From the NCBI GenBank assembly GCA_009692205.1, contig SHZR01000010.1:1-64000 (forward strand): a DNA stretch of 64,000 bases. The letters run 5' to 3'. The notes under the pieces are model-generated. The model did not search any database. It saw only the letters and a list, made by a program, of their open reading frames with translations, and was not told the DNA's origin. Position numbers and translations under genes: made by a program. The DNA comes from Gemmatimonadota bacterium. GTDB lineage: Bacteria > Gemmatimonadota > Gemmatimonadetes > Longimicrobiales > Gaopeijiaceae. Numbering within the stretch: the first letter of the stretch is position 1; each line of letters starts with the position of its first letter. Shown here piece after piece: positions 1 to 64,000 of this stretch.

Positions 1-1
1 T

Positions 2-169
2 GGTGTTGCGACTGTCGGAGTGCGGATGACCCGTACGTTCCGACTACATCGTTCGCGCGGAACACCCCGCGCGGGGGGTGGCGGTCGGCGCCTCTCTGAG
101 GTCGGCGACGTGCCACTGACGAATTTGACGCTGAATATCCTGTACAACCGAAGCTACAACCGCAAGTAA
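2..169 (+). CDS. 3' end of an unidentified upstream gene (partial)
   Basis: The frame is open from the window edge to a TAA stop at 167-169 and gives 55 residues. The last part (NLTLNILYNRSYNRK) alternates polar and hydrophobic residues like an outer-membrane beta-strand terminus. The first 35 residues are Arg/Gly-rich and look less protein-like, so the gene could be shorter or shifted. No family is recognised. Confidence 0.3.
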   Translation, partial: GVATVGVRMTRTFRLHRSRGTPRAGGGGRRLSEVGDVPLTNLTLNILYNRSYNRK

Positions 170-226
170 CCCCGCCCCCGAACCCACCTCTTGCCTTACC
201 TTCCCGCCTCCGCCCACATCTCCTGC

Positions 227-1144
227 ATGATCGACTCCTTCATCGGTAGAACCCCCGTCGTCCGACTCGAGCGCATCGTCGAGGAGGGCTCGGCGGAGGT
301 GTGGGTCAAGCTCGAGGCGATGAACCCAGGCGGCTCCATCAAGGACCGCCCGGCGCTCGCGATGATCGTCGACGCCGAGCGGCGCGGGCTCCTCCGCCCG
401 GGCGACACCATCGTCGAACCGACGTCAGGCAACACCGGGATCGGGCTCGCACAGGTCGCGGCGGCGCGCGGGTACCGCCTCATTCTGACCATGCCCGCCC
501 AGATGAGTGTCGAGCGCAGACGTACCCTCATGGGATACGGGGCCAAGCTGGTCCTGACCGACCCCGAGATGCGCATGCTCGCCGCCATTGCCGAGGCCGA
601 GAAGATCCGTGACGCAACCGGCGCCTTCATGCCGGACCAGTTCACCAATCCCGCCAATCCGCAGACGCACTACGAGACGACGGCGCCAGAGCTATGGGAA
701 GGGATGGAGGGCCGCATCGACGCGTTCGTGTACGGGAGCGGCACCGGCGGCACGATCTCGGGCGTCGGACGCTTCCTGAAGGAGCGCCTGCCGAACGTGC
801 TGGTCGTGGCGGTCGAGCCGGGTCGGAGCGCCGTGCTCTCCGGGGAGGAGCGCGGGCAGCACCAGTTCCAGGGCATGGGCCCCGGCTTCATTCCGAAGAA
901 CCTCGACCTGTCGGTGGTGGACCGCGTCATGAAGGCCTGGGAGGAGGACGCGTTCCCGATCGCGCGCCGGCTCGCGCGCGAGGAGGGGCTGTTCCTCGGC
1001 ATGAGCAGCGGCGCCATCGTCTGGGCGGCCATGCAGGTGGCCAAGGAGCTCGGGCCGGGTCACCGCGTCACGTGCATCGCTCCTGACTCCGCCTCGCTCT
1101 ACTTGAGCACGGAGTTGTTCGAGTCCGCAGAAGCGGGCGGATGA
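227..1144 (+). CDS. cysK: Cysteine synthase A (O-acetylserine sulfhydrylase)
   Basis: This is a 305-residue fold-type II PLP enzyme that makes cysteine from O-acetylserine and sulfide in the cytoplasm. The PLP lysine lies in NPGGSIKDRPA, the substrate loop is TSGNTGIGLA, and the phosphate-binding loop is GSGTGGTISG. The length is that of plain CysK, without the CBS domains of cystathionine beta-synthase. The ATG at 227 is preferred over a TTG at 191 because homologues begin a few residues before the 'IGRTPVVRL' segment. It stands alone and converges on the outer-membrane protein gene to its right. CysK and CysM cannot be told apart firmly by eye. Confidence 0.9.
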   Translation: MIDSFIGRTPVVRLERIVEEGSAEVWVKLEAMNPGGSIKDRPALAMIVDAERRGLLRPGDTIVEPTSGNTGIGLAQVAAARGYRLILTMPAQMSVERRRTLMGYGAKLVLTDPEMRMLAAIAEAEKIRDATGAFMPDQFTNPANPQTHYETTAPELWEGMEGRIDAFVYGSGTGGTISGVGRFLKERLPNVLVVAVEPGRSAVLSGEERGQHQFQGMGPGFIPKNLDLSVVDRVMKAWEEDAFPIARRLAREEGLFLGMSSGAIVWAAMQVAKELGPGHRVTCIAPDSASLYLSTELFESAEAGG

Positions 1145-1170
1145 TGGCGAGGTAGCCGCACGGCGCACGC

Positions 1171-1215
1171 GGTGCAGCGCCGACCCCCGGAGTGCGGGGG
1201 GTCCGACGCTGCACC
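1171..1215. terminator. Bidirectional hairpin between cysK and the outer-membrane protein gene
   Basis: GGTGCAGCG (1171-1179) pairs with CGCTGCACC (1207-1215), and inside it GACCCCC (1182-1188) pairs with GGGGGTC (1197-1203). It lies between two convergent genes. It has no T-tract, so its efficiency is uncertain. Confidence 0.6.
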
Positions 1216-1258
1216 GGACGAACCACCGCGCTGCGCGCGCGCGGGTTGGCCGATTGGA

Positions 1259-1813
1259 CTAGAAGTTGATCCTGAGCCCGGCTCCGAACGGCCACACCCA
1301 GGCGTTCGTGGTGCCCAGGTCGGCTTCCTTGGTGAATGCGATATCGCCTTGCGGGCTGATCAGCAGGTCAATCGAATTCGACAGCGCGATGGCCACCTTG
1401 GCCCCGGCATTGATCGCCGGATAGCTCTTCGTCTCGGGAAGGTCGCCTCCGAACTGGACCATGCCCGCCCCGAGGTTCACCGCCACCCTGACCCTCTCAC
1501 CGACGAACACGTCGTACCCGACCTTACCCATGTAGTGGAGGGTATTGATCTTGAAGTCGGGGTCGGCATCCGACGGACGTAGGCCGATGTCGAAGTCGGC
1601 CATCAGGGTGACCTTGGGTGCCACGCGGTAGCCGACACCGAACCCGAACCCGGGCCCGACGTCTGCTGCGTCCGCGATGTCGAACGTCGGCACCACGGCG
1701 GCGGCGCGCAGCTCGAGCGAGAACGTCGGGTCTGTCGAGGCTTGCGCAGCCGCGCTTTGGGTCGAAGCAAGCAGGGCGAGCCCCAGCGCGCCCGCGATCG
1801 TTGCAGTCTTCAT
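1259..1813 (-). CDS. Small outer-membrane beta-barrel protein
   Basis: The 184-residue product starts with a clear signal peptide (MKTATIAGALGLALLAS, cleavage near AAAQA). The rest alternates polar and hydrophobic residues in short strands and ends in Phe (GAGLRINF), the usual BamA recognition residue. It looks like an OmpA/OmpW-sized 8-stranded barrel. GAGGAA lies 9 nt before the ATG. The gene has its own promoter about 110 nt upstream, overlapped by four LitR/CarH-type half-sites. It is therefore probably expressed with the photolyase operon although separate from it. The ligand or role is unknown. Confidence 0.8.
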   Translation of the reverse strand: MKTATIAGALGLALLASTQSAAAQASTDPTFSLELRAAAVVPTFDIADAADVGPGFGFGVGYRVAPKVTLMADFDIGLRPSDADPDFKINTLHYMGKVGYDVFVGERVRVAVNLGAGMVQFGGDLPETKSYPAINAGAKVAIALSNSIDLLISPQGDIAFTKEADLGTTNAWVWPFGAGLRINF

Positions 1814-1921
1814 GGTTCTGATTCCTCAGGTCTGCGCGGTGGGCTACCCATCCGCGGCGTCTAGTTCGGTCCGATCGGCCACCGCCCCGGCTTGTCTCGC
1901 CCGGAGGTCGATGCCGCACCT

Positions 1922-1950
1922 ATGATACCCCGTGGGAGGCCAATTGTAAA
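1922..1950 (-). promoter_or_regulatory. Promoter of the outer-membrane protein gene
   Basis: On the minus strand TTTACA (1950-1945), a 17-bp spacer and TATCAT (1927-1922) form a good sigma70-type promoter. It implies a leader of about 100 nt. The -35 box lies inside the operator half-site TTTACAA (1950-1944). Confidence 0.7.
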
Positions 1951-1989
1951 GGTGTTGTCCATCTATTTCTTTGGACAACAGATGTACAA
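1944..1989. promoter_or_regulatory. Putative LitR/CarH operator: four TnnACAA half-sites
   Basis: Half-sites on the plus strand are TGGACAA (1972-1978) and TGTACAA (1983-1989), 11 bp apart. On the minus strand they are TTTACAA (1950-1944) and TGGACAA (1961-1955), also 11 bp apart. The two pairs face each other and create the visible inverted repeat TGTTGTCC (1953-1960) / GGACAACA (1973-1980). CarH of Thermus is known to bind 11-bp direct repeats of the form nnTnnACAnnn. The same half-sites occur at the litR promoter region in this window. Confidence 0.7.
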
Positions 1990-2018
1990 GATGTGCTAGG
2001 CCGGGCCAGAACGAGCCG

Positions 2019-3485
2019 CTATCGAGCCTTCGGGGGGACAGCGCCGCCCTCGACCGCCCGTCGCGCGATGCCACGGAGCATCCCCCCGAAGACGATCAGA
2101 TGCAGGGGGAACACGGAGTACCAATAGAGCCGTCCCGCGACGCCGACGGGGTCGAAGATCGCGGTCTGACGCAGGATGGAGCCGCCGCGACCGTTGGAGT
2201 CCACCTCGAACTCGAGCCAAGCGCGACCCGGGAGCTTCATCTCTGCCGCCAGTCGCAGCCTGCGGTTCGGCTCGATCGCTTCGACCCGCCAGCAGTCGAG
2301 CGTATCGCCCACACGCAGACGCGTGGGGTCATTCCTCCCCCGTCGCATGCCGACGCCACCGGCGAGCAGGTCCAGGATGCCACGGAGCTGCCACAGCCAA
2401 TCCGCCGCATACCATCCCGTGCGGCCGCCGATGCGTTCGATGGGCCCGAAGACGCTTTCTGGCGCCGCCTGCACCTCGACCACTCGCGAGTCGATCAGGC
2501 GCTCCCCGAAGCGCATGCCGAACCAGCCGTTGATCGTGCCCGAAGAGGAGAGAGCGTCCGACCACCTGGTCTCCGCCAGCTCGGAGTCCTCGTTCCTGAG
2601 GGCAGCCGCGATGGCTTCCCTGAAGCCGCCGGGACGAATGTCGAACGCCTGCAAGGCACGGGTGTCGGTGACCACCGTCGGATGTTGCATGCTGTCGATC
2701 AGCTTGCGCCCGACGCGTGCGTAGATCGGCGTCACGAGCCCGAGCCAGAGGCTCGACAAGCGAGGCGTGAGTACGGGAACCGGTACGATCCATCGCCGCA
2801 GCCCTCGCTGCCGAGCATACTCCCGCATCAACCCGCCGTACGTCGTCACGTCCGCTCCGCCGATCTCGAAGGTGTGGCTTCCTTCGAGCGGCAGTTCGGC
2901 GGCCGCCCGCAGATAGGCGAGCAAGTCGTTGATCGCGATCGGCTGTGCCTTCGTTGCGACCCAGCGCGGCGCGATCATGATCGGCAGTCGCTCTACGAGG
3001 GCCCGTACCAGCTCGAACGAGAGACTACCCGATCCGACCACGATGGACGCGCGGAGTTCGACGACCGGAACGCCGCTCGCGCGGAGGATATCGCCGACCT
3101 CGTGGCGGCTCCGCAGATGGGGCGAGAGGCGGACGCTCGCATCGCCGAGACCGCCCAGGTAGATGATGCGCCTCACGCCGGCGGCCCGAGCCGCCGAGCC
3201 GAAGTTCTCGGCTGCCCGTCGATCCTCCTCCTCGAACTCCCCCGACGAGCCCATGGAGTGGACGAGGTAGTATGCCGTCTCGACACCGGCCATGGCCCTG
3301 GCCAGGGAAGACGCATCGAGCACGTCGCCAGGCACTACATCGGTGGTCACCGCAACGCGGCTTCGGAGGACGTCCGGGTTGCGAGCCAGGCATCGTATGG
3401 GCTTTCCGTCGCGTTCGATCGCGCGGAGCAGGCGTCCACCGATGTAGCCGGTCGCTCCCGTGAGCAGCGTCCGGGGTTCGCTCAT
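2019..3485 (-). CDS. SDR-family NAD(P)-binding protein with C-terminal DUF2867
   Basis: This 488-residue protein starts with an extended-SDR Rossmann motif (TGATGYIGG, residues about 8-16). After residue 300 it has the DUF2867 domain usually attached to this SDR subgroup. The start chosen is the ATG at 3485, which overlaps the photolyase stop as ATGA. An upstream in-frame extension would run far into the photolyase gene. It is the last gene of the leftward light-responsive operon. By family it is an NAD(P)H-dependent oxidoreductase or isomerase of unknown substrate. Its companions suggest a lipid or oxidised-lipid substrate, which is inference only. Confidence 0.85.
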   Translation of the reverse strand: MSEPRTLLTGATGYIGGRLLRAIERDGKPIRCLARNPDVLRSRVAVTTDVVPGDVLDASSLARAMAGVETAYYLVHSMGSSGEFEEEDRRAAENFGSAARAAGVRRIIYLGGLGDASVRLSPHLRSRHEVGDILRASGVPVVELRASIVVGSGSLSFELVRALVERLPIMIAPRWVATKAQPIAINDLLAYLRAAAELPLEGSHTFEIGGADVTTYGGLMREYARQRGLRRWIVPVPVLTPRLSSLWLGLVTPIYARVGRKLIDSMQHPTVVTDTRALQAFDIRPGGFREAIAAALRNEDSELAETRWSDALSSSGTINGWFGMRFGERLIDSRVVEVQAAPESVFGPIERIGGRTGWYAADWLWQLRGILDLLAGGVGMRRGRNDPTRLRVGDTLDCWRVEAIEPNRRLRLAAEMKLPGRAWLEFEVDSNGRGGSILRQTAIFDPVGVAGRLYWYSVFPLHLIVFGGMLRGIARRAVEGGAVPPKAR

Positions 3486-4963
3486 ACGAGGGGCTCGGAG
3501 GACTTGCGTGCTCCGTCGCCGTATCGATCCAGATACGCGGTCAGCTTCACCTTCCGGCGCGTCGCTGTCGAACTCATCGACCGCACCTTGCCGTAGATGG
3601 GACGCGTGGGCCACCCACGGTCGAACCTGCCCAAGATCCAGAAGATGCCCGAGTAGGAGTTCGGATCGCGGCCGTCGAGGGCAAAGCGGTTGTTCAGCTC
3701 GACCATCACGTCTAGTGCCTCCTCAGGGTGCTCGGTCCACTCGAGGATCTTCTTGCCCCAAAGCATCCGAAGATAGTTGTGAATGACCCCGTCCTCGACG
3801 AGCTGCCGCTGTGCCGCGTTCCAGATCTCGTTGTGGGTGGCCGCGGCGGCGAACTGCTCTAGGGAGTAGGTGTGCGCGTGTGGGTCCGAGGCATGCTCCT
3901 CTAGCGTCGCCCGAGCCCACGCTGGAAGGCTCTCGTATCGATCGAACGCCGGGTGGCGCGTGGCGAACGCGAACCCGAGCTCGCGCCACGTCACGAGCTG
4001 GTCGAGGAACGCCTCGGCTCCCGCGCTCATGCCCCACCAGCCGCTCCTCCGCCCATCGGCCTTCGGCGAAATCCGCACCGGGCTCCACTCCTCCGCCTCC
4101 ACCACCGCATGGAAGATCTCGTGCGCGGACAGATGCCCGAAGTGCAGCCAAGCCGAAAGGCCGCTCGCGGCACCTGCGTCTGGGTGGTTGCGGTCCTCGG
4201 CGTAGCGCGCGAGGCCGCTCGCAAGGAACCGATCGAGCGCGAGGCGGGCGGCGGCGTGACCCCCCTGCCAGGCCGTCGCGGGCACGCCGTGGTCGATCGG
4301 AAGGGAGGCCATCGTCCTACGAGTGGCGAGGTCGGCCGCGCTCGCCGGAGGCCAGCGGCCTTCGATCTCCTTCGGGACCCCGCGGAAGGACGGCAGGCGC
4401 GCCGCGCCGAGAGGATCCGCCTCAGGCATCTCACCGAGCCGCTCGGGTAGCACGCGCTGGAGGAAACGGCGGAACTGGTGCGCGCTCACGAAGACCCGGT
4501 CGACCTCGCCGAGCGGGAGCAGTCCGCAGCTGTCCACCGCTTCGACGCGACAGGTCGCCACCCGCGCCGCAGCGGCGAGCAGCTTCGGCGTGAAGAACAC
4601 CGGCGAGTCGTCGGTGACCACCACGCATGCGCGAGCGGACAGAACTTCCAGCAGACCCCGCCCGGCCCCGGGCGTGGGCTCGAGGTAGGGGAAGTAGCCG
4701 ACGCCACGGGTGGCCAGGGTCGCCATGTGCTCACGCATCCCGTCGACGATCGCCTGATGCAAGCGATCCGACGCCCACCTATACCCGACGTCGAGCGGCT
4801 CGAAGACGAGCAGCGGCTTGCTGAGCGCCCGCGCGTGCTCGAGCGCCCGGTCGAGCGAGTGGCTCCAGCCCAGCCGCCGGCTGGCGACCATCCAATAGAG
4901 GATGTAGTCGCCGTCCGCCCGTACCTCGGCCTGGTTGAGGCTGCGGACTCGCTCGGACCTCAC
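3482..4963 (-). CDS. phr: Class II CPD photolyase
   Basis: The 493-residue FAD enzyme repairs cyclobutane pyrimidine dimers using blue light. The C-terminal FAD-binding half carries class II hallmarks: WNAAQRQLVEDGVIHNYLRM, WGKKILEWTEHPEEAL, and LDGRDPNSYSGIFW followed by RPIYGKVRSMS. The N-terminal alpha/beta domain (about residues 15-170) is also present. The start is the GTG at 4963, overlapping the DUF2177 stop as GTGA. A longer in-frame reading exists but lies entirely inside the DUF2177 gene. Its place in a LitR-controlled operon fits light induction. Confidence 0.9.
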   Translation of the reverse strand: MRSERVRSLNQAEVRADGDYILYWMVASRRLGWSHSLDRALEHARALSKPLLVFEPLDVGYRWASDRLHQAIVDGMREHMATLATRGVGYFPYLEPTPGAGRGLLEVLSARACVVVTDDSPVFFTPKLLAAAARVATCRVEAVDSCGLLPLGEVDRVFVSAHQFRRFLQRVLPERLGEMPEADPLGAARLPSFRGVPKEIEGRWPPASAADLATRRTMASLPIDHGVPATAWQGGHAAARLALDRFLASGLARYAEDRNHPDAGAASGLSAWLHFGHLSAHEIFHAVVEAEEWSPVRISPKADGRRSGWWGMSAGAEAFLDQLVTWRELGFAFATRHPAFDRYESLPAWARATLEEHASDPHAHTYSLEQFAAAATHNEIWNAAQRQLVEDGVIHNYLRMLWGKKILEWTEHPEEALDVMVELNNRFALDGRDPNSYSGIFWILGRFDRGWPTRPIYGKVRSMSSTATRRKVKLTAYLDRYGDGARKSSEPLV

Positions 4964-5364
4964 GCCACGCCGAGCCAACGCCCGATAGCATACCCGCACC
5001 CTGCCACACCGGCGGTGAGCAGGGTGCCCCAAGCCAAGTCGACCACCACGACGATCGGCGGAAAATCCCGGAAGAGCGCGAGCGCGGTGAGGTCGAACGT
5101 GGCGTAGGCGAAGAAGCCAAGGAAGGCGCCCAGGGCAATCGCCGTCCCCAGGGATTCGGCCCGCAGGCTCGGCAGCACGGCGAAGACCACGATGCCCGCA
5201 ATGTAGACGGCGTAGAACGCGAGGGCCGCCGGCCAGAGGGGCTGGTCCCGGAGGAAATGACCCAGATGGGTCCGATAGAAGCCGCGTGCCACCAATCCGA
5301 GCCATACGAGGTCGAGCGCGAAGAACGCGAGCGCTGTGGCGCTGTAGAGCTTCAGCAGGGTCAT
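4960..5364 (-). CDS. DUF2177 family membrane protein
   Basis: The 134-residue protein is almost wholly hydrophobic with four predicted membrane helices (about residues 4-26, 44-64, 72-95 and 103-127). Recognisable DUF2177 features are LDLVWLG near the N-terminus and YATFDLTALALFRDFP in the middle. The family often accompanies photolyase, DUF1365 and cyclopropane-synthase genes. Its function is not known. It starts 1 nt after the SRPBCC stop and overlaps the photolyase start. Confidence 0.85.
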   Translation of the reverse strand: MTLLKLYSATALAFFALDLVWLGLVARGFYRTHLGHFLRDQPLWPAALAFYAVYIAGIVVFAVLPSLRAESLGTAIALGAFLGFFAYATFDLTALALFRDFPPIVVVVDLAWGTLLTAGVAGCGYAIGRWLGVA

Positions 5365-5365
5365 G

Positions 5366-5875
5366 TCAGGACGTCTCCAGGAGTCGCGGGCCTCCGCTGG
5401 GATGTCGGCGACGTCCGGCGCGCGCGTTGCCGAAGATCCCAGCTACGGCATCCCGGCGATAGTCGAAGATCGCCTCGAGCTGCGCGCGGATCACCGCCGC
5501 ATGCACCCACCGCCCGAGCCACCCGAGTGGCAGCTCGTATTCCACGATGTCGACCACCTCGACGCCGCCCGGCACTGGGGTGAAGAAGTGACGGTGGTAC
5601 CAGCGGGCGTAGGGCCCCCGCGTCATCTCGTCGGCGAACATCATGCCGGGTTCGCACTCGGCGATCCGCGTCCGCCAACGCAGGGGAAGGCCCTGCCACC
5701 GGAGTCGATACGAGATCTCCGTTCCCACCCGCATGTGCTCGTCCGTCGACTCGGCGATCTCGAATCTCAGCCACGGCGGTGTGATCATTTCGAGATTCTT
5801 GGGGCTCTCGAAGAAGGTGAACACCTCGTCGGGACCACCGGCGACGACCTGATGCCGTCGCAGCACGTGGGTCAT
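5366..5875 (-). CDS. SRPBCC-superfamily (START-like) ligand-binding protein
   Basis: The 169-residue protein starts at the ATG at 5875 (ATGA overlap with the cyclopropane-synthase-like gene). It begins with the typical HQVVAGGPDEVFTFFESPKNLEMITPPW of 'cyclase/dehydrase' SRPBCC proteins and continues with the DEMTRGPYARWYHRHFF segment. The fold is a hydrophobic-ligand cavity. In this operon it may bind or present a lipid intermediate, which is inference. A longer in-frame reading runs into the upstream gene and is not used. Confidence 0.85.
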   Translation of the reverse strand: MTHVLRRHQVVAGGPDEVFTFFESPKNLEMITPPWLRFEIAESTDEHMRVGTEISYRLRWQGLPLRWRTRIAECEPGMMFADEMTRGPYARWYHRHFFTPVPGGVEVVDIVEYELPLGWLGRWVHAAVIRAQLEAIFDYRRDAVAGIFGNARAGRRRHPSGGPRLLETS

Positions 5876-7110
5876 GCGACCGCGGCCACGCCGACACGAC
5901 GCTGCGCCCGCACCAGGGAGCCACGCGCGAGGGGCTTCGCAAACACCATCTGCACCGTCCCGAGAACGGCCTCTTCGAATCCGCCTTCGCAGTAGCAGAA
6001 GTAGAACTCCCACAGTCGGCGGAACCGCTCGTCGAAGCCCAGCGCGCGGACGCGGTCCCCGTTCTCTTGGAAGCTCGCCTTCCACCGCCGCAGCGTCTCC
6101 GCGTAGTGGGGCGTGATGTCCTCGAGTTGGACGATCCGGAGGTCCGTGGTCCCAACCGCCGAGCTCAGCGCCGACACGGAGGGGATGAAGCTGCCCGGAA
6201 AGATGTAGCGCTTGATGAAGTCGACCTGGCGCTGGCGCGGGTCGTACCAGTCGTCGCGGACGGTGATGGCTTGAATCGCGGCCAAGCCGGTCGGTGTGAG
6301 GAGGCTGGCGCACTTCTCGAAGTACGTCTGCAAGTATTGATGGCCCACGGCTTCGACCATCTCGATCGACACCAGCTTGTCGTAGATCCCTTCTAAGTCC
6401 CGATAGTCGCTGAGCAGGACCGTGACGCGGTCCTCGAGGCCAGCAGCCGCCACGCGCTCGCGAGCGAGGCGGTACTGCTCCTCGGAGATCGTCGTGGTCG
6501 TGACCCGGCATCCGTACGTCGAGGCCGCGTGGATCGCGAAGCCACCCCAGCCGCACCCGATCTCCACCACGTGGTCGTCCGGGTCGATCGCGAGCTTCTT
6601 GCAGATGCGGTCGTACTTGGCGATGGATGCGTCCTTCATCGTGGTCCGCTCGTCCGCGAAGATCCCGCACGAGTAGGTCATGGTCTCGTCGAGGAACGAG
6701 GCGAAAAACGCGTTGCCGAGGTCGTAGTGCGCGTGGATGTTTCGCCGGCTTCCGCTCCGCGTGTTGCGGTTCCACACTCGGAACGCGGCCAACACGGGAC
6801 GCGATAGCCATGCGAGGCCGGTCTCCAGTCCCTCGAGGGCCTCTCGGTTGCGGGCGAAGAGGCGGATGAGATGAGCGAGGTCGTCCGACGTCCACTCGCC
6901 TCGGACGTAGGACTCGGCGGCTCCGATGTGGCCTCCGAACGCCATCGCCCGGAAGAAGGCCGGGTCGTGCACGTGGATCGTGGCGGAAGGGTCACCGCCC
7001 TGTCCGTAGGGGGTAATGGATCCGTCGTGACGGAGCATCAGGCAGCCGTGCGCGATCCTGCTCATGCGCCCACGGACCGCACGCTCCGCGAGTTGGTCGA
7101 TGATGCTCAT
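5872..7110 (-). CDS. cfa: Cyclopropane-fatty-acyl-phospholipid synthase family methyltransferase
   Basis: The 412-residue SAM-dependent enzyme acts on unsaturated acyl chains in membrane phospholipids. The SAM loop is VVEIGCGWGGFA (about residues 181-192). The family segments HYDLGNAFF and DETMTYSCGIF precede it. The start is the ATG at 7110, overlapping the DUF1365 stop as ATGA. Enzymes of this family may form cyclopropane rings or simply methylate, so the product cannot be read from sequence. The adjacent FAD enzyme and DUF1365 gene recall the set described for methylated or furan fatty acids in Rhodobacter. That link is from memory and is not a one-to-one assignment. Confidence 0.9.
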   Translation of the reverse strand: MSIIDQLAERAVRGRMSRIAHGCLMLRHDGSITPYGQGGDPSATIHVHDPAFFRAMAFGGHIGAAESYVRGEWTSDDLAHLIRLFARNREALEGLETGLAWLSRPVLAAFRVWNRNTRSGSRRNIHAHYDLGNAFFASFLDETMTYSCGIFADERTTMKDASIAKYDRICKKLAIDPDDHVVEIGCGWGGFAIHAASTYGCRVTTTTISEEQYRLARERVAAAGLEDRVTVLLSDYRDLEGIYDKLVSIEMVEAVGHQYLQTYFEKCASLLTPTGLAAIQAITVRDDWYDPRQRQVDFIKRYIFPGSFIPSVSALSSAVGTTDLRIVQLEDITPHYAETLRRWKASFQENGDRVRALGFDERFRRLWEFYFCYCEGGFEEAVLGTVQMVFAKPLARGSLVRAQRRVGVAAVA

Positions 7111-7865
7111 GCTGCTCGCCTCTCGGGGTGCGGGTGATACGGCGCGCGCTTGAGCCACAGCCGGAGAGCCTGCCAGTAGATCGCGGCCGTGACCCGAGCG
7201 GTCATCCATGGATGGCGGGCGAGCACTCGGGCCAAAGCCGGTCCCGAGATCTCCTCACGCGATAGGACCAGCGTCGCGTCGAAGACGCGCTCGCCGCGCA
7301 TCCGATTCGTCATGTGGACGCGCAGCCGCGCGCTCGGCGGGCTGAAGCGCCACTCGTACTCCTGCTCCATCTCCATGAACGGCGACACGTGGAACGCCTT
7401 GCCGAACCGATGCGGCCTGTCGCACGTACCGCCCTCGTCCCCCGACGAACGGACGGCGTACGTGTGCCGCTCATTCCACGGCGTGTTCGTGATCTCTGCC
7501 ACGATGGTGTCCACGGCTTCGCCGTCCGTCCCGAAGCAGTAGTAGAACGTCACCGGGTTACGGACGTGGCCGAGGTAACGCAGGTGCGTGAGCATGCGAA
7601 TCGGCCCCTCGGGTCGTCGGCCCGTGAGCTTCTCGGCCTCGTCCCGCACGGCCTCGGCGAGGTCGACGTCTGGGCTCCCGAGGTAGTCCGCTCGACGGAA
7701 TCGCGCCGGTGCCGGGGAACTCGTCGACCAGACCCATCGGCGCTCGAAGAGTGACGGCAGCTCCTCGAGGTCCACGTACATCATGTAGAGGGGATACGTG
7801 AACGCGTGCGGAACGGGCGTCAGCCGCCGGTGGCGCAAGACGCCCCGGTAGATGCAGCTCTTCAT
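7107..7865 (-). CDS. DUF1365 family protein
   Basis: The 252-residue protein shows the family's opening (YRGVLRHRRLTPVPHAFTYPLYMMYVDLEEL) and the core NPVTFYYCFG followed by EITNTPWNERHTY and KAFHVSPFMEME. DUF1365 genes are very often paired with the FAD amine-oxidase gene and a cyclopropane-synthase gene, as here. The enzymatic role is unproven. It starts at ATG 7865 in an ATGA overlap with the FAD gene. Confidence 0.9.
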   Translation of the reverse strand: MKSCIYRGVLRHRRLTPVPHAFTYPLYMMYVDLEELPSLFERRWVWSTSSPAPARFRRADYLGSPDVDLAEAVRDEAEKLTGRRPEGPIRMLTHLRYLGHVRNPVTFYYCFGTDGEAVDTIVAEITNTPWNERHTYAVRSSGDEGGTCDRPHRFGKAFHVSPFMEMEQEYEWRFSPPSARLRVHMTNRMRGERVFDATLVLSREEISGPALARVLARHPWMTARVTAAIYWQALRLWLKRAPYHPHPERRAA

Positions 7866-9067
7866 GCGTGGACTCCGAAGCGCTTCGCCACTGTGTAGGC
7901 GGAGCGGACTCCGTCTTCGTGGAACCCGAATCCCCAGTAGGCGCCGCAGTAGTGCGTGCGGTCGAGGCCGCTGATCTCGGCGTGCCGCTCCCGCGCGAGC
8001 ATGCCGGCTCGCGTGTAGACGGGGTGGCTGAACTGCGCGCGGTGGACGATCGACTCGGGTGCGATGGCCTCCGTCGCGTTGAGCGTGACGCAGTAGGTCA
8101 CGGGGGCTTCCAGCGCCTGCAGCGTGTTCATGTTGTACGTGACCGTGGCCGGGGCCTCGTCATCACTGCGCACGTGGTAATTCCACGACGCCCACGCGCG
8201 CCGGCTCCGGGGAAGTACCGAAGAATCGGTGTGCAGGACCACCTCGTTAGCCTGGAACGGAAGTGCGCCCAAGATGTCCCGCTCCGCGCGCGTCGGGTCG
8301 CCGAGCATCTTCAGCGCCTGGTCCGAGTGACACGCGAACACGACGTGGTCGAACGGCTCGCCGTCCACCGTCACGTGGGCGTGACGGCGCTCGACCCGTG
8401 CGACGGGTGCCGAGGTGCGAATGCGGTCCTGGAACGGCGCGATGAGCGCCTCGACGTAGCGGGCCGAGCCTCCGCGGACGACGTGCCATTCCGGCTGACC
8501 ACTGACGCTCAGCATGCCGTGGTTCTCGAAGAACCGGACGAAGAAGGCCGCGGGCATGTCCAGCACTCGGCCGCGCGGAAGGGACCAGAGCGCCGATCCC
8601 ATAGGGACGAGATAGTTCTCGGCGAAGGCCGCCGAGAATTGGGCGGAGTCCACGTATTCACCAAGCGACATCGCGCCCGCTCCGTCCCTCACCATCCCGA
8701 TGAAGCGCGGCCGCACCAGGTTCGACGGTTGCGCCAGGAGCGCACCCAAGTTCCTGCTTCCGTACTCGATCCCGCTTCGGTCGGAACGAACTCCGAAACT
8801 CATGTCCGACGGCTGCGTCTCCACCCCGATCTGCCGGAGGAGCTCCGCGAACAGTGGATAGGTCTGCTCGTTGTAGACGATGAACCCCATGTCCACGGCG
8901 TGTGGGCGACCGTCCGGGGCGGTCACGTCGATGGTGCTGACGTGACCGCCCACCCGGTCGTGAGCCTCGAACACCATAACGTCATGCGTCCGGTGCAGCA
9001 GGTGCGCGGCGACCAACCCCGAGACGCCGCCGCCGACGATCGCGATGCGCGGGCTCACGCCCCTCAC
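7862..9067 (-). CDS. FAD-dependent amine-oxidase-family oxidoreductase
   Basis: The 401-residue flavoprotein opens with the dinucleotide-binding motif [18 protein letters not shown] and keeps the FAD-site segment ending [17 protein letters not shown]. This subfamily sits next to DUF1365 and cyclopropane-synthase genes and is thought to desaturate or oxidise acyl chains rather than amines; that role is inferred from family context. The start is GTG 9067, overlapping the fasciclin stop as GTGA. A second GTG at 9058 is possible. Confidence 0.88.
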
Positions 9068-9552
9068 ATCTCCGGCGGAAGCATGACGGTGTCGATGACG
9101 TGAATGACGCCGTTCGACGCGAGCACGTCAGGCGTCACCACCTGCGCGCCGCCGACGTAGACCTTCCCCGCCTCCACGCGAATGGGAGCCTTGATGCCCG
9201 CGACGGTCTCCGCCTCCGAGAGACCCACCACCATGTCCGACGTCACCCGACCGGCCACGACGTGATAGGTGAGCACTCGGGTCAGAGCCTGCCGATCGGC
9301 GAGGAGCGCCTCGACCGTGCCAGCAGGGAGCTCGGCGAACGCCGCGTCGGTCGGGGCGAAGACCGTGAACGGCCCCTCGCCCTGCAGCACCGCAACGAGG
9401 CCTGCCGCCTCCAGCGCTGCCGCCAGCGTCGTGAACGAGCCGGCTTCCACGGCCGTGGCAACAATGTCCTTCTCCGCGCGCTGGGCCTCGGCCTGAACCG
9501 GAGCCAGCGCGAAGACCGCGAAGGCCGGGATCATGATCATGGGACGAACCAT
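9064..9552 (-). CDS. Secreted fasciclin (FAS1) domain protein
   Basis: The 162-residue protein has a signal peptide ([24 protein letters not shown]) and a single FAS1 domain. The family signatures are [17 protein letters not shown] and [10 protein letters not shown], closing with [16 protein letters not shown]. The ATG at 9552 is preferred over an upstream in-frame start because it gives the signal peptide and has GGAG 10 nt before it. The upstream start would also lie inside the operator. It is the first gene of the light-responsive operon. FAS1 proteins are extracytoplasmic and some bind lipids or carotenoids; which applies here is unknown. Confidence 0.87.
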
Positions 9553-9577
9553 GGTTTGGCATCTCCGATGGAATTGT

Positions 9578-9664
9578 TTGTCTAACGGTTGTCTAGGAAT
9601 ATCTGCCGCCGTGTTCACGTTGTCAATAGTTTGTACTGGTACATAGCCGCAATAACTTTGACAA
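9578..9664. promoter_or_regulatory. Putative LitR/CarH operator in the litR-fasciclin divergent region
   Basis: Minus-strand half-sites are AGTACAA (9637-9631) and TTGACAA (9626-9620), 11 bp apart. TAGACAA (9595-9589) and TAGACAA (9584-9578) are also 11 bp apart. A plus-strand TTGACAA lies at 9658-9664. All but the first fit TnnACAA. They overlap the -35 boxes of both divergent promoters and the expected start site of the fasciclin operon, which suits repression in the dark and autoregulation. Confidence 0.75.
9598..9626 (-). promoter_or_regulatory. Promoter of the eight-gene fasciclin-to-SDR operon
   Basis: TTGACA (minus strand, 9626-9621), a 17-bp spacer and GATATT (9603-9598) are appropriately placed for transcription starting near 9591. 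The -35 box coincides with an operator half-site. Confidence 0.6.
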
Positions 9665-9686
9665 AGCGTGGGCCATCACCTACTGT
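9658..9686 (+). promoter_or_regulatory. litR promoter, probably giving a leaderless mRNA
   Basis: TTGACA (9658-9663), a 17-bp spacer and TACTGT (9681-9686) place the start point at or within a base or two of the litR ATG at 9693. No Shine-Dalgarno sequence precedes that ATG. The -35 box is part of the half-site TTGACAA. Confidence 0.6.
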
Positions 9687-9692
9687 GGTCCC

Positions 9693-10625
9693 ATGGAAGA
9701 CCTCGATACGGCACCGCGGCACCCCATTCGGGTCGTCGCCCAGCGCACCGGCCTCACGACAGCGACCATCCGGGCCTGGGAGCGGCGCTACGAGGCCGTG
9801 AACCCCGGGCGCTCGGAGGGCGGCCAGCGACTCTACTCCGACTGTGACGTCGCCCGGCTCAAGACGCTGCGAGCGCTCACCGAAGCGGGCAGGTCCATCA
9901 GCTCCGTAGCTGGGCTGCCGCCGCAGGACGCGTCGGCCCTCCTCGCGGAAGACGCAGCGTCGGCAGCTGCGACCAGCCGCCGGCTCACCACCGAGGACGC
10001 CCCCGATTCATGGACGGACCAGGCGTACGCGAGGCTGCGCGCTCTGGACGACCACGGTCTGGATCGCACACTCCGCCGCGCACTCGCAACCCTCGGGGCG
10101 AGGCGCTTCCTGCAGGGAGTAGTGACCGATCTCCTCGGCCGCGTCGGTGCCGGATGGGAGACTAGTGAGGTGACGATGGCGCAGGAGCATCTGGGATCGG
10201 CGGTCCTGGAGCGCATCCTGGCAGAGATCGCCGACCGGTCCGGAGCGGGAGATCACGAGGACCGACTCGTCGTGGCGACGCTCCCGGGCGAACGCCACGC
10301 GCTCGGGGGACGCCTGGTCGCCGCCGCCGCGGCGCTCGAGGGGTGGCGGGTGAGCTACCTCAGCACGGACCTCCCGCCTGCAGAGATCGCCCACGCGGCC
10401 ACGACGCTCGGGGCACGAGCCGTAGCCATCAGCATGGTCGCGGGCGACCAGGTCGACGCCGCAGCGCGTGACCTCGCAGCCCTGCGCGCCGAGCTCGACG
10501 CCGAGATCGACATCCTCGTGGGAGGAAGGGCTGCCGGGGCGTTGGACGCCCGCCGCCTCCCAGCGGGCATCGTCCTACTCGGTGACCTCGAGGACCTCCG
10601 GACCCGCCTGCTCGACTCGCGTTAG
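9693..10625 (+). CDS. litR: MerR-family B12-binding photoreceptor regulator (LitR/CarH type)
   Basis: This is a 310-residue regulator. An N-terminal MerR helix-turn-helix (about residues 11-80, TTATIRAWERRYEAVNPGRS) is followed by a cobalamin cap domain with the CarH signature W-x9-EH (W155, E165, H166). A B12-binding Rossmann domain follows, with the ligand motif ExHxxG (E200, H202, G205). Known relatives bind operators as tetramers when loaded with adenosylcobalamin and fall apart on illumination. The residue after W155 is Glu, where Thermus CarH has His132. It is divergent from the photolyase/lipid operon, and its own -35 overlaps a predicted binding site. Confidence 0.92.
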   Translation: MEDLDTAPRHPIRVVAQRTGLTTATIRAWERRYEAVNPGRSEGGQRLYSDCDVARLKTLRALTEAGRSISSVAGLPPQDASALLAEDAASAAATSRRLTTEDAPDSWTDQAYARLRALDDHGLDRTLRRALATLGARRFLQGVVTDLLGRVGAGWETSEVTMAQEHLGSAVLERILAEIADRSGAGDHEDRLVVATLPGERHALGGRLVAAAAALEGWRVSYLSTDLPPAEIAHAATTLGARAVAISMVAGDQVDAAARDLAALRAELDAEIDILVGGRAAGALDARRLPAGIVLLGDLEDLRTRLLDSR

Positions 10626-10775
10626 CCGCCGAGGAACCCGGGCCCGGCGGTGGATACGCCTGGGGCGTCCGGTTCGGTGGTCCCCAACCAGGCACGTCGT
10701 ATCGGCCCCCCCTTTGGCGCCCAGAGAATCCGAGCCGTATGATGTCGCCCGTTCCCCACCGGAGGTAGGCGAGCC

Positions 10776-12080
10776 TTGTCGAACGAGCCCAAGTCCACAT
10801 TCGCGCGCACATTGCAGCGCGCCGCGAAGATCGAGCCCGGCGAGGGCCCGGCCGTCGTCACCGCCTTCCTGCTCTACTTCTGCGTGCTGGGCGGCTACTT
10901 CGCGGTGCGCCCTGTGCGCGAGACGGTCGGGACGATCCTCGGGGCGGATCGCACAGCCGACCTTTTCGTGTGGACCTGGATCGCGTCGCTCGCGATCGTG
11001 CCGATCTACGGCGCGCTGTGCGCGCGCTACCGCAGGAGCGTCTTCCTGCCGTGGATCTACGGGTTCGTCGCTGTCTCGCTCGCGCTGATCGGCCTCGTTC
11101 TCGGGGCCTCCGAGTCGGTCGCGGCCGCGTCGTTCTTCTTCGTGTTCATCAGCGTCCTGAACCTCTTCGTCGTCTCCGTGCTCTGGAGCTTCCTGCTCGA
11201 GCTCTTCGACGCGGGCCAGACGAAGCGTTTGTTCGGCGTCATCGCGGCGGGAGGCACCGCCGGCGCGCTCGGCGGTCCGCTACTGACCGACCTGACGGTC
11301 CGGTTCATCGGCAACGACGGCGTCCTCTTCATGGGCGCCGGGCTCTTCGTGATCGCGATCATCTGTCAGCGCGTGCTGCTGAGCATCTGGAAGAAGTCCG
11401 GATGGCAGAGCGCCGCGGGAGCGATCGGAGACAAGCCCATGGGAGGGAATCCGTTCGCGGGCTTCACGCTGATCCTCAAGTCGCCCTACCTGATCGGCAT
11501 CGCGACGTTCGTGATCCTGCTCGCGTCCGTGAACACGTTCCTCTACTTCGCCCAGCTCCGCATCGTGACCGACACGTTCGCGGACCCGGAGGTCCGGACG
11601 CAGGTGTTCAGCCGGATCGACTACACGGTGCAGACTCTGACGATTATCGCGCAACTCCTCTTCACCGGGCGCATCGCGTCGAAGTGGGGCATCGGATCCC
11701 TGCTGACGTTCGTCCCGATCGCGATGATCGTCGGATTCCTCCTACTGGCCAGCCTGCACACGTTCCCCATCCTCGTCGCTGTGATGATCACGCGGCGCGT
11801 CGGCGAGTACTCGTTCGTGCGGCCCGGACGGGAGATGCTCTTCAGCCGCGTCGACACCGAGACGAAGTACAAGGCCAAGAACGCGATCGACGTTCCGGTC
11901 TATCGCGGAGGCGACGCGCTGATCGCGCAGGTCGACTCCCGGTTGGACGGCGCCGGCATGTCCCCCGCGAACATCGCGCTCATCGGCGCAGGTGCCGCGG
12001 TGCTCTGGGCCGTCAACGGCATCGTGGTCGGGCGGAGCCGGCGGGAGGCGGAGGTGCCCCCTGCACCAGCGACGTCCTGA
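10776..12080 (+). CDS. MFS-type transporter related to the NTP/NDP (Npt/TLC) exchanger group
   Basis: The 434-residue protein has about 12 membrane helices. It shows the segments LGGYFAVRPVRETVGTI and KRLFGVIAAGGTAGALGGP, common in MFS-like proteins annotated as ATP/ADP-translocase relatives in free-living bacteria. The start is TTG 10776 with GGAGGT 9 nt upstream. These free-living relatives are not shown to carry nucleotides, so the substrate is unknown. It is probably monocistronic: litR ends 150 bp before it and no recognisable feature lies in that gap. Confidence 0.75.
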   Translation: MSNEPKSTFARTLQRAAKIEPGEGPAVVTAFLLYFCVLGGYFAVRPVRETVGTILGADRTADLFVWTWIASLAIVPIYGALCARYRRSVFLPWIYGFVAVSLALIGLVLGASESVAAASFFFVFISVLNLFVVSVLWSFLLELFDAGQTKRLFGVIAAGGTAGALGGPLLTDLTVRFIGNDGVLFMGAGLFVIAIICQRVLLSIWKKSGWQSAAGAIGDKPMGGNPFAGFTLILKSPYLIGIATFVILLASVNTFLYFAQLRIVTDTFADPEVRTQVFSRIDYTVQTLTIIAQLLFTGRIASKWGIGSLLTFVPIAMIVGFLLLASLHTFPILVAVMITRRVGEYSFVRPGREMLFSRVDTETKYKAKNAIDVPVYRGGDALIAQVDSRLDGAGMSPANIALIGAGAAVLWAVNGIVVGRSRREAEVPPAPATS

Positions 12081-12141
12081 ACGCTCCGAGCTTCGGGTGA
12101 GTCGGCGACGCCGAATCAGCCACGCGTAGATCGCGACGTTC

Positions 12142-13062
12142 ATGCGCCTTCCCTTCCACACGCTCGACGTCTTCACCACCGAAGCGTTCGGCGGCAACCC
12201 ACTCGGCGTGTTCCCCGACGCGGCGCACCTGCCGACCGAGCTCATGCAGCGGATCGCCGGGGAGATGAACCTCTCCGAGACCGTCTTCCTCGGTCCCCCC
12301 GAGACGCCCTCGGGCACTGCGCGCGTCCGCATCTTCACGCCGAGGGTCGAGGTACCGTTCGCCGGACATCCGACCGTGGGCACCGCAATCTTCTTGGCGG
12401 GCTGTCTCCCGACGCCCAACGCAGCTGCTTTGGGGAATGTGAGGCTCGTTCTGGAGGAGAACGTAGGCCCGGTTCCCGTGGAGGTCCGCTTCGAGGGGGG
12501 CCGTCCCGTGTTCGCCCGCTTCACGACCGCGCAGCTCTCCGAGCACCGTCCCTCTCCCCACTCACGAGCCGATCTGGCCGCGATGGTCGGCTTGGACGTG
12601 AGCGAGGTCTGCCCGGACGGCCTTCCCGCTGAGATGGTGTCGTGCGGGCTCCCCTACCACATCATCCCCGTAAGCAGTGTAGACGCGGTGCACCGGGCCA
12701 CCCTCGACTTTGGGATATGGCGGCGGCTCCTGGCCCGAACCTGGGCGCACCACGTGTACGTGGTGTGTGTCGACGCCGAGGGCGACCAAGCCGACGTGCG
12801 GGTGCGCATGTTCGCGCCCGGCTCGGGCGTGTCCGAGGACCCGGCGACGGGCTCCGCGGCCGCGGCCCTCGGTGGCTATCTCGCCGCGCTCGACGGCCGC
12901 GAGCAAGGGCAGCTCTCGTGGGTCGCCGAGCAGGGTATCGAGATGGGACGTCCGAGCCTGCTGTATGTGGAAGCCGACCGCGAGGGCGGTCGCACCACCG
13001 CGATCCGTGTCGGTGGCCACGCGGTGATGGTCAGCGAAGGGACGATGGTCGTCCCGGACTGA
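12142..13062 (+). CDS. PhzF-family isomerase/epimerase
   Basis: The 306-residue protein has the PhzF/DapF-like two-domain fold. Signatures are FTTEAFGGNPLGVF at the start, NLSETVFL with the catalytic glutamate (about residue 47), PFAGHPTVGTA, and GVSEDPATGSAAAALGGYL. Most PhzF-like proteins are not in phenazine pathways, and no other phenazine gene is nearby. The substrate cannot be assigned. ATG 12142 fits the family N-terminus. Confidence 0.88.
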   Translation: MRLPFHTLDVFTTEAFGGNPLGVFPDAAHLPTELMQRIAGEMNLSETVFLGPPETPSGTARVRIFTPRVEVPFAGHPTVGTAIFLAGCLPTPNAAALGNVRLVLEENVGPVPVEVRFEGGRPVFARFTTAQLSEHRPSPHSRADLAAMVGLDVSEVCPDGLPAEMVSCGLPYHIIPVSSVDAVHRATLDFGIWRRLLARTWAHHVYVVCVDAEGDQADVRVRMFAPGSGVSEDPATGSAAAALGGYLAALDGREQGQLSWVAEQGIEMGRPSLLYVEADREGGRTTAIRVGGHAVMVSEGTMVVPD

Positions 13063-13090
13063 TCTGTCGCACCGCGGCGGGTGGCGCGGC

Positions 13091-13508
13091 TCAGCTCACC
13101 GCCGGCCCCATGGCCGAGCCGATGGCGGCCGCGACGCGGGCCATGGGCGGAGCCGGCACGATCGCATCACCGTCCCGGTACACACGACAGCGCGGGCCGC
13201 TCGGTCCTTGCTGCATCCACGGGTGCGGGCCGGGCGCCACGTCCTCGCCGTTCACCAGAACGCTCGGCGAGCCGAGGTTGCGAGCGTATTGGGGACACGC
13301 CCCGTCGTCGCTGCTCCACTCCGTCCAGACCGCCGGCACACCCGTGGCCCGGCACGCAGCCGTGAGCACCTCGCTCGCTCGCGCGCTCCACGTTCGGGCA
13401 TCCCGGGTCGTAGACGAGCTCGATCTGGAAACGAAGCGCCAGAGGGTCCTCCTGGGGGATGGCCCACGCGTGCTCGGGGAAGCAGAGTACCACTAACCTC
13501 AGAGGCAC
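13091..13508 (-). pseudogene. Thioredoxin-fold protein gene, frameshifted at a tetranucleotide repeat
   Basis: Two overlapping minus-strand frames make one protein. The 5' frame gives RFQIELVYDPGCPNVERASE, an opening typical of small thioredoxin-like proteins. The 3' frame (13369-13091) continues VLTAACRATGVPAVWTEW and onward. They are separated by (TCGC)3 at 13371-13382 on the plus strand. Removing one 4-bp unit joins the frames exactly. The start is uncertain: GTG 13508 is the only early candidate and the first 25 residues look unnatural. The gene is either broken by repeat expansion, phase-variable, or an assembly error. Confidence 0.65.
13371..13382. repeat. (TCGC)3 tetranucleotide tract at the frameshift
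   Basis: Three tandem TCGC units lie inside the broken thioredoxin-fold gene. Two units would keep the reading frame, so slipped-strand addition of one unit explains the frameshift. Confidence 0.75.
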
Positions 13509-13544
13509 CGTTTGTTACAGGTGCGCCACCGGTGGGAGGCAGCG

Positions 13545-14009
13545 ATGTCCGGACGGGTCGAGGCGATTTGGATCAAGCGGTCCTTCGGCGGTGTGATGGA
13601 CGCCGCCGTGGAAGCGAGCCTGGTCGCGGGCAAAGGCATCGAACGGGATGCCGGCTTCGGCCGAGCCCACCGGCAGGTGACCGTCATCGAGAAAGAGATC
13701 TTCGACCGCATCCGCCGTACTCTCCCGGCAGCGGAGCCTGCGATGCGGCGCGCCAATATCATGGTGAGCGGCGTGCGTCTCGCGCAGAGCCGGAATCACG
13801 TGCTCACCGTCGGGGGCGTGCGACTCCTGCTCAGGGGCGAGACGCGGCCGTGTGAGCGGATGGACGAACAGTGCCCCGGTCTTCGCGACGCGCTGGCCGT
13901 CGGCTGGGGCGGCGGCGCTCACGCGGTGGTGCTCGACGACGGACTGGTGCGCGTCGGAGACGACGCCGAGTTGAGCGCCCCAGAGCCTCCGCCCGAGCCC
14001 TCGCCCTAG
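13545..14009 (+). CDS. MOSC-domain protein
   Basis: The 154-residue protein is a stand-alone MOSC (molybdenum-cofactor sulfurase C-terminal) domain. It opens with GRVEAIWIKRSFGG and carries the conserved cysteine in RPCERMD. MOSC proteins handle sulfur or molybdenum cofactor. ATG 13545 has GGGAGG just upstream and replaces an in-frame CTG-region start at 13512. Its stop TAG lies in a CTAG shared with the convergent SDR pseudogene. Confidence 0.87.
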   Translation: MSGRVEAIWIKRSFGGVMDAAVEASLVAGKGIERDAGFGRAHRQVTVIEKEIFDRIRRTLPAAEPAMRRANIMVSGVRLAQSRNHVLTVGGVRLLLRGETRPCERMDEQCPGLRDALAVGWGGGAHAVVLDDGLVRVGDDAELSAPEPPPEPSP

Positions 14010-14821
14010 AGGCGCTCGCCGCCGTCCAGGATGACGACCTCGCCGTTCCGCGCCGCAGCCTGATCTGAGCAGAGATTGACGACAGCCTCCGCGACCTCCG
14101 CGGCACGGATCAACCGCGGCTGACCCGCCTTCTCGAGGATCGAGCGCAACGCGTCATGCCAGGACTTTCCCGAGAGGTGCATGATACGCGCGATAGTCTC
14201 GTCGGTGAGCGGTGTGTCCACGTAGCCCGGACAGACTGCGTTGACTGTGACGCCCGTCCCCTCCGCCTCCGCCGCAACGGCCTTCGTGAAACCCACCACG
14301 GCGTGCTTGGCCGCCACGTACGCGGCGATGTAGCGGTCACCTTCGAGACCCGAGAGCGAAGCGACGTTCACGATGCGCCCCCACCTGCGCTCGACCATCG
14401 CGGGATACACCGACTGCGTGCACAGGAAGGTGCCCGTCGCGTTGACCGCCATGATGTGCTCCCATTCGGACAGGGAGATCTTGCCGAGCGGGTTCGACGT
14501 GGCCGTGCCCGCGTTGTTGACGAGGATGTCGATGCGCCCCATCGCCTCTCGCGCGGACAGAGCGAGCTCACGCACCTGTCGGGGGTCGGTCACGTCACAA
14601 CGGAACGCGAAGGCCTTGAGCCCGTCGCGCCGCATCTGCGCGGCGACCTCGACCACTTGGGATTCGTTGCGCGCGGCGAGCGCCACGGAGGCTCCGGCTT
14701 ACGCCAGCGCGATCGCGGTCGCTGCCCCGATCCCGCGGCCTCCCCCCGTGACCACGGCAGTGCGGCCGATGAGGCTGGTCCGCCCGGCAGCGCGAGCGGC
14801 GGCCGTCAGGACACTGCTCAC
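14006..14821 (-). pseudogene. SDR oxidoreductase gene interrupted by an in-frame TAA
   Basis: The sequence encodes a classical SDR of about 271 residues. GTG 14821 is followed by TAVVTGGGRGIGAATAIALA, then a TAA at 14701-14699, then AGASVALAARN in the same frame. The remaining frame holds NNAG and the catalytic AYVAAK. Homologues usually have Glu at the stop position, so a single G-to-T change explains the break. The 3' part alone (from 14686) lacks the nucleotide-binding motif and would not be active. A sequencing error cannot be excluded. Confidence 0.75.
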
Positions 14822-14911
14822 CGTGTGGACTCGTCGGGGTCGCGCGCGCTCATCTCTCGTCGTGTCTGGGAAGGCGTGGCGTGGAGGTACCGGCTATTGT
14901 AGCGAAACGAC

Positions 14912-15643
14912 ATGACCGAGCACCACGTTATCGACCCGCCGGGCGATCCCTTGGGCGACCCACGCCTCGACGCGCTCGAGCAGCGACTCGTCGCTTGCCG
15001 CCGCTGCGCCCGCCTCGTGGCGTGGAGGGAGCGCGTGGCCAGCGAGAAGCGCGCGTCGTTTCGCGACAACGAGTACTGGGGCCGTCCCGTCCCCGCGTTC
15101 GGCGATCCGGCGGCGACGATCCTCGTGGTGGGTCTCGCCCCCGCGGCCCACGGCGCGAATCGCACCGGCCGCATGTTCACCGGAGACCGCTCGGGCGACT
15201 GGCTGTACCGCGCGCTCCATCGCGCGGGGCTCGCCAACCAGCCGACGTCGACAGACCGCGACGACGGGCTTCGCCTCCACGGCGTGCTCGTCACCGCGGC
15301 CGTGCGCTGTGCGCCGCCCGCCAACAAGCCCACGCCGGTCGAGCGCGAGGCGTGTCGCCCCTGGCTCGAGGCGGAGATCGAGCTGCTCGGCGGCGTCCGC
15401 GTCATCGTGGCCCTGGGCGCCTTCGCGTTCGATCAGATCGTGAGGATTCTCTCGGGCGCGGACGCCCCCACGCTGCGCCGCCGGCCGCGCTTCGCCCACC
15501 TCGCGGAGGTGGCCCTTCCGGACAAACGCACCCTGCTCGCGTCCTACCACCCGAGTCAGCAGAACACGTTCACGGGGAGGCTCACCGAGCCCATGTTCGA
15601 CCGGGTGTGGGCGCGCGCGAAGGAGCTGGCGGCGCCCGGCTAG
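14912..15643 (+). CDS. Family 5 (UDGb-type) uracil-DNA glycosylase
   Basis: The 243-residue enzyme removes deaminated bases from DNA. Motif 1 is [19 protein letters not shown] (residues 74-92) and motif 2 is HPSQQN (213-218), as in family 5 glycosylases. Four cysteines (C29, C32, C133, C148) are placed to hold the 4Fe-4S cluster. No other repair gene is adjacent. The 220-bp stretch after it, up to the PQQ dehydrogenase, holds nothing recognisable except the GAGG ribosome site of the next gene. Confidence 0.88.
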
Positions 15644-15866
15644 CGGGTCCGGTTGCACGCACGAGTGCGGCCGCCCACACCGTGTGCGCGCTCGCCCGCC
15701 GATCCGCCTGGGAGGCTTCGTCCATGCGTCCGGCGGGGCGGCCAAGGCGATGAGGGCGGAGATCGATCCCTAACTAGCTGGGAAGCCCCCTCCCTATTGG
15801 GATGGCGCCCTTTCGACCCACGCCGTAGCATCCCGATCTCGTTCCACTATCCGAAGTGAGGCTTTC

Positions 15867-18011
15867 ATGCGCGAGGGGTTCCTCAAGGTCTTCATCGCCG
15901 CGTCGAGGGTGGCTCTGGCTCTTGCCGTCGTCGCGGGCACGGCGCTTCCGGCCTGGGCCCAAAACGGGAGCAACCCCTACGGCGAGTGGCGCTACATCTG
16001 GGGCGATATGTCGGGCACGCGGTACTCGCCGCTCGACCAGATCGACGCCAGCAACTTCGAGACGCTCGAGACCGCCTGGGTTTGGCGCGGGGACAACTAC
16101 GGCCGCACCGCCGACGGCGTCATGCGGTCCACCCCGATCTACGCCGACGGCATCCTCTATACCGTGGCGGGCACGCGGCGGCAGGTCGTCGCGATCGATC
16201 CGGCAACGGGCGAGACGCTCTGGACGTTCCGTGAGCCGAACACCGTGCGGTGGGAGCGCTCGCCCCGTCAGAACTACGGGCGCGGCGTCGCATACGCCGA
16301 GGTCGACGGACGGGGCGTGATCTATGTGGTGACGCCCGGGTTCTTCCTGCACGCGCTCGACGCCAAGACCGGCGACCCCCTCGAGGGCTTCGGGACCGGG
16401 ATTCCGATCGAAGGGTTCCCGGAGACGGGCACGGTCGACATGTTCGCGACGCTCGGCCACCCCTACGACGTCAACACGGGCATCGACTTGGCCCGCGGCG
16501 CGATCACGACGTCGTCGCCCCCGCTCGTGGTGAACGGCGTGATCATCGTGGGCAACTCGGCTCACCAGGGCGGCGGCTACTCCAATATCGAGAACGTGCC
16601 GGGTGACGTGCAGGCCTTCGACACGCGAACGGGTCAGCACCTGTGGACGTTCCACACGATCCCCCGCGCGGGCGAGTTCGGGAACGAGACCTGGGAGAAC
16701 GACTCCTGGCGCTTCGTGGGCAACGTGAACGTGTGGGCGCCGCTCACGGCCGACCCCGAGCTGAATCTGGTCTACCTCCCGACCGACGCGCCGACGAACG
16801 ACTACTTCGGCGGCTTCCGTCCGGGCAACAACCTGTTCGGCAGCAGCCTGGTCGCGGTCGACATCCGCACCGGTCAGCGCCGCTGGCACTTCCAGATGAT
16901 CCATCACGACATCTGGGACTGGGACTTGCCGGTCTCAGGGATCTTGGTCGACCTGACCGTGAACGGACGCGAGGTCCCCGCGATCGTGCAGACCTCGAAG
17001 CAGACGTTCGTGTACGCGTTCAACCGCGAGACGGGTGAGCCCATCTGGCCGATCGTCGAGCGGCCCGTGCCGCAGGGTAGGGTGCCGGGCGAGTGGTACA
17101 GCCCGACGCAGCCGTTCCCGACCCGGCCGGCGCCGTACGAGCTGCAAGGCCTGAGCATCGACGACCTCGTCGACTTCACGCCCGAGCTGCGGCAGATGGC
17201 GATCGAGAGGACGCGGGACATCAAGTTCGGACCGATCTTCACGCCGTACGTGCACACCGAGGACTCGGAGTTCCGCGCGACGGCCCAGTGCCCTAGCGCG
17301 ACGGGCGGCACGAACATCCCCGGCGGCCCGGTGCTCGACCCCGAAACAGGCATCCTGTACGTGCAGTCGCGTAGGGCGTGCGGCGGCGGCCGCCTCGGCC
17401 CGCCGAACGAGCCCCCCAGCGGAGCGAGCAACGCGCCCGCGGGCGCGCAGCCCGGTGGGCGGGGCGGACGTGGAGGCGGCGCACCGGGCGGCGGTGGTCG
17501 CGGCGGCGCGGGCGGTGGTCGCGGCGGCGATGACGACGGCGGCAACGTGCAGCCGGGTTCCACCCCCGTGGACTTCGTGTCCGCGAGCGGCGGTGGCCTC
17601 GGCACGCTCGACGGCGGCTTGCCAGTGTTCAAGCCGCCCTACGGCAAGATCACGGCGATCGACATGAACACGGGGGAACACCTGTGGTGGATCCCCAACG
17701 GCGAGACGCCGGATCGTATCCGCAACAATCCGCTGCTTCAGGGCATCGACATCGGAAACACCGGCAGTCAGACCGACGCGACCGTGCTGGTCACCCGCAG
17801 CCTGCTGATGTGGGCCGAGGGTAGGGGCGGCCGGGCGGTGTGGTACGCGGCCGACAAGCGGACCGGCGAGCGCATCGGCTCGGTGGAGCTCCCGGCAGGG
17901 TCGAGCACCGCACCCATGACGTTCCTGCACGAGGGCGTGCAGTACGTCGTGGTTCCGATCGCAGGAGGCGGCGTCCCGGGCTCACTCGTGGCCTTGCGGC
18001 TGCCGCAGTAG
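15867..18011 (+). CDS. Secreted PQQ-dependent dehydrogenase (quinoprotein, glucose-dehydrogenase-like)
   Basis: The 714-residue protein has a signal peptide ending PAWAQ near residue 32 and an eight-bladed PQQ propeller. Diagnostic segments are GTRYSPLDQIDASNFETLE, MIHHDIWDWDLP (active-site Asp region), and VPGEWYSPTQPFPT. It probably oxidises a sugar or alcohol in the periplasm. It lacks the membrane anchor of mGDH. A Gly/Arg-rich low-complexity insert (about residues 524-563) interrupts the propeller. GAGG precedes ATG 15867. The substrate is unassigned. Confidence 0.85.
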   Translation: MREGFLKVFIAASRVALALAVVAGTALPAWAQNGSNPYGEWRYIWGDMSGTRYSPLDQIDASNFETLETAWVWRGDNYGRTADGVMRSTPIYADGILYTVAGTRRQVVAIDPATGETLWTFREPNTVRWERSPRQNYGRGVAYAEVDGRGVIYVVTPGFFLHALDAKTGDPLEGFGTGIPIEGFPETGTVDMFATLGHPYDVNTGIDLARGAITTSSPPLVVNGVIIVGNSAHQGGGYSNIENVPGDVQAFDTRTGQHLWTFHTIPRAGEFGNETWENDSWRFVGNVNVWAPLTADPELNLVYLPTDAPTNDYFGGFRPGNNLFGSSLVAVDIRTGQRRWHFQMIHHDIWDWDLPVSGILVDLTVNGREVPAIVQTSKQTFVYAFNRETGEPIWPIVERPVPQGRVPGEWYSPTQPFPTRPAPYELQGLSIDDLVDFTPELRQMAIERTRDIKFGPIFTPYVHTEDSEFRATAQCPSATGGTNIPGGPVLDPETGILYVQSRRACGGGRLGPPNEPPSGASNAPAGAQPGGRGGRGGGAPGGGGRGGAGGGRGGDDDGGNVQPGSTPVDFVSASGGGLGTLDGGLPVFKPPYGKITAIDMNTGEHLWWIPNGETPDRIRNNPLLQGIDIGNTGSQTDATVLVTRSLLMWAEGRGGRAVWYAADKRTGERIGSVELPAGSSTAPMTFLHEGVQYVVVPIAGGGVPGSLVALRLPQ

Positions 18012-18035
18012 TAGGCAGCGAATCCGCGTAGAGCA

Positions 18036-18080
18036 AAGCGCCGGCGGCCCCTTCGCTAACTGCGAGGGCCGCCGGCGCTT
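18036..18080. terminator. Bidirectional terminator-like hairpin
   Basis: AAGCGCCGGCGGCC (18036-18049) pairs perfectly over 14 bp with GGCCGCCGGCGCTT (18067-18080), and a few more inner pairs close the loop. It lies between the convergent PQQ and NHL genes. The U-tract is weak on both sides. Confidence 0.7.
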
Positions 18081-18101
18081 CGTGCGTACATCGGTCGTTA
18101 C

Positions 18102-19175
18102 CTACATGGGCATGAACATCGTCATGCCGCTCAGCGAGACCTCGCCGACGTAGATGTTGCCCATCGCGTCCACCGTGACGCCCTCACCCATCGTCCCGTA
18201 CTCGGCTTCTCCTTCCCGGGTGGACGGGTGCGGCTCGATGAAGTTGGTGACCGTACCGTCCTTCGCGCTGCCGATGTAGACCCCGCGTCGCATGCCGGGA
18301 TTGCGCTCGTCACCCGACTCCGAGTCGAGCACGTACATGACGTCGTTGGCGTCGATGAAGACGTCGTTCGGCCGGCCGAACTGACGCCACTCCTCCACGA
18401 AACGAAACTCGGCGTCGAAGATCTGGATGCGGCTGTTCCCACGGTCGGCGACGAACAGGCGCCCCTGCGAGTCGAACGCCATCGCGTGGGGCACGGCGAA
18501 CTGACCGGGGCCACTTCCGAACTCGCCGAAGCTCCCGAGATACGTTCCGTCGGCCGCGAAGCGAGAGATGCGCCCGGGGCCGGACATACCCGAGTGGCCC
18601 TCCGACACGAGGATCTCGCCGTTCGGCGCGACGATGACGTCGTTCGGGTCGTCCAGAGCCGCAGGCGGGTCGCCTGCGGTTCCCGGCGTCCCAAGCACCA
18701 AGAGGATCACGCCCTCCGGGCTGAACTTCACGACCTGGTTACCCTTCCGGGCCGCGTCGGGGTTGGCCTCGAGCTCCGCTGCCCGCGCCCCGCGCCCGTC
18801 GGTGACCCACACGTTGCCCTCACGGTCCACGTACATGCCGTGCGGGCGGACGAACATGTCGGCCCCGAAGCTGGCGAGCAGCATGCCGTTGCCGTTGAAG
18901 CGCATCACCGTCGGGTCGTCGGAGGTGATGCAGTTATCCGCGCCGCATCGCTCGAAGACCCAGATGTCGGTACCGTTCGGATCCATGTAGACGCCGCTCA
19001 CCCGACCCCACTGGCGACCGGCGGAAAGGACACCCCAGTTGCGGTGGGTCATGTACGACCTCGGCGCGCCAGCCGCCGCCTCGGCCGCGGGCTCTCCCTC
19101 GCCACCGCAGGCGGCAAGGGTCAGGAGTGCGAGCGGCAAGAACGCCGCGCTTCTATTCAAGTAGGAAGTCGACAT
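18102..19175 (-). CDS. NHL-repeat six-bladed propeller lipoprotein
   Basis: The 357-residue protein has a lipoprotein signal (ALLTLAAC) and then repeated NHL-type blades such as RPHGMYVDREGNVWVTD, DPNDVIVAPNGEILVSE, and VPHAMAFDSQGRLFVADRGNSRIQIFD. It is like the peptidyl-amidating-lyase-type propellers of environmental bacteria. ATG 19175 is chosen because it begins the signal peptide; the in-frame extension upstream is Pro/Ser-rich and unlike a signal. The binding target or enzymatic activity is unknown. Confidence 0.85.
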   Translation of the reverse strand: MSTSYLNRSAAFLPLALLTLAACGGEGEPAAEAAAGAPRSYMTHRNWGVLSAGRQWGRVSGVYMDPNGTDIWVFERCGADNCITSDDPTVMRFNGNGMLLASFGADMFVRPHGMYVDREGNVWVTDGRGARAAELEANPDAARKGNQVVKFSPEGVILLVLGTPGTAGDPPAALDDPNDVIVAPNGEILVSEGHSGMSGPGRISRFAADGTYLGSFGEFGSGPGQFAVPHAMAFDSQGRLFVADRGNSRIQIFDAEFRFVEEWRQFGRPNDVFIDANDVMYVLDSESGDERNPGMRRGVYIGSAKDGTVTNFIEPHPSTREGEAEYGTMGEGVTVDAMGNIYVGEVSLSGMTMFMPM

Positions 19176-19321
19176 CGATGGCTCACCGTAGGGAAATGGG
19201 CTCGGCGACGAAGATGGTCGGGAGCGTACACGCGGGCCAGTGCCCTGCACCCCTGAATGCCCCTTCCGCTCCGTTGGACTTCGGCGGTAGATGGGTCGGC
19301 CCTAACGGGCCATATTTCGGG

Positions 19322-19726
19322 ATGCGACTTCAGCTACGAAAGCTCCCGGCACTCGCGGTGGTGGCGGCGATCTCCCTCGCCGGCTGCGAGAGCACCAACA
19401 CTCTCGATCCGAGCCAGATCACCGTCGTCTCCCTCTCCGACTACTTCTCCTTCAGCGCGACCGCGCTCGACAACGTGAGCGACGGCGAGAGGTACTTCTT
19501 GTCGATGACGGCAACCCAGGCGGTGGTCGACGTCACGCAGGCCATCAGCTCTGGCACCGCCATCCTTCAGATCAGGGGCGGCGGCGGCACCGTCTTCTAC
19601 CAGGAGGACATCAAGACGCGGTCGACGCTACGCACCCCCCTGGCTGCCGCAGGCTTGTGGCAGGTCGACGTTGTGCTGACGAAGGTGTCGGGCGAGTTCA
19701 GCTTTACGATCCTCGGCACGCCATGA
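19322..19726 (+). CDS. Small lipoprotein of unknown function
   Basis: The 134-residue product has a lipobox (ISLAGC) near residue 22 and a beta-rich remainder (FSFSATALDNVSDGERYFLS, then WQVDVVLTKVSGEFSFTIL). ATG 19322 is the signal-peptide start; the longer in-frame reading covers the divergent NHL gene. It looks like a secreted beta-sandwich domain. No family is recognised. Confidence 0.65.
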   Translation: MRLQLRKLPALAVVAAISLAGCESTNTLDPSQITVVSLSDYFSFSATALDNVSDGERYFLSMTATQAVVDVTQAISSGTAILQIRGGGGTVFYQEDIKTRSTLRTPLAAAGLWQVDVVLTKVSGEFSFTILGTP

Positions 19727-20159
19727 GTATCCGGGGGCGGGGCCAGTCCTCGCGTACCACACGGACGCTGAGGCCATCGGCGCCGGGGCGTTCCTCTCCA
19801 TTCCCGTCCCGCAGCTCGCCGCCGGCTTCGCGATCGTCCCAAACTTCGTTTGGTTCTTCCCGGACGGTTACGACTATTTCGAGGTCAATGGGGACGTGGT
19901 ATACAACTTCCCCGTTTCCGCGGATTCGCCGGTGGCGCCGTTCGCGTTGGCGGGCCTGAACTGGTCGCGCACGTCGATCGACCTCGGGGGGACATTCGGT
20001 TCAGTGTCGAACTCGGACATCGGCCTCAACCTCGGCGGTGGAGTCAACTTCAACGCAGGGTCCCTGAGCCCCTTCGCGGGTGCGAAGTTCGAAATCCAGG
20101 ACGGCACGGGTTTCGTGATCTTCGGGGGCATCGGCTTCGCGATCGGCGGCGGCGCCTAA
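19723..20159 (+). pseudogene. Porin-like outer-membrane barrel lacking its N-terminus
   Basis: The frame from about 19734 reads GAGPVLAYHTDAEAIGAGAF and continues to the barrel end GFVIFGGIGFAIGGGA with its stop at 20157-20159. The only in-frame start is a GTG at 19896, deep inside the barrel, and no signal peptide is encoded. An ATG at 19723, overlapping the lipoprotein stop as ATGA, is off by one base. One extra G in the G5 tract (19732-19736) would join it, giving MSIRGAGPVLAYH with still no signal peptide. This is most likely a 5'-truncated remnant. Confidence 0.6.
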
Positions 20160-20180
20160 GCCCTTCTTTCCGGTTGGACC

Positions 20181-20220
20181 GGGCCGGATCGCCACACGGC
20201 GATCCGGCCCGTCTTGTTCC
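20181..20220 (+). terminator. Rho-independent terminator
   Basis: GGGCCGGATCGCC (20181-20193), loop ACAC and GGCGATCCGGCCC (20198-20210) form a perfect 13-bp stem, followed by the T-rich GTCTTGTTCC. It ends the lipoprotein/porin-remnant transcript. Confidence 0.88.
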
Positions 20221-20238
20221 TAGCCAGGACGTTTCACC

Positions 20239-20985
20239 ATGATTCGACTCGACGACGCCGTCGCTCTGGTGACGGGTGGCAGCCGGGGAATCGGCGCCGC
20301 CACCGCGCGCGCCTTCGCCGACGCCGGCGCCCGCGTCGTCATCACGCACCGGGACAGCGCCGCAGCGGCCGAGGAGGTGCGGCGCTCGCTCGCGGGCGAG
20401 GGGCACCGCGTCATCCGCGCGCCCGCTGCGGATACGAAAGCCATCGAGGCCACCGCCGCGTCTGTCGCAGCGACCGAGGGAAGGCTCGACGTGCTGGTCA
20501 ACAACGCCGCGCTGACGAAGGTGATCCCGCACGGCGACATGGAAGCGCTCGACGACGCCCTCTTCGACTCCATCCTGGCGACCAACGTGCGTGGCGTATT
20601 CGCCACCGTGCGCGCGTTCCGGAAGCTGCTCGAGGCGGGCGACGGGGGCGTCGTGGTCAACATCTCGTCGCTCGCCGCCAAGACGGCCGGCGGCAGCAAC
20701 ATCGCGTACTGCGCCTCCAAGGCGGCCGTCGACAACCTGACCGTGGCGCTCGCGCGCGCGCTCGCCCCGAAGATCCGCGTGCTGTCGGTCGCGCCAGGGC
20801 TCGTGGACACCCAGTTCACGAGCGGCTGGGATCCGGCGGTGCGACAGCGCTACCTGGACCGCTCGCCTCTCGGGCGGCTGCCCACGCCCGACGACGTCGC
20901 GCTCGCGGTCCTCGCCGCGGTGACCCACCTCCCGTCGACCACCGGCGCGATCATCCCCGTGGACGGAGGACGCCCGCTCGGCTAG
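20239..20985 (+). CDS. SDR-family oxidoreductase (FabG-like)
   Basis: The 248-residue classical SDR has the cofactor motif TGGSRGIG (about residues 13-20), NNAA, a catalytic Ser in NISS, YCASK, and a C-terminal IPVDGGRPLG. It probably reduces a ketone or oxidises a secondary alcohol with NAD(P). The substrate is unknown. It starts just after a terminator and converges with the RidA gene 12 nt away. Confidence 0.87.
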   Translation: MIRLDDAVALVTGGSRGIGAATARAFADAGARVVITHRDSAAAAEEVRRSLAGEGHRVIRAPAADTKAIEATAASVAATEGRLDVLVNNAALTKVIPHGDMEALDDALFDSILATNVRGVFATVRAFRKLLEAGDGGVVVNISSLAAKTAGGSNIAYCASKAAVDNLTVALARALAPKIRVLSVAPGLVDTQFTSGWDPAVRQRYLDRSPLGRLPTPDDVALAVLAAVTHLPSTTGAIIPVDGGRPLG

Positions 20986-20997
20986 TCCCGGGGCGGC

Positions 20998-21483
20998 CTA
21001 CGACCCGCTGGGCAACACCGCGGTGCACTCCATCTCCACCCGGGCGCCCAGGGTCAGACCGCCCACCACGACCGCGGTCCGCAGCGGCTGGGCCGGGAAG
21101 TACTCGGCGTAGACCGCTCGCATGGCGTCCAAGTCGGCGGCGTCCCCGAGAAAGACGGAGCACTGGGCCACGTCCCGAGCAGCGGCGCCCGCGGCTTCCA
21201 GCACGTCGATGACGTTCTCGAGCACCTGCCGGGTCTCCGCTCCGATGCCACCCTCGACCAACTGGGGCGGGACGGCTCCAGGCACCGTGCCGGCCATCGC
21301 CCAGATCCACACCAGGTCGCCGCTCTTCACGCCGGCCGGCGGCGCCGAATCGCCCCACGGCCGGAGGAACTCCGACGCGCTCGGCGTCGGCGGCTCCTCG
21401 ACGCTCCGGTCGGCGCGCCGCTCGATCGTGCAGCCGCCGAGCGCGACCACCGCGACGACCGTCGCCACGGGCGCGCGTCTCAT
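20998..21483 (-). CDS. RidA-family protein with a lipoprotein signal
   Basis: The 161-residue protein joins a short lipoprotein signal (VVALGGC, residues about 12-18) to a RidA/YjgF domain. The domain carries the family's GDLVWIWAMAG region and closes with RVEMECTAVLP, including the arginine used for enamine/imine hydrolysis. RidA proteins are normally cytosolic, so export to the envelope is unusual. ATG 21483 overlaps the transporter stop as ATGA, suggesting a functional link with that transporter. Confidence 0.8.
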   Translation of the reverse strand: MRRAPVATVVAVVALGGCTIERRADRSVEEPPTPSASEFLRPWGDSAPPAGVKSGDLVWIWAMAGTVPGAVPPQLVEGGIGAETRQVLENVIDVLEAAGAAARDVAQCSVFLGDAADLDAMRAVYAEYFPAQPLRTAVVVGGLTLGARVEMECTAVLPSGS

Positions 21484-22712
21484 GTGGCCACGACCTGACG
21501 GACGGCCGCCTTCGGGTCGTTCACGCGCTGGAGCAGCACCAGCCCCACGATGAAGAGCAGGGCGATCGCGAGGAAGGCAGGACGCTGGTTGCCTCCGGCG
21601 AGGTAGGTCGTGAACCCGAAGATCAGCGGCCCGAAGATCGATGAGCTCTTCCCGCAGAGCGCGTAGAACCCGAACATCTCCGACTCGCGGCCTCTTGGGA
21701 TCAATGAGGCCATGAACGCGCGGCTCGCCGCCTGCGCGGATCCGAGCCCGAGACCGCCGATCACCGCCATGCCGTAGAAGAGTCTCGGGTCGCGGACGAA
21801 GTAGACACTGACGCAGGTGACGATCCAGAGGAGGAGCACGCCGGTCAGCACCTTCTTCGGTCCGATCCTGTCGGTCGGCTTCGCGAGTGAAAACGCCCCC
21901 ACCAGAGCCGAAAGCTGCACGATCAAGAACAGCACGATGGTGCCCTGCTGGTCGAAGCCGAACGTCTCGGTTGCCACGACGCCCGCGAAGACGATGATCG
22001 TGAGGATGGCATCGATGTAGAAGAAGAACGCGAAAAGGAAGTTGCGGAGCTCCTTGAGCGCCCACACCTCGCCCACGATCGTCTTGAAGTTGGTGACCCC
22101 CCAGCGCGCGGCGGCCGGAATCGTCATCCCTCTGTGGGTATCGGCGGGCAGAACCAGGAACGCGGGTATCGAGAAGAGGAGAAAGAACCCCGCCACCATG
22201 AGCCACACCAGGTCGATGTTGTCCCCCACGAGGGGTATCGCCAGGAGCAGCGCGACCGCGGAGCCCAGATAGCCAACGCCGAAGCCGAGTCCTGAGATCC
22301 AACCCTGCTTCTCACGGGGTGCGAGGTCCGGCAAGTACGCGTTGTAGAAGACCACCGCGCTCTCGAATCCGACCTGCGCGATCACGAAGATCACGAGCCC
22401 CCTCACCGCCATCCCTTCGTCGAGGGACGTCATCATCGCTACGCCGAGGACGCATACGATGGTGTAGAACAGCATGAACTTCTTCCTGCCGCCTCCTCGG
22501 TCCGCGATCGCACCGAAAAGAGGGACCGAGAGGGCAACGATCAGCGCCGCCAGCGCGTCGGCCCAGCTGAGCCACAGCTCCCCCGTCCCCCCCTCACCCG
22601 CCACCACGAACCCCGCATAGAAGACAGGGAAGACCGCGGTGGTGACCACTGCCGAGTAGGACGAGTTGGCGAAGTCGAACATCGCCCAGGCACCGACTTG
22701 CTTCCGGCCCAC
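21480..22712 (-). CDS. UMF1-family MFS transporter
   Basis: The 410-residue protein has about 12 membrane helices. It opens with VGAWAMFDFANSSYSAVV, the hallmark of the UMF1 (Atg22-like) branch of the major facilitator superfamily. GTG 22712 has GGGAG 10 nt upstream. It heads a two-gene unit with the RidA lipoprotein. The substrate is unknown; Atg22 relatives export amino acids. Confidence 0.85.
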   Translation of the reverse strand: MGRKQVGAWAMFDFANSSYSAVVTTAVFPVFYAGFVVAGEGGTGELWLSWADALAALIVALSVPLFGAIADRGGGRKKFMLFYTIVCVLGVAMMTSLDEGMAVRGLVIFVIAQVGFESAVVFYNAYLPDLAPREKQGWISGLGFGVGYLGSAVALLLAIPLVGDNIDLVWLMVAGFFLLFSIPAFLVLPADTHRGMTIPAAARWGVTNFKTIVGEVWALKELRNFLFAFFFYIDAILTIIVFAGVVATETFGFDQQGTIVLFLIVQLSALVGAFSLAKPTDRIGPKKVLTGVLLLWIVTCVSVYFVRDPRLFYGMAVIGGLGLGSAQAASRAFMASLIPRGRESEMFGFYALCGKSSSIFGPLIFGFTTYLAGGNQRPAFLAIALLFIVGLVLLQRVNDPKAAVRQVVAT

Positions 22713-22860
22713 TCGTGACTCCCGTGAGGTGAGGACGAAGCACGGTAGCGCCCGCGATGCGCGAGAGTCCAGCGAATCGTGAAGGCGGGCGCGGTTGCGT
22801 CCTCCGCGGCCCGGCGCGAATCTCAGCCGCCCCGGCTACACACCCTTCCCCCACCCCTCC

Positions 22861-23637
22861 ATGAACAGACTCGCAGGCAAGCGCGTCCTCATCACCGGTG
22901 CGTCATCCGGATTCGGAGCAGCCATGGCTCGGAGGTTCGCCGAGCAGGGCTGCGACCTCCTCCTCTCCGCGCGGCGGATCGAGCGCGTCGAGGCCCTGGG
23001 CACCGAGCTCAGGAAGGCGCACCCGGTCGAGGTGCGAGTGGACGCTCTGGACGTGACAGAACGCGATGCCGTCGCGGCCTACGTCGCGGATTTGGCGGCC
23101 GAGAGGCTCATCCCCGACATCCTCGTGAACAACGCCGGGAAGGCTCGCGGCCTCGACAAGCTGCATGAGGGAAGCCTGGAACACTGGGAGGACATGATCG
23201 ACACGAACGTGAAGGGGCTTCTCTACATGACGCGCGCGATGGTCCCGCACATGGTCGCGCGGAACTCGGGGCACGTGGTCAACATCGGTAGCATCGCGGG
23301 GCACTGGACATACCCGAAGGGCGCGGTCTACAACGCGACCAAGGCCGGCGTGAAAGCCATCACCGAGGGCCTGAACATGGATCTCCTCGGCACCAAGATT
23401 CGCGTCTCGAGCGTGGACCCCGGCATGTCCGAGACCGAGTTCAGCGACGTCCGCTTCGACGGTGACACGGGCCGCGCCAAGGACGTCTACAAGGGGGTCA
23501 AGCCGCTCTCCGCCGACGATGTCGCGGACGTGGTCCTCTACGTCACCAACCTGCCCGAGCACGTCAACATCCTGGATGTCGTGATGATGCCTACGGCGCA
23601 ACGCGCCGCCACGCTCGTGCATAGAGAGGGGGCTTGA
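22861..23637 (+). CDS. SDR-family NADP-dependent 3-hydroxy acid dehydrogenase (YdfG-like)
   Basis: The 258-residue SDR has TGASSGFG, NNAG, IGSIAGHW, YNATKAGV and SSVDPGMSETEFSDVRF, matching the YdfG group that oxidises serine, threonine and other 3-hydroxy acids. ATG 22861 is used because the 22 residues upstream are Pro-rich and non-homologous. Its stop overlaps the next transporter's TTG start as TTGA. Confidence 0.87.
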   Translation: MNRLAGKRVLITGASSGFGAAMARRFAEQGCDLLLSARRIERVEALGTELRKAHPVEVRVDALDVTERDAVAAYVADLAAERLIPDILVNNAGKARGLDKLHEGSLEHWEDMIDTNVKGLLYMTRAMVPHMVARNSGHVVNIGSIAGHWTYPKGAVYNATKAGVKAITEGLNMDLLGTKIRVSSVDPGMSETEFSDVRFDGDTGRAKDVYKGVKPLSADDVADVVLYVTNLPEHVNILDVVMMPTAQRAATLVHREGA

Positions 23638-24908
23638 GCGAAGGGGCTACTGGCCCCACATCCGCCTTCCCGCGGGGGCACGCCGCGGGGGAGACTCGAG
23701 CGCCGGCGGCGGCGGGACCGATCACGGAGCCCGATCGCCCGCTCCTGATCGTCTTCACACTCTGGCTGCTGGTCTTTTCGTCGGCGAGCCAGACCATGAT
23801 CATCGCGCCGATCCTCCCGATCATCGGCGAAGAGCTCGACATCGCGGACGCGGCGCTCGGCACGCTCGTGTCCGCTTACTCCCTCATGGTCGGGGTCTTC
23901 GCGATCCTCGCAGGGCCGGTCTCGGACAAGTTCGGCAGGCGTCGGATCCTCCTGCTCGGCTGCGGTGCGATGACGGGCGCGCTCGTCCTGCACACGTTCG
24001 CCGTCGACTACTTCTCCTTCCTGCTCGTGCGTCTCCTCGCGGGCAGCGCGGGAGGCGTCCTGAGCGGCGCGGCCGTCTCCTACATCGGCGACGCGTTCGC
24101 GTATGGGCGACGCGGTTGGGCGACGGGCTGGGTCCTGAGCGGCGCGGCGGTCGGCCAAATCGCCGGCATCCCCCTCGGGATCGTCATGGCGGTGCGCTGG
24201 GGGGTCTCCTCACCGTTCTACGTGTTCGCGGCGACGATGGCACTGACCGTCCTGCTGCTGTACTTCGGAGTGCCGCAGCCCGAGGTGCGCAGGACCCAGC
24301 ACCCGCTCACGGTGCGCAGAGCCGCCGCAGACTACGTGGCCATGCTCAAGCGGCCGGAGGTGGCGTGGGCCGCGGCGGCCTTCTTCCTCATGTTCCTCGG
24401 TGTGTCGGTCTTCCTCATCTATCTACCGACGTGGCTCGAGCGAAACTTGGGGGCGACCGGCGACGAGATCGCGCTCATGTTCCTCGTGGGCGGCCTTGCG
24501 AACGTGGTCACGGGCCCGCAGGCCGGTAAGCTGTCCGACAGGATCGGCCGCAAGGGCATCATCCTGCTCGCCTGCATCGGACTCTCGATCGTCATGCTGC
24601 TCACGGTCCCGCTCGTCACGAGCCTCTTCAGGGCGTACGTGTTCTTCTTCATCATCATGGTCCTGGTCGCGATGCGCGTCAGTCCCTTCTCGGCGCTCCT
24701 CACCACGCTCGTTCAGGACGAGAAGCGCGGCTCCCTCATGAGCCTCACGGTGGCGCTGGGACAGATGGGCTTCGCGCTCGGCGGCGCCATCGCCGGCCCC
24801 CTGTTCGCAGGCGCAGGATACTTCTCCAACGCCGTGCTCGGCGCGGTCTTCGTGCTGGGCATGGGCCTCATCGTCTGGTACCGCATCCCGGAGCCCCAGG
24901 CGTCCTGA
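23634..24908 (+). CDS. MFS transporter (DHA1-like)
   Basis: The 424-residue protein has 12 predicted helices. Motif A is GPVSDKFGRRRILLLG after helix 2 (about residues 93-108) and a second copy, GKLSDRIGRKGIILL, lies in the C-terminal half. A soluble 35-residue N-terminus precedes the first helix, so a start further inside is possible. TTG 23634 is supported by its TTGA overlap with the SDR gene. The substrate is unknown. Confidence 0.85.
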   Translation: MSEGATGPTSAFPRGHAAGETRAPAAAGPITEPDRPLLIVFTLWLLVFSSASQTMIIAPILPIIGEELDIADAALGTLVSAYSLMVGVFAILAGPVSDKFGRRRILLLGCGAMTGALVLHTFAVDYFSFLLVRLLAGSAGGVLSGAAVSYIGDAFAYGRRGWATGWVLSGAAVGQIAGIPLGIVMAVRWGVSSPFYVFAATMALTVLLLYFGVPQPEVRRTQHPLTVRRAAADYVAMLKRPEVAWAAAAFFLMFLGVSVFLIYLPTWLERNLGATGDEIALMFLVGGLANVVTGPQAGKLSDRIGRKGIILLACIGLSIVMLLTVPLVTSLFRAYVFFFIIMVLVAMRVSPFSALLTTLVQDEKRGSLMSLTVALGQMGFALGGAIAGPLFAGAGYFSNAVLGAVFVLGMGLIVWYRIPEPQAS

Positions 24909-24989
24909 CGCGCCCCTGTCGCGGTCCGTCGTCGTCTCTATCTTCCAGCTTCCTGCGGTCGCCACCCCCTGGAGCCGGGAAATCCTAGG

Positions 24990-25988
24990 TTGAGTTCCGA
25001 CCCGTCACGGAGCGTGCGCGTCCTCTACGTCGAGGACGCCGTAGACCAAGCGCTGCTGGTCAAGGCGTTCTTCAGCGCCATCGGCGGGTTCACGGTGACG
25101 CACGCGCAGGATGGCGATACGGCGCTGAAGCTCATCGCGAGCAAACCGTGGGATATTCTGGTCACGGATCTCAACCTCCCGGGCGCCGATGGCTTCGCGC
25201 TCATCAAGGCGTTCCGGGTGAAGTTCCGGCGCTCGCCGATCTTGGTGACCACGGGCTACACGCAGGCCGAGTACGAGGAGCAGGCGCTCCGGGCCGGTGC
25301 GGATCAGGTGATGATCAAGCCGCTGCACCAGGACGAGTTCACCGCGCGAGTCAGGGCGATGGCGGAGGCCGGACAGAAGCCCGAGGAGGACGAGCCGGCG
25401 GTCGTTCTGGCGATCGAGGGCAGGCTCGGCGACGCGGAGATGGGGTGCGGGGGAACCCTCATGGCGGAGGTGGCGAAGGGTCACACCGTCGTCCTGGTTC
25501 CGATCTGCCGCACGGAGGAGGACGTCACCCCCGAGGAGCTCAAGGGGGCCGCCATCGCGGCGAAGATCCTCGGGGTCCAGCTCCGGATCGATCGCACCCT
25601 CTTCGGCGATGCGGCTGGACAGAAGGACCTGATCGAGCGCACCCTGAACGAGCTGCGCCCCACGATGGCCTTCATGCCCGCGCGCGACGACCGCGACCTT
25701 TCTCGCCGCGACGCGGCGAGGATCACCGAGGGGGCAACTGCCGAGATCGGTACAGTGCTCGCATACGAGACCGCGACGACAGGACTCGAGTTCGTGCCGT
25801 CGCGATTCCATGACATACGTGCGGAGATGGTGCTGAAAATGGAGGCTCTCGCGGCATACCAGGCGGTCGGCGCTCCCCGCGTCGACCTGCGGCCCCGCAT
25901 GGCGCAGGCGTACGCGCGCTATTGGGGACGCTTCCGGGACTTCACCGAGGTGGAGGCCTTCGAGCAAGTCCGCGGGGAGGGTGCCTGA
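24990..25988 (+). CDS. Response-regulator receiver domain fused to a degenerate PIG-L domain
   Basis: The protein has 332 residues. Residues 8-125 form a full receiver domain with acidic pair E15/D16, phospho-acceptor D60 in VTDLNLPG, T88 and K110. Residues 137-310 follow the PIG-L/LmbE deacetylase fold (VLAI, then DAEMGCGGTL and AAKILGV). The catalytic AHPDD is replaced by G-R-L-G-D (144-148), and the later zinc motif region (DDRDLSRRD, 233-241) has no His. The domain should be catalytically dead and may bind a ligand or partner. TTG 24990 is the start. It overlaps accA by 1 nt. Confidence 0.8.
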   Translation: MSSDPSRSVRVLYVEDAVDQALLVKAFFSAIGGFTVTHAQDGDTALKLIASKPWDILVTDLNLPGADGFALIKAFRVKFRRSPILVTTGYTQAEYEEQALRAGADQVMIKPLHQDEFTARVRAMAEAGQKPEEDEPAVVLAIEGRLGDAEMGCGGTLMAEVAKGHTVVLVPICRTEEDVTPEELKGAAIAAKILGVQLRIDRTLFGDAAGQKDLIERTLNELRPTMAFMPARDDRDLSRRDAARITEGATAEIGTVLAYETATTGLEFVPSRFHDIRAEMVLKMEALAAYQAVGAPRVDLRPRMAQAYARYWGRFRDFTEVEAFEQVRGEGA

Positions 25989-26950
25989 TGGCCACCCGCG
26001 CGCATTTGGACTTCGAGCGCCACATCGTCGAGATCCAGGCCCAGATCGACAAGCTCCTCGACCTGGCCCAGCGGCGAGGCATCGAGGTGTCGGAGGAGGT
26101 CGAGAGCCTGCGCGGCAGACTCCAGGAGCTGAAGCAGCAGACGTACGACAGCCTGAGCCCCATGGAGCAGGTGTTGGTCGCGCGCCACCCACGCCGCCCC
26201 TACACGCTCGACTACGTGGAGCGGATCTGCGAGGACTGGGTCGAGCTTCACGGGGACCGAGCCTTCCGGGATGACGAGGCGCTCGTGGGCGGATGGGCTC
26301 GGCTGCAGGGTCGCACGGTCATGCTCATCGGCCATCAGAAGGGCCGCGACATGAAGGAGAACCTGAGGCGCAACTTCGGCATGCCTCATCCCGAGGGCTA
26401 CCGCAAAGCCCTGCGCCTCATGCGGCAGGCCGAGAAGTTCGGCCGCCCCGTCATCTCCCTCATCGATACACCCGGCGCCTATCCAGGCATCGGCGCGGAG
26501 GAGCGCGGCATCGGAGAGGCCATCGCGTTCAACCTGCGGGAGATGGCCCGTTTGCGCGTGCCCATCGTGTCTGCGGTGATCGGCGAGGGTATGTCAGGAG
26601 GTGCGCTCGGCATCGGCGTGACCGACAGGATCCTCATGCTCGAGCACTCGATCTACTCGGTGATCTCGCCCGAAGGGTGCGCGGCGATCCTGTGGCGGTC
26701 GGCCGAGCATCGCGAGGAGGCGGCGCGCGCGCTCCGCCTGACGGCAAAGGACCTGCTCGAGCTCGGCATCTGCGACGAAGTCGTGGCCGAGCCCGCCGGC
26801 GGAGCGCACGCCGACTGGGACGAGGCCGCCGGCTTGCTGGCCGAAGCGATCGATCGAACGCTGTCCGAGCTGTGCGAGCTGCCGGTCGAGCGCCTGCTCG
26901 AGGAGCGCTGGGCCAAGTACGACGCCATCGGCGCCTGGCGAGAGGCGTAG
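25988..26950 (+). CDS. accA: Acetyl-CoA carboxylase carboxyltransferase subunit alpha
   Basis: The 320-residue subunit of the carboxyltransferase makes malonyl-CoA for fatty-acid synthesis. It has the N-terminal helical region (LDFERHIVEIQAQIDKL), GHQKGRDMKENLRRNFGMPHPEGYRKALR, IDTPGAYPGIGAEERG and the oxyanion-region EGMSGGALG. ATG 25988 overlaps the preceding stop (TGATG). No accD is in the window. Confidence 0.95.
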   Translation: MATRAHLDFERHIVEIQAQIDKLLDLAQRRGIEVSEEVESLRGRLQELKQQTYDSLSPMEQVLVARHPRRPYTLDYVERICEDWVELHGDRAFRDDEALVGGWARLQGRTVMLIGHQKGRDMKENLRRNFGMPHPEGYRKALRLMRQAEKFGRPVISLIDTPGAYPGIGAEERGIGEAIAFNLREMARLRVPIVSAVIGEGMSGGALGIGVTDRILMLEHSIYSVISPEGCAAILWRSAEHREEAARALRLTAKDLLELGICDEVVAEPAGGAHADWDEAAGLLAEAIDRTLSELCELPVERLLEERWAKYDAIGAWREA

Positions 26951-26958
26951 TCGACGGT

Positions 26959-27825
26959 ATGGCAGGATTCGCGGAGGTCTGCTTCAAGGGAACCAGAAAG
27001 GACTACTACTCGTATACCGACATCGATCTGCGCCCGGGGCACTACGTCATCGTGGAAGCCGAGCGCGGCGAGGACCTGGGCGAAGTCTCGGCCGTGGGGA
27101 CGATCGCCGAGCGGAAGTGCTCCTCCTCGGGAGGTTGCACGACCCCGACTCCCGAGCAGAAGGTCGTGCGTGTGGCCACGCTGGACGAAGTCGGCCGCCG
27201 CGACACCCTGCGCGAGGACGAGCAGCTCGTGCGCGAGCGCAGCCGGCAGATGGTCACCAAGCACAACCTCAAGATGAAGGTCACGGAAACGGAATGGCAG
27301 TTCGATCGCGCCAGGCTCATCATCTACTTCACTGCCGAGAAGCGAGTCGACTTCCGTCAGCTCGTGCGCGACCTCGCACGAACCTTCAAGACGCGGATCG
27401 AGCTCAAGCAGATCGGCGTGCGCGACGAGGCCGCGCTCCTCGGCGGAGTGGGCCGCTGCGGGCGCGAGCTGTGCTGCTCGACCTGGCTCCCCGAGCTGAA
27501 GCCCGTGTCTCTCCAGCTCGCCAAGGACCAGCGTCTTTCTCTCAATCCCGCCCAGATCAGCGGCTGCTGCGGCCGGCTCATGTGCTGCCTCATGTACGAG
27601 CACCGCACGTACGTGGAGGCGCGCCGCCGGTTCCCTCGGGAGGGCCGCTCGGTGCGGACGTCGCGCGGCGAGGAGCGCGTCGTGGCCGTAGACATCTGGC
27701 GTGACACCGTGTCGCTGAGGGGCGCCGACGGCGAACGAAGGCTGGTCTCGCTCGACGAGCTCAAGACCGAGGTCGGCAAGTCCCGGGGTCGTGGACCCGA
27801 TGGCCAGGAGCAGGACAGCGTTTGA
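26959..27825 (+). CDS. ricT: PSP1-domain protein RicT
   Basis: The 288-residue protein has the PSP1 C-terminal domain and the cysteine signature of RicT: C167, C172 and C173 in GRCGRELCCSTWL, and C203, C204, C209 and C210 in GCCGRLMCCLMYE. In Bacillus these residues help the RicA-RicF-RicT complex hold Fe-S clusters and support RNA maturation. Many other phyla have RicT alone. ATG 26959 follows accA by 8 nt and the stop overlaps metG as TTGA. Confidence 0.9.
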   Translation: MAGFAEVCFKGTRKDYYSYTDIDLRPGHYVIVEAERGEDLGEVSAVGTIAERKCSSSGGCTTPTPEQKVVRVATLDEVGRRDTLREDEQLVRERSRQMVTKHNLKMKVTETEWQFDRARLIIYFTAEKRVDFRQLVRDLARTFKTRIELKQIGVRDEAALLGGVGRCGRELCCSTWLPELKPVSLQLAKDQRLSLNPAQISGCCGRLMCCLMYEHRTYVEARRRFPREGRSVRTSRGEERVVAVDIWRDTVSLRGADGERRLVSLDELKTEVGKSRGRGPDGQEQDSV

Positions 27826-29375
27826 CGCAGAGGCAACGGAAGTACCTCACCACGCCGATCTACTATCCGTCCGGTGAGCCGCACCTCGGCCACGCATACA
27901 CGACGATTCTGGCCGACGTCCTCGCGCGCTTCTACCGGCAGGACGGCGTCGACGTCTACTTCCTGACCGGGACGGACGAGCACGGCCAGAAGATGCAGGA
28001 CGAGGCCGACCGACGCGGCATCGCGCCCCTGGAGCTATGCGACCTCATGGCCGCGCGCTTCGGGGCGGCGTGGGAGCGGCTCGAGATCTCCCACGATCGT
28101 TTCATCCGGACGACGGAGGCCGAGCACATCGCGGTGGTGCAGGCGTTCCTGACGCGGCTCTGGGAACGAGGTGAGATCTACGAAGGCGCTTACACCGGAT
28201 GGTACTGCGTCCACGAGGAGCGCTACTGGACGGAGAAGGACCTCGGGCCTGGCGGAGCGTGTCCGGACTGTGGCAGGCCCACGCAGCACGTCGAGGAGAA
28301 GAACTACTTCTTCCGCATGGGCCGCTACCAGGACGCTCTGATCGAACACATCCAGAGCAACCCCGACTGGATCGTGCCGGACATGCGCAGGAACGAGGTT
28401 CTCGGCTTCCTGCGGAAGCCACTCGGGGACCTCTCGATCTCGCGACCGAAGACTCGGCTGACGTGGGGCATCACCCTCCCGTTCGACTCCGACCACGTCG
28501 CCTACGTGTGGGTGGACGCGCTCATCAACTACCTCACCGCGTCCGGCACGATCGATCCCACCGCGCCCGCCGGGCAACAGGGCTTCGGCGACGTGACCGG
28601 GTCCTGGTGGCCTGCCGATCTGCACGTCATGGGCAAGGACATCCTCACGACGCACGCCGTCTACTGGCCGACGCTGCTCATGGGCGCGGGCCTGCCCCTG
28701 CCCCGTCAGATCCTCTCCCACGGATGGTGGGTCGCCGGGGAGACCAAGATGTCCAAGTCGCTCGGCAACGTCGTCGACCCGCTCGCGCTACGAGAACGCT
28801 TCGGCACGGACGCGGTCCGGTGGTACCTCCTGCGCGAGATGCCGACCGGCTCGGATGCGTCCTACACGCCCGAGCGGTTCCTCGCGCGCTACGACGAGCT
28901 CGCCAACGTGCTCGGCAACCTGGCGAGCCGCGTGATCGCGATGATCGAGAAGTATCGTCAGGGGGTGGTCCCCGGTGCGCCGGGAACCAGCCTCGACGCG
29001 CGGATCGCCGCCACGATGGGCTCGGTACGCGAGTCCATGGAGGCCTACCGTGTGCACGATGCGCTCGCGGCGGCGATGGAGCTCGCACGGGAAGCCAACG
29101 GATGGGTCGAAGAGCGCCAACCTTGGGCTCAGGCCAAGGACGCCGGAGCGGCCGCGGATCTCGACGAGACGCTCGCCACCCTCGCCCGCGCGCTCGTGAC
29201 GCTCGCCGCGCTCTTCCAACCGGTCGCTCCGGCCAAAATGGCAGAACTGTGCACCCGGCTGGGGCTCGACCGTGTGCCCACACTGGCGGAATCCGGCTCG
29301 TTGGCGATTGCGGGGCGCCGGGTCACCAAAGGGGCGCCCCTCTTCCCCAAGATCGAAACCGCTGGGGTTGCTTGA
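27822..29375 (+). CDS. metG: Methionyl-tRNA synthetase
   Basis: The 517-residue class I synthetase carries the HIGH variant HLGH (PSGEPHLGHAYTT), a zinc-knob region with CPDC, the WVDALINYLTASG motif and KMSKS (TKMSKSLGNVVDP). It is the short form without the C-terminal tRNA-binding domain. TTG 27822 overlaps the ricT stop. The three coupled genes accA-ricT-metG probably share a transcript with the receiver/PIG-L gene. Confidence 0.95.
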   Translation: MTQRQRKYLTTPIYYPSGEPHLGHAYTTILADVLARFYRQDGVDVYFLTGTDEHGQKMQDEADRRGIAPLELCDLMAARFGAAWERLEISHDRFIRTTEAEHIAVVQAFLTRLWERGEIYEGAYTGWYCVHEERYWTEKDLGPGGACPDCGRPTQHVEEKNYFFRMGRYQDALIEHIQSNPDWIVPDMRRNEVLGFLRKPLGDLSISRPKTRLTWGITLPFDSDHVAYVWVDALINYLTASGTIDPTAPAGQQGFGDVTGSWWPADLHVMGKDILTTHAVYWPTLLMGAGLPLPRQILSHGWWVAGETKMSKSLGNVVDPLALRERFGTDAVRWYLLREMPTGSDASYTPERFLARYDELANVLGNLASRVIAMIEKYRQGVVPGAPGTSLDARIAATMGSVRESMEAYRVHDALAAAMELAREANGWVEERQPWAQAKDAGAAADLDETLATLARALVTLAALFQPVAPAKMAELCTRLGLDRVPTLAESGSLAIAGRRVTKGAPLFPKIETAGVA

Positions 29376-29401
29376 CACCCCATTCCGGGCGCCCGTAACT
29401 T
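29372..29401 (+). promoter_or_regulatory. Putative promoter of the M23 peptidase gene
   Basis: TTGACA (29372-29377), an 18-bp spacer and TAACTT (29396-29401) begin at the metG stop codon and would start transcription about 70 nt before the next gene. The -35 box is exact; the -10 is weak. Confidence 0.45.
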
Positions 29402-29477
29402 CCCCCAACGTCCCCCCTGGAGCGCCGAAGTCGTCGGGTACGAATCGTCCACGGATGTAGAAAACCCAGGCGGGCTC

Positions 29478-30410
29478 ATGGCCGGAAACAATTGGACGTT
29501 CCTCCTCGTTCGAGGTGACGACAGCCCGGTCAGTCAGTACTCGTTCTCGGCCCGTGCCCTGCGGGTGCTTCTCGTCGCCGGAACGCTCCTCTCCGTGACG
29601 GTGCTCGGTTTCGGAATCACGTCGGGGATCGAGGGGATCGGGCGAGTCCAGGCCCGTCAGCTGAGGGCGCGGAACCAAGCCCTCGAACTGGAGCTCGCGC
29701 GCTTCGACGACCGCATCCGCTCCCTCGAAGGCGTCCTCGACCAGGTCGCTGCGAACGACGCGAACTTCCGTAGCATCGCCGGCCTCGAGGTCATCGACGA
29801 GGAGGTGCTGGAGGCAGGCGTCGGCGGCCCGGGTCTCGGCTCTCCGGAGGGTTCGCCGCTCTGGTCGCTCGATGCCGAGATGGCGCAGGCCGCCTTCGCC
29901 ACGTCGTACGACCTCAGCGCGCTCGAGCGTCGGGCGCGGCTCCTCGGCGAGAGCCTCGAGGAGGCGACCACCGCGGTGTCGTCGAATCGCGACCGGCTCG
30001 AGTCGCTCCCCTCCATCTTCCCCACGATTGGTTGGCTCACCAGCCGCTTCTCAACGGCGCGGATGCATCCGATTCACAACCGCCCCCTCCCTCACGAAGG
30101 GATGGACATCTCCGCGCCGAGGAACACGCCGATCATCGCGGCCGCCAAGGGCCGGGTCATCCGGGCCGGATGGTTCGCCGGGTACGGACTGGCCGTCGAG
30201 ATCGACCACGGATACGGCATTACGACGCTGTACGGGCACGCTTCGCGGGTCATCGTGCAAGTGGGGCAGGAGGTGCTTCGCGGCGACATGATCGCGCGTG
30301 TCGGAAGCACGGGGATCTCCACGGCGTCCCACCTGCACTACGAAGTCCGCGTGGACGGCGTGGCGCATGACCCGGCGACGTACATCCTGCCCGAGACCAT
30401 CCTCGACTAG
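29478..30410 (+). CDS. M23-family (LytM) peptidase, membrane-anchored
   Basis: The 310-residue protein has an N-terminal membrane helix (about residues 27-48), a coiled coil (about 55-95) and a C-terminal LytM domain. Zinc ligands lie in HEGMDIS (HxxxD) and in HLHYEV (HxH). It is a predicted periplasmic murein endopeptidase, or an EnvC-like activator if inactive, but all zinc ligands are present. It follows a candidate promoter. Confidence 0.9.
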   Translation: MAGNNWTFLLVRGDDSPVSQYSFSARALRVLLVAGTLLSVTVLGFGITSGIEGIGRVQARQLRARNQALELELARFDDRIRSLEGVLDQVAANDANFRSIAGLEVIDEEVLEAGVGGPGLGSPEGSPLWSLDAEMAQAAFATSYDLSALERRARLLGESLEEATTAVSSNRDRLESLPSIFPTIGWLTSRFSTARMHPIHNRPLPHEGMDISAPRNTPIIAAAKGRVIRAGWFAGYGLAVEIDHGYGITTLYGHASRVIVQVGQEVLRGDMIARVGSTGISTASHLHYEVRVDGVAHDPATYILPETILD

Positions 30411-30452
30411 CTGTGGTGGTCGGTGCGAGTCCGATGTACTAGCCTACGCTCC

Positions 30453-31232
30453 ATGAGAAGAGTGCCCGCGCTCGCCGTTTCACTGCTCCTGGCTGGTGCC
30501 GCGTGCGGACCCGTGGAGGTCGTGGTGTCGATGGAGATCGACGTCGACGACCCGGCCGACGGCGGTACGATCCAGCGCGCCCTCTCTGCGATCGAGGTTC
30601 GGATGCTCCCCTACGACCGGGACGCGGTCTTCGACTCGATCGTAGCCGTGTATCCGACGCCAGAACCCGCGGTGCCTGCCGAGCTCCTCATGGCCCGTGA
30701 GCAGGTCCAGGCCGCGCAGGAGGAGTGGGACCAGGCGCAGCGTCGCGGGCGCATGCTCCGCGACACCCTCCAGAAGCTGGGGGCGACGATGGAGCCCTTG
30801 GACCGGGGGGGGGCCACGTACGTTCTCCTCTTCGGCGACTTCACCAACCTCGAGAGACGGCTCCCCGCGGTGGAGCGTGACGAGCAGGCCGCCTTCGCCC
30901 GATTCGATAGCCTGCTGAAGGGCACGATTCGCGCGAGCGACTCGGCGCGCATTCTGCAGGAGAGCTGGGGTGACGACGCCTTCGCGGACGTTGGGTCGAT
31001 CTTCGCCGCTAAGGCCCAGGCATCCGGCCTCGACGTGGCGATCGATACGACGGACGCGTCCGGCGTGGCCCGTCGGCATCTCCAGGTGATTCCCGGCCAA
31101 TACTGGGTGCACGCGCGCTACGAGCTGGCCTACACGGAGCTCTACTGGAACGTCCCCATCACGGTCGAGCGCGGTGAGCCGGTGCAGGTCCGGCTCACCC
31201 GGGACAACGCCGAGGAGCGCCCCAGGTTATAG
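30453..31232 (+). CDS. Lipoprotein of unknown function with a helical middle
   Basis: The 259-residue protein has a lipoprotein signal (SLLLAGAAC, Cys near residue 18), a helical segment (about residues 80-160, AREQVQAAQEEWDQAQRR) and a beta-rich C-terminus. ATG 30453 begins the signal. It lies between the M23 peptidase and the beta-oxidation gene (14-nt gap), so it probably shares their transcript. No family is recognised. Confidence 0.75.
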   Translation: MRRVPALAVSLLLAGAACGPVEVVVSMEIDVDDPADGGTIQRALSAIEVRMLPYDRDAVFDSIVAVYPTPEPAVPAELLMAREQVQAAQEEWDQAQRRGRMLRDTLQKLGATMEPLDRGGATYVLLFGDFTNLERRLPAVERDEQAAFARFDSLLKGTIRASDSARILQESWGDDAFADVGSIFAAKAQASGLDVAIDTTDASGVARRHLQVIPGQYWVHARYELAYTELYWNVPITVERGEPVQVRLTRDNAEERPRL

Positions 31233-31246
31233 CGCCGCTACCCTCC

Positions 31247-33406
31247 TTGGACTCCCCACCGAACCCCTCGTTCGAGGTGGACGCAGACAGGATCGGTTGG
31301 ATCACCTTCGATGATCCCGACCGGTCCCTCAACGTCCTCACCGAGCCGGTCATGCGTCGCTTCGGACAGACGCTCGACGAGGCGCGAGCCGCCGGACGTG
31401 AAGGCCGCATCTCGGTCTTGGTCGTCCGCAGCGGCAAGGCCGAATCGTTCATCGCGGGCGCCGACATCGACGCGATCTCGGCGCTCGATGACACCACCGA
31501 GGCCGAAGCGAAGATCCGCCTCGGCCAGGCGGTCTTCAACGACCTCGCGTCGCTCCCGATTCCGAGCGTCGCCGCCGTCCACGGCGCATGCGTCGGCGGC
31601 GGGCTCGAACTCGCGCTCGCGTGCACGCACCGCGTGTTGTCGGACTCGAAGAAGACGAGTCTCCAGTTCCCCGAGGTGATGCTCGGCATCTTGCCCGCGT
31701 GGGGAGGCACGACGCGGCTCCCGCGGTTGGTCGGGCTCCAGGCTTCGCTCGACATCCTACTGACGGGTCGAAAGATCGACGCGCCCAAGGCGAAGCGCAT
31801 GGGACTCGCCAGCGAGGTCGTGCCTGAGGCGCTCCTCTCGGCCAAGGTTCGCGACTTCGCCCTGGGAGTGGCGCGGGCCCGTGGTCCCGAGCAACCGCGG
31901 AAGCGCGCCCTCTCGGCCCGCGTGCTCGAGGCCACATCGCCCGGCCGCAAGATCCTGCTCGCGGTCGCGCGTAAGAAGGTGCTCGCGAGCACCGGAGGCC
32001 ACTATCCGGCGCCGCTGCGCATCCTCGAGATCCTCGGCGCCCACTTCTCCGGGAGCGTGGACGCGAGCCTGGCCGCCGAGGCGCGCGCCGCCGCAGAGCT
32101 CGTGGTGGGACCCGTCTGCAAGAACCTGGTGCACGTGTACCACCTGCGCGAGGCCGCCCGCAAAGGGATCGGGACCGCCGACCCGCAGTTGGCGCCCACC
32201 CCGGTGACATCGCTCGGCGTACTCGGAGCGGGGATCATGGGCGGCGGCATCGCCCACCTGGCAGCGGACAACGGGGTGCATGTGTACATGAAGGACATCC
32301 GCCACGAAGCCATTACGGGTGGCCTGCAGCATGCACGCGGTCGGTTCGACAAGGCCGTGGAGCGACGTAAGCTATCCCGGCGAGAGGCCGCGCAGCGCAT
32401 GGACCTCATCGGTGGTGGACTCGATTTCCGTGGCGTCGCGGGAGCCGACCTCGTCGTCGAGGCGGTCGTCGAGCGCATGGACGTGAAGCGTGCGGTCCTG
32501 CGTGAGACGGAGGGCCACGTCGGCCCGGAGTGCGTGCTCGCGACGAACACGTCCTCCCTCTCGGTCGATGCCATGGCGGAGGCGCTCCAGCGCCCCGCGC
32601 GGTTCTGCGGCATGCACTTCTTCAATCCCGTGGACCGCATGCCCCTCGTCGAGGTGGTGCGGGGCCGGGCGAGCTCCGATCAGGCGGTAGCGACCGTCTA
32701 CGCGTTCGCGCTGCGCCTGGGCAAGGTCCCAGTCGTGGTGCGTGACGGACCGGGCTTCGTGGTCAACCGCATCCTCGGACCGTACCTGAACGAGGCGGGC
32801 TATCTGCTCGGCGACGGCGCGAAGATCGAGCGCATCGACAGCGTGGCCAAGGCGTTCGGCATGCCCATGGGGCCTCTCCGCCTGATCGACGAGATCGGCA
32901 TCAACGTGTCGCGCCACGCGGGGGCCGCCCTGCACGAGGCACTGGGTGAACGCCTGGCGCCCTCGCCGGTGCTCCTCGCGCTCGGCAACACGAAGCGCCT
33001 AGGCCGAAAGGGCGGCGTGGGGTTCTATCTGTACGAGAAGGGGGAGGAGAAGCGGATCGACGAGACCATCTACGCGGAGCTGGGCTCGGTCGTCCCGGCA
33101 CCGAGGGAGGTCAGCGAGGGCGAGATCGTCAATCGGCTCGTGCTCGCGATGGTCAACGAAGCCGCACGCGTCCTCGAGGAGGGCGTGATTGGGAGCGCGA
33201 GCGCGGTCGACCTGGCGATGATCATGGGAACGGGATTCCCGCCGTTCCGTGGCGGCCTGCTGCGCTACGCGGATTCTCTGCAGCCGCAGGCGGTGCTGTA
33301 CGATCTCAAGGAGCTCCAGCAGGCGCACGGCGATCGCTTCGAGCCGGCTCGGTCGATCGTGGATCTCGCGGAGTCCAATGGACGCTTCTACCGGATGTAC
33401 CCGTGA
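31247..33406 (+). CDS. Multifunctional beta-oxidation protein (enoyl-CoA hydratase / 3-hydroxyacyl-CoA dehydrogenase)
   Basis: The 719-residue protein is a FadB/FadJ-type alpha subunit. The hydratase domain (about residues 1-190) keeps both catalytic glutamates in GGGLELAL and FPEVMLGI. The dehydrogenase domain starts near 325 with LGVLGAGIMGGGIAHLAADNG, keeps HFFNPVDRMPLVE, and ends with two 3HCDH repeats. It hydrates enoyl-CoA and oxidises hydroxyacyl-CoA. The thiolase partner is not in this window. TTG 31247 is the only reasonable start and its ribosome site is weak. Confidence 0.9.
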   Translation: MDSPPNPSFEVDADRIGWITFDDPDRSLNVLTEPVMRRFGQTLDEARAAGREGRISVLVVRSGKAESFIAGADIDAISALDDTTEAEAKIRLGQAVFNDLASLPIPSVAAVHGACVGGGLELALACTHRVLSDSKKTSLQFPEVMLGILPAWGGTTRLPRLVGLQASLDILLTGRKIDAPKAKRMGLASEVVPEALLSAKVRDFALGVARARGPEQPRKRALSARVLEATSPGRKILLAVARKKVLASTGGHYPAPLRILEILGAHFSGSVDASLAAEARAAAELVVGPVCKNLVHVYHLREAARKGIGTADPQLAPTPVTSLGVLGAGIMGGGIAHLAADNGVHVYMKDIRHEAITGGLQHARGRFDKAVERRKLSRREAAQRMDLIGGGLDFRGVAGADLVVEAVVERMDVKRAVLRETEGHVGPECVLATNTSSLSVDAMAEALQRPARFCGMHFFNPVDRMPLVEVVRGRASSDQAVATVYAFALRLGKVPVVVRDGPGFVVNRILGPYLNEAGYLLGDGAKIERIDSVAKAFGMPMGPLRLIDEIGINVSRHAGAALHEALGERLAPSPVLLALGNTKRLGRKGGVGFYLYEKGEEKRIDETIYAELGSVVPAPREVSEGEIVNRLVLAMVNEAARVLEEGVIGSASAVDLAMIMGTGFPPFRGGLLRYADSLQPQAVLYDLKELQQAHGDRFEPARSIVDLAESNGRFYRMYP

Positions 33407-33996
33407 GTCGCGCACCCATGTACGCGGGAGTGATTCCCAGCGCGGGGGCTTCGGTACGCATGGGGCGACCCAAGGCGCTACTCGCCGTGAGCGGCGAGAG
33501 CTTCCTGCGTCGCACCGTACGCGCCCTACGCGCAGGAGGGTGTGACCCCGTGTGTGTCATCGTGGCGGATGGTGAGCGGAGCCTGGCAGCAGAGGCGGAG
33601 GCCGCCGGGGCGAGCGTGCTCATGAACCCCGCGCCCGGCGAGGGACCGATCACGTCGCTCCGCATCGCGCTCGCGGCGCTCGGCGACTCGGTGGCCGGCT
33701 TCGCCTACCTGCCCGTAGACCACCCGATGGTGCGGGCCGACACGGTCGCCCAGTTGCTGGATGCCGCGCGCGCCTCAGACGCGACGCTCACCGTACCGAT
33801 GTACGCGGGCAAGCGCGGGCACCCCGCCGTGTTCGGCCGGGCGCTCTTCGCGGAACTCACGGATCCCGCGCTCCAAGGGGGTGCCCGGACGGTCGTCCAC
33901 CGGCACCTCCCCGAGGCGCTGCTCGTCGAGGTCGACGATGCCGGCGTGCTGACCGACATCGACACCCCCGAGGCCTACACGGCGGTCCTGGGATGA
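33403..33996 (+). CDS. MocA/MobA-like nucleotidyltransferase (molybdenum cofactor cytidylyltransferase-like)
   Basis: The 197-residue protein opens with IPSAGASVRMGRPKALL, the NTP-binding motif of this family, and has YLPVDHPMVRADTV as the metal site. Together with the two XdhC-family genes that follow, it probably attaches CMP to molybdopterin for a xanthine-dehydrogenase-type enzyme. GTG 33403 overlaps the beta-oxidation gene as GTGA. Confidence 0.85.
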   Translation: MSRAPMYAGVIPSAGASVRMGRPKALLAVSGESFLRRTVRALRAGGCDPVCVIVADGERSLAAEAEAAGASVLMNPAPGEGPITSLRIALAALGDSVAGFAYLPVDHPMVRADTVAQLLDAARASDATLTVPMYAGKRGHPAVFGRALFAELTDPALQGGARTVVHRHLPEALLVEVDDAGVLTDIDTPEAYTAVLG

Positions 33997-34838
33997 GCGG
34001 CCTTTCCGCGGCCGACGTGGCCGAACTCATGCTCGCGACCGCAGAGTCCGGCGGGTCCGCCGCCGCGGTGGTGATCGTCGGATCGTCGAAGGACGGCGTG
34101 ACCGGACGCCGGGTGGCCGTCACCCGAGCGGGCGCCAACCGGGAGGGTCTCCACGGCGGTCTTGGCTCCCCCGCGCTCGACGCCGCGGGCGTAGACCTGA
34201 TGCGACAGGCACTCGATGCTACACGCAGCCGGGACGGCCTCCGCGAGGTACGGTTGGACGGCGAGAGGTTCGAGCTCTACCTCGAGGTGCGTCGTCCCGT
34301 TCAGGAGCTCATCGTCGTGGGCGCCGGACACATCGCGCAGCCCATGGCGCACGTCGGCTCGCTGCTCGGGTTCAAGGTCACCGTGCTCGACGACCGCCCC
34401 GACTTCGCCACGCGCGAGCGCTTCCCGGACGCCGACCGCCTCGTCCGCGCGGACTTCTCCGACCCGTTCGCGGACATTCCCCTGCACGAGCGCTCGCACA
34501 TCCTGCTCGTAACGCGGGGCCACAAGTACGACTACGACTGCCTCATCCGAGCCCTGCGCACGGATCCGCCACCGGCCTACATCGGTATGATCGGAAGTCG
34601 TAGGCGCGTGCGGGCCACGTTCGTGCAGCTCATCGACGAAGGTTTCTCGATGGATCTCATCGAGCGGATTCACGCGCCAGTGGGCCTCGACATCGGCGCG
34701 GAGACCCCCGAAGAGATCGCCGTGGCCGTGGCCGCCGAGCTCGTCATGATTCAGCGAGGCGGAACGGGTCTACCCCTGAAGGGGGTGGAGCGCATCGCGG
34801 AGCGCTTCTTCAGCCAGACGTCGGAGGACGAGAAGTGA
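33993..34838 (+). CDS. xdhC: XdhC-family maturation factor, Rossmann-domain protein
   Basis: The 281-residue protein holds the C-terminal XdhC Rossmann domain: LIVVGAGHIAQPMAHVGSLLGFKVTVLDDR (about residues 109-138), then YIGMIGSRRRV and HAPVGLDIGAETPEEIAVAVAAELV. XdhC binds the molybdenum cofactor and inserts its sulfido form into xanthine-dehydrogenase-family enzymes. ATGA overlaps flank it on the left and GTGA on the right. The N-terminal XdhC/CoxI domain is encoded by the next gene. Confidence 0.9.
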   Translation: MSGLSAADVAELMLATAESGGSAAAVVIVGSSKDGVTGRRVAVTRAGANREGLHGGLGSPALDAAGVDLMRQALDATRSRDGLREVRLDGERFELYLEVRRPVQELIVVGAGHIAQPMAHVGSLLGFKVTVLDDRPDFATRERFPDADRLVRADFSDPFADIPLHERSHILLVTRGHKYDYDCLIRALRTDPPPAYIGMIGSRRRVRATFVQLIDEGFSMDLIERIHAPVGLDIGAETPEEIAVAVAAELVMIQRGGTGLPLKGVERIAERFFSQTSEDEK

Positions 34839-35188
34839 CGCGGGAAGACGACCGAACACTGACGGAAGCGCTCGCGGAAGCCCGAGACGCCGGCCGCCGC
34901 TGTGTCCTCGCCACGATCGTCGAGACCAAGGGCTCGACGCCTCGCAAGGTCGGGGCGCGCATGCTCGTGGACCCGACGCGTGGGCTCGTGGGCACGGTGG
35001 GTGGCGGCTGCGGTGAGGCCGAAGTGATCGAGTCGGCACACCGGGTGCTGGCCTCCGGGATCCCCGAGCGGGTGCGGGTCGACCTGACGGACGACCTCCT
35101 CTCGTGGAGCCCGGCCGTGTGCGGCGGCATCATGGACGTGTTCGTGGAGCCGGTGTCGCCAACGGCGGCAACCGAAGACCGGAAGTGA
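34835..35188 (+). CDS. XdhC/CoxI N-terminal domain protein
   Basis: The 117-residue protein corresponds to the separate XdhC_CoxI domain: ATIVETKGSTPRKVGARMLV, GTVGGGCGEAEVI and AVCGGIMDVFVEP. It probably works with the preceding Rossmann-domain protein as a split XdhC. GTG 34835 overlaps that gene as GTGA. Confidence 0.88.
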   Translation: MTREDDRTLTEALAEARDAGRRCVLATIVETKGSTPRKVGARMLVDPTRGLVGTVGGGCGEAEVIESAHRVLASGIPERVRVDLTDDLLSWSPAVCGGIMDVFVEPVSPTAATEDRK

Positions 35189-35724
35189 GCGCGACGCGAC
35201 GCGTCCGCATCCACTACCAGCGCCTTCCCGACAACGAGCAGGTCTTCGACCAGCGAGTCGTGCTCGACCGAGACGACGTGATCGTGACCGTCACCGATCC
35301 GGGCGCCATCAAGGCGCCTGTCCTCGTCGGCGGGCGAGCCGTGCTCGAGCCCGGTTCGCGCGCCGTCTGGTTCACGTTCCCTGGGCTCTGGCACGACGCC
35401 GGCCGGTTCCATCTCGCCGACGGCGCGTTCACCGGCATCTACGCGAACATCCTCACGCCGCCGCGCATCGAGGGGAGCGTCTGGCACACGACCGATCTCT
35501 TCCTCGACGTTTGGCTACCCGCGAACGGCTCGGTCACGCTGCTCGATGAAGACGAGCTCGCAGAAGCGCTGACGCACGCCCACATCGACCACGAACTGGC
35601 TGGTCGCGCTCGAAACGAGGCCGACCGCTTGCTGGATCTCGCCGCGGCGGGGAGTTGGCCGCCGCCGATCGTGAGCGAGTGGACGCTGGAGCGAATCGTG
35701 GCCGACGAAGATCGTCCGAGCTGA
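35185..35724 (+). CDS. DUF402 domain protein
   Basis: The 179-residue protein shows the DUF402 pattern (RVRIHYQRLP, WFTFPGLWHDAGRF, FTGIYANILTPPRIEGSVWHTTDLFLDVWL). Some relatives hydrolyse nucleoside di- or triphosphates. GTG 35185 overlaps the previous stop as GTGA, which also excludes the longer in-frame reading from 35104. Its link to molybdenum-cofactor genes may be only transcriptional. Confidence 0.85.
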   Translation: MSATRRVRIHYQRLPDNEQVFDQRVVLDRDDVIVTVTDPGAIKAPVLVGGRAVLEPGSRAVWFTFPGLWHDAGRFHLADGAFTGIYANILTPPRIEGSVWHTTDLFLDVWLPANGSVTLLDEDELAEALTHAHIDHELAGRARNEADRLLDLAAAGSWPPPIVSEWTLERIVADEDRPS

Positions 35725-35752
35725 GGGTCGGCCCGGACGAAGCTGCGTCGAG

Positions 35753-35953
35753 CTAGGCGCCGTCCAGGACGAAGGCCGCGCAGAGCTTGCTCGCGTCCAC
35801 GTGCACGCGCTTCAGCACCGCCGGGTCCTCGCGCAGGCAATCGACGAGCCTCTCGTTCGCGCGGAGAGACGCAAGCGGGATCTCGACTTCCTCGCGGTGG
35901 AAGGCTCCGTGCTCCGCGAACACGAGCTGCACCTTCACGGTCGCGGAGCTCAC
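35753..35953 (-). CDS. Small unidentified protein coupled to the VKOR gene
   Basis: The 66-residue product begins VSSATVKVQLVFAEHG and is charged and soluble, with one Cys in DCLRED and one in KLCAAF. GTG 35953 overlaps the VKOR stop as GTGA. The coupling and codon composition support a real gene. No family is recognised. Confidence 0.6.
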   Translation of the reverse strand: MSSATVKVQLVFAEHGAFHREEVEIPLASLRANERLVDCLREDPAVLKRVHVDASKLCAAFVLDGA

Positions 35954-36393
35954 GTGCCTCGCGCGCGCAGCCGCCCGATCTCGGGCAGCGTCGCGAAGAA
36001 GATCAGCGTGATGATGATGGCGGACGCCACGCAGTACTGGCACCAGGCCTCGATCACGGCGGCCTCCAGGTAGGTCAGGTAGGCCGAGAAGGCCACGCCG
36101 AGTGCAGAGCCCCCCAGCAAGAGCGCCGAGATCGCGCGCGACTCCCGCAGCCGCGGTTGGAGCCCCGCGAGCGAGAGCACGAACAGCGCGACATATCCGC
36201 CGACGCCGATCGCCGACACGGGCACCGGCCCGATCTTCGCGTAGACGCTCGACTGGACCGTCGCGCAATCACCCACGCCGCACACGATCGGCCCCGTGAG
36301 CCCGGCGTTGTGCGCCCACAGGTACAGCGCGACGAAGAAACCGACCAGCGAGAGGACGCTCACCAACATGCGGCTGAGAGGCGGTGGCAGCAT
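35950..36393 (-). CDS. Vitamin K epoxide reductase (VKOR) family protein
   Basis: The 147-residue membrane protein has four or five helices. Loop cysteines C38 and C43 and the redox pair WCQYC (C118, C121) match bacterial VKOR homologues. In bacteria without DsbB, VKOR passes electrons from a DsbA-like oxidase to quinones. The DsbA-like gene lies 21 nt upstream, which fits that partnership. Confidence 0.9.
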   Translation of the reverse strand: MLPPPLSRMLVSVLSLVGFFVALYLWAHNAGLTGPIVCGVGDCATVQSSVYAKIGPVPVSAIGVGGYVALFVLSLAGLQPRLRESRAISALLLGGSALGVAFSAYLTYLEAAVIEAWCQYCVASAIIITLIFFATLPEIGRLRARGT

Positions 36394-36414
36394 GGTTTCG
36401 GAGCCCGACAGATG

Positions 36415-37152
36415 CTACGCGCCCGGGGTGGGCGCGATGGCCTCTTCGAGGTACTGCTGGAGGGTCGGCCAATCGAAGTTGCTCATGTTCCGGACGGCGC
36501 CGCCCTGCTCGACGAGAACCGTGGGAGTCCCGCGCACTCCGAGCTGCAGCCCGAGCTCCATGTTCGCGGTCACCACGTCGGCGTGCTGGTCGCTTTCGAG
36601 GCACGACCGGAACGTGCCTCCGTCCAGCGCGAGCTCCTCGGAGTATTCCACGAACGTGCCCACCGCATTCGGCAGGGTCGCCCACCGAGCCTGGTTCCGG
36701 AACAGGAGATCGTGGTATTCCCAGTATTTGCCCTGATCCGCGGCGCACCGCGAAGCCCTGGCTGCCAGGAAGGCGTGCGGGTGGATTTCGATGATAGGCC
36801 AGTCGTAATAGACGAACTTGACGTTGCCCGACTCGAGGTACGTGAGCTCTAGCTGGGGCTTCACCTGCGTGGCGAACGCCTGACACCCCGGGCACTGGAA
36901 GTCGCCGAACTCGATGACCGTGATGGGGGCGTTCTCGTCGCCCTTCGTGTTGCCCTGGGCCAACTCGACCAGACGGTTGACGTCGTCCAGACCCTCGACG
37001 GTGACCGGCGCCGAGACCGCACCGCCGCCGCCGCCCACGGAGTACCCGACCGCACCGATGCCAATGACGGCCACGACGCCGAGCACGATGTACAGCTTCT
37101 TCATATCCGTGCCGCCCTCGCGGGACTGCCGGCGCTCTTCACTTCTGGACAC
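36415..37152 (-). CDS. DsbA-like thiol oxidoreductase, membrane-anchored
   Basis: The 245-residue protein has one N-terminal helix (about residues 18-40), a Gly linker, and a thioredoxin fold with active site FQCPGC (C87, C90) and the cis-Pro segment GVRGTPTVLVE. It resembles DsbA/BdbD oxidases that pair with VKOR. GTG 37152 has AAGGAG 6 nt upstream. ATG 37104, which begins the helix directly, is a weaker alternative. Confidence 0.88.
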   Translation of the reverse strand: MSRSEERRQSREGGTDMKKLYIVLGVVAVIGIGAVGYSVGGGGGAVSAPVTVEGLDDVNRLVELAQGNTKGDENAPITVIEFGDFQCPGCQAFATQVKPQLELTYLESGNVKFVYYDWPIIEIHPHAFLAARASRCAADQGKYWEYHDLLFRNQARWATLPNAVGTFVEYSEELALDGGTFRSCLESDQHADVVTANMELGLQLGVRGTPTVLVEQGGAVRNMSNFDWPTLQQYLEEAIAPTPGA

Positions 37153-37287
37153 GTTGGGCTCCTTCGGACTGTTCCGACCTTGGGTCTGCCTTCGAGGCGC
37201 CAGCCTGCGCCAGGCGCTTCCGGCCGCCGTATGAGGACGCCCGGGAGGCTCAAGATGTTCCGCCGCCCCCCGGCGATCAAGCTGGGG

Positions 37288-37983
37288 TCAGGCGCGGGGG
37301 CCGTCCGTCAGCAGCGCCACGACCTGCTCCGTCGAGGAGAAGTCCGCGAGCACGTGGTCCGCGCCCGCGGCCTGGAGGTCCTGCGTGCTGAACTGTCCCG
37401 TGGCGACGGCGAGGGTGCGCATCCGCCCGGCTCGTCCGCACGCCACATCACGCGGCGTGTCGCCCACGACGATCGCGTGCTCGGGGCCCAGCGATGGACC
37501 CCAGTGGGCCCGGGCGCGGCCGAGCGCGATGGCCGGAAGCTCGTCGCGCTCCTCGTGATCGGAGCCGTAGCCACCGATCCCGAAGTGGCTCCACAACCCC
37601 GCCGAGCCGAGCTTGAGCTTCGCGCCACCCGCGATGTTCCCCGTGACCAGGCCGAGCGCGATTCCGTCCACCTCGGCGAGCCCATCGAGCAGCGCGCGAA
37701 CGCCGGGGAGCACCCTCACGGGCTGGCTCCCGAGCGCCGGCTCGAGGTGGCCCAGGTACCGCTCCCACAGCTCGGGCATCCCCTCGTCGATCGCGGCATG
37801 GGCGAGCCCCGCGCGGCTCAAGAGCTCCCGCGCGATCTGCGGATCCGTCTTGCCGGCGAAACTGATGCTGGCGGGGTCCCCGGCCGTGCCATACGTCTCC
37901 GTCATCGCCGTGACGAACGCGGTCTTCGCGGGCCCGCCCGAGACGAGCGTGCCGTCGATGTCGAACAGAATCAGGCGCCGCAC
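37288..37983 (-). CDS. HAD-superfamily phosphatase (phosphoglycolate-phosphatase-like)
   Basis: The 231-residue protein has HAD motif I FDIDGTLV (nucleophile Asp near residue 8), motif II LVTGN, and motif IV VVGDTPRDVACG. The cap-domain size fits Gph-like enzymes. The substrate is not certain. GTG 37983 starts 8 nt after the dehydratase stop, so it is likely the end of the gyrA-dehydratase-HAD transcript. Confidence 0.87.
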   Translation of the reverse strand: MRRLILFDIDGTLVSGGPAKTAFVTAMTETYGTAGDPASISFAGKTDPQIARELLSRAGLAHAAIDEGMPELWERYLGHLEPALGSQPVRVLPGVRALLDGLAEVDGIALGLVTGNIAGGAKLKLGSAGLWSHFGIGGYGSDHEERDELPAIALGRARAHWGPSLGPEHAIVVGDTPRDVACGRAGRMRTLAVATGQFSTQDLQAAGADHVLADFSSTEQVVALLTDGPRA

Positions 37984-37990
37984 GGTGGCC

Positions 37991-38965
37991 TCAGACGAGC
38001 TGAGGCAGGAACGAAGGGTCGAGATTGCCGCCGCTCACGACCACGGCGACGCGCCCGCCATTCACCTGGAGCCTGCCCGAGAGGAGCGCCGCGGTAGCCG
38101 CCGCGCCGCTGAACTCGACGATCGCTTTCTGTCGCTCGATGAGCAGGCTGGTCGCCGCGCGAATCGCCGCATCGGTCACCGTCACGACGTCGTCCACGAG
38201 CTCGCGCGCGTGCTCGAACGTGAGCTGACTGACGATCGAGGGTGCGAGACCGTCGGCGATGGTGTCCACGCTGCCGAGCAGCGCGGGGGAGCCGTTGTCG
38301 AGTGCGCGCCTCATCGAGGCGGCTCCCTCGGGCTCCACGCCGATGACCTTCGCGGTCGGCTGCATGCGCTTCACCGCGGCGGCCACCCCGCTGAGCAAGC
38401 CGCCGCCGCCGACCGGCACGAGGACGAAGTCCACGTCCGGCCACTCGCGCGCGACTTCGAGGCCCACGGTGCCCGCCCCGGCGATGATGTGCCGGTGGTC
38501 GAACGGCGGCACGACGATGAGGCGTTCCTTCTTGGCGATCTCCTCGGCGCGCGCGCGCCTCTCGATGGAGGTCGTGCCCTCGAAGATCACCTCTGCGCCG
38601 AATCGCTCGCAGCCGTCGCGTTTTACCTTAGGCGCCGTGGTCGGCATGACCACCACCACCCGGATGCCGCGCAACTTGCCCGCCAGAGCGACCGCCTGGC
38701 CGTGGTTCCCGGAGGAATAGGTGATGACGCCGCGCGCGACCTGGTCGTCCGAGAGCTGCGAGACGAAGTTGTGCGCGCCGCGGATCTTGAAGGAGCCCGC
38801 GCGCTGGAGGCTCTCGAACTTCAGCCGCACGGGCGCGTCCACCGCCTCGGACACCGCGTCGGACTGAATCAGCGGAGTCGGAACCGCGATCCCGACGAGG
38901 CGACGCGCGGCCGCCTCGACCTCCGTGAGCCCTACCAGCCCTTCGCCGTGCAACACCTGGCTCAC
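37991..38965 (-). CDS. PLP-dependent threonine/serine dehydratase family enzyme
   Basis: The 324-residue fold-type II PLP enzyme has its lysine in [31 protein letters not shown], and a C-terminal VVVSGGNLD. It is the short form without the ACT regulatory domain, so it may be a catabolic threonine dehydratase or a serine racemase/dehydratase. GTG 38965 overlaps the gyrA stop as GTGA. Confidence 0.87.
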
Positions 38966-41469
38966 TCGGTCTCCGCTTCGGCGCCTTCGGGGCCAACCTC
39001 CACGCCGTCCTGGCCGACGTCCTCGTCGGTCACCACGCGCGCCACGTCGACCACCGTGTCACCCTCGTCGAGGTTGACCAGCTTGACGCCCTGCGTCGCG
39101 CGGCCGATCAGCGAGATCTCCGCAACTCGTTGCCGGTTCACCACGCCCTGGCGCGTGACCACCATGAGCTGCTCATCCTCGGTGACGGCCTTCACAGCCA
39201 CGACCTGCCCGGTCTTCTCGGTGGTCTTGAGGTTGATCACCCCGGAGCCGCCGCGCTTCTGGAAGCGGTATGCGTCCACCTCGGTGCGCTTGCCGAGTCC
39301 CCTCTCGGACACGACGAGCAGCGTCGAACCCGGCCGGACCACGACCATCCCGATCACCACGTCCTTGTCGCGCAGGCGCAGCCCTCTCACGCCCTCGGAG
39401 ACGCGCCCCGTCGTGCGCACGTCGGACTCGTGGAAGCGGATCGCCATCCCGCCTCGACTGGCGAGGATGATCTCGTCCTCGCCCGACGTGACCTGGACGT
39501 CGATCAACTCGTCGTCGTCCCGCACGTTGATCGCGTTCAGTCCCACATTGCGGATGTTGCCGTACGCGGACAGCACGGTCTTCTTGACCACGCCGAGACG
39601 CGTCCCGAACAGGAGGTACTGGTCGTCCCTGAATTCTCTCACCGGAACAACCGCGGCGATCTTCTCGTCCTCGGACACGTTGAGGAGGTTCACGATCGGC
39701 TTGCCCTTCGACGTCCGGCCACCCACTGGGATCTCCCAGACCTTCTTCCAGTAGCACTGGCCCCGACGCGTGAAGATCATCAGGTAATCGTGGGTCGATG
39801 CCACGAACATGTGCTCGACCCAGTCCTCTTCCTTGGTCTCCATCCCGCGCAGGCCGCGCCCGCCCCGCCGTTGGGCGCGGTACGTGCCGACCGGAAGGCG
39901 CTTCACGTAGCCCTGGTGGGACACGGTGACGACCATGTCCTCCTCGACGATCAGGTCCTCGACATCGAACGACCCGATCGCCCCGGTGATCTCGGTACGG
40001 CGCTCGTCGCCGTACTTCTCCGCGATCTCCCTGAGCTCGTCCTTGAGGATGCCCATGCGGACCTCCGCGGAACCGAGGATCCGGCGCAGCTCCTGAATCT
40101 GCGCGCGAACCTCCGCGAGCTCCTCCTCGAGCTTCTCGATCTCGAGCCCGGTGAGCCGCGCGAGCCGCATGTCCAGGATCGCCTTCGCCTGGCGCTCGGA
40201 GAGCGCGAACTGCTCCTGCAGGGTTCGCGACGCGGTCTCCACGTCCTCGGATCCGCGGATGACCTTGATGACCTCGTCGATGTTGTCGACGGCGATCTTC
40301 AGGCCCTCGAGGATGTGCTCGCGCTCCAGCGCCTTCGTGAGGTCGAACTGGCTCCGCCGCACGATCACGACGAGGCGGTGATCGATGAAGTGCCCGAGCA
40401 TCTCGCGCAGCGACATGATCTTCGGCTGCCCGTCTACGAGCGCCAACAGGATCGTGCCGAACGTCGACTGCATCTGCGTGTGCCGGTACAGCTGGTTCAG
40501 CACGACGTGGGGCACGGCCTCGCGCTTGAGCTCGATCACGATGCGCATGCCGTCGCGATCCGACTCGTCACGCAGATCGCGGATGTCAGGGATCTTCTTG
40601 TCGCGGGCGAGCTGGGCGATCTGCTCGATGAGACGCGACTTGTTCACCATGAACGGGATCTCATTGACGACGATCCGCTCGTGGTGGACGTCCACCGGCT
40701 CGATCAGAGCGCGCGCCCTCATGATGACGCGGCCGCGTCCTGTTCGGTACGCGTCGTGCACGCCTTCCAAGCCGCAGACGAATCCGCCGGTCGGGAAGTC
40801 GGGACCGCGCACGATCGACTCCAGCTCGTCCTGCGGAAGATCCCGGTTGTCGATCAACGCGACTGTGGCGTCGACGATCTCGCGCAGGTTGTGCGGCGGA
40901 ATATTCGTCGCCATGCCGACCGCGATGCCCGACGAGCCGTTGATGAGAAGGTTCGGCGCCATCGACGGCAGGACGGTGGGTTCGTTGCGGCTCCCGTCGA
41001 AGTTCGGCGAGAACGCGACGGTCCCCTTGTCGATATCCGAGAGGAGCTCCATCGCGACGTTCGTCAGGCGAGCCTCGGTATACCGATAGGCCGCCGGCGG
41101 ATCGCCGTCCACCGAGCCGAAGTTCCCTTGCCCGTCCACGAGCGGATAGCGCAGAGAGAAGGTCTGCACCATGCGCACCATCGAGTCGTACACGGCGATG
41201 TCGCCGTGGGGGTGGTACTTACCGAGCACGTCGCCGACCACGGTCGCGCTCTTCCTATAGGCTCGACCGGGGCTGAGGCCGGCTTCCATCATCGCATAGA
41301 GAATGCGGCGATGCACCGGCTTGAGCCCGTCGCGCACGTCGGGCAGCGCACGCTGCACGATCACGCTCATCGAGTAGTCGATGAACGATTCCCGCATCTC
41401 GTCTTCGAGGAGACGGGCTAGAATCTTTTGACCGGTGCCGCCGCCAGGGAGCCCGCGCTCGTCACTCAT
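38962..41469 (-). CDS. gyrA: DNA gyrase subunit A
   Basis: The 835-residue subunit cuts and rejoins DNA during supercoiling. The catalytic tyrosine is Y130 ([10 protein letters not shown]). The GyrA box QRRGGRG is present near residue 525, so this is gyrase rather than ParC. In the quinolone-binding region the sequence is [10 protein letters not shown]: Ile91 stands where E. coli has Ser83, and the equivalent of Asp87 is kept. ATG 41469 has AAGGA about 8 nt upstream. gyrB is not in the window. Confidence 0.95.
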
Positions 41470-41659
41470 TCATGCATTCCTTGATGTCGTGACAGGGAGC
41501 CCGGCCACGCGGTGCCGACCCTGGCACCGAACGGGGCCGCCCTCGGGCCCGCGAAACTGAGGAAATCCAGCCGCCGCGACGGAAGCGCACGGCACGTTCG
41601 CGAGGGGCTTTCGGGCACCGGAAAAAGTAACCCGATCCGGCATCCGGAGTAACCCCCGG

Positions 41660-41683
41660 AAAGCCGCTTGGCACAACGGCTTT
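41660..41683 (-). terminator. Short hairpin after uvrA
   Basis: AAAGCCG (41660-41666) and CGGCTTT (41677-41683) flank a 10-nt loop just past the uvrA stop. The stem is short and only three Ts follow, so it is a weak terminator candidate. The remaining 190 bp up to gyrA must hold the gyrA promoter, which is not recognisable by eye. Confidence 0.4.
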
Positions 41684-41696
41684 CAGGCGATGGAGA

Positions 41697-44531
41697 CTAG
41701 GCCCGCGCGGCGCCCCGGCGCAGGGTCTCCGCGAGGTAGCGCCCCGTCGCGCTCTCCGGCACGCCGGCCACCGTCTCTGGCCTCCCCATGGCCACGACTT
41801 CCCCGCCCCGGCTCCCCGCACCTGGCCCCAGGTCGATCAGCCAGTCCGCAGCCCCGATCACGTCGAGGTTGTGCTCGATGACGAGCACCGTATTGCCGGC
41901 CTCCACCAGGCGGTCGAGCACGTCCATGAGGTTGGCCACGTCCTCCCCCGACAGGCCTGTGGTCGGCTCGTCCAGGATGTAGAGCTTCCGGCCCTTCTTG
42001 CCCGCCGCGCCGGCGAGCTCGCGCGCAATCTTCAGCCGCTGCGACTCGCCGCCGGACAGCGTGGTCGCCGGCTGGCCCAAGCGGAGGTAGCCGAGCCCCA
42101 CCTGCTGCAGATGCCAGAGCGCACGGCCCAGCTTCCGCTCGCGGATGAAGAAGCGGATGGCCTCGTCGACCGTGAGGTCGAGGACTTCGGATACGTTGCG
42201 TCCACGTACCTTCACGTCCAGCAGCTCGCGCTTGTAGCGCTTCCCGCCGCACGCGTCACAGGGGACGAACACGTCCGCCATGAAGACCATCTCGATCTCG
42301 ACCTGTCCGGCGCCGCCGCACTCCTCGCACCGACCCCCGGCCACGTTGAAGCTGAAGTGCCCCGGGCCGTATTTCCGTTCCCGCGCGAGCGGATGCTCCG
42401 CGAAGATCTTCCGGACCTCGTCCCACGCCTTCACGTACGTGACCGGATTGGAGCGCGGGGTTCGCCCGATCGGGGACTGGTCCACGAGCACGACCTCTTC
42501 AATGTGCGAGAGGCCCTCGAGCGCGTCGTACTCGCCGACAGCCTCCCCGAGGTGCTCCTTGGCCGTCGTGCGACCGGCCAGCTCGCGCTCCACGGCGCGG
42601 TAGAGCACGTCGTGGACGAGCGTCGACTTCCCCGAGCCCGAGACGCCACTCACCACGGTCAGCGTGCCGAGCGGAATGTCGATGTCGACGCCGCGCAGGT
42701 TGTGCTGGCGCGCACCCCGGAGGGTCAGGCACGCGCCGTCCACCTTGCGGCGGCGCGAGGTGACGCCCTCCGAGCGCCCCGACAAGTAGCGGCCGGTGGC
42801 GGTATCCGCCGCCTCCAACGCGGCCGGCGGGCCCTCGAACACGACCTGGCCTCCGTGCTCCCCCGAGCCCGGACCGAGCTCGACGACGTGGTCCGCGGAG
42901 CGGATCGCCTGCGGGTCGTGCTCGACGACGATCACGGTGTTGCCCGCGGCGCTGAGGCGCGCGAGCAGCGTCAGGAGCGCGGCGGTGTCTTTCGGGTGCA
43001 GCCCGACCGTGGGCTCGTCGAGCACGTACAGCGTATCCACGAGCGCCGCGCCCAGGGAATTGGCGAGGCTGATGCGCTGCGCCTCACCTCCGGAGAGCGA
43101 GCGCGTCTGCCGCGAGAGCGTCAGGTACCCGAGACCGACGTCCACCAGGAAGCCGACGCGCGCGCGCAGTTCGCGCAGGAGCGTCTCGGCGATCTCAGCT
43201 TCCATGGGCGTGAGCTCGACGCTCTCGATCCAGGAGCGGAGATCCTCGAGCGGCAGGTCGGAGATGGCGGCGATGGTCCGCTCGCCGACCCGCACCCTCA
43301 GGGCCTCCGCGCGTAGGCGCGCGCCGCCGCACTCGCGACAGCTGTTCGGGCTCTGGTACTGCCGGAGGAAGACGCGGATGTACTGCTTGTAGCGCTTCTT
43401 CTCCCTCGAAACGAGGAACGGAACGACACCCTTGAACCCCTTCGTGCCGTAGAGCACCGCGTCACGGAACGCCTCCGGGAGGGTCTCCCACGCGGCGTCG
43501 AACGGCACCTTCCGGGCTAAGGTGAACGCCTTCAGCCTCTCGCGCTCCTTCTTGTAGCGGGGCTTCGTCCACGGATCGACCGCGCCGTCCGCGATGGAGA
43601 GCGACGCGTTCGGGATGATCAACTCGGGGTCGTAGTCGAGCGTGGCGCCGAAGCCCGTGCAGAGCTTGCACGATCCGTAGGGGTTGTTGAACGAGAAGAG
43701 CGGCGGCCTCGGATCGGCGAAGGCGACGTCCGGATGTTCGGGGCAGCGGAACCGCTCCGTGAAGCAGAGGCGGGCAGGCACGCCCTTCGGAGGCTCGGCG
43801 ACTACCACCACCGCCTCGCCGTCCCCCTCGACGAAGCACGTCCCGAGCGAGTCCGCGAGACGTCCCGTCTCCTCGCGATCGACCTTCAGGCGATCGACGA
43901 TGACCAGGAGCTCTTTGGCCGAGGTGACGTCCACGCCGAGCGCCGCGATGTCGTCCGCCTCGGCGACGGATACGTCGAGCGCCACGCCGTCGGCCAGCAC
44001 CCGCACGAACCCCATCGCGCGGAGGTTCGAGATCACGAGCGCGTGCGTGACTCGCTCGCTCATCGGCAGCGGGAACGCAACCTGGATGCGCGTGCCACTC
44101 GGGAACGCGAGCACCTGGTCCACCGCCGAGGTCACCGTATCCGGACGCACGCGCCGGTCGCACTCCGGGCAATGCGTGTGGCCGACGCGAGACCAGAGCA
44201 GGCGCAGGTAGTCGTAGACCTCCGTCGCCGTCCCAACCGTGGACCGGCTCGTCTTGGTCGGGTTCTTCTGCTCGATCGCGACCGCGGGCGAGAGGCCGTC
44301 GAGCGAGTCGACAAGCGGCTTCTCCATGCGCTCGAGGAACTGCTTCGCGTACGTGGAGAGCGACTCGATGTAGCGCCGCTGGCCCTCGGCGTAGAGGGTG
44401 TCGAGCGCGAGCGAACTCTTGCCCGATCCGGAGGGGCCGGTGAGCACGGTCAGCCGACGCCTCGGGATGTCGAGGTCGATGCCCTTCAGGTTGTGCTGAC
44501 GGGCGCCTCGGATCCGGATGGCATCGAGCAT
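41697..44531 (-). CDS. uvrA: Excinuclease ABC subunit A
   Basis: The 944-residue ATPase finds bulky DNA lesions in nucleotide excision repair. It has both nucleotide-binding domains (Walker A GPSGSGKSSLA and GVSGSGKSTLV), two signature motifs LSGGEAQRI and LSGGESQRLKIARELAG, the first zinc site HCPECDRRV and the second CEECGGAGQ followed by CDACGGKRYKRE. ATG 44531 matches the family opening MLDAIRIRGARQHNLKG. An in-frame ATG at 44579 is less likely. Confidence 0.95.
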   Translation of the reverse strand: MLDAIRIRGARQHNLKGIDLDIPRRRLTVLTGPSGSGKSSLALDTLYAEGQRRYIESLSTYAKQFLERMEKPLVDSLDGLSPAVAIEQKNPTKTSRSTVGTATEVYDYLRLLWSRVGHTHCPECDRRVRPDTVTSAVDQVLAFPSGTRIQVAFPLPMSERVTHALVISNLRAMGFVRVLADGVALDVSVAEADDIAALGVDVTSAKELLVIVDRLKVDREETGRLADSLGTCFVEGDGEAVVVVAEPPKGVPARLCFTERFRCPEHPDVAFADPRPPLFSFNNPYGSCKLCTGFGATLDYDPELIIPNASLSIADGAVDPWTKPRYKKERERLKAFTLARKVPFDAAWETLPEAFRDAVLYGTKGFKGVVPFLVSREKKRYKQYIRVFLRQYQSPNSCRECGGARLRAEALRVRVGERTIAAISDLPLEDLRSWIESVELTPMEAEIAETLLRELRARVGFLVDVGLGYLTLSRQTRSLSGGEAQRISLANSLGAALVDTLYVLDEPTVGLHPKDTAALLTLLARLSAAGNTVIVVEHDPQAIRSADHVVELGPGSGEHGGQVVFEGPPAALEAADTATGRYLSGRSEGVTSRRRKVDGACLTLRGARQHNLRGVDIDIPLGTLTVVSGVSGSGKSTLVHDVLYRAVERELAGRTTAKEHLGEAVGEYDALEGLSHIEEVVLVDQSPIGRTPRSNPVTYVKAWDEVRKIFAEHPLARERKYGPGHFSFNVAGGRCEECGGAGQVEIEMVFMADVFVPCDACGGKRYKRELLDVKVRGRNVSEVLDLTVDEAIRFFIRERKLGRALWHLQQVGLGYLRLGQPATTLSGGESQRLKIARELAGAAGKKGRKLYILDEPTTGLSGEDVANLMDVLDRLVEAGNTVLVIEHNLDVIGAADWLIDLGPGAGSRGGEVVAMGRPETVAGVPESATGRYLAETLRRGAARA

Positions 44532-44652
44532 GGAGAGGATGATAAAGCAACGGGGTGCGTTCGAGGCCCGTGCGTCCATCGCACGGGCCCGCTCGAGGCA
44601 ACAAGGTCCAGGGCTGCCGCCGGCTACCGTTGGAGCGACAGGCCTGAGTGCA

Positions 44653-44689
44653 TATCATTTTGCTATCACTTCGCTACCTATGGGATAGG
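44653..44689 (+). promoter_or_regulatory. Putative autoregulatory operator of the toxin-antitoxin operon
   Basis: TATCATTT (44653) and TATCACTT (44664) are direct repeats 11 bp apart. The palindrome CCTAT-GGG-ATAGG (44677-44689) ends 2 nt before the antitoxin ATG. Ribbon-helix-helix antitoxins usually repress from such sites. Confidence 0.5.
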
Positions 44690-44691
44690 CC

Positions 44692-44934
44692 ATGGCCGAT
44701 GTCGCACTGAGGGGGGTCCCCGCGGAGGTCCATCGAGCGCTACGCGACGCTGCGGACCGGAATCACCGCAGCCTGAACGGAGAGATCCTCGCGAGGCTGG
44801 AGGCGTCGGTCCGCTCTGCGCCTACGGACGTCGTCGAGCTGCTGGCCCGCATCAAGGAGCGAGGCCGTCGCACGCAGCTCGCCTCGCTGAGTGACGTCGC
44901 TCTGCGTGAGCTCGAGAGCGCGGGGCGCGAGTGA
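44692..44934 (+). CDS. Arc/FitA-type ribbon-helix-helix antitoxin
   Basis: The 80-residue protein begins with a ribbon-helix-helix DNA-binding region (ADVALRGVPAEVHRALRDAA, then SLNGEILARLEASV) and has a C-terminal helix for toxin binding. It overlaps the PIN toxin gene as GTGA. It should neutralise the toxin and repress the operon. Confidence 0.85.
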   Translation: MADVALRGVPAEVHRALRDAADRNHRSLNGEILARLEASVRSAPTDVVELLARIKERGRRTQLASLSDVALRELESAGRE

Positions 44935-45329
44935 TCGTCGTCGACACCAACGTCATGGTGTACCTGCTGGCGGGAGAGGGGCCCCGCGCCGACCGCGCCG
45001 CCGATCTCCTGCTCCGCGATCCGGAGTGGGCCGCCCCGCCGATTCTGCTCGGCGAGCTGAGGAACGTCTTGGCGGGTTCCGTGCGACGGGGTCTGGTCGC
45101 GCTGCCCGACGCGTTGTCGATGCAGGACGATGCGGCGCTGATCCTCGGTGACCGGACGGCGGGCGTCGACGGGGCCGCCGTGCTGCGAGCCGCGCTCGAC
45201 CTGGGGCTGAGCGCCTATGACGCTGAGTTCGTCGTGCTCGCCAGGACGCTCGGCGTCGCGCTAATCACGGAAGATCGCGAGGTGCTTCTGGCCGCCGGAG
45301 ATGTTGCGGTGCGCCTTAGCGACGACTGA
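44931..45329 (+). CDS. VapC-type PIN-domain toxin
   Basis: The 132-residue PIN ribonuclease has its acidic residues at D5 (VVDTNV), E42 (LLGELRN), D97 (YDAEF) and D115 (TEDRE). VapC toxins cleave tRNA or rRNA. GTG 44931 is translationally coupled to the antitoxin. Confidence 0.9.
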   Translation: MIVVDTNVMVYLLAGEGPRADRAADLLLRDPEWAAPPILLGELRNVLAGSVRRGLVALPDALSMQDDAALILGDRTAGVDGAAVLRAALDLGLSAYDAEFVVLARTLGVALITEDREVLLAAGDVAVRLSDD

Positions 45330-45377
45330 GAACGGAAGCCACATTCGGCTCATCCCCACCCCACCGAGACCACACCC

Positions 45378-45869
45378 ATGAGCAAGCTCAACGAGCGCCT
45401 GACCCTGATCGCCAACCTATCCGTGGTCGCGGGCGTGATCTTCCTCGCGACCGAGATGCGCCAGAACACGCGGGCCATCCGGGCGCAGACGCGGGATGCC
45501 GTCACGGCAAAGCAGATGGAGTACCTGGGGTGGCTCGCGACGAGCCCGGAGCTGGCCGCGGCGCTCGGCCAGAGCGAGACCACAAAGTATGACAGCCTGA
45601 CCAGCGAAGCGCGTTTGCACCTGATCGGCTACACCATAGGCCAGCTGCGCGAGGGGGAGAACAGCTTCTATCAGTACGAGAACGGGCTGTTCGGGGAGGA
45701 GGAGCTCGGTACGCGAAGCTGGGCGTGGAGATACAACCTGATCGACAACCCGACTTCCATCGCCTACCGGCGCGTCTGGGAGACTTACCGGGAGGGCTTC
45801 ACCCCCCGCTTCCGGGCCGAGATCGACCGCATCGTGGCGGACGCGGAGGGCGGAGCGGCTCCGCGCTGA
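45378..45869 (+). CDS. Hypothetical protein with one N-terminal membrane helix
   Basis: The 163-residue protein starts with KLNERLTLIANLSVVAGVIFL (membrane helix about residues 8-25), followed by a helical soluble domain containing EMRQNTRAIRAQTRDAV. This family is common in marine and environmental bacteria and has no known function. A run of CCCACC-rich sequence, but no clear ribosome site, precedes the ATG. Confidence 0.75.
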   Translation: MSKLNERLTLIANLSVVAGVIFLATEMRQNTRAIRAQTRDAVTAKQMEYLGWLATSPELAAALGQSETTKYDSLTSEARLHLIGYTIGQLREGENSFYQYENGLFGEEELGTRSWAWRYNLIDNPTSIAYRRVWETYREGFTPRFRAEIDRIVADAEGGAAPR

Positions 45870-45934
45870 TCCTTCGTGGCCGCCTCGCGATGTCTGCACA
45901 ACGGATCGGGCGGGAAGGCTGTCCTCTCCCTACG

Positions 45935-46002
45935 CGTAGGTCTCGTGGAACCGCCGGCCGGGTGAAATCGTAGGTCCGGTCAGTTGGAACCGGCGGCCGG
46001 TT
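45935..46002 (+). repeat. Imperfect direct repeat upstream of a secreted-protein gene
   Basis: CGTAGGTC occurs at 45935-45942 and 45969-45976. TGGAACCGCCGGCCGGGT (45946-45963) recurs as TGGAACCGGCGGCCGGTT (45985-46002), 16 of 18 identical. The second copy contains the palindrome AACCGG-CGG-CCGGTT. The repeats could be operator sites for the gene at 46072, or a simple local duplication. Confidence 0.55.
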
Positions 46003-46071
46003 GGCGGGGTCGTCTAATGAGGGCTCGCCCTGGGAATTGCGCGGTCGAGCCGGTTCACCAAGGAGAAGCGA

Positions 46072-47106
46072 ATGTTTCGGTTGTTCAGGCCCCTCGCGGG
46101 TCTCGCGGTCGTGTTCGCCGCTTTGGCTCCCCTGCCCGCCGCATCACAGGACTGGACGCGGCGGGAGTTTCCGCTGGCGCCCCCCAACTCGCACGACAAC
46201 TTCGTCGCGCCGTTCTTCGACGGTTTCGTCGAGAACGAGGACGGCTCGCACACGTTTTCATTCGGCTTCCTGAATCGGAACGAAGCGGATCTGATCGAGA
46301 TCCCGCTCGGACCCAACAATTACATCGAACCGGCCCAGTTCGACGGGGGGCAGCCGACATCGTTCCCGGTCGTTTCATACGGCGGATTCGGCGGACCTCG
46401 CGAGCGAGGCGTCTTCGGCGTCACGGTCCCCGCGGACTACGAAGGAGACGTCTGGTGGACGTTGATCACAGACGGATACGAGACGCGCGTTCCCGGACGC
46501 GTGAACTCGCCCGGTCTACTCCTGAAGGGCGCGTACAAGCTCAGCTTGTCGCCGCAGGCGGAAGGCTCGATGCGGCCTTCGATTCGCTTCACGAGGGACG
46601 GCCCCGAGGGGATCGGCGTCGTGGGTATCCGTAGGTCCGAGAGGCTCACCACCAAGGTGGGCCAGCCGGTCGAGGTTCAGTTCTGGGCCTTCGATCGCGG
46701 CGATCGAGAGCTCAAGGACGTCAACATGACGCTCTGGAAGCACCAGGGACCGGTGGGCGCCCCGATCGCCTTCGAGTCGCGGGTGGACAGCCTCACGCTG
46801 CCGGGCGGAGGCCGCGGCCCCCCCCCTCCGGGCGCCGCGGGAGCTCCGCCCGCTGCGGGAGCGCCGGCAGGACGTGGCGGCGGCAGAGGTCGTGTCCAGG
46901 CTCCTGGCCCCGTAGATCAGGGCCAGTCCATTCGTCTTCCGATCACGGGGCCGAACGCCAATACCGGCCGGTTTGCGGCCACGTTCGCTACCCCCGGGGA
47001 ATACGTGATCCGTATCCGGGTCGACAACTTCACCACGGGGGACAGCGCCCCGGGGAACCAGTGCTGCTGGTCCAACGGCTATGTCGCGGTAAGTGTCACA
47101 CAGTAG
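46072..47106 (+). CDS. Secreted protein of unknown function with a Gly/Pro-rich linker
   Basis: The 344-residue protein has a signal peptide ending PAASQ near residue 26, a beta-rich body, a low-complexity linker of Gly, Ala, Pro and Arg (about residues 244-283) and a C-terminal beta-sandwich-like segment with a CC pair (GNQCCWSNGY). It is 40 nt upstream of the haem-copper protein gene and probably co-transcribed. No family is recognised. Confidence 0.7.
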   Translation: MFRLFRPLAGLAVVFAALAPLPAASQDWTRREFPLAPPNSHDNFVAPFFDGFVENEDGSHTFSFGFLNRNEADLIEIPLGPNNYIEPAQFDGGQPTSFPVVSYGGFGGPRERGVFGVTVPADYEGDVWWTLITDGYETRVPGRVNSPGLLLKGAYKLSLSPQAEGSMRPSIRFTRDGPEGIGVVGIRRSERLTTKVGQPVEVQFWAFDRGDRELKDVNMTLWKHQGPVGAPIAFESRVDSLTLPGGGRGPPPPGAAGAPPAAGAPAGRGGGRGRVQAPGPVDQGQSIRLPITGPNANTGRFAATFATPGEYVIRIRVDNFTTGDSAPGNQCCWSNGYVAVSVTQ

Positions 47107-47146
47107 ATTGGATGTTCCACGGGGTCACTTCAGTAGGGAGCGGACC

Positions 47147-48502
47147 ATGCAGCTCGTATCGATCGATCGCCTGATCACACGGGTGGTGATGTCGGGCACT
47201 CTCGCGGTGCTCGCCACGTTCACACCTGGCCAGGTGACGGCGCAGCAGAGCGCGGCACGATTCGCCGCCGTGGCGCCGATTGAGCGCGAGGTGACCTTCG
47301 CGGGTGACGTCGCGGAGATCCTCCAGCAGAACTGCCAGGTCTGCCATCAGCCCGGTGGCATCGGGCCGATGTCCCTTCTGACCTATCAGGAGGCGCGGCG
47401 CTGGGCGGCCCGGATCAAGACCCAGGTCGAGCAGCGTGAGATGCCGCCTTATCAGTACGACACCGACGTCGGCATTCAGGACCTCAAGTACGATCCGCGC
47501 CTCAGCGAGCAGGACATCCAGACGATCGCCGCGTGGGTGGAACAGGGGGCGCCGGAAGGTGACCCGGCCCTCGCGCCGCCGCCCGTTGTATGGCCCGATC
47601 CGACCCGGTTTCGCATGGCGGATCAGTTCGGACCGCCCGACGTGATCGTCCGTTCCGATCCCTACACCGTCCCGGCGGGCGGTCAGGACCGGTGGTGGCA
47701 GCCTGTCGTAGATACCGGCATCACGGGGAACCGCTGCATCCGCGCGATCGAGACGAAGCCGTCCGTGGCGGGCCGCTCGGTCACGCATCACGCGAACTCC
47801 AGCTGGCGCGGGGCCGAAGCGGGCGGCGGGGGACAGCTCTCGGAGTACGCGCTCGGGAAGATCGGTGAGATCATCCCGGAGGGGGCCTGCCGTACCGCAC
47901 CCGCCAACGGTCAGGTGGCGTTCGACATCCACTATTGGCCGAAAGACGTCGAGGTAGCCAACGACCAGGTGGAGATCGGCATTTGGTTCTACCCTGAGGA
48001 CTACACGGGGGCGTATCGCCAGAACCTTACGCTGTACTTCCTCAACGGCGGCCGCGGCTTCGACATCGCCCCGCACGGCACCCTGATGACGCAGGGCTTC
48101 CATCAGTTCAACACGCCGGTCCGGATCGACAGCTGGCAGCCGCACGGCCACACCCGGCTCGTGGCGATGTCCATGCAGATCCTCCGCGCGAATGGCCGGA
48201 CGGAGAACGTCAGCATGGTCTCCAACTGGAGCGCGCTCTGGCACCACAGCCACATCTACGCGGATGACGCGGCGCCGCTCCTGAACGTCGGCGACAAGCT
48301 TCTGTTGACCGGGTGGTACGACAACACGGAGAACAACAAATACAATCCCGATCCGGACCAGTGGGTCAGCATCGGCGACCGGACCGCGGACGAGATGTCC
48401 CACGCCTGGATCGCGGTCACCCACCTGGACGAAGAGGGCTACCAGGAGATCGTCGAGCAGCGTGCAGCAAGACGCCGGCTCGCGAGCGAGCAGCAGGACT
48501 AA
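47147..48502 (+). CDS. Secreted cytochrome c / copper monooxygenase-like protein
   Basis: The 451-residue protein has a signal peptide and a cytochrome c domain (haem motif CQVCH, C63-H67). Its C-terminal half resembles the copper type II ascorbate-dependent monooxygenase (PHM-like) fold, with candidate copper ligands in THHANSSW, DIHYWP, QPHGHTR and WHHSHIY. Environmental bacteria have many such proteins with no proven substrate. ATG 47147 has GGGAG upstream and starts the signal. An upstream in-frame start lies inside the previous gene. Confidence 0.8.
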   Translation: MQLVSIDRLITRVVMSGTLAVLATFTPGQVTAQQSAARFAAVAPIEREVTFAGDVAEILQQNCQVCHQPGGIGPMSLLTYQEARRWAARIKTQVEQREMPPYQYDTDVGIQDLKYDPRLSEQDIQTIAAWVEQGAPEGDPALAPPPVVWPDPTRFRMADQFGPPDVIVRSDPYTVPAGGQDRWWQPVVDTGITGNRCIRAIETKPSVAGRSVTHHANSSWRGAEAGGGGQLSEYALGKIGEIIPEGACRTAPANGQVAFDIHYWPKDVEVANDQVEIGIWFYPEDYTGAYRQNLTLYFLNGGRGFDIAPHGTLMTQGFHQFNTPVRIDSWQPHGHTRLVAMSMQILRANGRTENVSMVSNWSALWHHSHIYADDAAPLLNVGDKLLLTGWYDNTENNKYNPDPDQWVSIGDRTADEMSHAWIAVTHLDEEGYQEIVEQRAARRRLASEQQD

Positions 48503-48524
48503 CGCTCAGCAGGTAGAAGGACAC

Positions 48525-48560
48525 GAGCCGCGGGCGGGTCGAAAGACCAGCCCGCGGCTC
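48525..48560 (+). terminator. Hairpin with GAAA tetraloop after the haem-copper gene
   Basis: GAGCCGCGGGC (48525-48535) pairs with GCCCGCGGCTC (48550-48560), and GGTC-GAAA-GACC closes the top, giving about 15 bp capped by a GNRA loop. No T-tract follows, so termination efficiency is uncertain. Confidence 0.6.
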
Positions 48561-48563
48561 GAT

Positions 48564-48597
48564 GCTTTGGGGCACGTCAGCCTTGACGCCCCAAAGC
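48564..48597 (+). other. Second hairpin / inverted repeat overlapping the his promoter region
   Basis: GCTTTGGGG (48564-48572) pairs with CCCCAAAGC (48589-48597), and CGTCA (48575-48579) with TGACG (48584-48588). It overlaps the likely his -35 box. It may be a terminator for the upstream gene or an operator. Confidence 0.5.
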
Positions 48598-48611
48598 CCC
48601 CACCGCAACTT
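48583..48611 (+). promoter_or_regulatory. Candidate his operon promoter
   Basis: TTGACG (48583-48588), a 17-bp spacer and CAACTT (48606-48611) would start transcription a few nt before the leader-peptide ATG at 48621. The -10 is weak and the true start could lie further upstream. Confidence 0.4.
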
Positions 48612-48620
48612 GGGCGTCCT

Positions 48621-48698
48621 ATGAACACTAGGATCCACGTCCGGCACCATCATCATCACGCGGCCCACACGGGTTGCGGAAAGGTCGTGCGCGCTTAG
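48621..48698 (+). CDS. hisL: his operon leader peptide
   Basis: The 25-codon frame has seven histidines: residue 6, a run of five at 9-13, and residue 16. It ends with TAG at 48696-48698. It stands about 100 nt before hisG and is followed by a terminator with a T8 tract. Stalling at the His run when charged tRNA-His is scarce would control that terminator. The ATG has no Shine-Dalgarno sequence, so it may be read from a near-leaderless mRNA. Confidence 0.88.
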   Translation: MNTRIHVRHHHHHAAHTGCGKVVRA

Positions 48699-48736
48699 GA
48701 CGTAGAATCCCAGAGCAGGCACCCACCGCGGCCCGT
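48669..48736 (+). promoter_or_regulatory. his antiterminator pairing
   Basis: ACGGGTTGCGG (48669-48679, leader codons 17-20) is complementary over 11 bp, with two G-U pairs, to CCGCGGCCCGT (48726-48736). That second segment is the left arm of the terminator, so the two structures exclude each other. A ribosome stalled on His9-His12 would leave 48669-48679 free. Confidence 0.7.
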
Positions 48737-48760
48737 CAGAGACGGGGCGCGGTTTTTTTT
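48726..48760 (+). terminator. his attenuator terminator
   Basis: CCGCGGCCCGTC (48726-48737) and GACGGGGCGCGG (48741-48752) pair with one central G-G mismatch around the loop AGA, and T8 follows at 48753-48760. It lies between the leader peptide and hisG, where it can stop transcription before the operon. Confidence 0.88.
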
Positions 48761-48795
48761 CGCAGTCGACGAAACGACGAGAAGGACGAAACCTG

Positions 48796-49668
48796 ATGAC
48801 TAGACCGATGCGTATCGCACTCCCGAGCAAGGGACGCCTCTCCGAGCGGGCGCTGCAGCTCTTGGAGCTGGCGGGGCTACGACCGGCGTTCGCGGCCGAA
48901 CGCGCTTTGGTAGCGTCCTTGGGCGAGGGCTTCGAGGCAATCTTCGTCCGCGCCCAGGACATTCCCGAGTACGTCGCAGACGGGGCGGCCGAGCTCGGGG
49001 TCACGGGCGCCGACTGCGTCGCAGAGAGCGGGCGTGAGGTCACCGAGATCCTCGATCTCGGCTTCGGCCGGTGCAGGCTCGTCGTCGCGGCGAAGGACGA
49101 GTCGGACGTACGCTCCGCGAAGCAGTTGCCGGCGGGCACGCGCGTGGCGACGTCGTTCCCTCGCTGCGCGACCCGGCACTTCGAGACCCTCGGCATCCCG
49201 ATCCGGATCGCGCCCGTGAGCGGCGCCACCGAGATCGCGCCGCACCTCGGCGTCGCGGACGTGATCGTGGACCTGACGTCCACGGGCTCGACCCTCAAGG
49301 TGAACGGCCTCCGGGAGATCGGCACCGTGCTCGAGTCGACCGCCCGCCTGGTGGGGAACGCCGCCGCCCTCGTGGACAAGAAGACCCGCCCGCTCATCGA
49401 GGAAGTCGCGACCGGGCTCGAGTCCGTGATCCGGGCGCAAGAAAAGCGCTATCTGATGGCCAACGTGCCCAAGGCCAAGCTCGACGAAGTCCGGGCGGTG
49501 ATCCCCGGACTCTCGGGTCCGACCATTGTCGAGGTGCTCGACTCGGGCACATGGGTGGCGGCACACGCGGTGGTCGATGCGGACGCGGTCTACCAGACGA
49601 TCGCGAAGCTCAAGGCGCTCGGCGCGCAGGGCATCCTCGTCACGCGCATCGAGAGGCTCATGCCGTGA
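48796..49668 (+). CDS. hisG: ATP phosphoribosyltransferase (long form)
   Basis: The 290-residue enzyme starts histidine synthesis from PRPP and ATP. It has the catalytic core (MRIALPSKGRLSERA, VTGADCVAE, ATSFPRCATRHFE, DLTSTGSTLKVNGL) and the C-terminal regulatory domain (about residues 215-290) that binds histidine for feedback inhibition, so no HisZ is needed. It follows the attenuator by 35 nt and overlaps hisD as GTGA. Confidence 0.95.
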   Translation: MTRPMRIALPSKGRLSERALQLLELAGLRPAFAAERALVASLGEGFEAIFVRAQDIPEYVADGAAELGVTGADCVAESGREVTEILDLGFGRCRLVVAAKDESDVRSAKQLPAGTRVATSFPRCATRHFETLGIPIRIAPVSGATEIAPHLGVADVIVDLTSTGSTLKVNGLREIGTVLESTARLVGNAAALVDKKTRPLIEEVATGLESVIRAQEKRYLMANVPKAKLDEVRAVIPGLSGPTIVEVLDSGTWVAAHAVVDADAVYQTIAKLKALGAQGILVTRIERLMP

Positions 49669-50966
49669 GCGCCGTGTCCCTCTTCGCGCGCGGACGCCTC
49701 CGCGACCTGAGCCCGGCGACCGTTGCGAGGCTGCTCGCGCGGACGCCGAGCGACGATGCCAGGCTGGCCGCGGCCGTGTCTGCGATCCTCGCGGACGTGA
49801 AGGCACGGGGGGACGCGGCGCTCCGCGAGATGGCCGCGAGTTTCGACCGTGTGAGCCTGGAAGCGATCGAAGTGCCGCGACGGGCGTGGCAAGACGCTGC
49901 AGCCACGCTCGACCCGCGCGTGCGCTCCGCGCTCGAACGCGCCGCCACGAATATCCGACGCTTCCACGAGGCCCAGATGCCCACCGACGTCACGCTCGAG
50001 GTCGAGCCCGGCGTGCGGATCACGCGGACATGGACGCCGCTCGGCCGCGTCGGTGTGTACGCCCCGGGTGGACGGGCGGCGTATCCCAGCTCGGTCCTTA
50101 TGGGTGTCGTCCCCGCCAAGGCCGCCGGCGTCGGGGAGGTGCTCGTGTGCTCGCCGCCCGGACCCGGCGGCCTACCGCCGCGCGAGGTGCTCGCCGCGTG
50201 CCTCATCGGGGGCGCGGACCGCCTCTTCGCGCTAGGCGGAGCCGGCGCGGTCGCCGCGCTCACGTTCGGCACGGAGAGCGTTCCTGTCGTGGACGCGGTC
50301 GTGGGGCCGGGCAACCGCTGGGTGACGGAGGCGAAGCGGCAGGTCGCCGGCGAGGTCCTGATCGACTCGCCTGCCGGCCCCTCCGAGGTGCTCGTGCTGG
50401 CGGATGCGTCCGCCGATGCGCGCCTCGTCGCGCTCGAGATCATGGCGCAGGCGGAGCACGATCCGGACGCCGCGTGCGTGCTCGTTACGACGTCCGCCGC
50501 GCTCGCAGCCGCGACCGAGGCCGAGCTCGCCGCACAGCTCGCGAGCGCGCCGCGCGCCGACATCTGCCGCCAGGCGCTCACGGCCTCCGGAGCCGTTCTG
50601 GTCGCCGACTCGCTCGACGAGGCCGTGGACTTCGCGAACCGCTACTCGCCCGAGCACCTCTCGGTCATGACCGCGTCCGCCGCCATCGATGCGCTCAGGG
50701 TGCGCACCGCCGGCACGACGTTCGTCGGACCCGCGGCCTCGGTGGCGTTCGGCGACTACATGACCGGCGCCAACCATGTCCTGCCGACCGCGGGGCGCGC
50801 GCGGAGCTTCTCCGGGCTGTCCACGATCAATTACCTGCGCTCGTTCACGATCCAGACGATCACGCCCGAGGGCGCCGCCGCGATGGTGGCGGACGTCGTC
50901 GCACTCGCCGAGGCCGAGGGGCTGCCCGCGCACGCCGCAGCAGCGCGGGCGAGGAGGGCCTCGTGA
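49665..50966 (+). CDS. hisD: Histidinol dehydrogenase
   Basis: The 433-residue zinc enzyme makes the last two oxidations to histidine. Signatures are YAPGGRAAYPSSVLMGVVPAK, VVGPGNRWVTEAKRQV, IDSPAGPSEVLVLAD, AQAEHDPDA and NRYSPEHLSVM, with zinc/catalytic His and Glu in EHD and PEHL. GTG 49665 overlaps hisG. A longer in-frame reading lies over hisG and is rejected. Confidence 0.95.
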   Translation: MSAVSLFARGRLRDLSPATVARLLARTPSDDARLAAAVSAILADVKARGDAALREMAASFDRVSLEAIEVPRRAWQDAAATLDPRVRSALERAATNIRRFHEAQMPTDVTLEVEPGVRITRTWTPLGRVGVYAPGGRAAYPSSVLMGVVPAKAAGVGEVLVCSPPGPGGLPPREVLAACLIGGADRLFALGGAGAVAALTFGTESVPVVDAVVGPGNRWVTEAKRQVAGEVLIDSPAGPSEVLVLADASADARLVALEIMAQAEHDPDAACVLVTTSAALAAATEAELAAQLASAPRADICRQALTASGAVLVADSLDEAVDFANRYSPEHLSVMTASAAIDALRVRTAGTTFVGPAASVAFGDYMTGANHVLPTAGRARSFSGLSTINYLRSFTIQTITPEGAAAMVADVVALAEAEGLPAHAAAARARRAS

Positions 50967-52036
50967 CGCCGTTCCCACGCCAGGACTACGCGTCGCTCAG
51001 GATCTACGATCCCGGCCGGCGACCGGTCCCCGTCGATCTCTCGGACAACACCAACCTCTGGGGTCCGAACCCGGGCGCGCTCGCGCGTATCCGCTCCGCA
51101 TCGCCCGACGACGTGCGGTGCTATCCCGAGGTCTACGCCGACACGCTGCGGGCCGCGGTCGCAGAGCGCTTCGGGGTATCGCCCGACTGCGTCACCACAG
51201 GGGCGGGCTCGGACGACATCCTCGACTCGGCGTTCCGCGCCGTGGCGGGCCCAGGGGACACCGTCGCGTTTCCCGCGCCCACGTTCGTGATGGCGGCCGA
51301 GCTCGCACTCGTGAACGGCATGCGGCCCCGGCCCGTGCCGTGGCGCCAGGCGCTCGCGGATCCGCGCACGCTGCTCGAAGGCGATCCGGCCGTCGTCTAC
51401 CTCTGTCGCCCCAACAACCCGACCGGCTCTCTCGCGCCAGGCGCTTGGGTGGAGCGCCTGCTCGACCTCGCCGGACCGAACGGACCTCTCGTGGTGCTCG
51501 ACGAGGCCTACGCGGACTTCGCGGGCGAGACGCTGATCGGGTGGGCCGTCGAGCGCCCCAAGCTCCTGGTCGCTCGCACGTGCTCGAAGGCGTACGGCCT
51601 CGCGGGGCTGCGGTGTGGCTTCGCGGTCGCGCGGCCAGAGGTGGCGCTCGAAGTCGAGAAGTCGCGGGGGCCCTACAAGGTCTCGCGCCTCACCGCCGCG
51701 GCGGCGGCCGTCGCCGTGCGCGACGCGGGAGGATGGTCCGCGCGCACGGTCACCGAGTGCCTCGCCAACCGGGAGCGGCTCTTCCGCGAGCTCGTGGACC
51801 GCGGACTCCGGCCCCAGGAGTCGTCCGCTAACTTCATCCTGTTCGCCGCACCGTCCGGCTCGGCCGCAGAAGACGCCATCGCGCTGCGCGAACAGGGTGT
51901 GGGCGTGCGTCCGTTCCAGGACATCCCCGAGTTGGGCGACGCGCTCCGGGTCACGGTCGCCCCGTGGCCGCTGCTCGAGCGCTTCCTCGAGGCGATGGAC
52001 CGCCGCCTGGCCGCACTCGAGGAGATCTCACGATGA
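50963..52036 (+). CDS. hisC: Histidinol-phosphate aminotransferase
   Basis: The 357-residue fold-type I PLP enzyme has VDLSDNTNLWGPNP, CRPNNPTGS, VVLDEAYADFAG, and the PLP lysine in RTCSKAYGLAGLRCGF. It transaminates imidazole-acetol phosphate. GTG 50963 overlaps hisD as GTGA and its stop overlaps hisH as ATGA. Confidence 0.94.
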   Translation: MTPFPRQDYASLRIYDPGRRPVPVDLSDNTNLWGPNPGALARIRSASPDDVRCYPEVYADTLRAAVAERFGVSPDCVTTGAGSDDILDSAFRAVAGPGDTVAFPAPTFVMAAELALVNGMRPRPVPWRQALADPRTLLEGDPAVVYLCRPNNPTGSLAPGAWVERLLDLAGPNGPLVVLDEAYADFAGETLIGWAVERPKLLVARTCSKAYGLAGLRCGFAVARPEVALEVEKSRGPYKVSRLTAAAAAVAVRDAGGWSARTVTECLANRERLFRELVDRGLRPQESSANFILFAAPSGSAAEDAIALREQGVGVRPFQDIPELGDALRVTVAPWPLLERFLEAMDRRLAALEEISR

Positions 52037-52635
52037 ACGTCGCGCTGTTCGACTACGGTGCCGGCAACCTGCACTCGCTCGGCAAGGCGCTCGAGGAAGC
52101 GGGCGCACGCGTGACCGTGACGTCCGACTGGAAGGACGCGCTCGCGCAGGACGCGCTCGTGCTCCCGGGCGTGGGCGCGTTCGGGCCGGCCGCAGCGGCG
52201 CTCCCGAAGGACCCGGCGCCCGTCCGCGACGCGCTCGCGGCGGGCATGCCCTGCCTCGGCATCTGTCTCGGTATGCAGCTTCTCTTCGATGACTCGGAGG
52301 AAGCCGCGGGCCACGGCATCGGACTGATGCCGGGCAAGGTGCGCCTCCTCGACGCCCGCATCGTCCCGCAGATGGGATGGAACGACGTCGAGACGGGGCC
52401 GGATCCGATCTTCGCCGGAGTGGAGGATCTCGTGGCGTACTTCGCGAACTCGTACGTCTGCATTCCGACCGACATCTCGGATGCGATCGCCTGGTCGGAG
52501 TACGACGGCATCCGCTCCGCCGCGGGCGCGCGGCGTTCCAACACCTGGGGCCTGCAGTTCCACCCGGAGAAGAGCTCCGGGCCCGGCCGGCGCATCATCG
52601 CCAACTTCGTCGCGCTCGCACGGGAGCCATCGTGA
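52033..52635 (+). CDS. hisH: Imidazole glycerol phosphate synthase, glutamine amidotransferase subunit
   Basis: The 200-residue class I amidotransferase feeds ammonia to HisF. The nucleophile Cys lies in LGICLGMQLLF and the His-Glu pair in LQFHPEKSS. The oxyanion segment PGVGAFG is present. ATG 52033 overlaps hisC as ATGA and the stop overlaps hisA as GTGA. Confidence 0.94.
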   Translation: MNVALFDYGAGNLHSLGKALEEAGARVTVTSDWKDALAQDALVLPGVGAFGPAAAALPKDPAPVRDALAAGMPCLGICLGMQLLFDDSEEAAGHGIGLMPGKVRLLDARIVPQMGWNDVETGPDPIFAGVEDLVAYFANSYVCIPTDISDAIAWSEYDGIRSAAGARRSNTWGLQFHPEKSSGPGRRIIANFVALAREPS

Positions 52636-53366
52636 TCGCGGCCCCGGCGGTGGACGTGAAGGGCGGGCGCTGCGTCCAGCTCGTGGGCGGACGCCCCGAC
52701 GCGGTCGCGGTCTCGCTTCCGGACCCCGTCGCGGCGGCCGACCGCTGGAGCCGTGCCGGCTTCGGCACGCTCCACATCGTGGATCTCGACGCCGCACTGG
52801 GCATGGGTGACAACCTCGACGTCATCCTCGAGGTGATTCGCACGACGGCTGCCGAGACACAGGTCGGAGGAGGCATCCGGGACGATGCGCGCGTCGAGAA
52901 GCTGCTCGACGCGGGTGCCGACCGCATCGTCGTGGGCACGAGGGCGCTCGACGACCCCGAGTGGCTCGCGCGACTGTCCGCGCGGTACCCGAGCCGCGTG
53001 ATGGTCGCGCTCGACACGCGCGACGGTCGCATCCTGCGCAGGGGATGGACCGAGGAGTCGCACCTGGAGCTCGCGACGTACCTTCCTGAGCTCGCCGCGC
53101 TCCCGCTCGCCGGCATCCTGTCGACCAACGTGGCGCGGGAGGGTCGTCTCCAGGGGATCGACCGCGAGGCGTGTCGCGAGGTCATTGTAAACAGCCCGCA
53201 CCCCGTCTGGGCCTCCGGGGGAGTCACCACGACCGACGAGCTCGAGTACCTGGACGGCACGGGTGCGGCGGGCGTGGTGCTCGGAATGGCGCTCTACACG
53301 GATACCTTGAACGCAAGCGACGTCGCGGCCCGCTGGGGGCGCGCAAACACGGCGAAGAACCGATGA
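52632..53366 (+). CDS. hisA: ProFAR isomerase (phosphoribosylformimino-AICAR-P isomerase)
   Basis: The 244-residue TIM barrel has the N-terminal [14 protein letters not shown] with the catalytic Asp, [30 protein letters not shown], and a C-terminal [15 protein letters not shown]. The order after hisH and before hisB and hisF supports HisA rather than HisF. GTG 52632 overlaps hisH. Confidence 0.92.
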
Positions 53367-53902
53367 GCAAGCTGAAGAGAGAGACGAAGGAGACGCGCAT
53401 CGTCGCCGACGTGCGCATCGGCAGCGGCAAAGCGAAGGTCCAGACCGGCGATCAGTTCCTGACGCACATGGTCGAGACGCTCGCGCGCTACGCGGGAGTC
53501 GACATCGAGCTCGAGGCAACCGGCGATCTCCGTCACCACCTCGTCGAGGACGTCGCCATCGTGCTGGGGCTCGCCTTGAAGGACGAGGTGCCCGAGCGCT
53601 GCGCGCGATACGGGTGGGCCGAGGTCCCCATGGACGAGGCGCTGGCTTCCGCCGCGATCGATATCGGTGGTCGGCCCTACTACGTGGGCCGGCTGCCGTC
53701 GAGGCTGTACGCGCACTTCCTGCACTCGTTCGCCACGAACCTGGACGCGACGCTCCACGTGCGGGTGCTCCGGGGCAACGACCGCCACCACAAGGTGGAG
53801 GCGGCCATCAAGGCGACCGGGCTCGCGCTCAGGCAGGCGCTCACCGAGGGCGATCAGGTGTTCAGCACGAAGGGCTCCGTGAAGATCGAGCGGATCGGCT
53901 GA
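53363..53902 (+). CDS. hisB: Imidazoleglycerol-phosphate dehydratase (divergent)
   Basis: The 179-residue enzyme dehydrates imidazole glycerol phosphate. It keeps the metal ligands (His in FLTHM; His-His-Glu in RHHLVED; His in HFLHSFA; His-His-Glu in RHHKVEA). The usual DDHHTVED and FFDHM are altered to LRHHLVED and FLTHM. It has no fused histidinol phosphatase. It overlaps hisA (ATGA) and hisF (1 nt). Confidence 0.88.
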
Positions 53903-54690
53903 TGCTCCGCCCGCGCGTGATCGTGTGCCTCGACGTGAAGGACGGGCGCGTCGTGAAAGGCACACAGTTCCAGAACCTGCGCGACGTCGGCGACCCGGTG
54001 GAGCTCGCCACGCGCTACGAGGCCGAGGGCGCGGACGAGGTGGTCTTCCTCGACGTGTCCGCGTCCAAAGAAGCGCGCGGCACGCTGCTCGAAGTCGTCC
54101 GCCGCACGGCCGAGAGGCTCTTCGTACCGCTCACGGTCGGCGGCGGCGTCCGCTCGGCCGCCGACATCGGACCGCTCCTGCGCGCCGGCGCCGACAAGAT
54201 CAGCGTCAACACCGCCGCGGTTCGTGACCCCGGTTTGCTGTCGCTCGGCGCGGAGAGATTCGGCAGCCAGTGCATCGTCGCGAGCATCGATGCGCTGCGC
54301 GAGAACGAGAGGTGGCGCTGCTACACCCACGGCGGCACCGAGCGGACGGAGCTGGATGCGGTCGAGTGGGCCGCCGAGTGCGAGGCGCGTGGTGCCGGAG
54401 AGATCCTGCTGACCTCGATCGATCAGGACGGCGCGCGGAACGGCTACGACCTCGAGCTCACGAGACAGGTCGCCGACAGCGTTCCGGTCCCCGTCATCGC
54501 GTCGGGCGGTGCCGGAGGGGCCGAGCACCTGCGCGACGCGTTCACCGACGGGCACGCGTCCGCGGCACTGGTCGCGGGCATCTTGCACGACGGTCTCACC
54601 ACAGTGGGCGCGCTCAAGTCGGCGCTCAACGGCTGGGGCATCGCCGTGCGACCGGTCGCCAACCTCCGCCCCAGCGAGGCCCTCTCGTGA
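53902..54690 (+). CDS. hisF: Imidazole glycerol phosphate synthase cyclase subunit
   Basis: The 262-residue TIM barrel pairs with HisH. It has [19 protein letters not shown] with catalytic Asp near residue 10, [37 protein letters not shown] (second catalytic Asp) and [19 protein letters not shown] 53902 overlaps hisB by one base and the stop overlaps hisI as GTGA. Confidence 0.95.
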
Positions 54691-55310
54691 CCGACCGTAC
54701 GCTCTCGACCGTCTCCGACCTGGACGCGCTCGACTTCGACCGCTCGGGCGGGCTCCTTCCCGTAGTCGTGCAGGACGCCGCGACCGGCGAGGCGCTCATG
54801 CTCGCGTTCGCGAACCGCGCGGCTCTCGAGAAGACGCTCGAGACGGGCCAGATGCATTTCTGGTCGCGAAGCCGCAACGAACTTTGGCGAAAGGGTGAGA
54901 CGAGCGGCAACACGCTCGCACTCGTCTCGCTGCACACCGACTGCGATTCCGACACCGTGCTCGCGCGCGTGACCCCCGCAGGGCCCACGTGCCACACGGG
55001 TGAGCGGAGCTGTTTCGGCGACGGCGCCGATGTCGCGGTCGCCGCGCTGGCCCGCCTGGACCGCACGCTCGCCACGCGCGAGCGCGACCGGCCCGAAGGC
55101 AGCTACACCGTGCGCTTGCTCGACGACCCGAACCTCCGCCTGAAGAAGCTGGGCGAGGAGACTGCCGAGCTGATCGCGGCGCTCGCCACTCGCGACTCCA
55201 AGCGTGCGGTAGAAGAAGCGGCCGACCTCGTCTACCACGTGCTCGTGGCGCTGCGGGCGACCGGGGTCGACGTGTCCGCGCTGCTCGAGGAGATGGATCG
55301 GCGGGCATGA
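54687..55310 (+). CDS. hisI: Bifunctional phosphoribosyl-AMP cyclohydrolase / phosphoribosyl-ATP pyrophosphatase
   Basis: The 207-residue HisIE fusion catalyses steps two and three of the pathway. The HisI domain (about residues 1-115) has [21 protein letters not shown] and the zinc cysteines in HTDCDSD and [10 protein letters not shown]. The HisE domain (about 120-207) has [17 protein letters not shown] and [12 protein letters not shown]. It overlaps hisF and the ABC exporter gene. Confidence 0.95.
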
Positions 55311-57115
55311 GCGGCGACGTCGCCTTCCACGAGGAGGAGGCGCTCGGCAAGGCGTACGACGGCCGTCTCATGAGGCGGCTGCTGCGCTACCTGCGGCCGT
55401 ACTGGAAGCAGGTGGGGCTCGCGCTCCTCGTGCTCCTGCTCGCCGCCGCGGCGAACATCGTCGGGCCGTGGGTCACGCAGCGCGCCATCGACGAGGCGAT
55501 CCCCAACCAAGACGGGGACTTCCTCGGCCTCCTCGCGGTCGTCTTCCTCGCCACCGTGGTCGTTGGCTTCGTGCTCGAGTATGTCGAGTCCGTCGTCACG
55601 ACCTGGCTCGGGCAATCGGTCATGTACGACCTGCGCAAGGAGATCTTCGCCAAACTCCAGCGCGCCGATCTGAAGTTCTACGACAAGAACCCGATCGGTC
55701 GCCTCATGACGCGCGTCACCAACGACGTCGAGACGCTGAACGAGTTGTTCAGCTCCGGAGTGGTGACCGTCTTCGGCGACCTGTTCACGCTCGCGTTCAT
55801 CGTGGTCGCGATGCTCGGCATGAACTGGAGGCTCGCGCTCGTCACGTTCAGCGTGCTACCGCTGGTCGTGATCGTGGTGTTCGTCTTCCGTGCGAAGATC
55901 CGCGACGCGTACCGCGACATCCGCGTGCGCCTCGCGCGTGTGAACGCCTTCATGCACGAGCGCTTCACCGGGATCCGCGTGGTGCAGCTCTTCAACCGGG
56001 AGAAGGCGGACGCCGCGCGGTTGGCCGAACTGAACGACGATCACCTCCAGTCCCACCTGCGCTCGATCACGTACTACGCGCTCTTCTTCCCCCTCATGGA
56101 GTTCTTCACCGCGCTCGCCCTGGCGCTGATCATCTGGTACGGCGGTGTGCGGAGCCTGGACGGAACCATCACCGTCGGCGTGATCGCGGCGTTCCTCCAG
56201 TACGCGCGCAGGTTCTTCCAGCCCATCCAGGACCTGTCGGAGAAGTACAACCTCCTGCAGGGCGCGATGGCGTCTTCGGAGCGGGTGTTCAAGCTGCTCG
56301 ACCACGAGATCGCGGTCGTCGATCCGGCCCGCCCGAAACCGATGCCCGAGCCCGCCGAGGGCCGCATCGAGTTCGACCATGTCTGGTTCGCGTACGGCAC
56401 CGACCAGGCGGGCGAGCCGGACTGGGTCCTCAAAGACGTCAGCCTCGAGGTCCGGCCCGGCGAGAAGGTGGCCATCGTCGGCCATACCGGCGCCGGCAAG
56501 ACCACGCTCATCAACCTGCTCATGCGGTTCTACGACCCTACGCGGGGTCGCATCCTCCTCGACGGCACGCCGATTCACGAGCTGCGCCTCCAAGACCTCC
56601 GCTCGCGCATCGGCCTCGTGCTCCAGGACGTGTTCCTGTTCAGTCAGGACGTCGGCTACAACATCCGGCTCGGCTCGAGCGAGATCGACCAAGACCGCAT
56701 CCGCGCCGCGGCGGAGCGCGTGGGCGCGGCGGCGTTCATCGACCGGCTCCCGCGCGGCTACGATCAGCCTCTCGGCGAGCGCGGCTCCACGCTCTCGGTC
56801 GGCGAGCGCCAGCTCGTGAGCTTCGCGCGGGCGCTCGCGTTCGACCCCGGCATCCTGGTGCTCGACGAAGCCACCAGCTCGGTGGACTCCGAGATCGAGG
56901 CGAAGATCGAGGCCGCCACCGACGAGCTGCTCCAGGGGCGCACATCGCTCGTGATCGCGCACCGGCTCTCCACCGTGCAGAACGCCGACCGCATCGTGGT
57001 GTTACATCACGGTGAGGTGCGTGAGCGAGGGACGCACGCGGAGCTGCTCGCGGCGGGCGGACTATACGCGCGCCTGCACGAGCTGCAGTTCGCGCCGGTG
57101 GAGGGAATTCGTTGA
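55307..57115 (+). CDS. ABC exporter, fused membrane and ATPase domains
   Basis: The 602-residue half-transporter has six membrane helices (about residues 30-320) and an ATPase domain with Walker A GHTGAGKTTL, signature LSVGERQLVSFARAL and Walker B ILVLDEATSSVD. It belongs to the MsbA/multidrug (B-subfamily) type and should homodimerise. It overlaps hisI as ATGA, so it is expressed under his control at least in part. The substrate is unknown. Confidence 0.9.
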   Translation: MSGDVAFHEEEALGKAYDGRLMRRLLRYLRPYWKQVGLALLVLLLAAAANIVGPWVTQRAIDEAIPNQDGDFLGLLAVVFLATVVVGFVLEYVESVVTTWLGQSVMYDLRKEIFAKLQRADLKFYDKNPIGRLMTRVTNDVETLNELFSSGVVTVFGDLFTLAFIVVAMLGMNWRLALVTFSVLPLVVIVVFVFRAKIRDAYRDIRVRLARVNAFMHERFTGIRVVQLFNREKADAARLAELNDDHLQSHLRSITYYALFFPLMEFFTALALALIIWYGGVRSLDGTITVGVIAAFLQYARRFFQPIQDLSEKYNLLQGAMASSERVFKLLDHEIAVVDPARPKPMPEPAEGRIEFDHVWFAYGTDQAGEPDWVLKDVSLEVRPGEKVAIVGHTGAGKTTLINLLMRFYDPTRGRILLDGTPIHELRLQDLRSRIGLVLQDVFLFSQDVGYNIRLGSSEIDQDRIRAAAERVGAAAFIDRLPRGYDQPLGERGSTLSVGERQLVSFARALAFDPGILVLDEATSSVDSEIEAKIEAATDELLQGRTSLVIAHRLSTVQNADRIVVLHHGEVRERGTHAELLAAGGLYARLHELQFAPVEGIR

Positions 57116-58359
57116 ACGGATGGGCCCTGCGTCCCCCACTCCTGGGGGTAGCCTTCTCGCTCGCCACTCTGGCGCTGAGCTCGCACGCGCACGCACACGC
57201 GCAGACCCCCGCCGACGCTCCCCGGGTCGATGGCGAGTACGGGCTCTACGTCACGCGCAACGCGGACAAGCTGCGGGTCGCATGGCTGACGCGTCGCGCG
57301 GGAGCGGGGTGGGCGCAATTGGTGACGGCAGACGGGATCGCCGGGGCCGCCGTGACCACTCAGGCCGGGGTCGAGCATGCCGTTCGCTTCGTCCATTCTG
57401 GCGACGACACGGTGATCGTCCGCTACGGCGCGAGGGACGACGCTACCGATCGCCACGAGACCGGGTTGCGCCTGACCCTAGCTCCCCGACGGCCGCCCGT
57501 CACCCACTCCGGAGTCGATTCGATCTTCGTGATGGGCGACATCCACGGCGAGATGGACACGCTCCGGACCGTGCTGAGGAACGCGGGGGTGATCGACACC
57601 CGCGGCGCGTGGAGCGCCGGGCAAGCCCACCTCGTCGTGGTCGGGGACATGGTGGACCGCGGGAACGACGCGACCGCGGTGCTCTGGTATCTCTACGGCC
57701 TCGAGCCCCAGGCCGAAGCCGCCGGCGGTCGCCTGAGCGTCGTCCTGGGCAACCACGAGATCATGGTTCTGCTCAACGACCTCCGCTATGTGCAGCCGAA
57801 GGAGAGGGCGATCGCCGAGGCGCACGGCGTCAGTTACGACCGCATGTTCGACCCCAGGCACTCCATCCTGGGCACCTGGCTCGCGTCCAAGCCCGCGGTG
57901 ATCCGCGTCGACGACGTCCTGTTCGCCCACGGCGGTGTGTCCGCCGACTATCTCAGCTACTCGCTCGAGTCGCTCGACGACTCGCTGGCGGCTTTCAGCC
58001 GCGAGGAGCTGTTCTACCGCTGGTCCGACTCGACCTACACCACCCCGCCCGACACCGCGGGCGTGAACCGGCGTGACGCCCTCTTCATGGGAGAGCGGAG
58101 CCCCCTCTGGTACCGTGCCTACGTCAACACGAACGATGTTCGCGCCGAGCTCGACTCGGTTCTCGAGCACTTCGGTGCCCGGCTGCACGTGGTCGGCCAC
58201 ACGGCTCTCGAACCGATCACCCCGACGTATGGGGGCGACGTCATCGCGGCGAACACCGTTCCGTTCGCGGCCGAGATATTGCTCCTGGTCCGGGACGGAC
58301 GAGACTACGAGCGCTGGCGCTTCCGGACGTCCGGACCGCCCGAGCGGATCGACCCTTAA
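57112..58359 (+). CDS. Secreted PPP-family metallophosphoesterase (Shewanella-like phosphatase type)
   Basis: The 415-residue protein has a signal peptide (LGVAFSLATLALSSHAHAHAQ) and the metal motifs MGDIHGE (about residue 141), GDMVDRGND and GNHEI, followed by FAHGG and VVGHT. That is the PPP phosphatase order seen in Shewanella-like phosphatases. TTG 57112 overlaps the ABC gene as TTGA. It should be periplasmic, so it is unlikely to be the missing histidinol phosphatase. Confidence 0.87.
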   Translation: MNGWALRPPLLGVAFSLATLALSSHAHAHAQTPADAPRVDGEYGLYVTRNADKLRVAWLTRRAGAGWAQLVTADGIAGAAVTTQAGVEHAVRFVHSGDDTVIVRYGARDDATDRHETGLRLTLAPRRPPVTHSGVDSIFVMGDIHGEMDTLRTVLRNAGVIDTRGAWSAGQAHLVVVGDMVDRGNDATAVLWYLYGLEPQAEAAGGRLSVVLGNHEIMVLLNDLRYVQPKERAIAEAHGVSYDRMFDPRHSILGTWLASKPAVIRVDDVLFAHGGVSADYLSYSLESLDDSLAAFSREELFYRWSDSTYTTPPDTAGVNRRDALFMGERSPLWYRAYVNTNDVRAELDSVLEHFGARLHVVGHTALEPITPTYGGDVIAANTVPFAAEILLLVRDGRDYERWRFRTSGPPERIDP

Positions 58360-58392
58360 GTCGATCGGCCGGTTACCCGGCCGTGCTGCTTT

Positions 58393-60126
58393 GTGTTGTC
58401 CGGGATCTCTCGGCATCTTCACCGGATTCTGGAACGGATCTCGAGCTTCCTCGGGGAGCTGCAACGCCGCCACGTCATCAAGGTGGCGATCGTCTACGTG
58501 GTCGTGGACCTCGGCGTCGCGCAGGCGGCGGACGTCTTTCTCGGCAATCTCGGACCGCAATGGGTGCTCGACGCGGCACTCGTCATGCTCCTGCTCGGCT
58601 TTCCCATATCGATGGTCTTGGCTTGGGCTTACGACATCACCCCAACCGGGCTCAAGAAGGGGTCCGAGGAGGGGGATGGAGCGAATCCTTCGCATGCGCC
58701 CGTAGTCGTCGGGCCTGCTTCCGCCGACCGTCGCACGATCGCAGTCCTCCCGTTTGCGAACTTCTCCAGCGACCCCGAGAACGAGTTCTTCGCCGACGGC
58801 ATCACGGATGACATCCTCACCGCGCTGACCTTGGTCGAGGGACTCAAGGTCACGTCCCGGACATCCGCGATGCGCTACAAGGGGACCGAGAAGGGACTAC
58901 GCGCGATCGCTGGGGAACTCGGGGTCGGCACCATCCTCGAGGGCAGCGTTCGCCGTTCGAACGATCGTGTTCGAGTGGTCGTCCAGCTCGTGGACGCGGG
59001 CACGGACGCGCACCTGTGGGCCGAAACGTACGACCGCGAGCTCCAAGACATCTTGGCCGTGCAGACCGACGTCGCCAAGGCGGTGGCCAGAGCCCTCCGG
59101 TCGCAACTGACGCCGCAGGGCATGGCCCGGTTGGCGGTGAGGCCGACCCAGAACATCCAGGCGTACGAGCTGGTGGCGCGGGCCCGGCATGCGTATCCGC
59201 AGGTCACCCCCGACCACGTCGGCCGTGGGATGGCTCTGCTGAGGCAGGCGATCGAGCTCGACCCCCAATACGCGGTCGCGTGGGGCCACCTGGCCATCGC
59301 CCACTTCGTCCTTCCGTACTTCTCCACCGTGTCGCCGGCCTCGATCCAGGCGTCGGCGAGAGAGGCGATCGACCGCGCGTTCGAGCTCGACCCCAACTTG
59401 CCCGAGGCGCACATCGCTCGCGCGTATTGGCGCTTCAACTTTCGCTTCGACTGGGAGGGCGCGGAACGGGACTTTGCGGAGGCGCTCCATCTCAATCCGA
59501 GCTCGGCGGACGCTTACCAGTGGCGAGGCCTGATGCGCATACTCTGCCGAAAGTCGGCCGAGTCGATCCGCGATGCGAGGGAGAGCGTAGCACTCGACCC
59601 GCTCTCGTTTCAGACCCGGAGCCAGCTCGCGCAGAACCTCCTGTGGGGAGGTCAGACGGAGGAGGCCAAGGCGATCCTGCTGGAAATCATCGACGACGAT
59701 CCCACGAACTTCATCTCGAATTGGGCCCTGGGGATCATCTTACGCCCCACCGACCCCGAGGCCGCCTTGGCACATCTCGAGGCCGGTTTGGCCGAGATGG
59801 ATGTTCCGCTGGGCCACGCGTCTCGTGCGTTGACGCTTCGCGCGCTCGGTCGCCACAGCGAGGCCGACCAGATCACGGTGGAGTTCGAAGCTCGGGCATC
59901 CGGCGCCGAGTACGTGAGTCCGTTTGCGCTGGCGCTCGGGCACTTCGGGCAAGGCGACCGTGATAGGGGATTCCGCTATCTCGAGGAGGGAGTCGAGAGG
60001 CGTGACTTCCTCAGCCTCTATATGCGACTCGTGGCCCCCGCGCTCGGCTTGGAGGGTGACCCCCGTTATCAGGCCCTCGGCCGGCGCATCTGGCCGAACG
60101 ACTTCCCTCGGGAGGGCGCGTGGTAG
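58393..60126 (+). CDS. Membrane protein with TolB-like domain and TPR repeats
   Basis: The 577-residue protein has two N-terminal membrane helices (about residues 28-48 and 57-80), a TolB-like/FlgO-like domain starting RTIAVLPFANFSSDPENEFFADGITDDI (about 113) and tetratricopeptide repeats from about 245 to 560. This architecture is frequent in Gemmatimonadota and related phyla and is often near Ser/Thr kinases. GTG 58393 and TTG 58396 are both possible starts. Its role is unknown. Confidence 0.82.
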   Translation: MLSGISRHLHRILERISSFLGELQRRHVIKVAIVYVVVDLGVAQAADVFLGNLGPQWVLDAALVMLLLGFPISMVLAWAYDITPTGLKKGSEEGDGANPSHAPVVVGPASADRRTIAVLPFANFSSDPENEFFADGITDDILTALTLVEGLKVTSRTSAMRYKGTEKGLRAIAGELGVGTILEGSVRRSNDRVRVVVQLVDAGTDAHLWAETYDRELQDILAVQTDVAKAVARALRSQLTPQGMARLAVRPTQNIQAYELVARARHAYPQVTPDHVGRGMALLRQAIELDPQYAVAWGHLAIAHFVLPYFSTVSPASIQASAREAIDRAFELDPNLPEAHIARAYWRFNFRFDWEGAERDFAEALHLNPSSADAYQWRGLMRILCRKSAESIRDARESVALDPLSFQTRSQLAQNLLWGGQTEEAKAILLEIIDDDPTNFISNWALGIILRPTDPEAALAHLEAGLAEMDVPLGHASRALTLRALGRHSEADQITVEFEARASGAEYVSPFALALGHFGQGDRDRGFRYLEEGVERRDFLSLYMRLVAPALGLEGDPRYQALGRRIWPNDFPREGAW

Positions 60127-60164
60127 CCCCTTCCCTGCACGTCGCCCCCCCTCCCTCAAGCTGA

Positions 60165-62864
60165 ATGACCGATCCACTGTCCCGCCTCTCGGCCGCGCTG
60201 GCCGGACGCTATCGCATCGACGGTGAGCTCGGCGCGGGGGGCATGGCCACGGTCTACCGGGCCCACGACATCCGCCACGACCGGGATGTCGCGATCAAGG
60301 TGTTGCACCCGGACTTGGGCGCGGCGCTGGGTGGCGAGCGGTTCCTCTCCGAGATCAAGACCACCGCCAGGCTCCAGCATCCGCACATCCTGCCGCTGCT
60401 CGACAGCGGTGAGGCGGACGGGCTGCTGTACTACGTGATGCCGGTAGTCACCGGCGAGACGCTTGGCGCGTGGCTTAAACGCGCACGGCAGCTCACGATC
60501 CCGGAGGCCGTCCGCATCGCGCGCGAGGTTGCGAGTGCGCTCGACTACGCGCACCGCCAGGGCGTGATCCATCGGGACATCAAGCCGGAGAACATCCTGC
60601 TGCACGACGGCAGTGCGCTCGTGGCAGATTTCGGCATCGCGCTGGCAGTGCAGTCGGCGGGCGGACCGCGCATGACGCAGACCGGGCTCTCGCTCGGCAC
60701 CCCGCAGTACATGTCCCCCGAGCAGGCGATGGGCGAGACGAACCTCGATGCGCGCACGGACGTCTACGCGCTCGGCGCGGTGACGTACGAGATGCTCGCC
60801 GGCGATGCACCGTTCTCGGGATCGAGCGTGCACGCGATCGTCGCCAAGGTCTTGTCGGAGCGGCCCACATCGCTCGTCACGCTGCGGGACACGGTGCCGC
60901 CGGAGGTGGAGGACGCCGTGCTCACCGCGCTCGCCAAGCTGCCGGCCGATCGGTTCGCGACGGCTGCACAGTTCGCCGATGCCCTGGCCCGGGCCCATCC
61001 CGGCGCGACAACGCGCATGAGCACGGGCCCACGCAGCGGGTCGCGTGACGGAGCGCGAGCACCCGCGTCTCAACGCGCGCTGCGCGCCCTGCCCTGGGCG
61101 CTCGCCACCGCGGGAATCGCGGCTAGCGCGTGGTTGGTGACGCACCAGCCGCAGCCCGTGCTTGCGCCCACCGTCCACTTCACCCTGAGCTTCGGTCGGG
61201 ACGCGGCGCTGGTCGAGGGAGCCGACATGTCGGTCGCGTTCTCTCCCGACGGAGCGCAAATCGCCTATGTGGGCCGGGACTCGCTCGGTCAGCAGCTGTT
61301 CCTGCGATCGCTCGATCGCGTCGAGCCCTTGCCGATCCCCGGGACCGCGAACGCGACCATGCCCTTCTTCTCCCCCGACGGCCTCTGGCTCGCCTTCCAT
61401 CAAGAGGGGAGGCTTCGCAAGGTCGCCCTGGCGGGAGGCTCCGTGGTCACCATTTGCGATGCCCCCGGACCTCCCTCCGGAGCCTCTTGGGGAGACGGCG
61501 ACGTGATCGTGTTCAGCGCCGGCGGGGTGTTGCAGCGAGTCAGCGGTGCGGGCGGCGAGCCCACGGTCATCGCGAGCCCTGATGAAGCGCGAGGAGAGGC
61601 CTACCGCTTTCCGGAGTTGCTGCCGGACGGCCGGGCCGTGGTCTTCTCCGCGGTCAACGACTCCGGCCCCAGCATGCGGGCCATCACGCTGGCGGACAAC
61701 GTCGTGACGCCGCTCAACCAACGCGGGATGGGTCCACGCTACGTGGACGGCGGACACCTCGTCTACACCGAAGCGGACGGCACCCTGTTCGCGGCCCCCT
61801 TCGATGCCGGTCGGCTCCGTATCACCGGTCCGCCAGAGCCCGTCGCCAGCAACGTGAGACTGATCCCCGACAACCTCGTGCTGGGAACGACGCCCGCCCC
61901 GAGGGTGGCCGTCGCACGCAGCGGTGCCCTCGCCTTCCTCACGGGCTCGGGCGGCCAGTCCGAGCTCGTGGTCTACGACCGCGACGGACGAGCGAGCCCG
62001 GTCCCGGGGGCGCGCAACGAGTATCACTCGCCTCGCTTCTCGCCCGACGGCGAGCGCATCGCCGTGACGGTCGTCGCGCTGAGCAGCATCGCCACCGCGG
62101 GTACACTCGGAGACACGTGGGTGTGGAGCTTCGACGAGCAGCGCTTCCAGCGGATCACCTCCGACACGCTGACGCGTTCCGCCGAGTGGTCGCCGGATGA
62201 ACGCACGTTGATCTACGCGCGCGGGGTCTTTTCCGCCGACGGCAGCGATGTCAACACCATCGCGTCCGATGGCAGCGGCGTGCCGGAGCCGCTGCTGACG
62301 CGCCCGGGGGGCGGTGTGTTCGAGCTGAGCCTCACGCCCGACGGACGGCGGGCGGTGTTCAGGGAGACCGTCGGCCCACCCACGGGCCAAGACATCTGGA
62401 TCGCGCCGCTGGAGAGCGGCGGTGTCGCCACTGCCCTCCTGGTGACGCCTGCCGCGGAGCGGAACCCGGCCGTGTCACCCGATGGACGGTGGCTGGCTTA
62501 CGCGACGAACGAGAGCGGCGAAATGGAGGTCTACGTACGCAGTCTCGCCGAAGGCGCCGGCCGCACGCGCGTCTCCGCTCGCGGCGGCGCTGAGCCGAGG
62601 TGGCCGAGCAGCGGGCGCGAGCTGTTCTATCGGACCCCGGACTCCGTGTATGTCGTGCCGATCCTGCCGGGTCAGGAGTTCCGGGCCGGCGCGCCCCGCG
62701 CCCTATTCGGAAGGAACTTCCCGCGGAAGAACACGACGAACTGGGACGTGTCGGCGAGCGGTGAACGGTTCGTGATGGTACGCCCGCCGGTGATTCCGCC
62801 CGAGGGACCGCCGCTGCACGTCATCTTGAACTCGTTCGACCGACCGCGCGCCGCGCCGCAGTGA
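60165..62864 (+). CDS. Serine/threonine protein kinase with periplasmic TolB-like propeller
   Basis: The 899-residue protein has an N-terminal kinase (residues about 16-275) with Gly loop ELGAGGMATVYRA, ATP lysine K45, catalytic HRDIKPEN (D138) and DFG (155-157). One membrane helix (about 308-326) is followed by a propeller built of PD40/WD40-like repeats such as AFSPDGAQIAYV, FFSPDGLWLAFH and AVSPDGRWLAYA. It probably senses an envelope signal through the propeller. ATG 60165 follows the TPR gene by 38 nt. Confidence 0.92.
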   Translation: MTDPLSRLSAALAGRYRIDGELGAGGMATVYRAHDIRHDRDVAIKVLHPDLGAALGGERFLSEIKTTARLQHPHILPLLDSGEADGLLYYVMPVVTGETLGAWLKRARQLTIPEAVRIAREVASALDYAHRQGVIHRDIKPENILLHDGSALVADFGIALAVQSAGGPRMTQTGLSLGTPQYMSPEQAMGETNLDARTDVYALGAVTYEMLAGDAPFSGSSVHAIVAKVLSERPTSLVTLRDTVPPEVEDAVLTALAKLPADRFATAAQFADALARAHPGATTRMSTGPRSGSRDGARAPASQRALRALPWALATAGIAASAWLVTHQPQPVLAPTVHFTLSFGRDAALVEGADMSVAFSPDGAQIAYVGRDSLGQQLFLRSLDRVEPLPIPGTANATMPFFSPDGLWLAFHQEGRLRKVALAGGSVVTICDAPGPPSGASWGDGDVIVFSAGGVLQRVSGAGGEPTVIASPDEARGEAYRFPELLPDGRAVVFSAVNDSGPSMRAITLADNVVTPLNQRGMGPRYVDGGHLVYTEADGTLFAAPFDAGRLRITGPPEPVASNVRLIPDNLVLGTTPAPRVAVARSGALAFLTGSGGQSELVVYDRDGRASPVPGARNEYHSPRFSPDGERIAVTVVALSSIATAGTLGDTWVWSFDEQRFQRITSDTLTRSAEWSPDERTLIYARGVFSADGSDVNTIASDGSGVPEPLLTRPGGGVFELSLTPDGRRAVFRETVGPPTGQDIWIAPLESGGVATALLVTPAAERNPAVSPDGRWLAYATNESGEMEVYVRSLAEGAGRTRVSARGGAEPRWPSSGRELFYRTPDSVYVVPILPGQEFRAGAPRALFGRNFPRKNTTNWDVSASGERFVMVRPPVIPPEGPPLHVILNSFDRPRAAPQ

Positions 62865-62887
62865 CGGGTGGCCCCACCGGACTCGCC

Positions 62888-64000
62888 CTACCGGTCCAGA
62901 ACCGTATCCGCGACCGGTAGCGCGTCGGCCAACGTGGGCGCGGACAGCGCCGCCACCGAGTCCAGGACGAGATGCCGCCGCGAGACGGGCGAGAGCCCAC
63001 CCGCGACCCGGATGAGCGGCTCGTTCTCGAAGCCCGCCACGGGCTCGAGCGCCGCTTCGGTGTAGCGGCTGCCCGCATTCCAGAGGATCCACTCGTCTAT
63101 GCCGGCGTCGTACGTACCCTGGATCTGCGCGCGCACCTCGGCTGCCGTATACGGGGGCTGGCCGAGGGAGAAGTCCTGCAGCCACGGGATCGTCCTGCCG
63201 GCGCCGTCGACCCGAGCCGAGCGCCGCTGCGCGTCGCTCAACGCGCGCAGCACGATCTCATACGGATACGCGTTCGGGATGGCGAAGCCGAAGCTCCCCC
63301 GCCAATAGTGGCTCGGATAGATCATCGGCAGGGCGGCGTCCACCTGATCGATCATCGACTCCCACACCTGGCCGATGCCGACGTCCCTGTTTGCCGACGT
63401 CGTCACTCCGAACACATCCACGGTGAGCTGGACGCCCAGATCCGCCAGCTCGCGACGGACATAGCCGAGGTGCTCGCTGATGGCAGCGGCCTTCGTGCGG
63501 CCGTTCGAGCCCCCGAACACCGCGCGCGCCATGTCGTCCTCGGGCGCATCCGGGAAGCGCACGTAGTCGAACTGGATCTCGGGGAAGCCCATGCGCGCCA
63601 CTTCGCGCGCGATGTCGATGTGGTAGTCCCACACCTCGCGCTCGTACGCGTTGAGCCAGGTGATCCCCTTGCTGTCGACCCACACCCCGCCCGCGGTGTC
63701 GGTCACGGCGAGTTCGGGGCGATACTTGGCGAGGATCGCATCCTGCACGATGACGATGCGCGCGATCGGGTAGATCCGCTCCTCCTCGAGGAGATCGAGC
63801 AAGCCGGGTAGGTCGCGGATGCGGATTTCCTGAGACGCGCCGATCTCGTGGACGAGCGGGACCTGGCTGTGGTGGCTGATGTAGCCGCTCGCGTCCTTGA
63901 TATCGATGACGAAGGCGTTCACCTCGGTGCGGAGCGCCATGTCCATGAGCGAGCGCATCCGTCCGTTCGAGCCCGCCGCCCACGCGTTCACGTAGAGGCC
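62888..64000 (-). CDS. Putative glycoside hydrolase, DUF4015 type (5' end outside the window)
   Basis: At least 370 residues are encoded and the frame stays open to the window edge (GLYVNAWAAG at the boundary), so the N-terminus is missing. Family segments are NAFVIDIKDASGYISHHS, WLNAYEREVWDYHIDIAREVARMGFPEIQFDYVRFP, and DAALPMIYPSHYWRGSFG, typical of DUF4015 TIM-barrel proteins. The Asp in FDYVRFP is the likely catalytic region. The last 70 residues are less conserved. It converges with the kinase gene 23 nt away. Confidence 0.85.
   Translation of the reverse strand, partial: GLYVNAWAAGSNGRMRSLMDMALRTEVNAFVIDIKDASGYISHHSQVPLVHEIGASQEIRIRDLPGLLDLLEEERIYPIARIVIVQDAILAKYRPELAVTDTAGGVWVDSKGITWLNAYEREVWDYHIDIAREVARMGFPEIQFDYVRFPDAPEDDMARAVFGGSNGRTKAAAISEHLGYVRRELADLGVQLTVDVFGVTTSANRDVGIGQVWESMIDQVDAALPMIYPSHYWRGSFGFAIPNAYPYEIVLRALSDAQRRSARVDGAGRTIPWLQDFSLGQPPYTAAEVRAQIQGTYDAGIDEWILWNAGSRYTEAALEPVAGFENEPLIRVAGGLSPVSRRHLVLDSVAALSAPTLADALPVADTVLDR

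Follow-up and report, generated by a model that had tools for sequence, protein, structure and literature searches.

A predicted ribosome-mediated attenuator, probably leaderless, upstream of the his operon in a Gemmatimonadota bacterium

The his operon and its leader region

The window that we analyzed is a stretch of 64,000 nucleotides from a Gemmatimonadota bacterium. It contains a complete his operon (Table 1), of which hisG is the first gene and starts 98 nt after the stop codon of a short leader ORF. The best named database relatives of this hisG are found in Gemmatimonadota metagenome genomes and are at most 90% identical to it. A first-pass annotation had described the leader as a 25-codon frame with seven His codons. 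That frame is indeed present, and the window therefore contains a short ORF with repeated control codons matching the product of the operon that follows.

The regions upstream of hisG of 98 relatives and of named contigs were compared; most of the genomes are draft or metagenome assemblies. The count covers 80 leaders in Gemmatimonadota-related genomes; 79 of them precede hisG and the remaining one precedes hisC. A His-rich ORF recurs in these 80 leaders, far more than chance would explain, and His accounts in them for 464 of the 2110 codons (22%). The two His codons are used almost equally (CAC 230, CAT 234), which indicates that it is the amino acid and not the bases that is conserved.

The leaders are preceded by a promoter placed for a start at the start codon. 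In 77 of the 80 leaders, the motif TTGAC is located 34–40 nt upstream of the start codon. This figure is slightly favourable, because TTGA earned candidate start codons a bonus when they were selected, so that its spacing partly determined the choice. The spacer is 17 or 18 nt long, and a TA[G/C]CTT-type -10 element ends 4–10 nt before the start codon. The leader starts also lack a Shine-Dalgarno sequence: the Shine-Dalgarno energy is -1.65 at leader starts, versus -4.94 at hisG and -2.32 in shuffled sequences. Together, promoter spacing and the missing Shine-Dalgarno sequence predict a transcript that begins at, or a few bases from, the AUG. For the window, this start would lie at about 48618–48621, no more than about 3 nt from the ATG, and the leader is thus likely to be leaderless.

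A further promoter of the leaderless type (TTGAC-spacer-TANNNT-ATG) is present at positions 9658–9695 of the window. This pattern occurs at ten sites in the genome, versus none for the reversed pattern, and leaderless starts may thus be common in this genome. Two adjacent, very stable hairpins (-59.3 kcal/mol, z -9) occupy 48524–48597, in the interval separating the leader from the gene upstream of it; the second overlaps the -35 element and was not seen in near relatives.

Table 1. Features of the his leader region and operon in the window, and leaders with other control codons in relatives
Feature	Position or locus	Strand	Remarks
-35 element TTGACG	48583–48588	+	TTGAC conserved relative to the start codon in 77/80 leaders (slightly favourable, see text)
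-10 element CAACTT (family consensus TA[G/C]CTT)	48606–48611	+	17-nt spacer; 9 nt before ATG
Leader ORF MNTRIHVRHHHHHAAHTGCGKVVRA, then stop	48621–48698	+	ATG 48621, TAG 48696–48698; 25 codons; no Shine-Dalgarno
Outer stem, 5' half (GGATCCACGTCC)	48631–48642	+	Minimum-energy fold; modest support
His control codon run CAC CAT CAT CAT CAC	48645–48659	+	Five in a row
Strand 1 (CGCGGCCC), 5' arm of protector hairpin	48659–48666	+	Pairs with 48671–48678
Strand 2 (CACGGGTTGCGG)	48668–48679	+	Alternates between strand 1 and strand 3
Outer stem, 3' half (GGACGTAGAATCC)	48698–48710	+	Adjoins leader stop codon; minimum-energy fold
Strand 3 (CCGCGGCCCGTC)	48726–48737	+	Antiterminator with strand 2, terminator with strand 4
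Strand 4 (GACGGGGCGCGG), terminator 3' arm	48741–48752	+	92% of cells paired, 7 double-change pairs
T8 tract of intrinsic terminator	48753–48760	+	Read from sequence
hisG, ATP phosphoribosyltransferase, long form	48796–49668	+	TIGR00070 (8.8e-64), TIGR03455
hisD, hisC, hisH, hisA, hisB, hisF, hisIE	49665–55310	+	NCBIfam matches
Phe-rich leaders before pheA	L225, L228, L233		Other Gemmatimonadota
Tyr/Phe-rich leaders before DAHP synthase	L219, L220, L222, L229, L230		Other Gemmatimonadota
Tyr-rich leaders before phenylalanine 4-hydroxylase	L226, L231, L232		Other Gemmatimonadota
Thr-rich leaders before aspartokinase (L221) and homoserine kinase (L224)	L221, L224		Other Gemmatimonadota

Alternative RNA structures and the proposed mechanism

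An intrinsic terminator is located between the leader ORF and hisG. It consists of CCGCGGCCCGTC-AGA-GACGGGGCGCGG (48726–48752) followed by the T8 tract, as the earlier annotation had proposed for 48726–48760. The 50-nt segment that contains it has a folding energy of -24.3 kcal/mol (z -3.6), which none of 200 shuffled sequences equalled. The 11-bp complementarity noted earlier between positions 48669–48679 (ACGGGTTGCGG) and 48726–48736 (CCGCGGCCCGT), with two G.U pairs, was also found, and it makes strand 3 the shared partner of an antiterminator (2:3) and the terminator (3:4). That annotation had called the attenuator complete; its leader peptide, antiterminator and terminator were borne out, but it had missed a protector hairpin in which strand 1 pairs with strand 2. 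Strand 2 lies within the ORF, about 48–60 nt from its start in most leaders.

Covariation was analyzed in an alignment of 48 leaders, and all three helices are supported by compensated base changes. For the terminator, 7 pairs show double changes and 92% of cells are paired (0/500 shuffles). In the protector, 83% of cells are paired, with 37 double-change cells and 4 pairs with double changes, and its covariation score of 0.343, versus 0.197 in shuffles, was reached in 0/500. The mutually exclusive antiterminator also covaries, more weakly than the other helices: 79% of cells are paired, versus 34–45% when the strands are slid, with 4 double-change pairs (6/500 shuffles); covariation is limited here because strand 3 is nearly invariant. 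Across 57 genomes, pairing of strand 2 is stronger with the strand 3 of the same genome (-27.19) than with permuted partners (-24.53, sd 0.39; 0/2000), and within family f1 the same comparison gave 1/2000. The outer stem is supported by 12 near relatives, in which the own partner beats permuted partners (p=0.003). No signal was obtained for a separate hairpin across the stop codon (mean z -0.09; 4/80 leaders).

We then masked strand 1 and everything 5' of it in silico. In the window transcript ending at strand 3, the 2:3 pairing rose from 0.01 to 0.90; over 48 genomes its mean rose from 0.19 to 0.86, with a rise of more than 0.3 in 39 of the 48. The protector pairing would thus be open to disruption by a ribosome stalled at the control codons, as both the covariation and the masking suggest. 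In some relatives (e.g., L028 and L043), the protector reaches into the His codons, which pair with GTGGTGG, so that stalling at any one of them would open it. For the full window transcript at equilibrium with strand 1 masked, the terminator (0.76) is still favoured over the antiterminator (0.31); antitermination must therefore be kinetic, and in this dependence on timing the window leader resembles classical attenuators. In the window transcript ending at strand 3, the 1:2 hairpin alone does not prevail over 2:3, and holding strand 2 in 1:2 requires the outer stem or formation of 3:4.

These observations are consistent with the following mechanism. RNA polymerase would start on the leader ATG or only a few bases from it, so that ribosomes would load on a leaderless 5' end. 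When charged His-tRNA is ample, the ribosome would traverse the His codons and pass strand 2; strands 1 and 2 would pair behind it, leaving strand 3 free to form the 3:4 terminator, and transcription would stop at 48753–48760. When His-tRNA is scarce, the ribosome would stall in the His run and cover strand 1; strand 2 would then pair with strand 3 as soon as this is transcribed, ahead of strand 4, and the polymerase would enter hisG. The first-pass annotation had seen a weak point in a ribosome resting at the stop codon, which would reach only the edge of the antiterminator strand. This difficulty stems from taking that ribosome as the blocker, and the overlooked 1:2 hairpin, which would sequester strand 2 after the ribosome has passed, answers it.

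We are therefore highly confident in the prediction that the element in the window controls the hisGDCHABF-IE operon by ribosome-mediated transcription attenuation. An attenuation mechanism is very likely in view of the elements, their conservation, the compensatory changes and the in silico switching; transcription start, stalling, readthrough and the histidine response are steps that we infer.

Leaders in relatives and before other operons

A His-rich short ORF precedes hisG in families f1, f2, f4, f5, f6 and f7, and a terminator follows nearly all of these ORFs. Neither a His-rich leader nor a convincing terminator was found at the 16 hisG loci of family f3 (L054–L068 and L071), which encode a shorter, divergent HisG, and no Rfam element was found in the 15 of its hisG loci that were scanned. 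Family f3 belongs to the same order as the window genome. The archaeal hisG loci likewise contain no His-rich ORF and no terminator. In genome G031, with its split his operon, hisC carries its own leader copy (L136). The expectation that related genomes keep the His-rich frame thus held upstream of hisG across the class, and, judged by sequence, the his leader device is kept across the phylum; the earlier suggestion of ribosome-mediated his attenuation in this lineage is supported by the kept frames and the compensated stems.

Two contigs labelled Gammaproteobacteria and Myxococcales (L094 and L098) contain the same hisG and leader and are probably mislabelled bins. The closest long-form HisG proteins outside Gemmatimonadota (L104–L118) are mostly archaeal (Methanomassiliicoccales, Methanocellales) in a scan biased to the query's own peptides, a kinship that hints at an old gene transfer.

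Genomes lacking the his operon provide a natural deletion experiment in the form of relic leaders. hisG and hisD were not detected in G009 (94% complete) and G053 (99% complete), both of which contain a decayed but recognisable his leader (L198 and L199, respectively). In both, a His codon has changed to CAG. The -35 element and terminator are spoilt in G009, where the relic now precedes a transporter gene that in the window follows the his operon, and the T tract is gone in G053. The leaders of the congeners G275 and G024, which have the his operon, are intact.

A covariance model (R1) built from the His leaders only also retrieved leaders for other amino acids. In relatives, pheA, aroF, phhA and thrA are preceded by the cassette with other control codons (Table 1). 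The downstream genes were named by inspection of their protein sequences; only the DAHP synthase assignment was backed by a family search across the class, which gave matching loci. Most non-His leaders share the promoter-to-AUG spacing, an ACGGGnCG strand 2 in which CGGG usually falls at nt 56 of the ORF, and a GCGGCCCGTG terminator. A wider scan found more cases before pheA and aroF and many loci without a leader, so that the distribution is patchy. Weak R1 matches (about 29–30 bits, in the window's own and related genomes) were considered as His leaders and rejected, since both that were checked consist of 5S rRNA followed by a generic terminator (L153, L197); the R1 tally of 126 of 297 genomes therefore overstates the number of His leaders, and our conclusions on these draw solely on loci that were inspected. 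A strict combined cassette pattern was set aside because it was too narrow and picked up coding repeats of family f4.

The window genome also contains a Leu-rich leaderless leader (MLMNTLAIGLLLSGALRLLGLLTELDQRACQGVRTR, then stop; L203:1301-1466, contig C19) with TTGACG 37 nt upstream of its ATG start codon; its terminator immediately precedes leuA. No leader was found in this genome at its trpE-type genes (L201, L202) or thrS (L216). In another genome (G223, L196), a short ORF with seven consecutive Thr codons and a possible Shine-Dalgarno sequence is followed by a terminator before thrS.

We somewhat favour the view that Gemmatimonadota contain one modular leaderless cassette with swappable control codons for his, phe, aromatic, Tyr-forming and thr genes. 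It would combine a fixed promoter-to-AUG spacing with a control-codon run, a strand 2 encoding Thr-Gly-Arg (ACGGGnCGn, with CGGG mostly near nt 50–56) and a matching GCGGCCCGT terminator. Its presence before several pathways would then, with the same moderate degree of belief, reflect one RNA switch re-tuned by codon changes only. The modular nature of the cassette is likely as judged from its sequence features, and the shared terminator could also reflect convergence on a standard type, since GGCCCGT..ACGGGCC hairpins occur after 5S rRNA in the window genome as well (L153).

The same features bear on other readings of the locus. The ORF could encode a functional His-rich small protein, for instance a metal-binding one, or a nascent-chain arrest peptide, with the terminator being independent of it. 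Short His-rich peptides can bind metals, and families f1 and f2 show a recurrent C-terminal end (TGR.., V[CR]A). However, TGR/TGC is the translation of strand 2, the other residues vary freely, the control residues switch to Phe, Tyr or Thr where the downstream genes belong to those pathways, and the ORF decays once the his operon is lost, all of which make this reading very improbable. We give equally little credence to a terminator that merely ends upstream transcription, with the hisG promoter after 48760 and the leader incidental: the 5S rRNA hairpins show that such terminators also serve elsewhere, but a complete conserved promoter precedes the leader, and strand 2, complementary to strand 3, is conserved within the ORF. 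Least probable of all is the same attenuator with termination enforced by pairing of strand 2 (GTTGCGG) with the upstream CCGCAAC (48603–48609), the second pairing that had been suggested earlier, because this segment overlaps the -10 element upstream of the predicted start and so is probably untranscribed, its 7-bp match in L003 and L004 (partly G.U in L008) is lost in the congeners L005, L006 and L007, and the 1:2 hairpin with its compensatory changes fills that role.

Comparison with known attenuators

Ribosome-mediated attenuation, the preferred reading of the leader, was compared with known systems. No Rfam family matches the leader at the gathering threshold, and the enteric his leader (RF00514, His_leader, hisL) gave no match at the gathering score or at relaxed thresholds. 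For the T-box (RF00230), neither the window nor any of 20 control loci that lack a leader gave a gathering-threshold match, and 20 leader loci gave none at E<=0.5. T-boxes share amino acid-responsive transcription termination with the present element, which instead contains a translated ORF with control codons.

The enteric his leader has a six-segment layout. It shares with the window leader a run of His codons in a short ORF before hisG, an intrinsic terminator and an antiterminator, but here the layout is a simple one of four strands with a leaderless start, and strand 2 lies within an ORF that extends 12–20 nt beyond it.

The first-pass annotation had regarded his attenuation as unusual outside enteric bacteria. 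This is only partly right, since His-leader attenuators have been predicted in several groups of Firmicutes (PMC9413887), among them those of hisZ and hisS* in Bacillus (PMC2965389). These leaders share the His-rich peptide, the terminator and antiterminator, their discovery by comparison and the lack of an RF00514 match, but they belong to another phylum and are likened here by their described features. Among the features noted for them, a leaderless promoter geometry does not figure.

Leaderless polycysteine ORFs of mycobacteria are leader-peptide attenuators. A leaderless leader ORF is also described for trpL of S. meliloti (PMC7298713). Both share with the window leader an ORF that begins at the 5' end of the transcript, but they concern other amino acids and other phyla. 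We know of no cassette common to many operons for either.

A literature search joining Gemmatimonadota with leader-peptide attenuation, with most subscription journals outside its reach, found no paper. If our reading is correct, ribosome-mediated attenuation is not confined to enteric bacteria but is an established mode of regulation in a little-studied phylum, and it would be able to run on leaderless mRNAs, with ribosome loading tied to the first transcribed bases. A shared cassette with exchangeable codons would open the evolution and re-targeting of attenuators to direct study, and its signature would help to annotate the amino acid operons of these genomes, aromatic and Tyr-forming genes among them.
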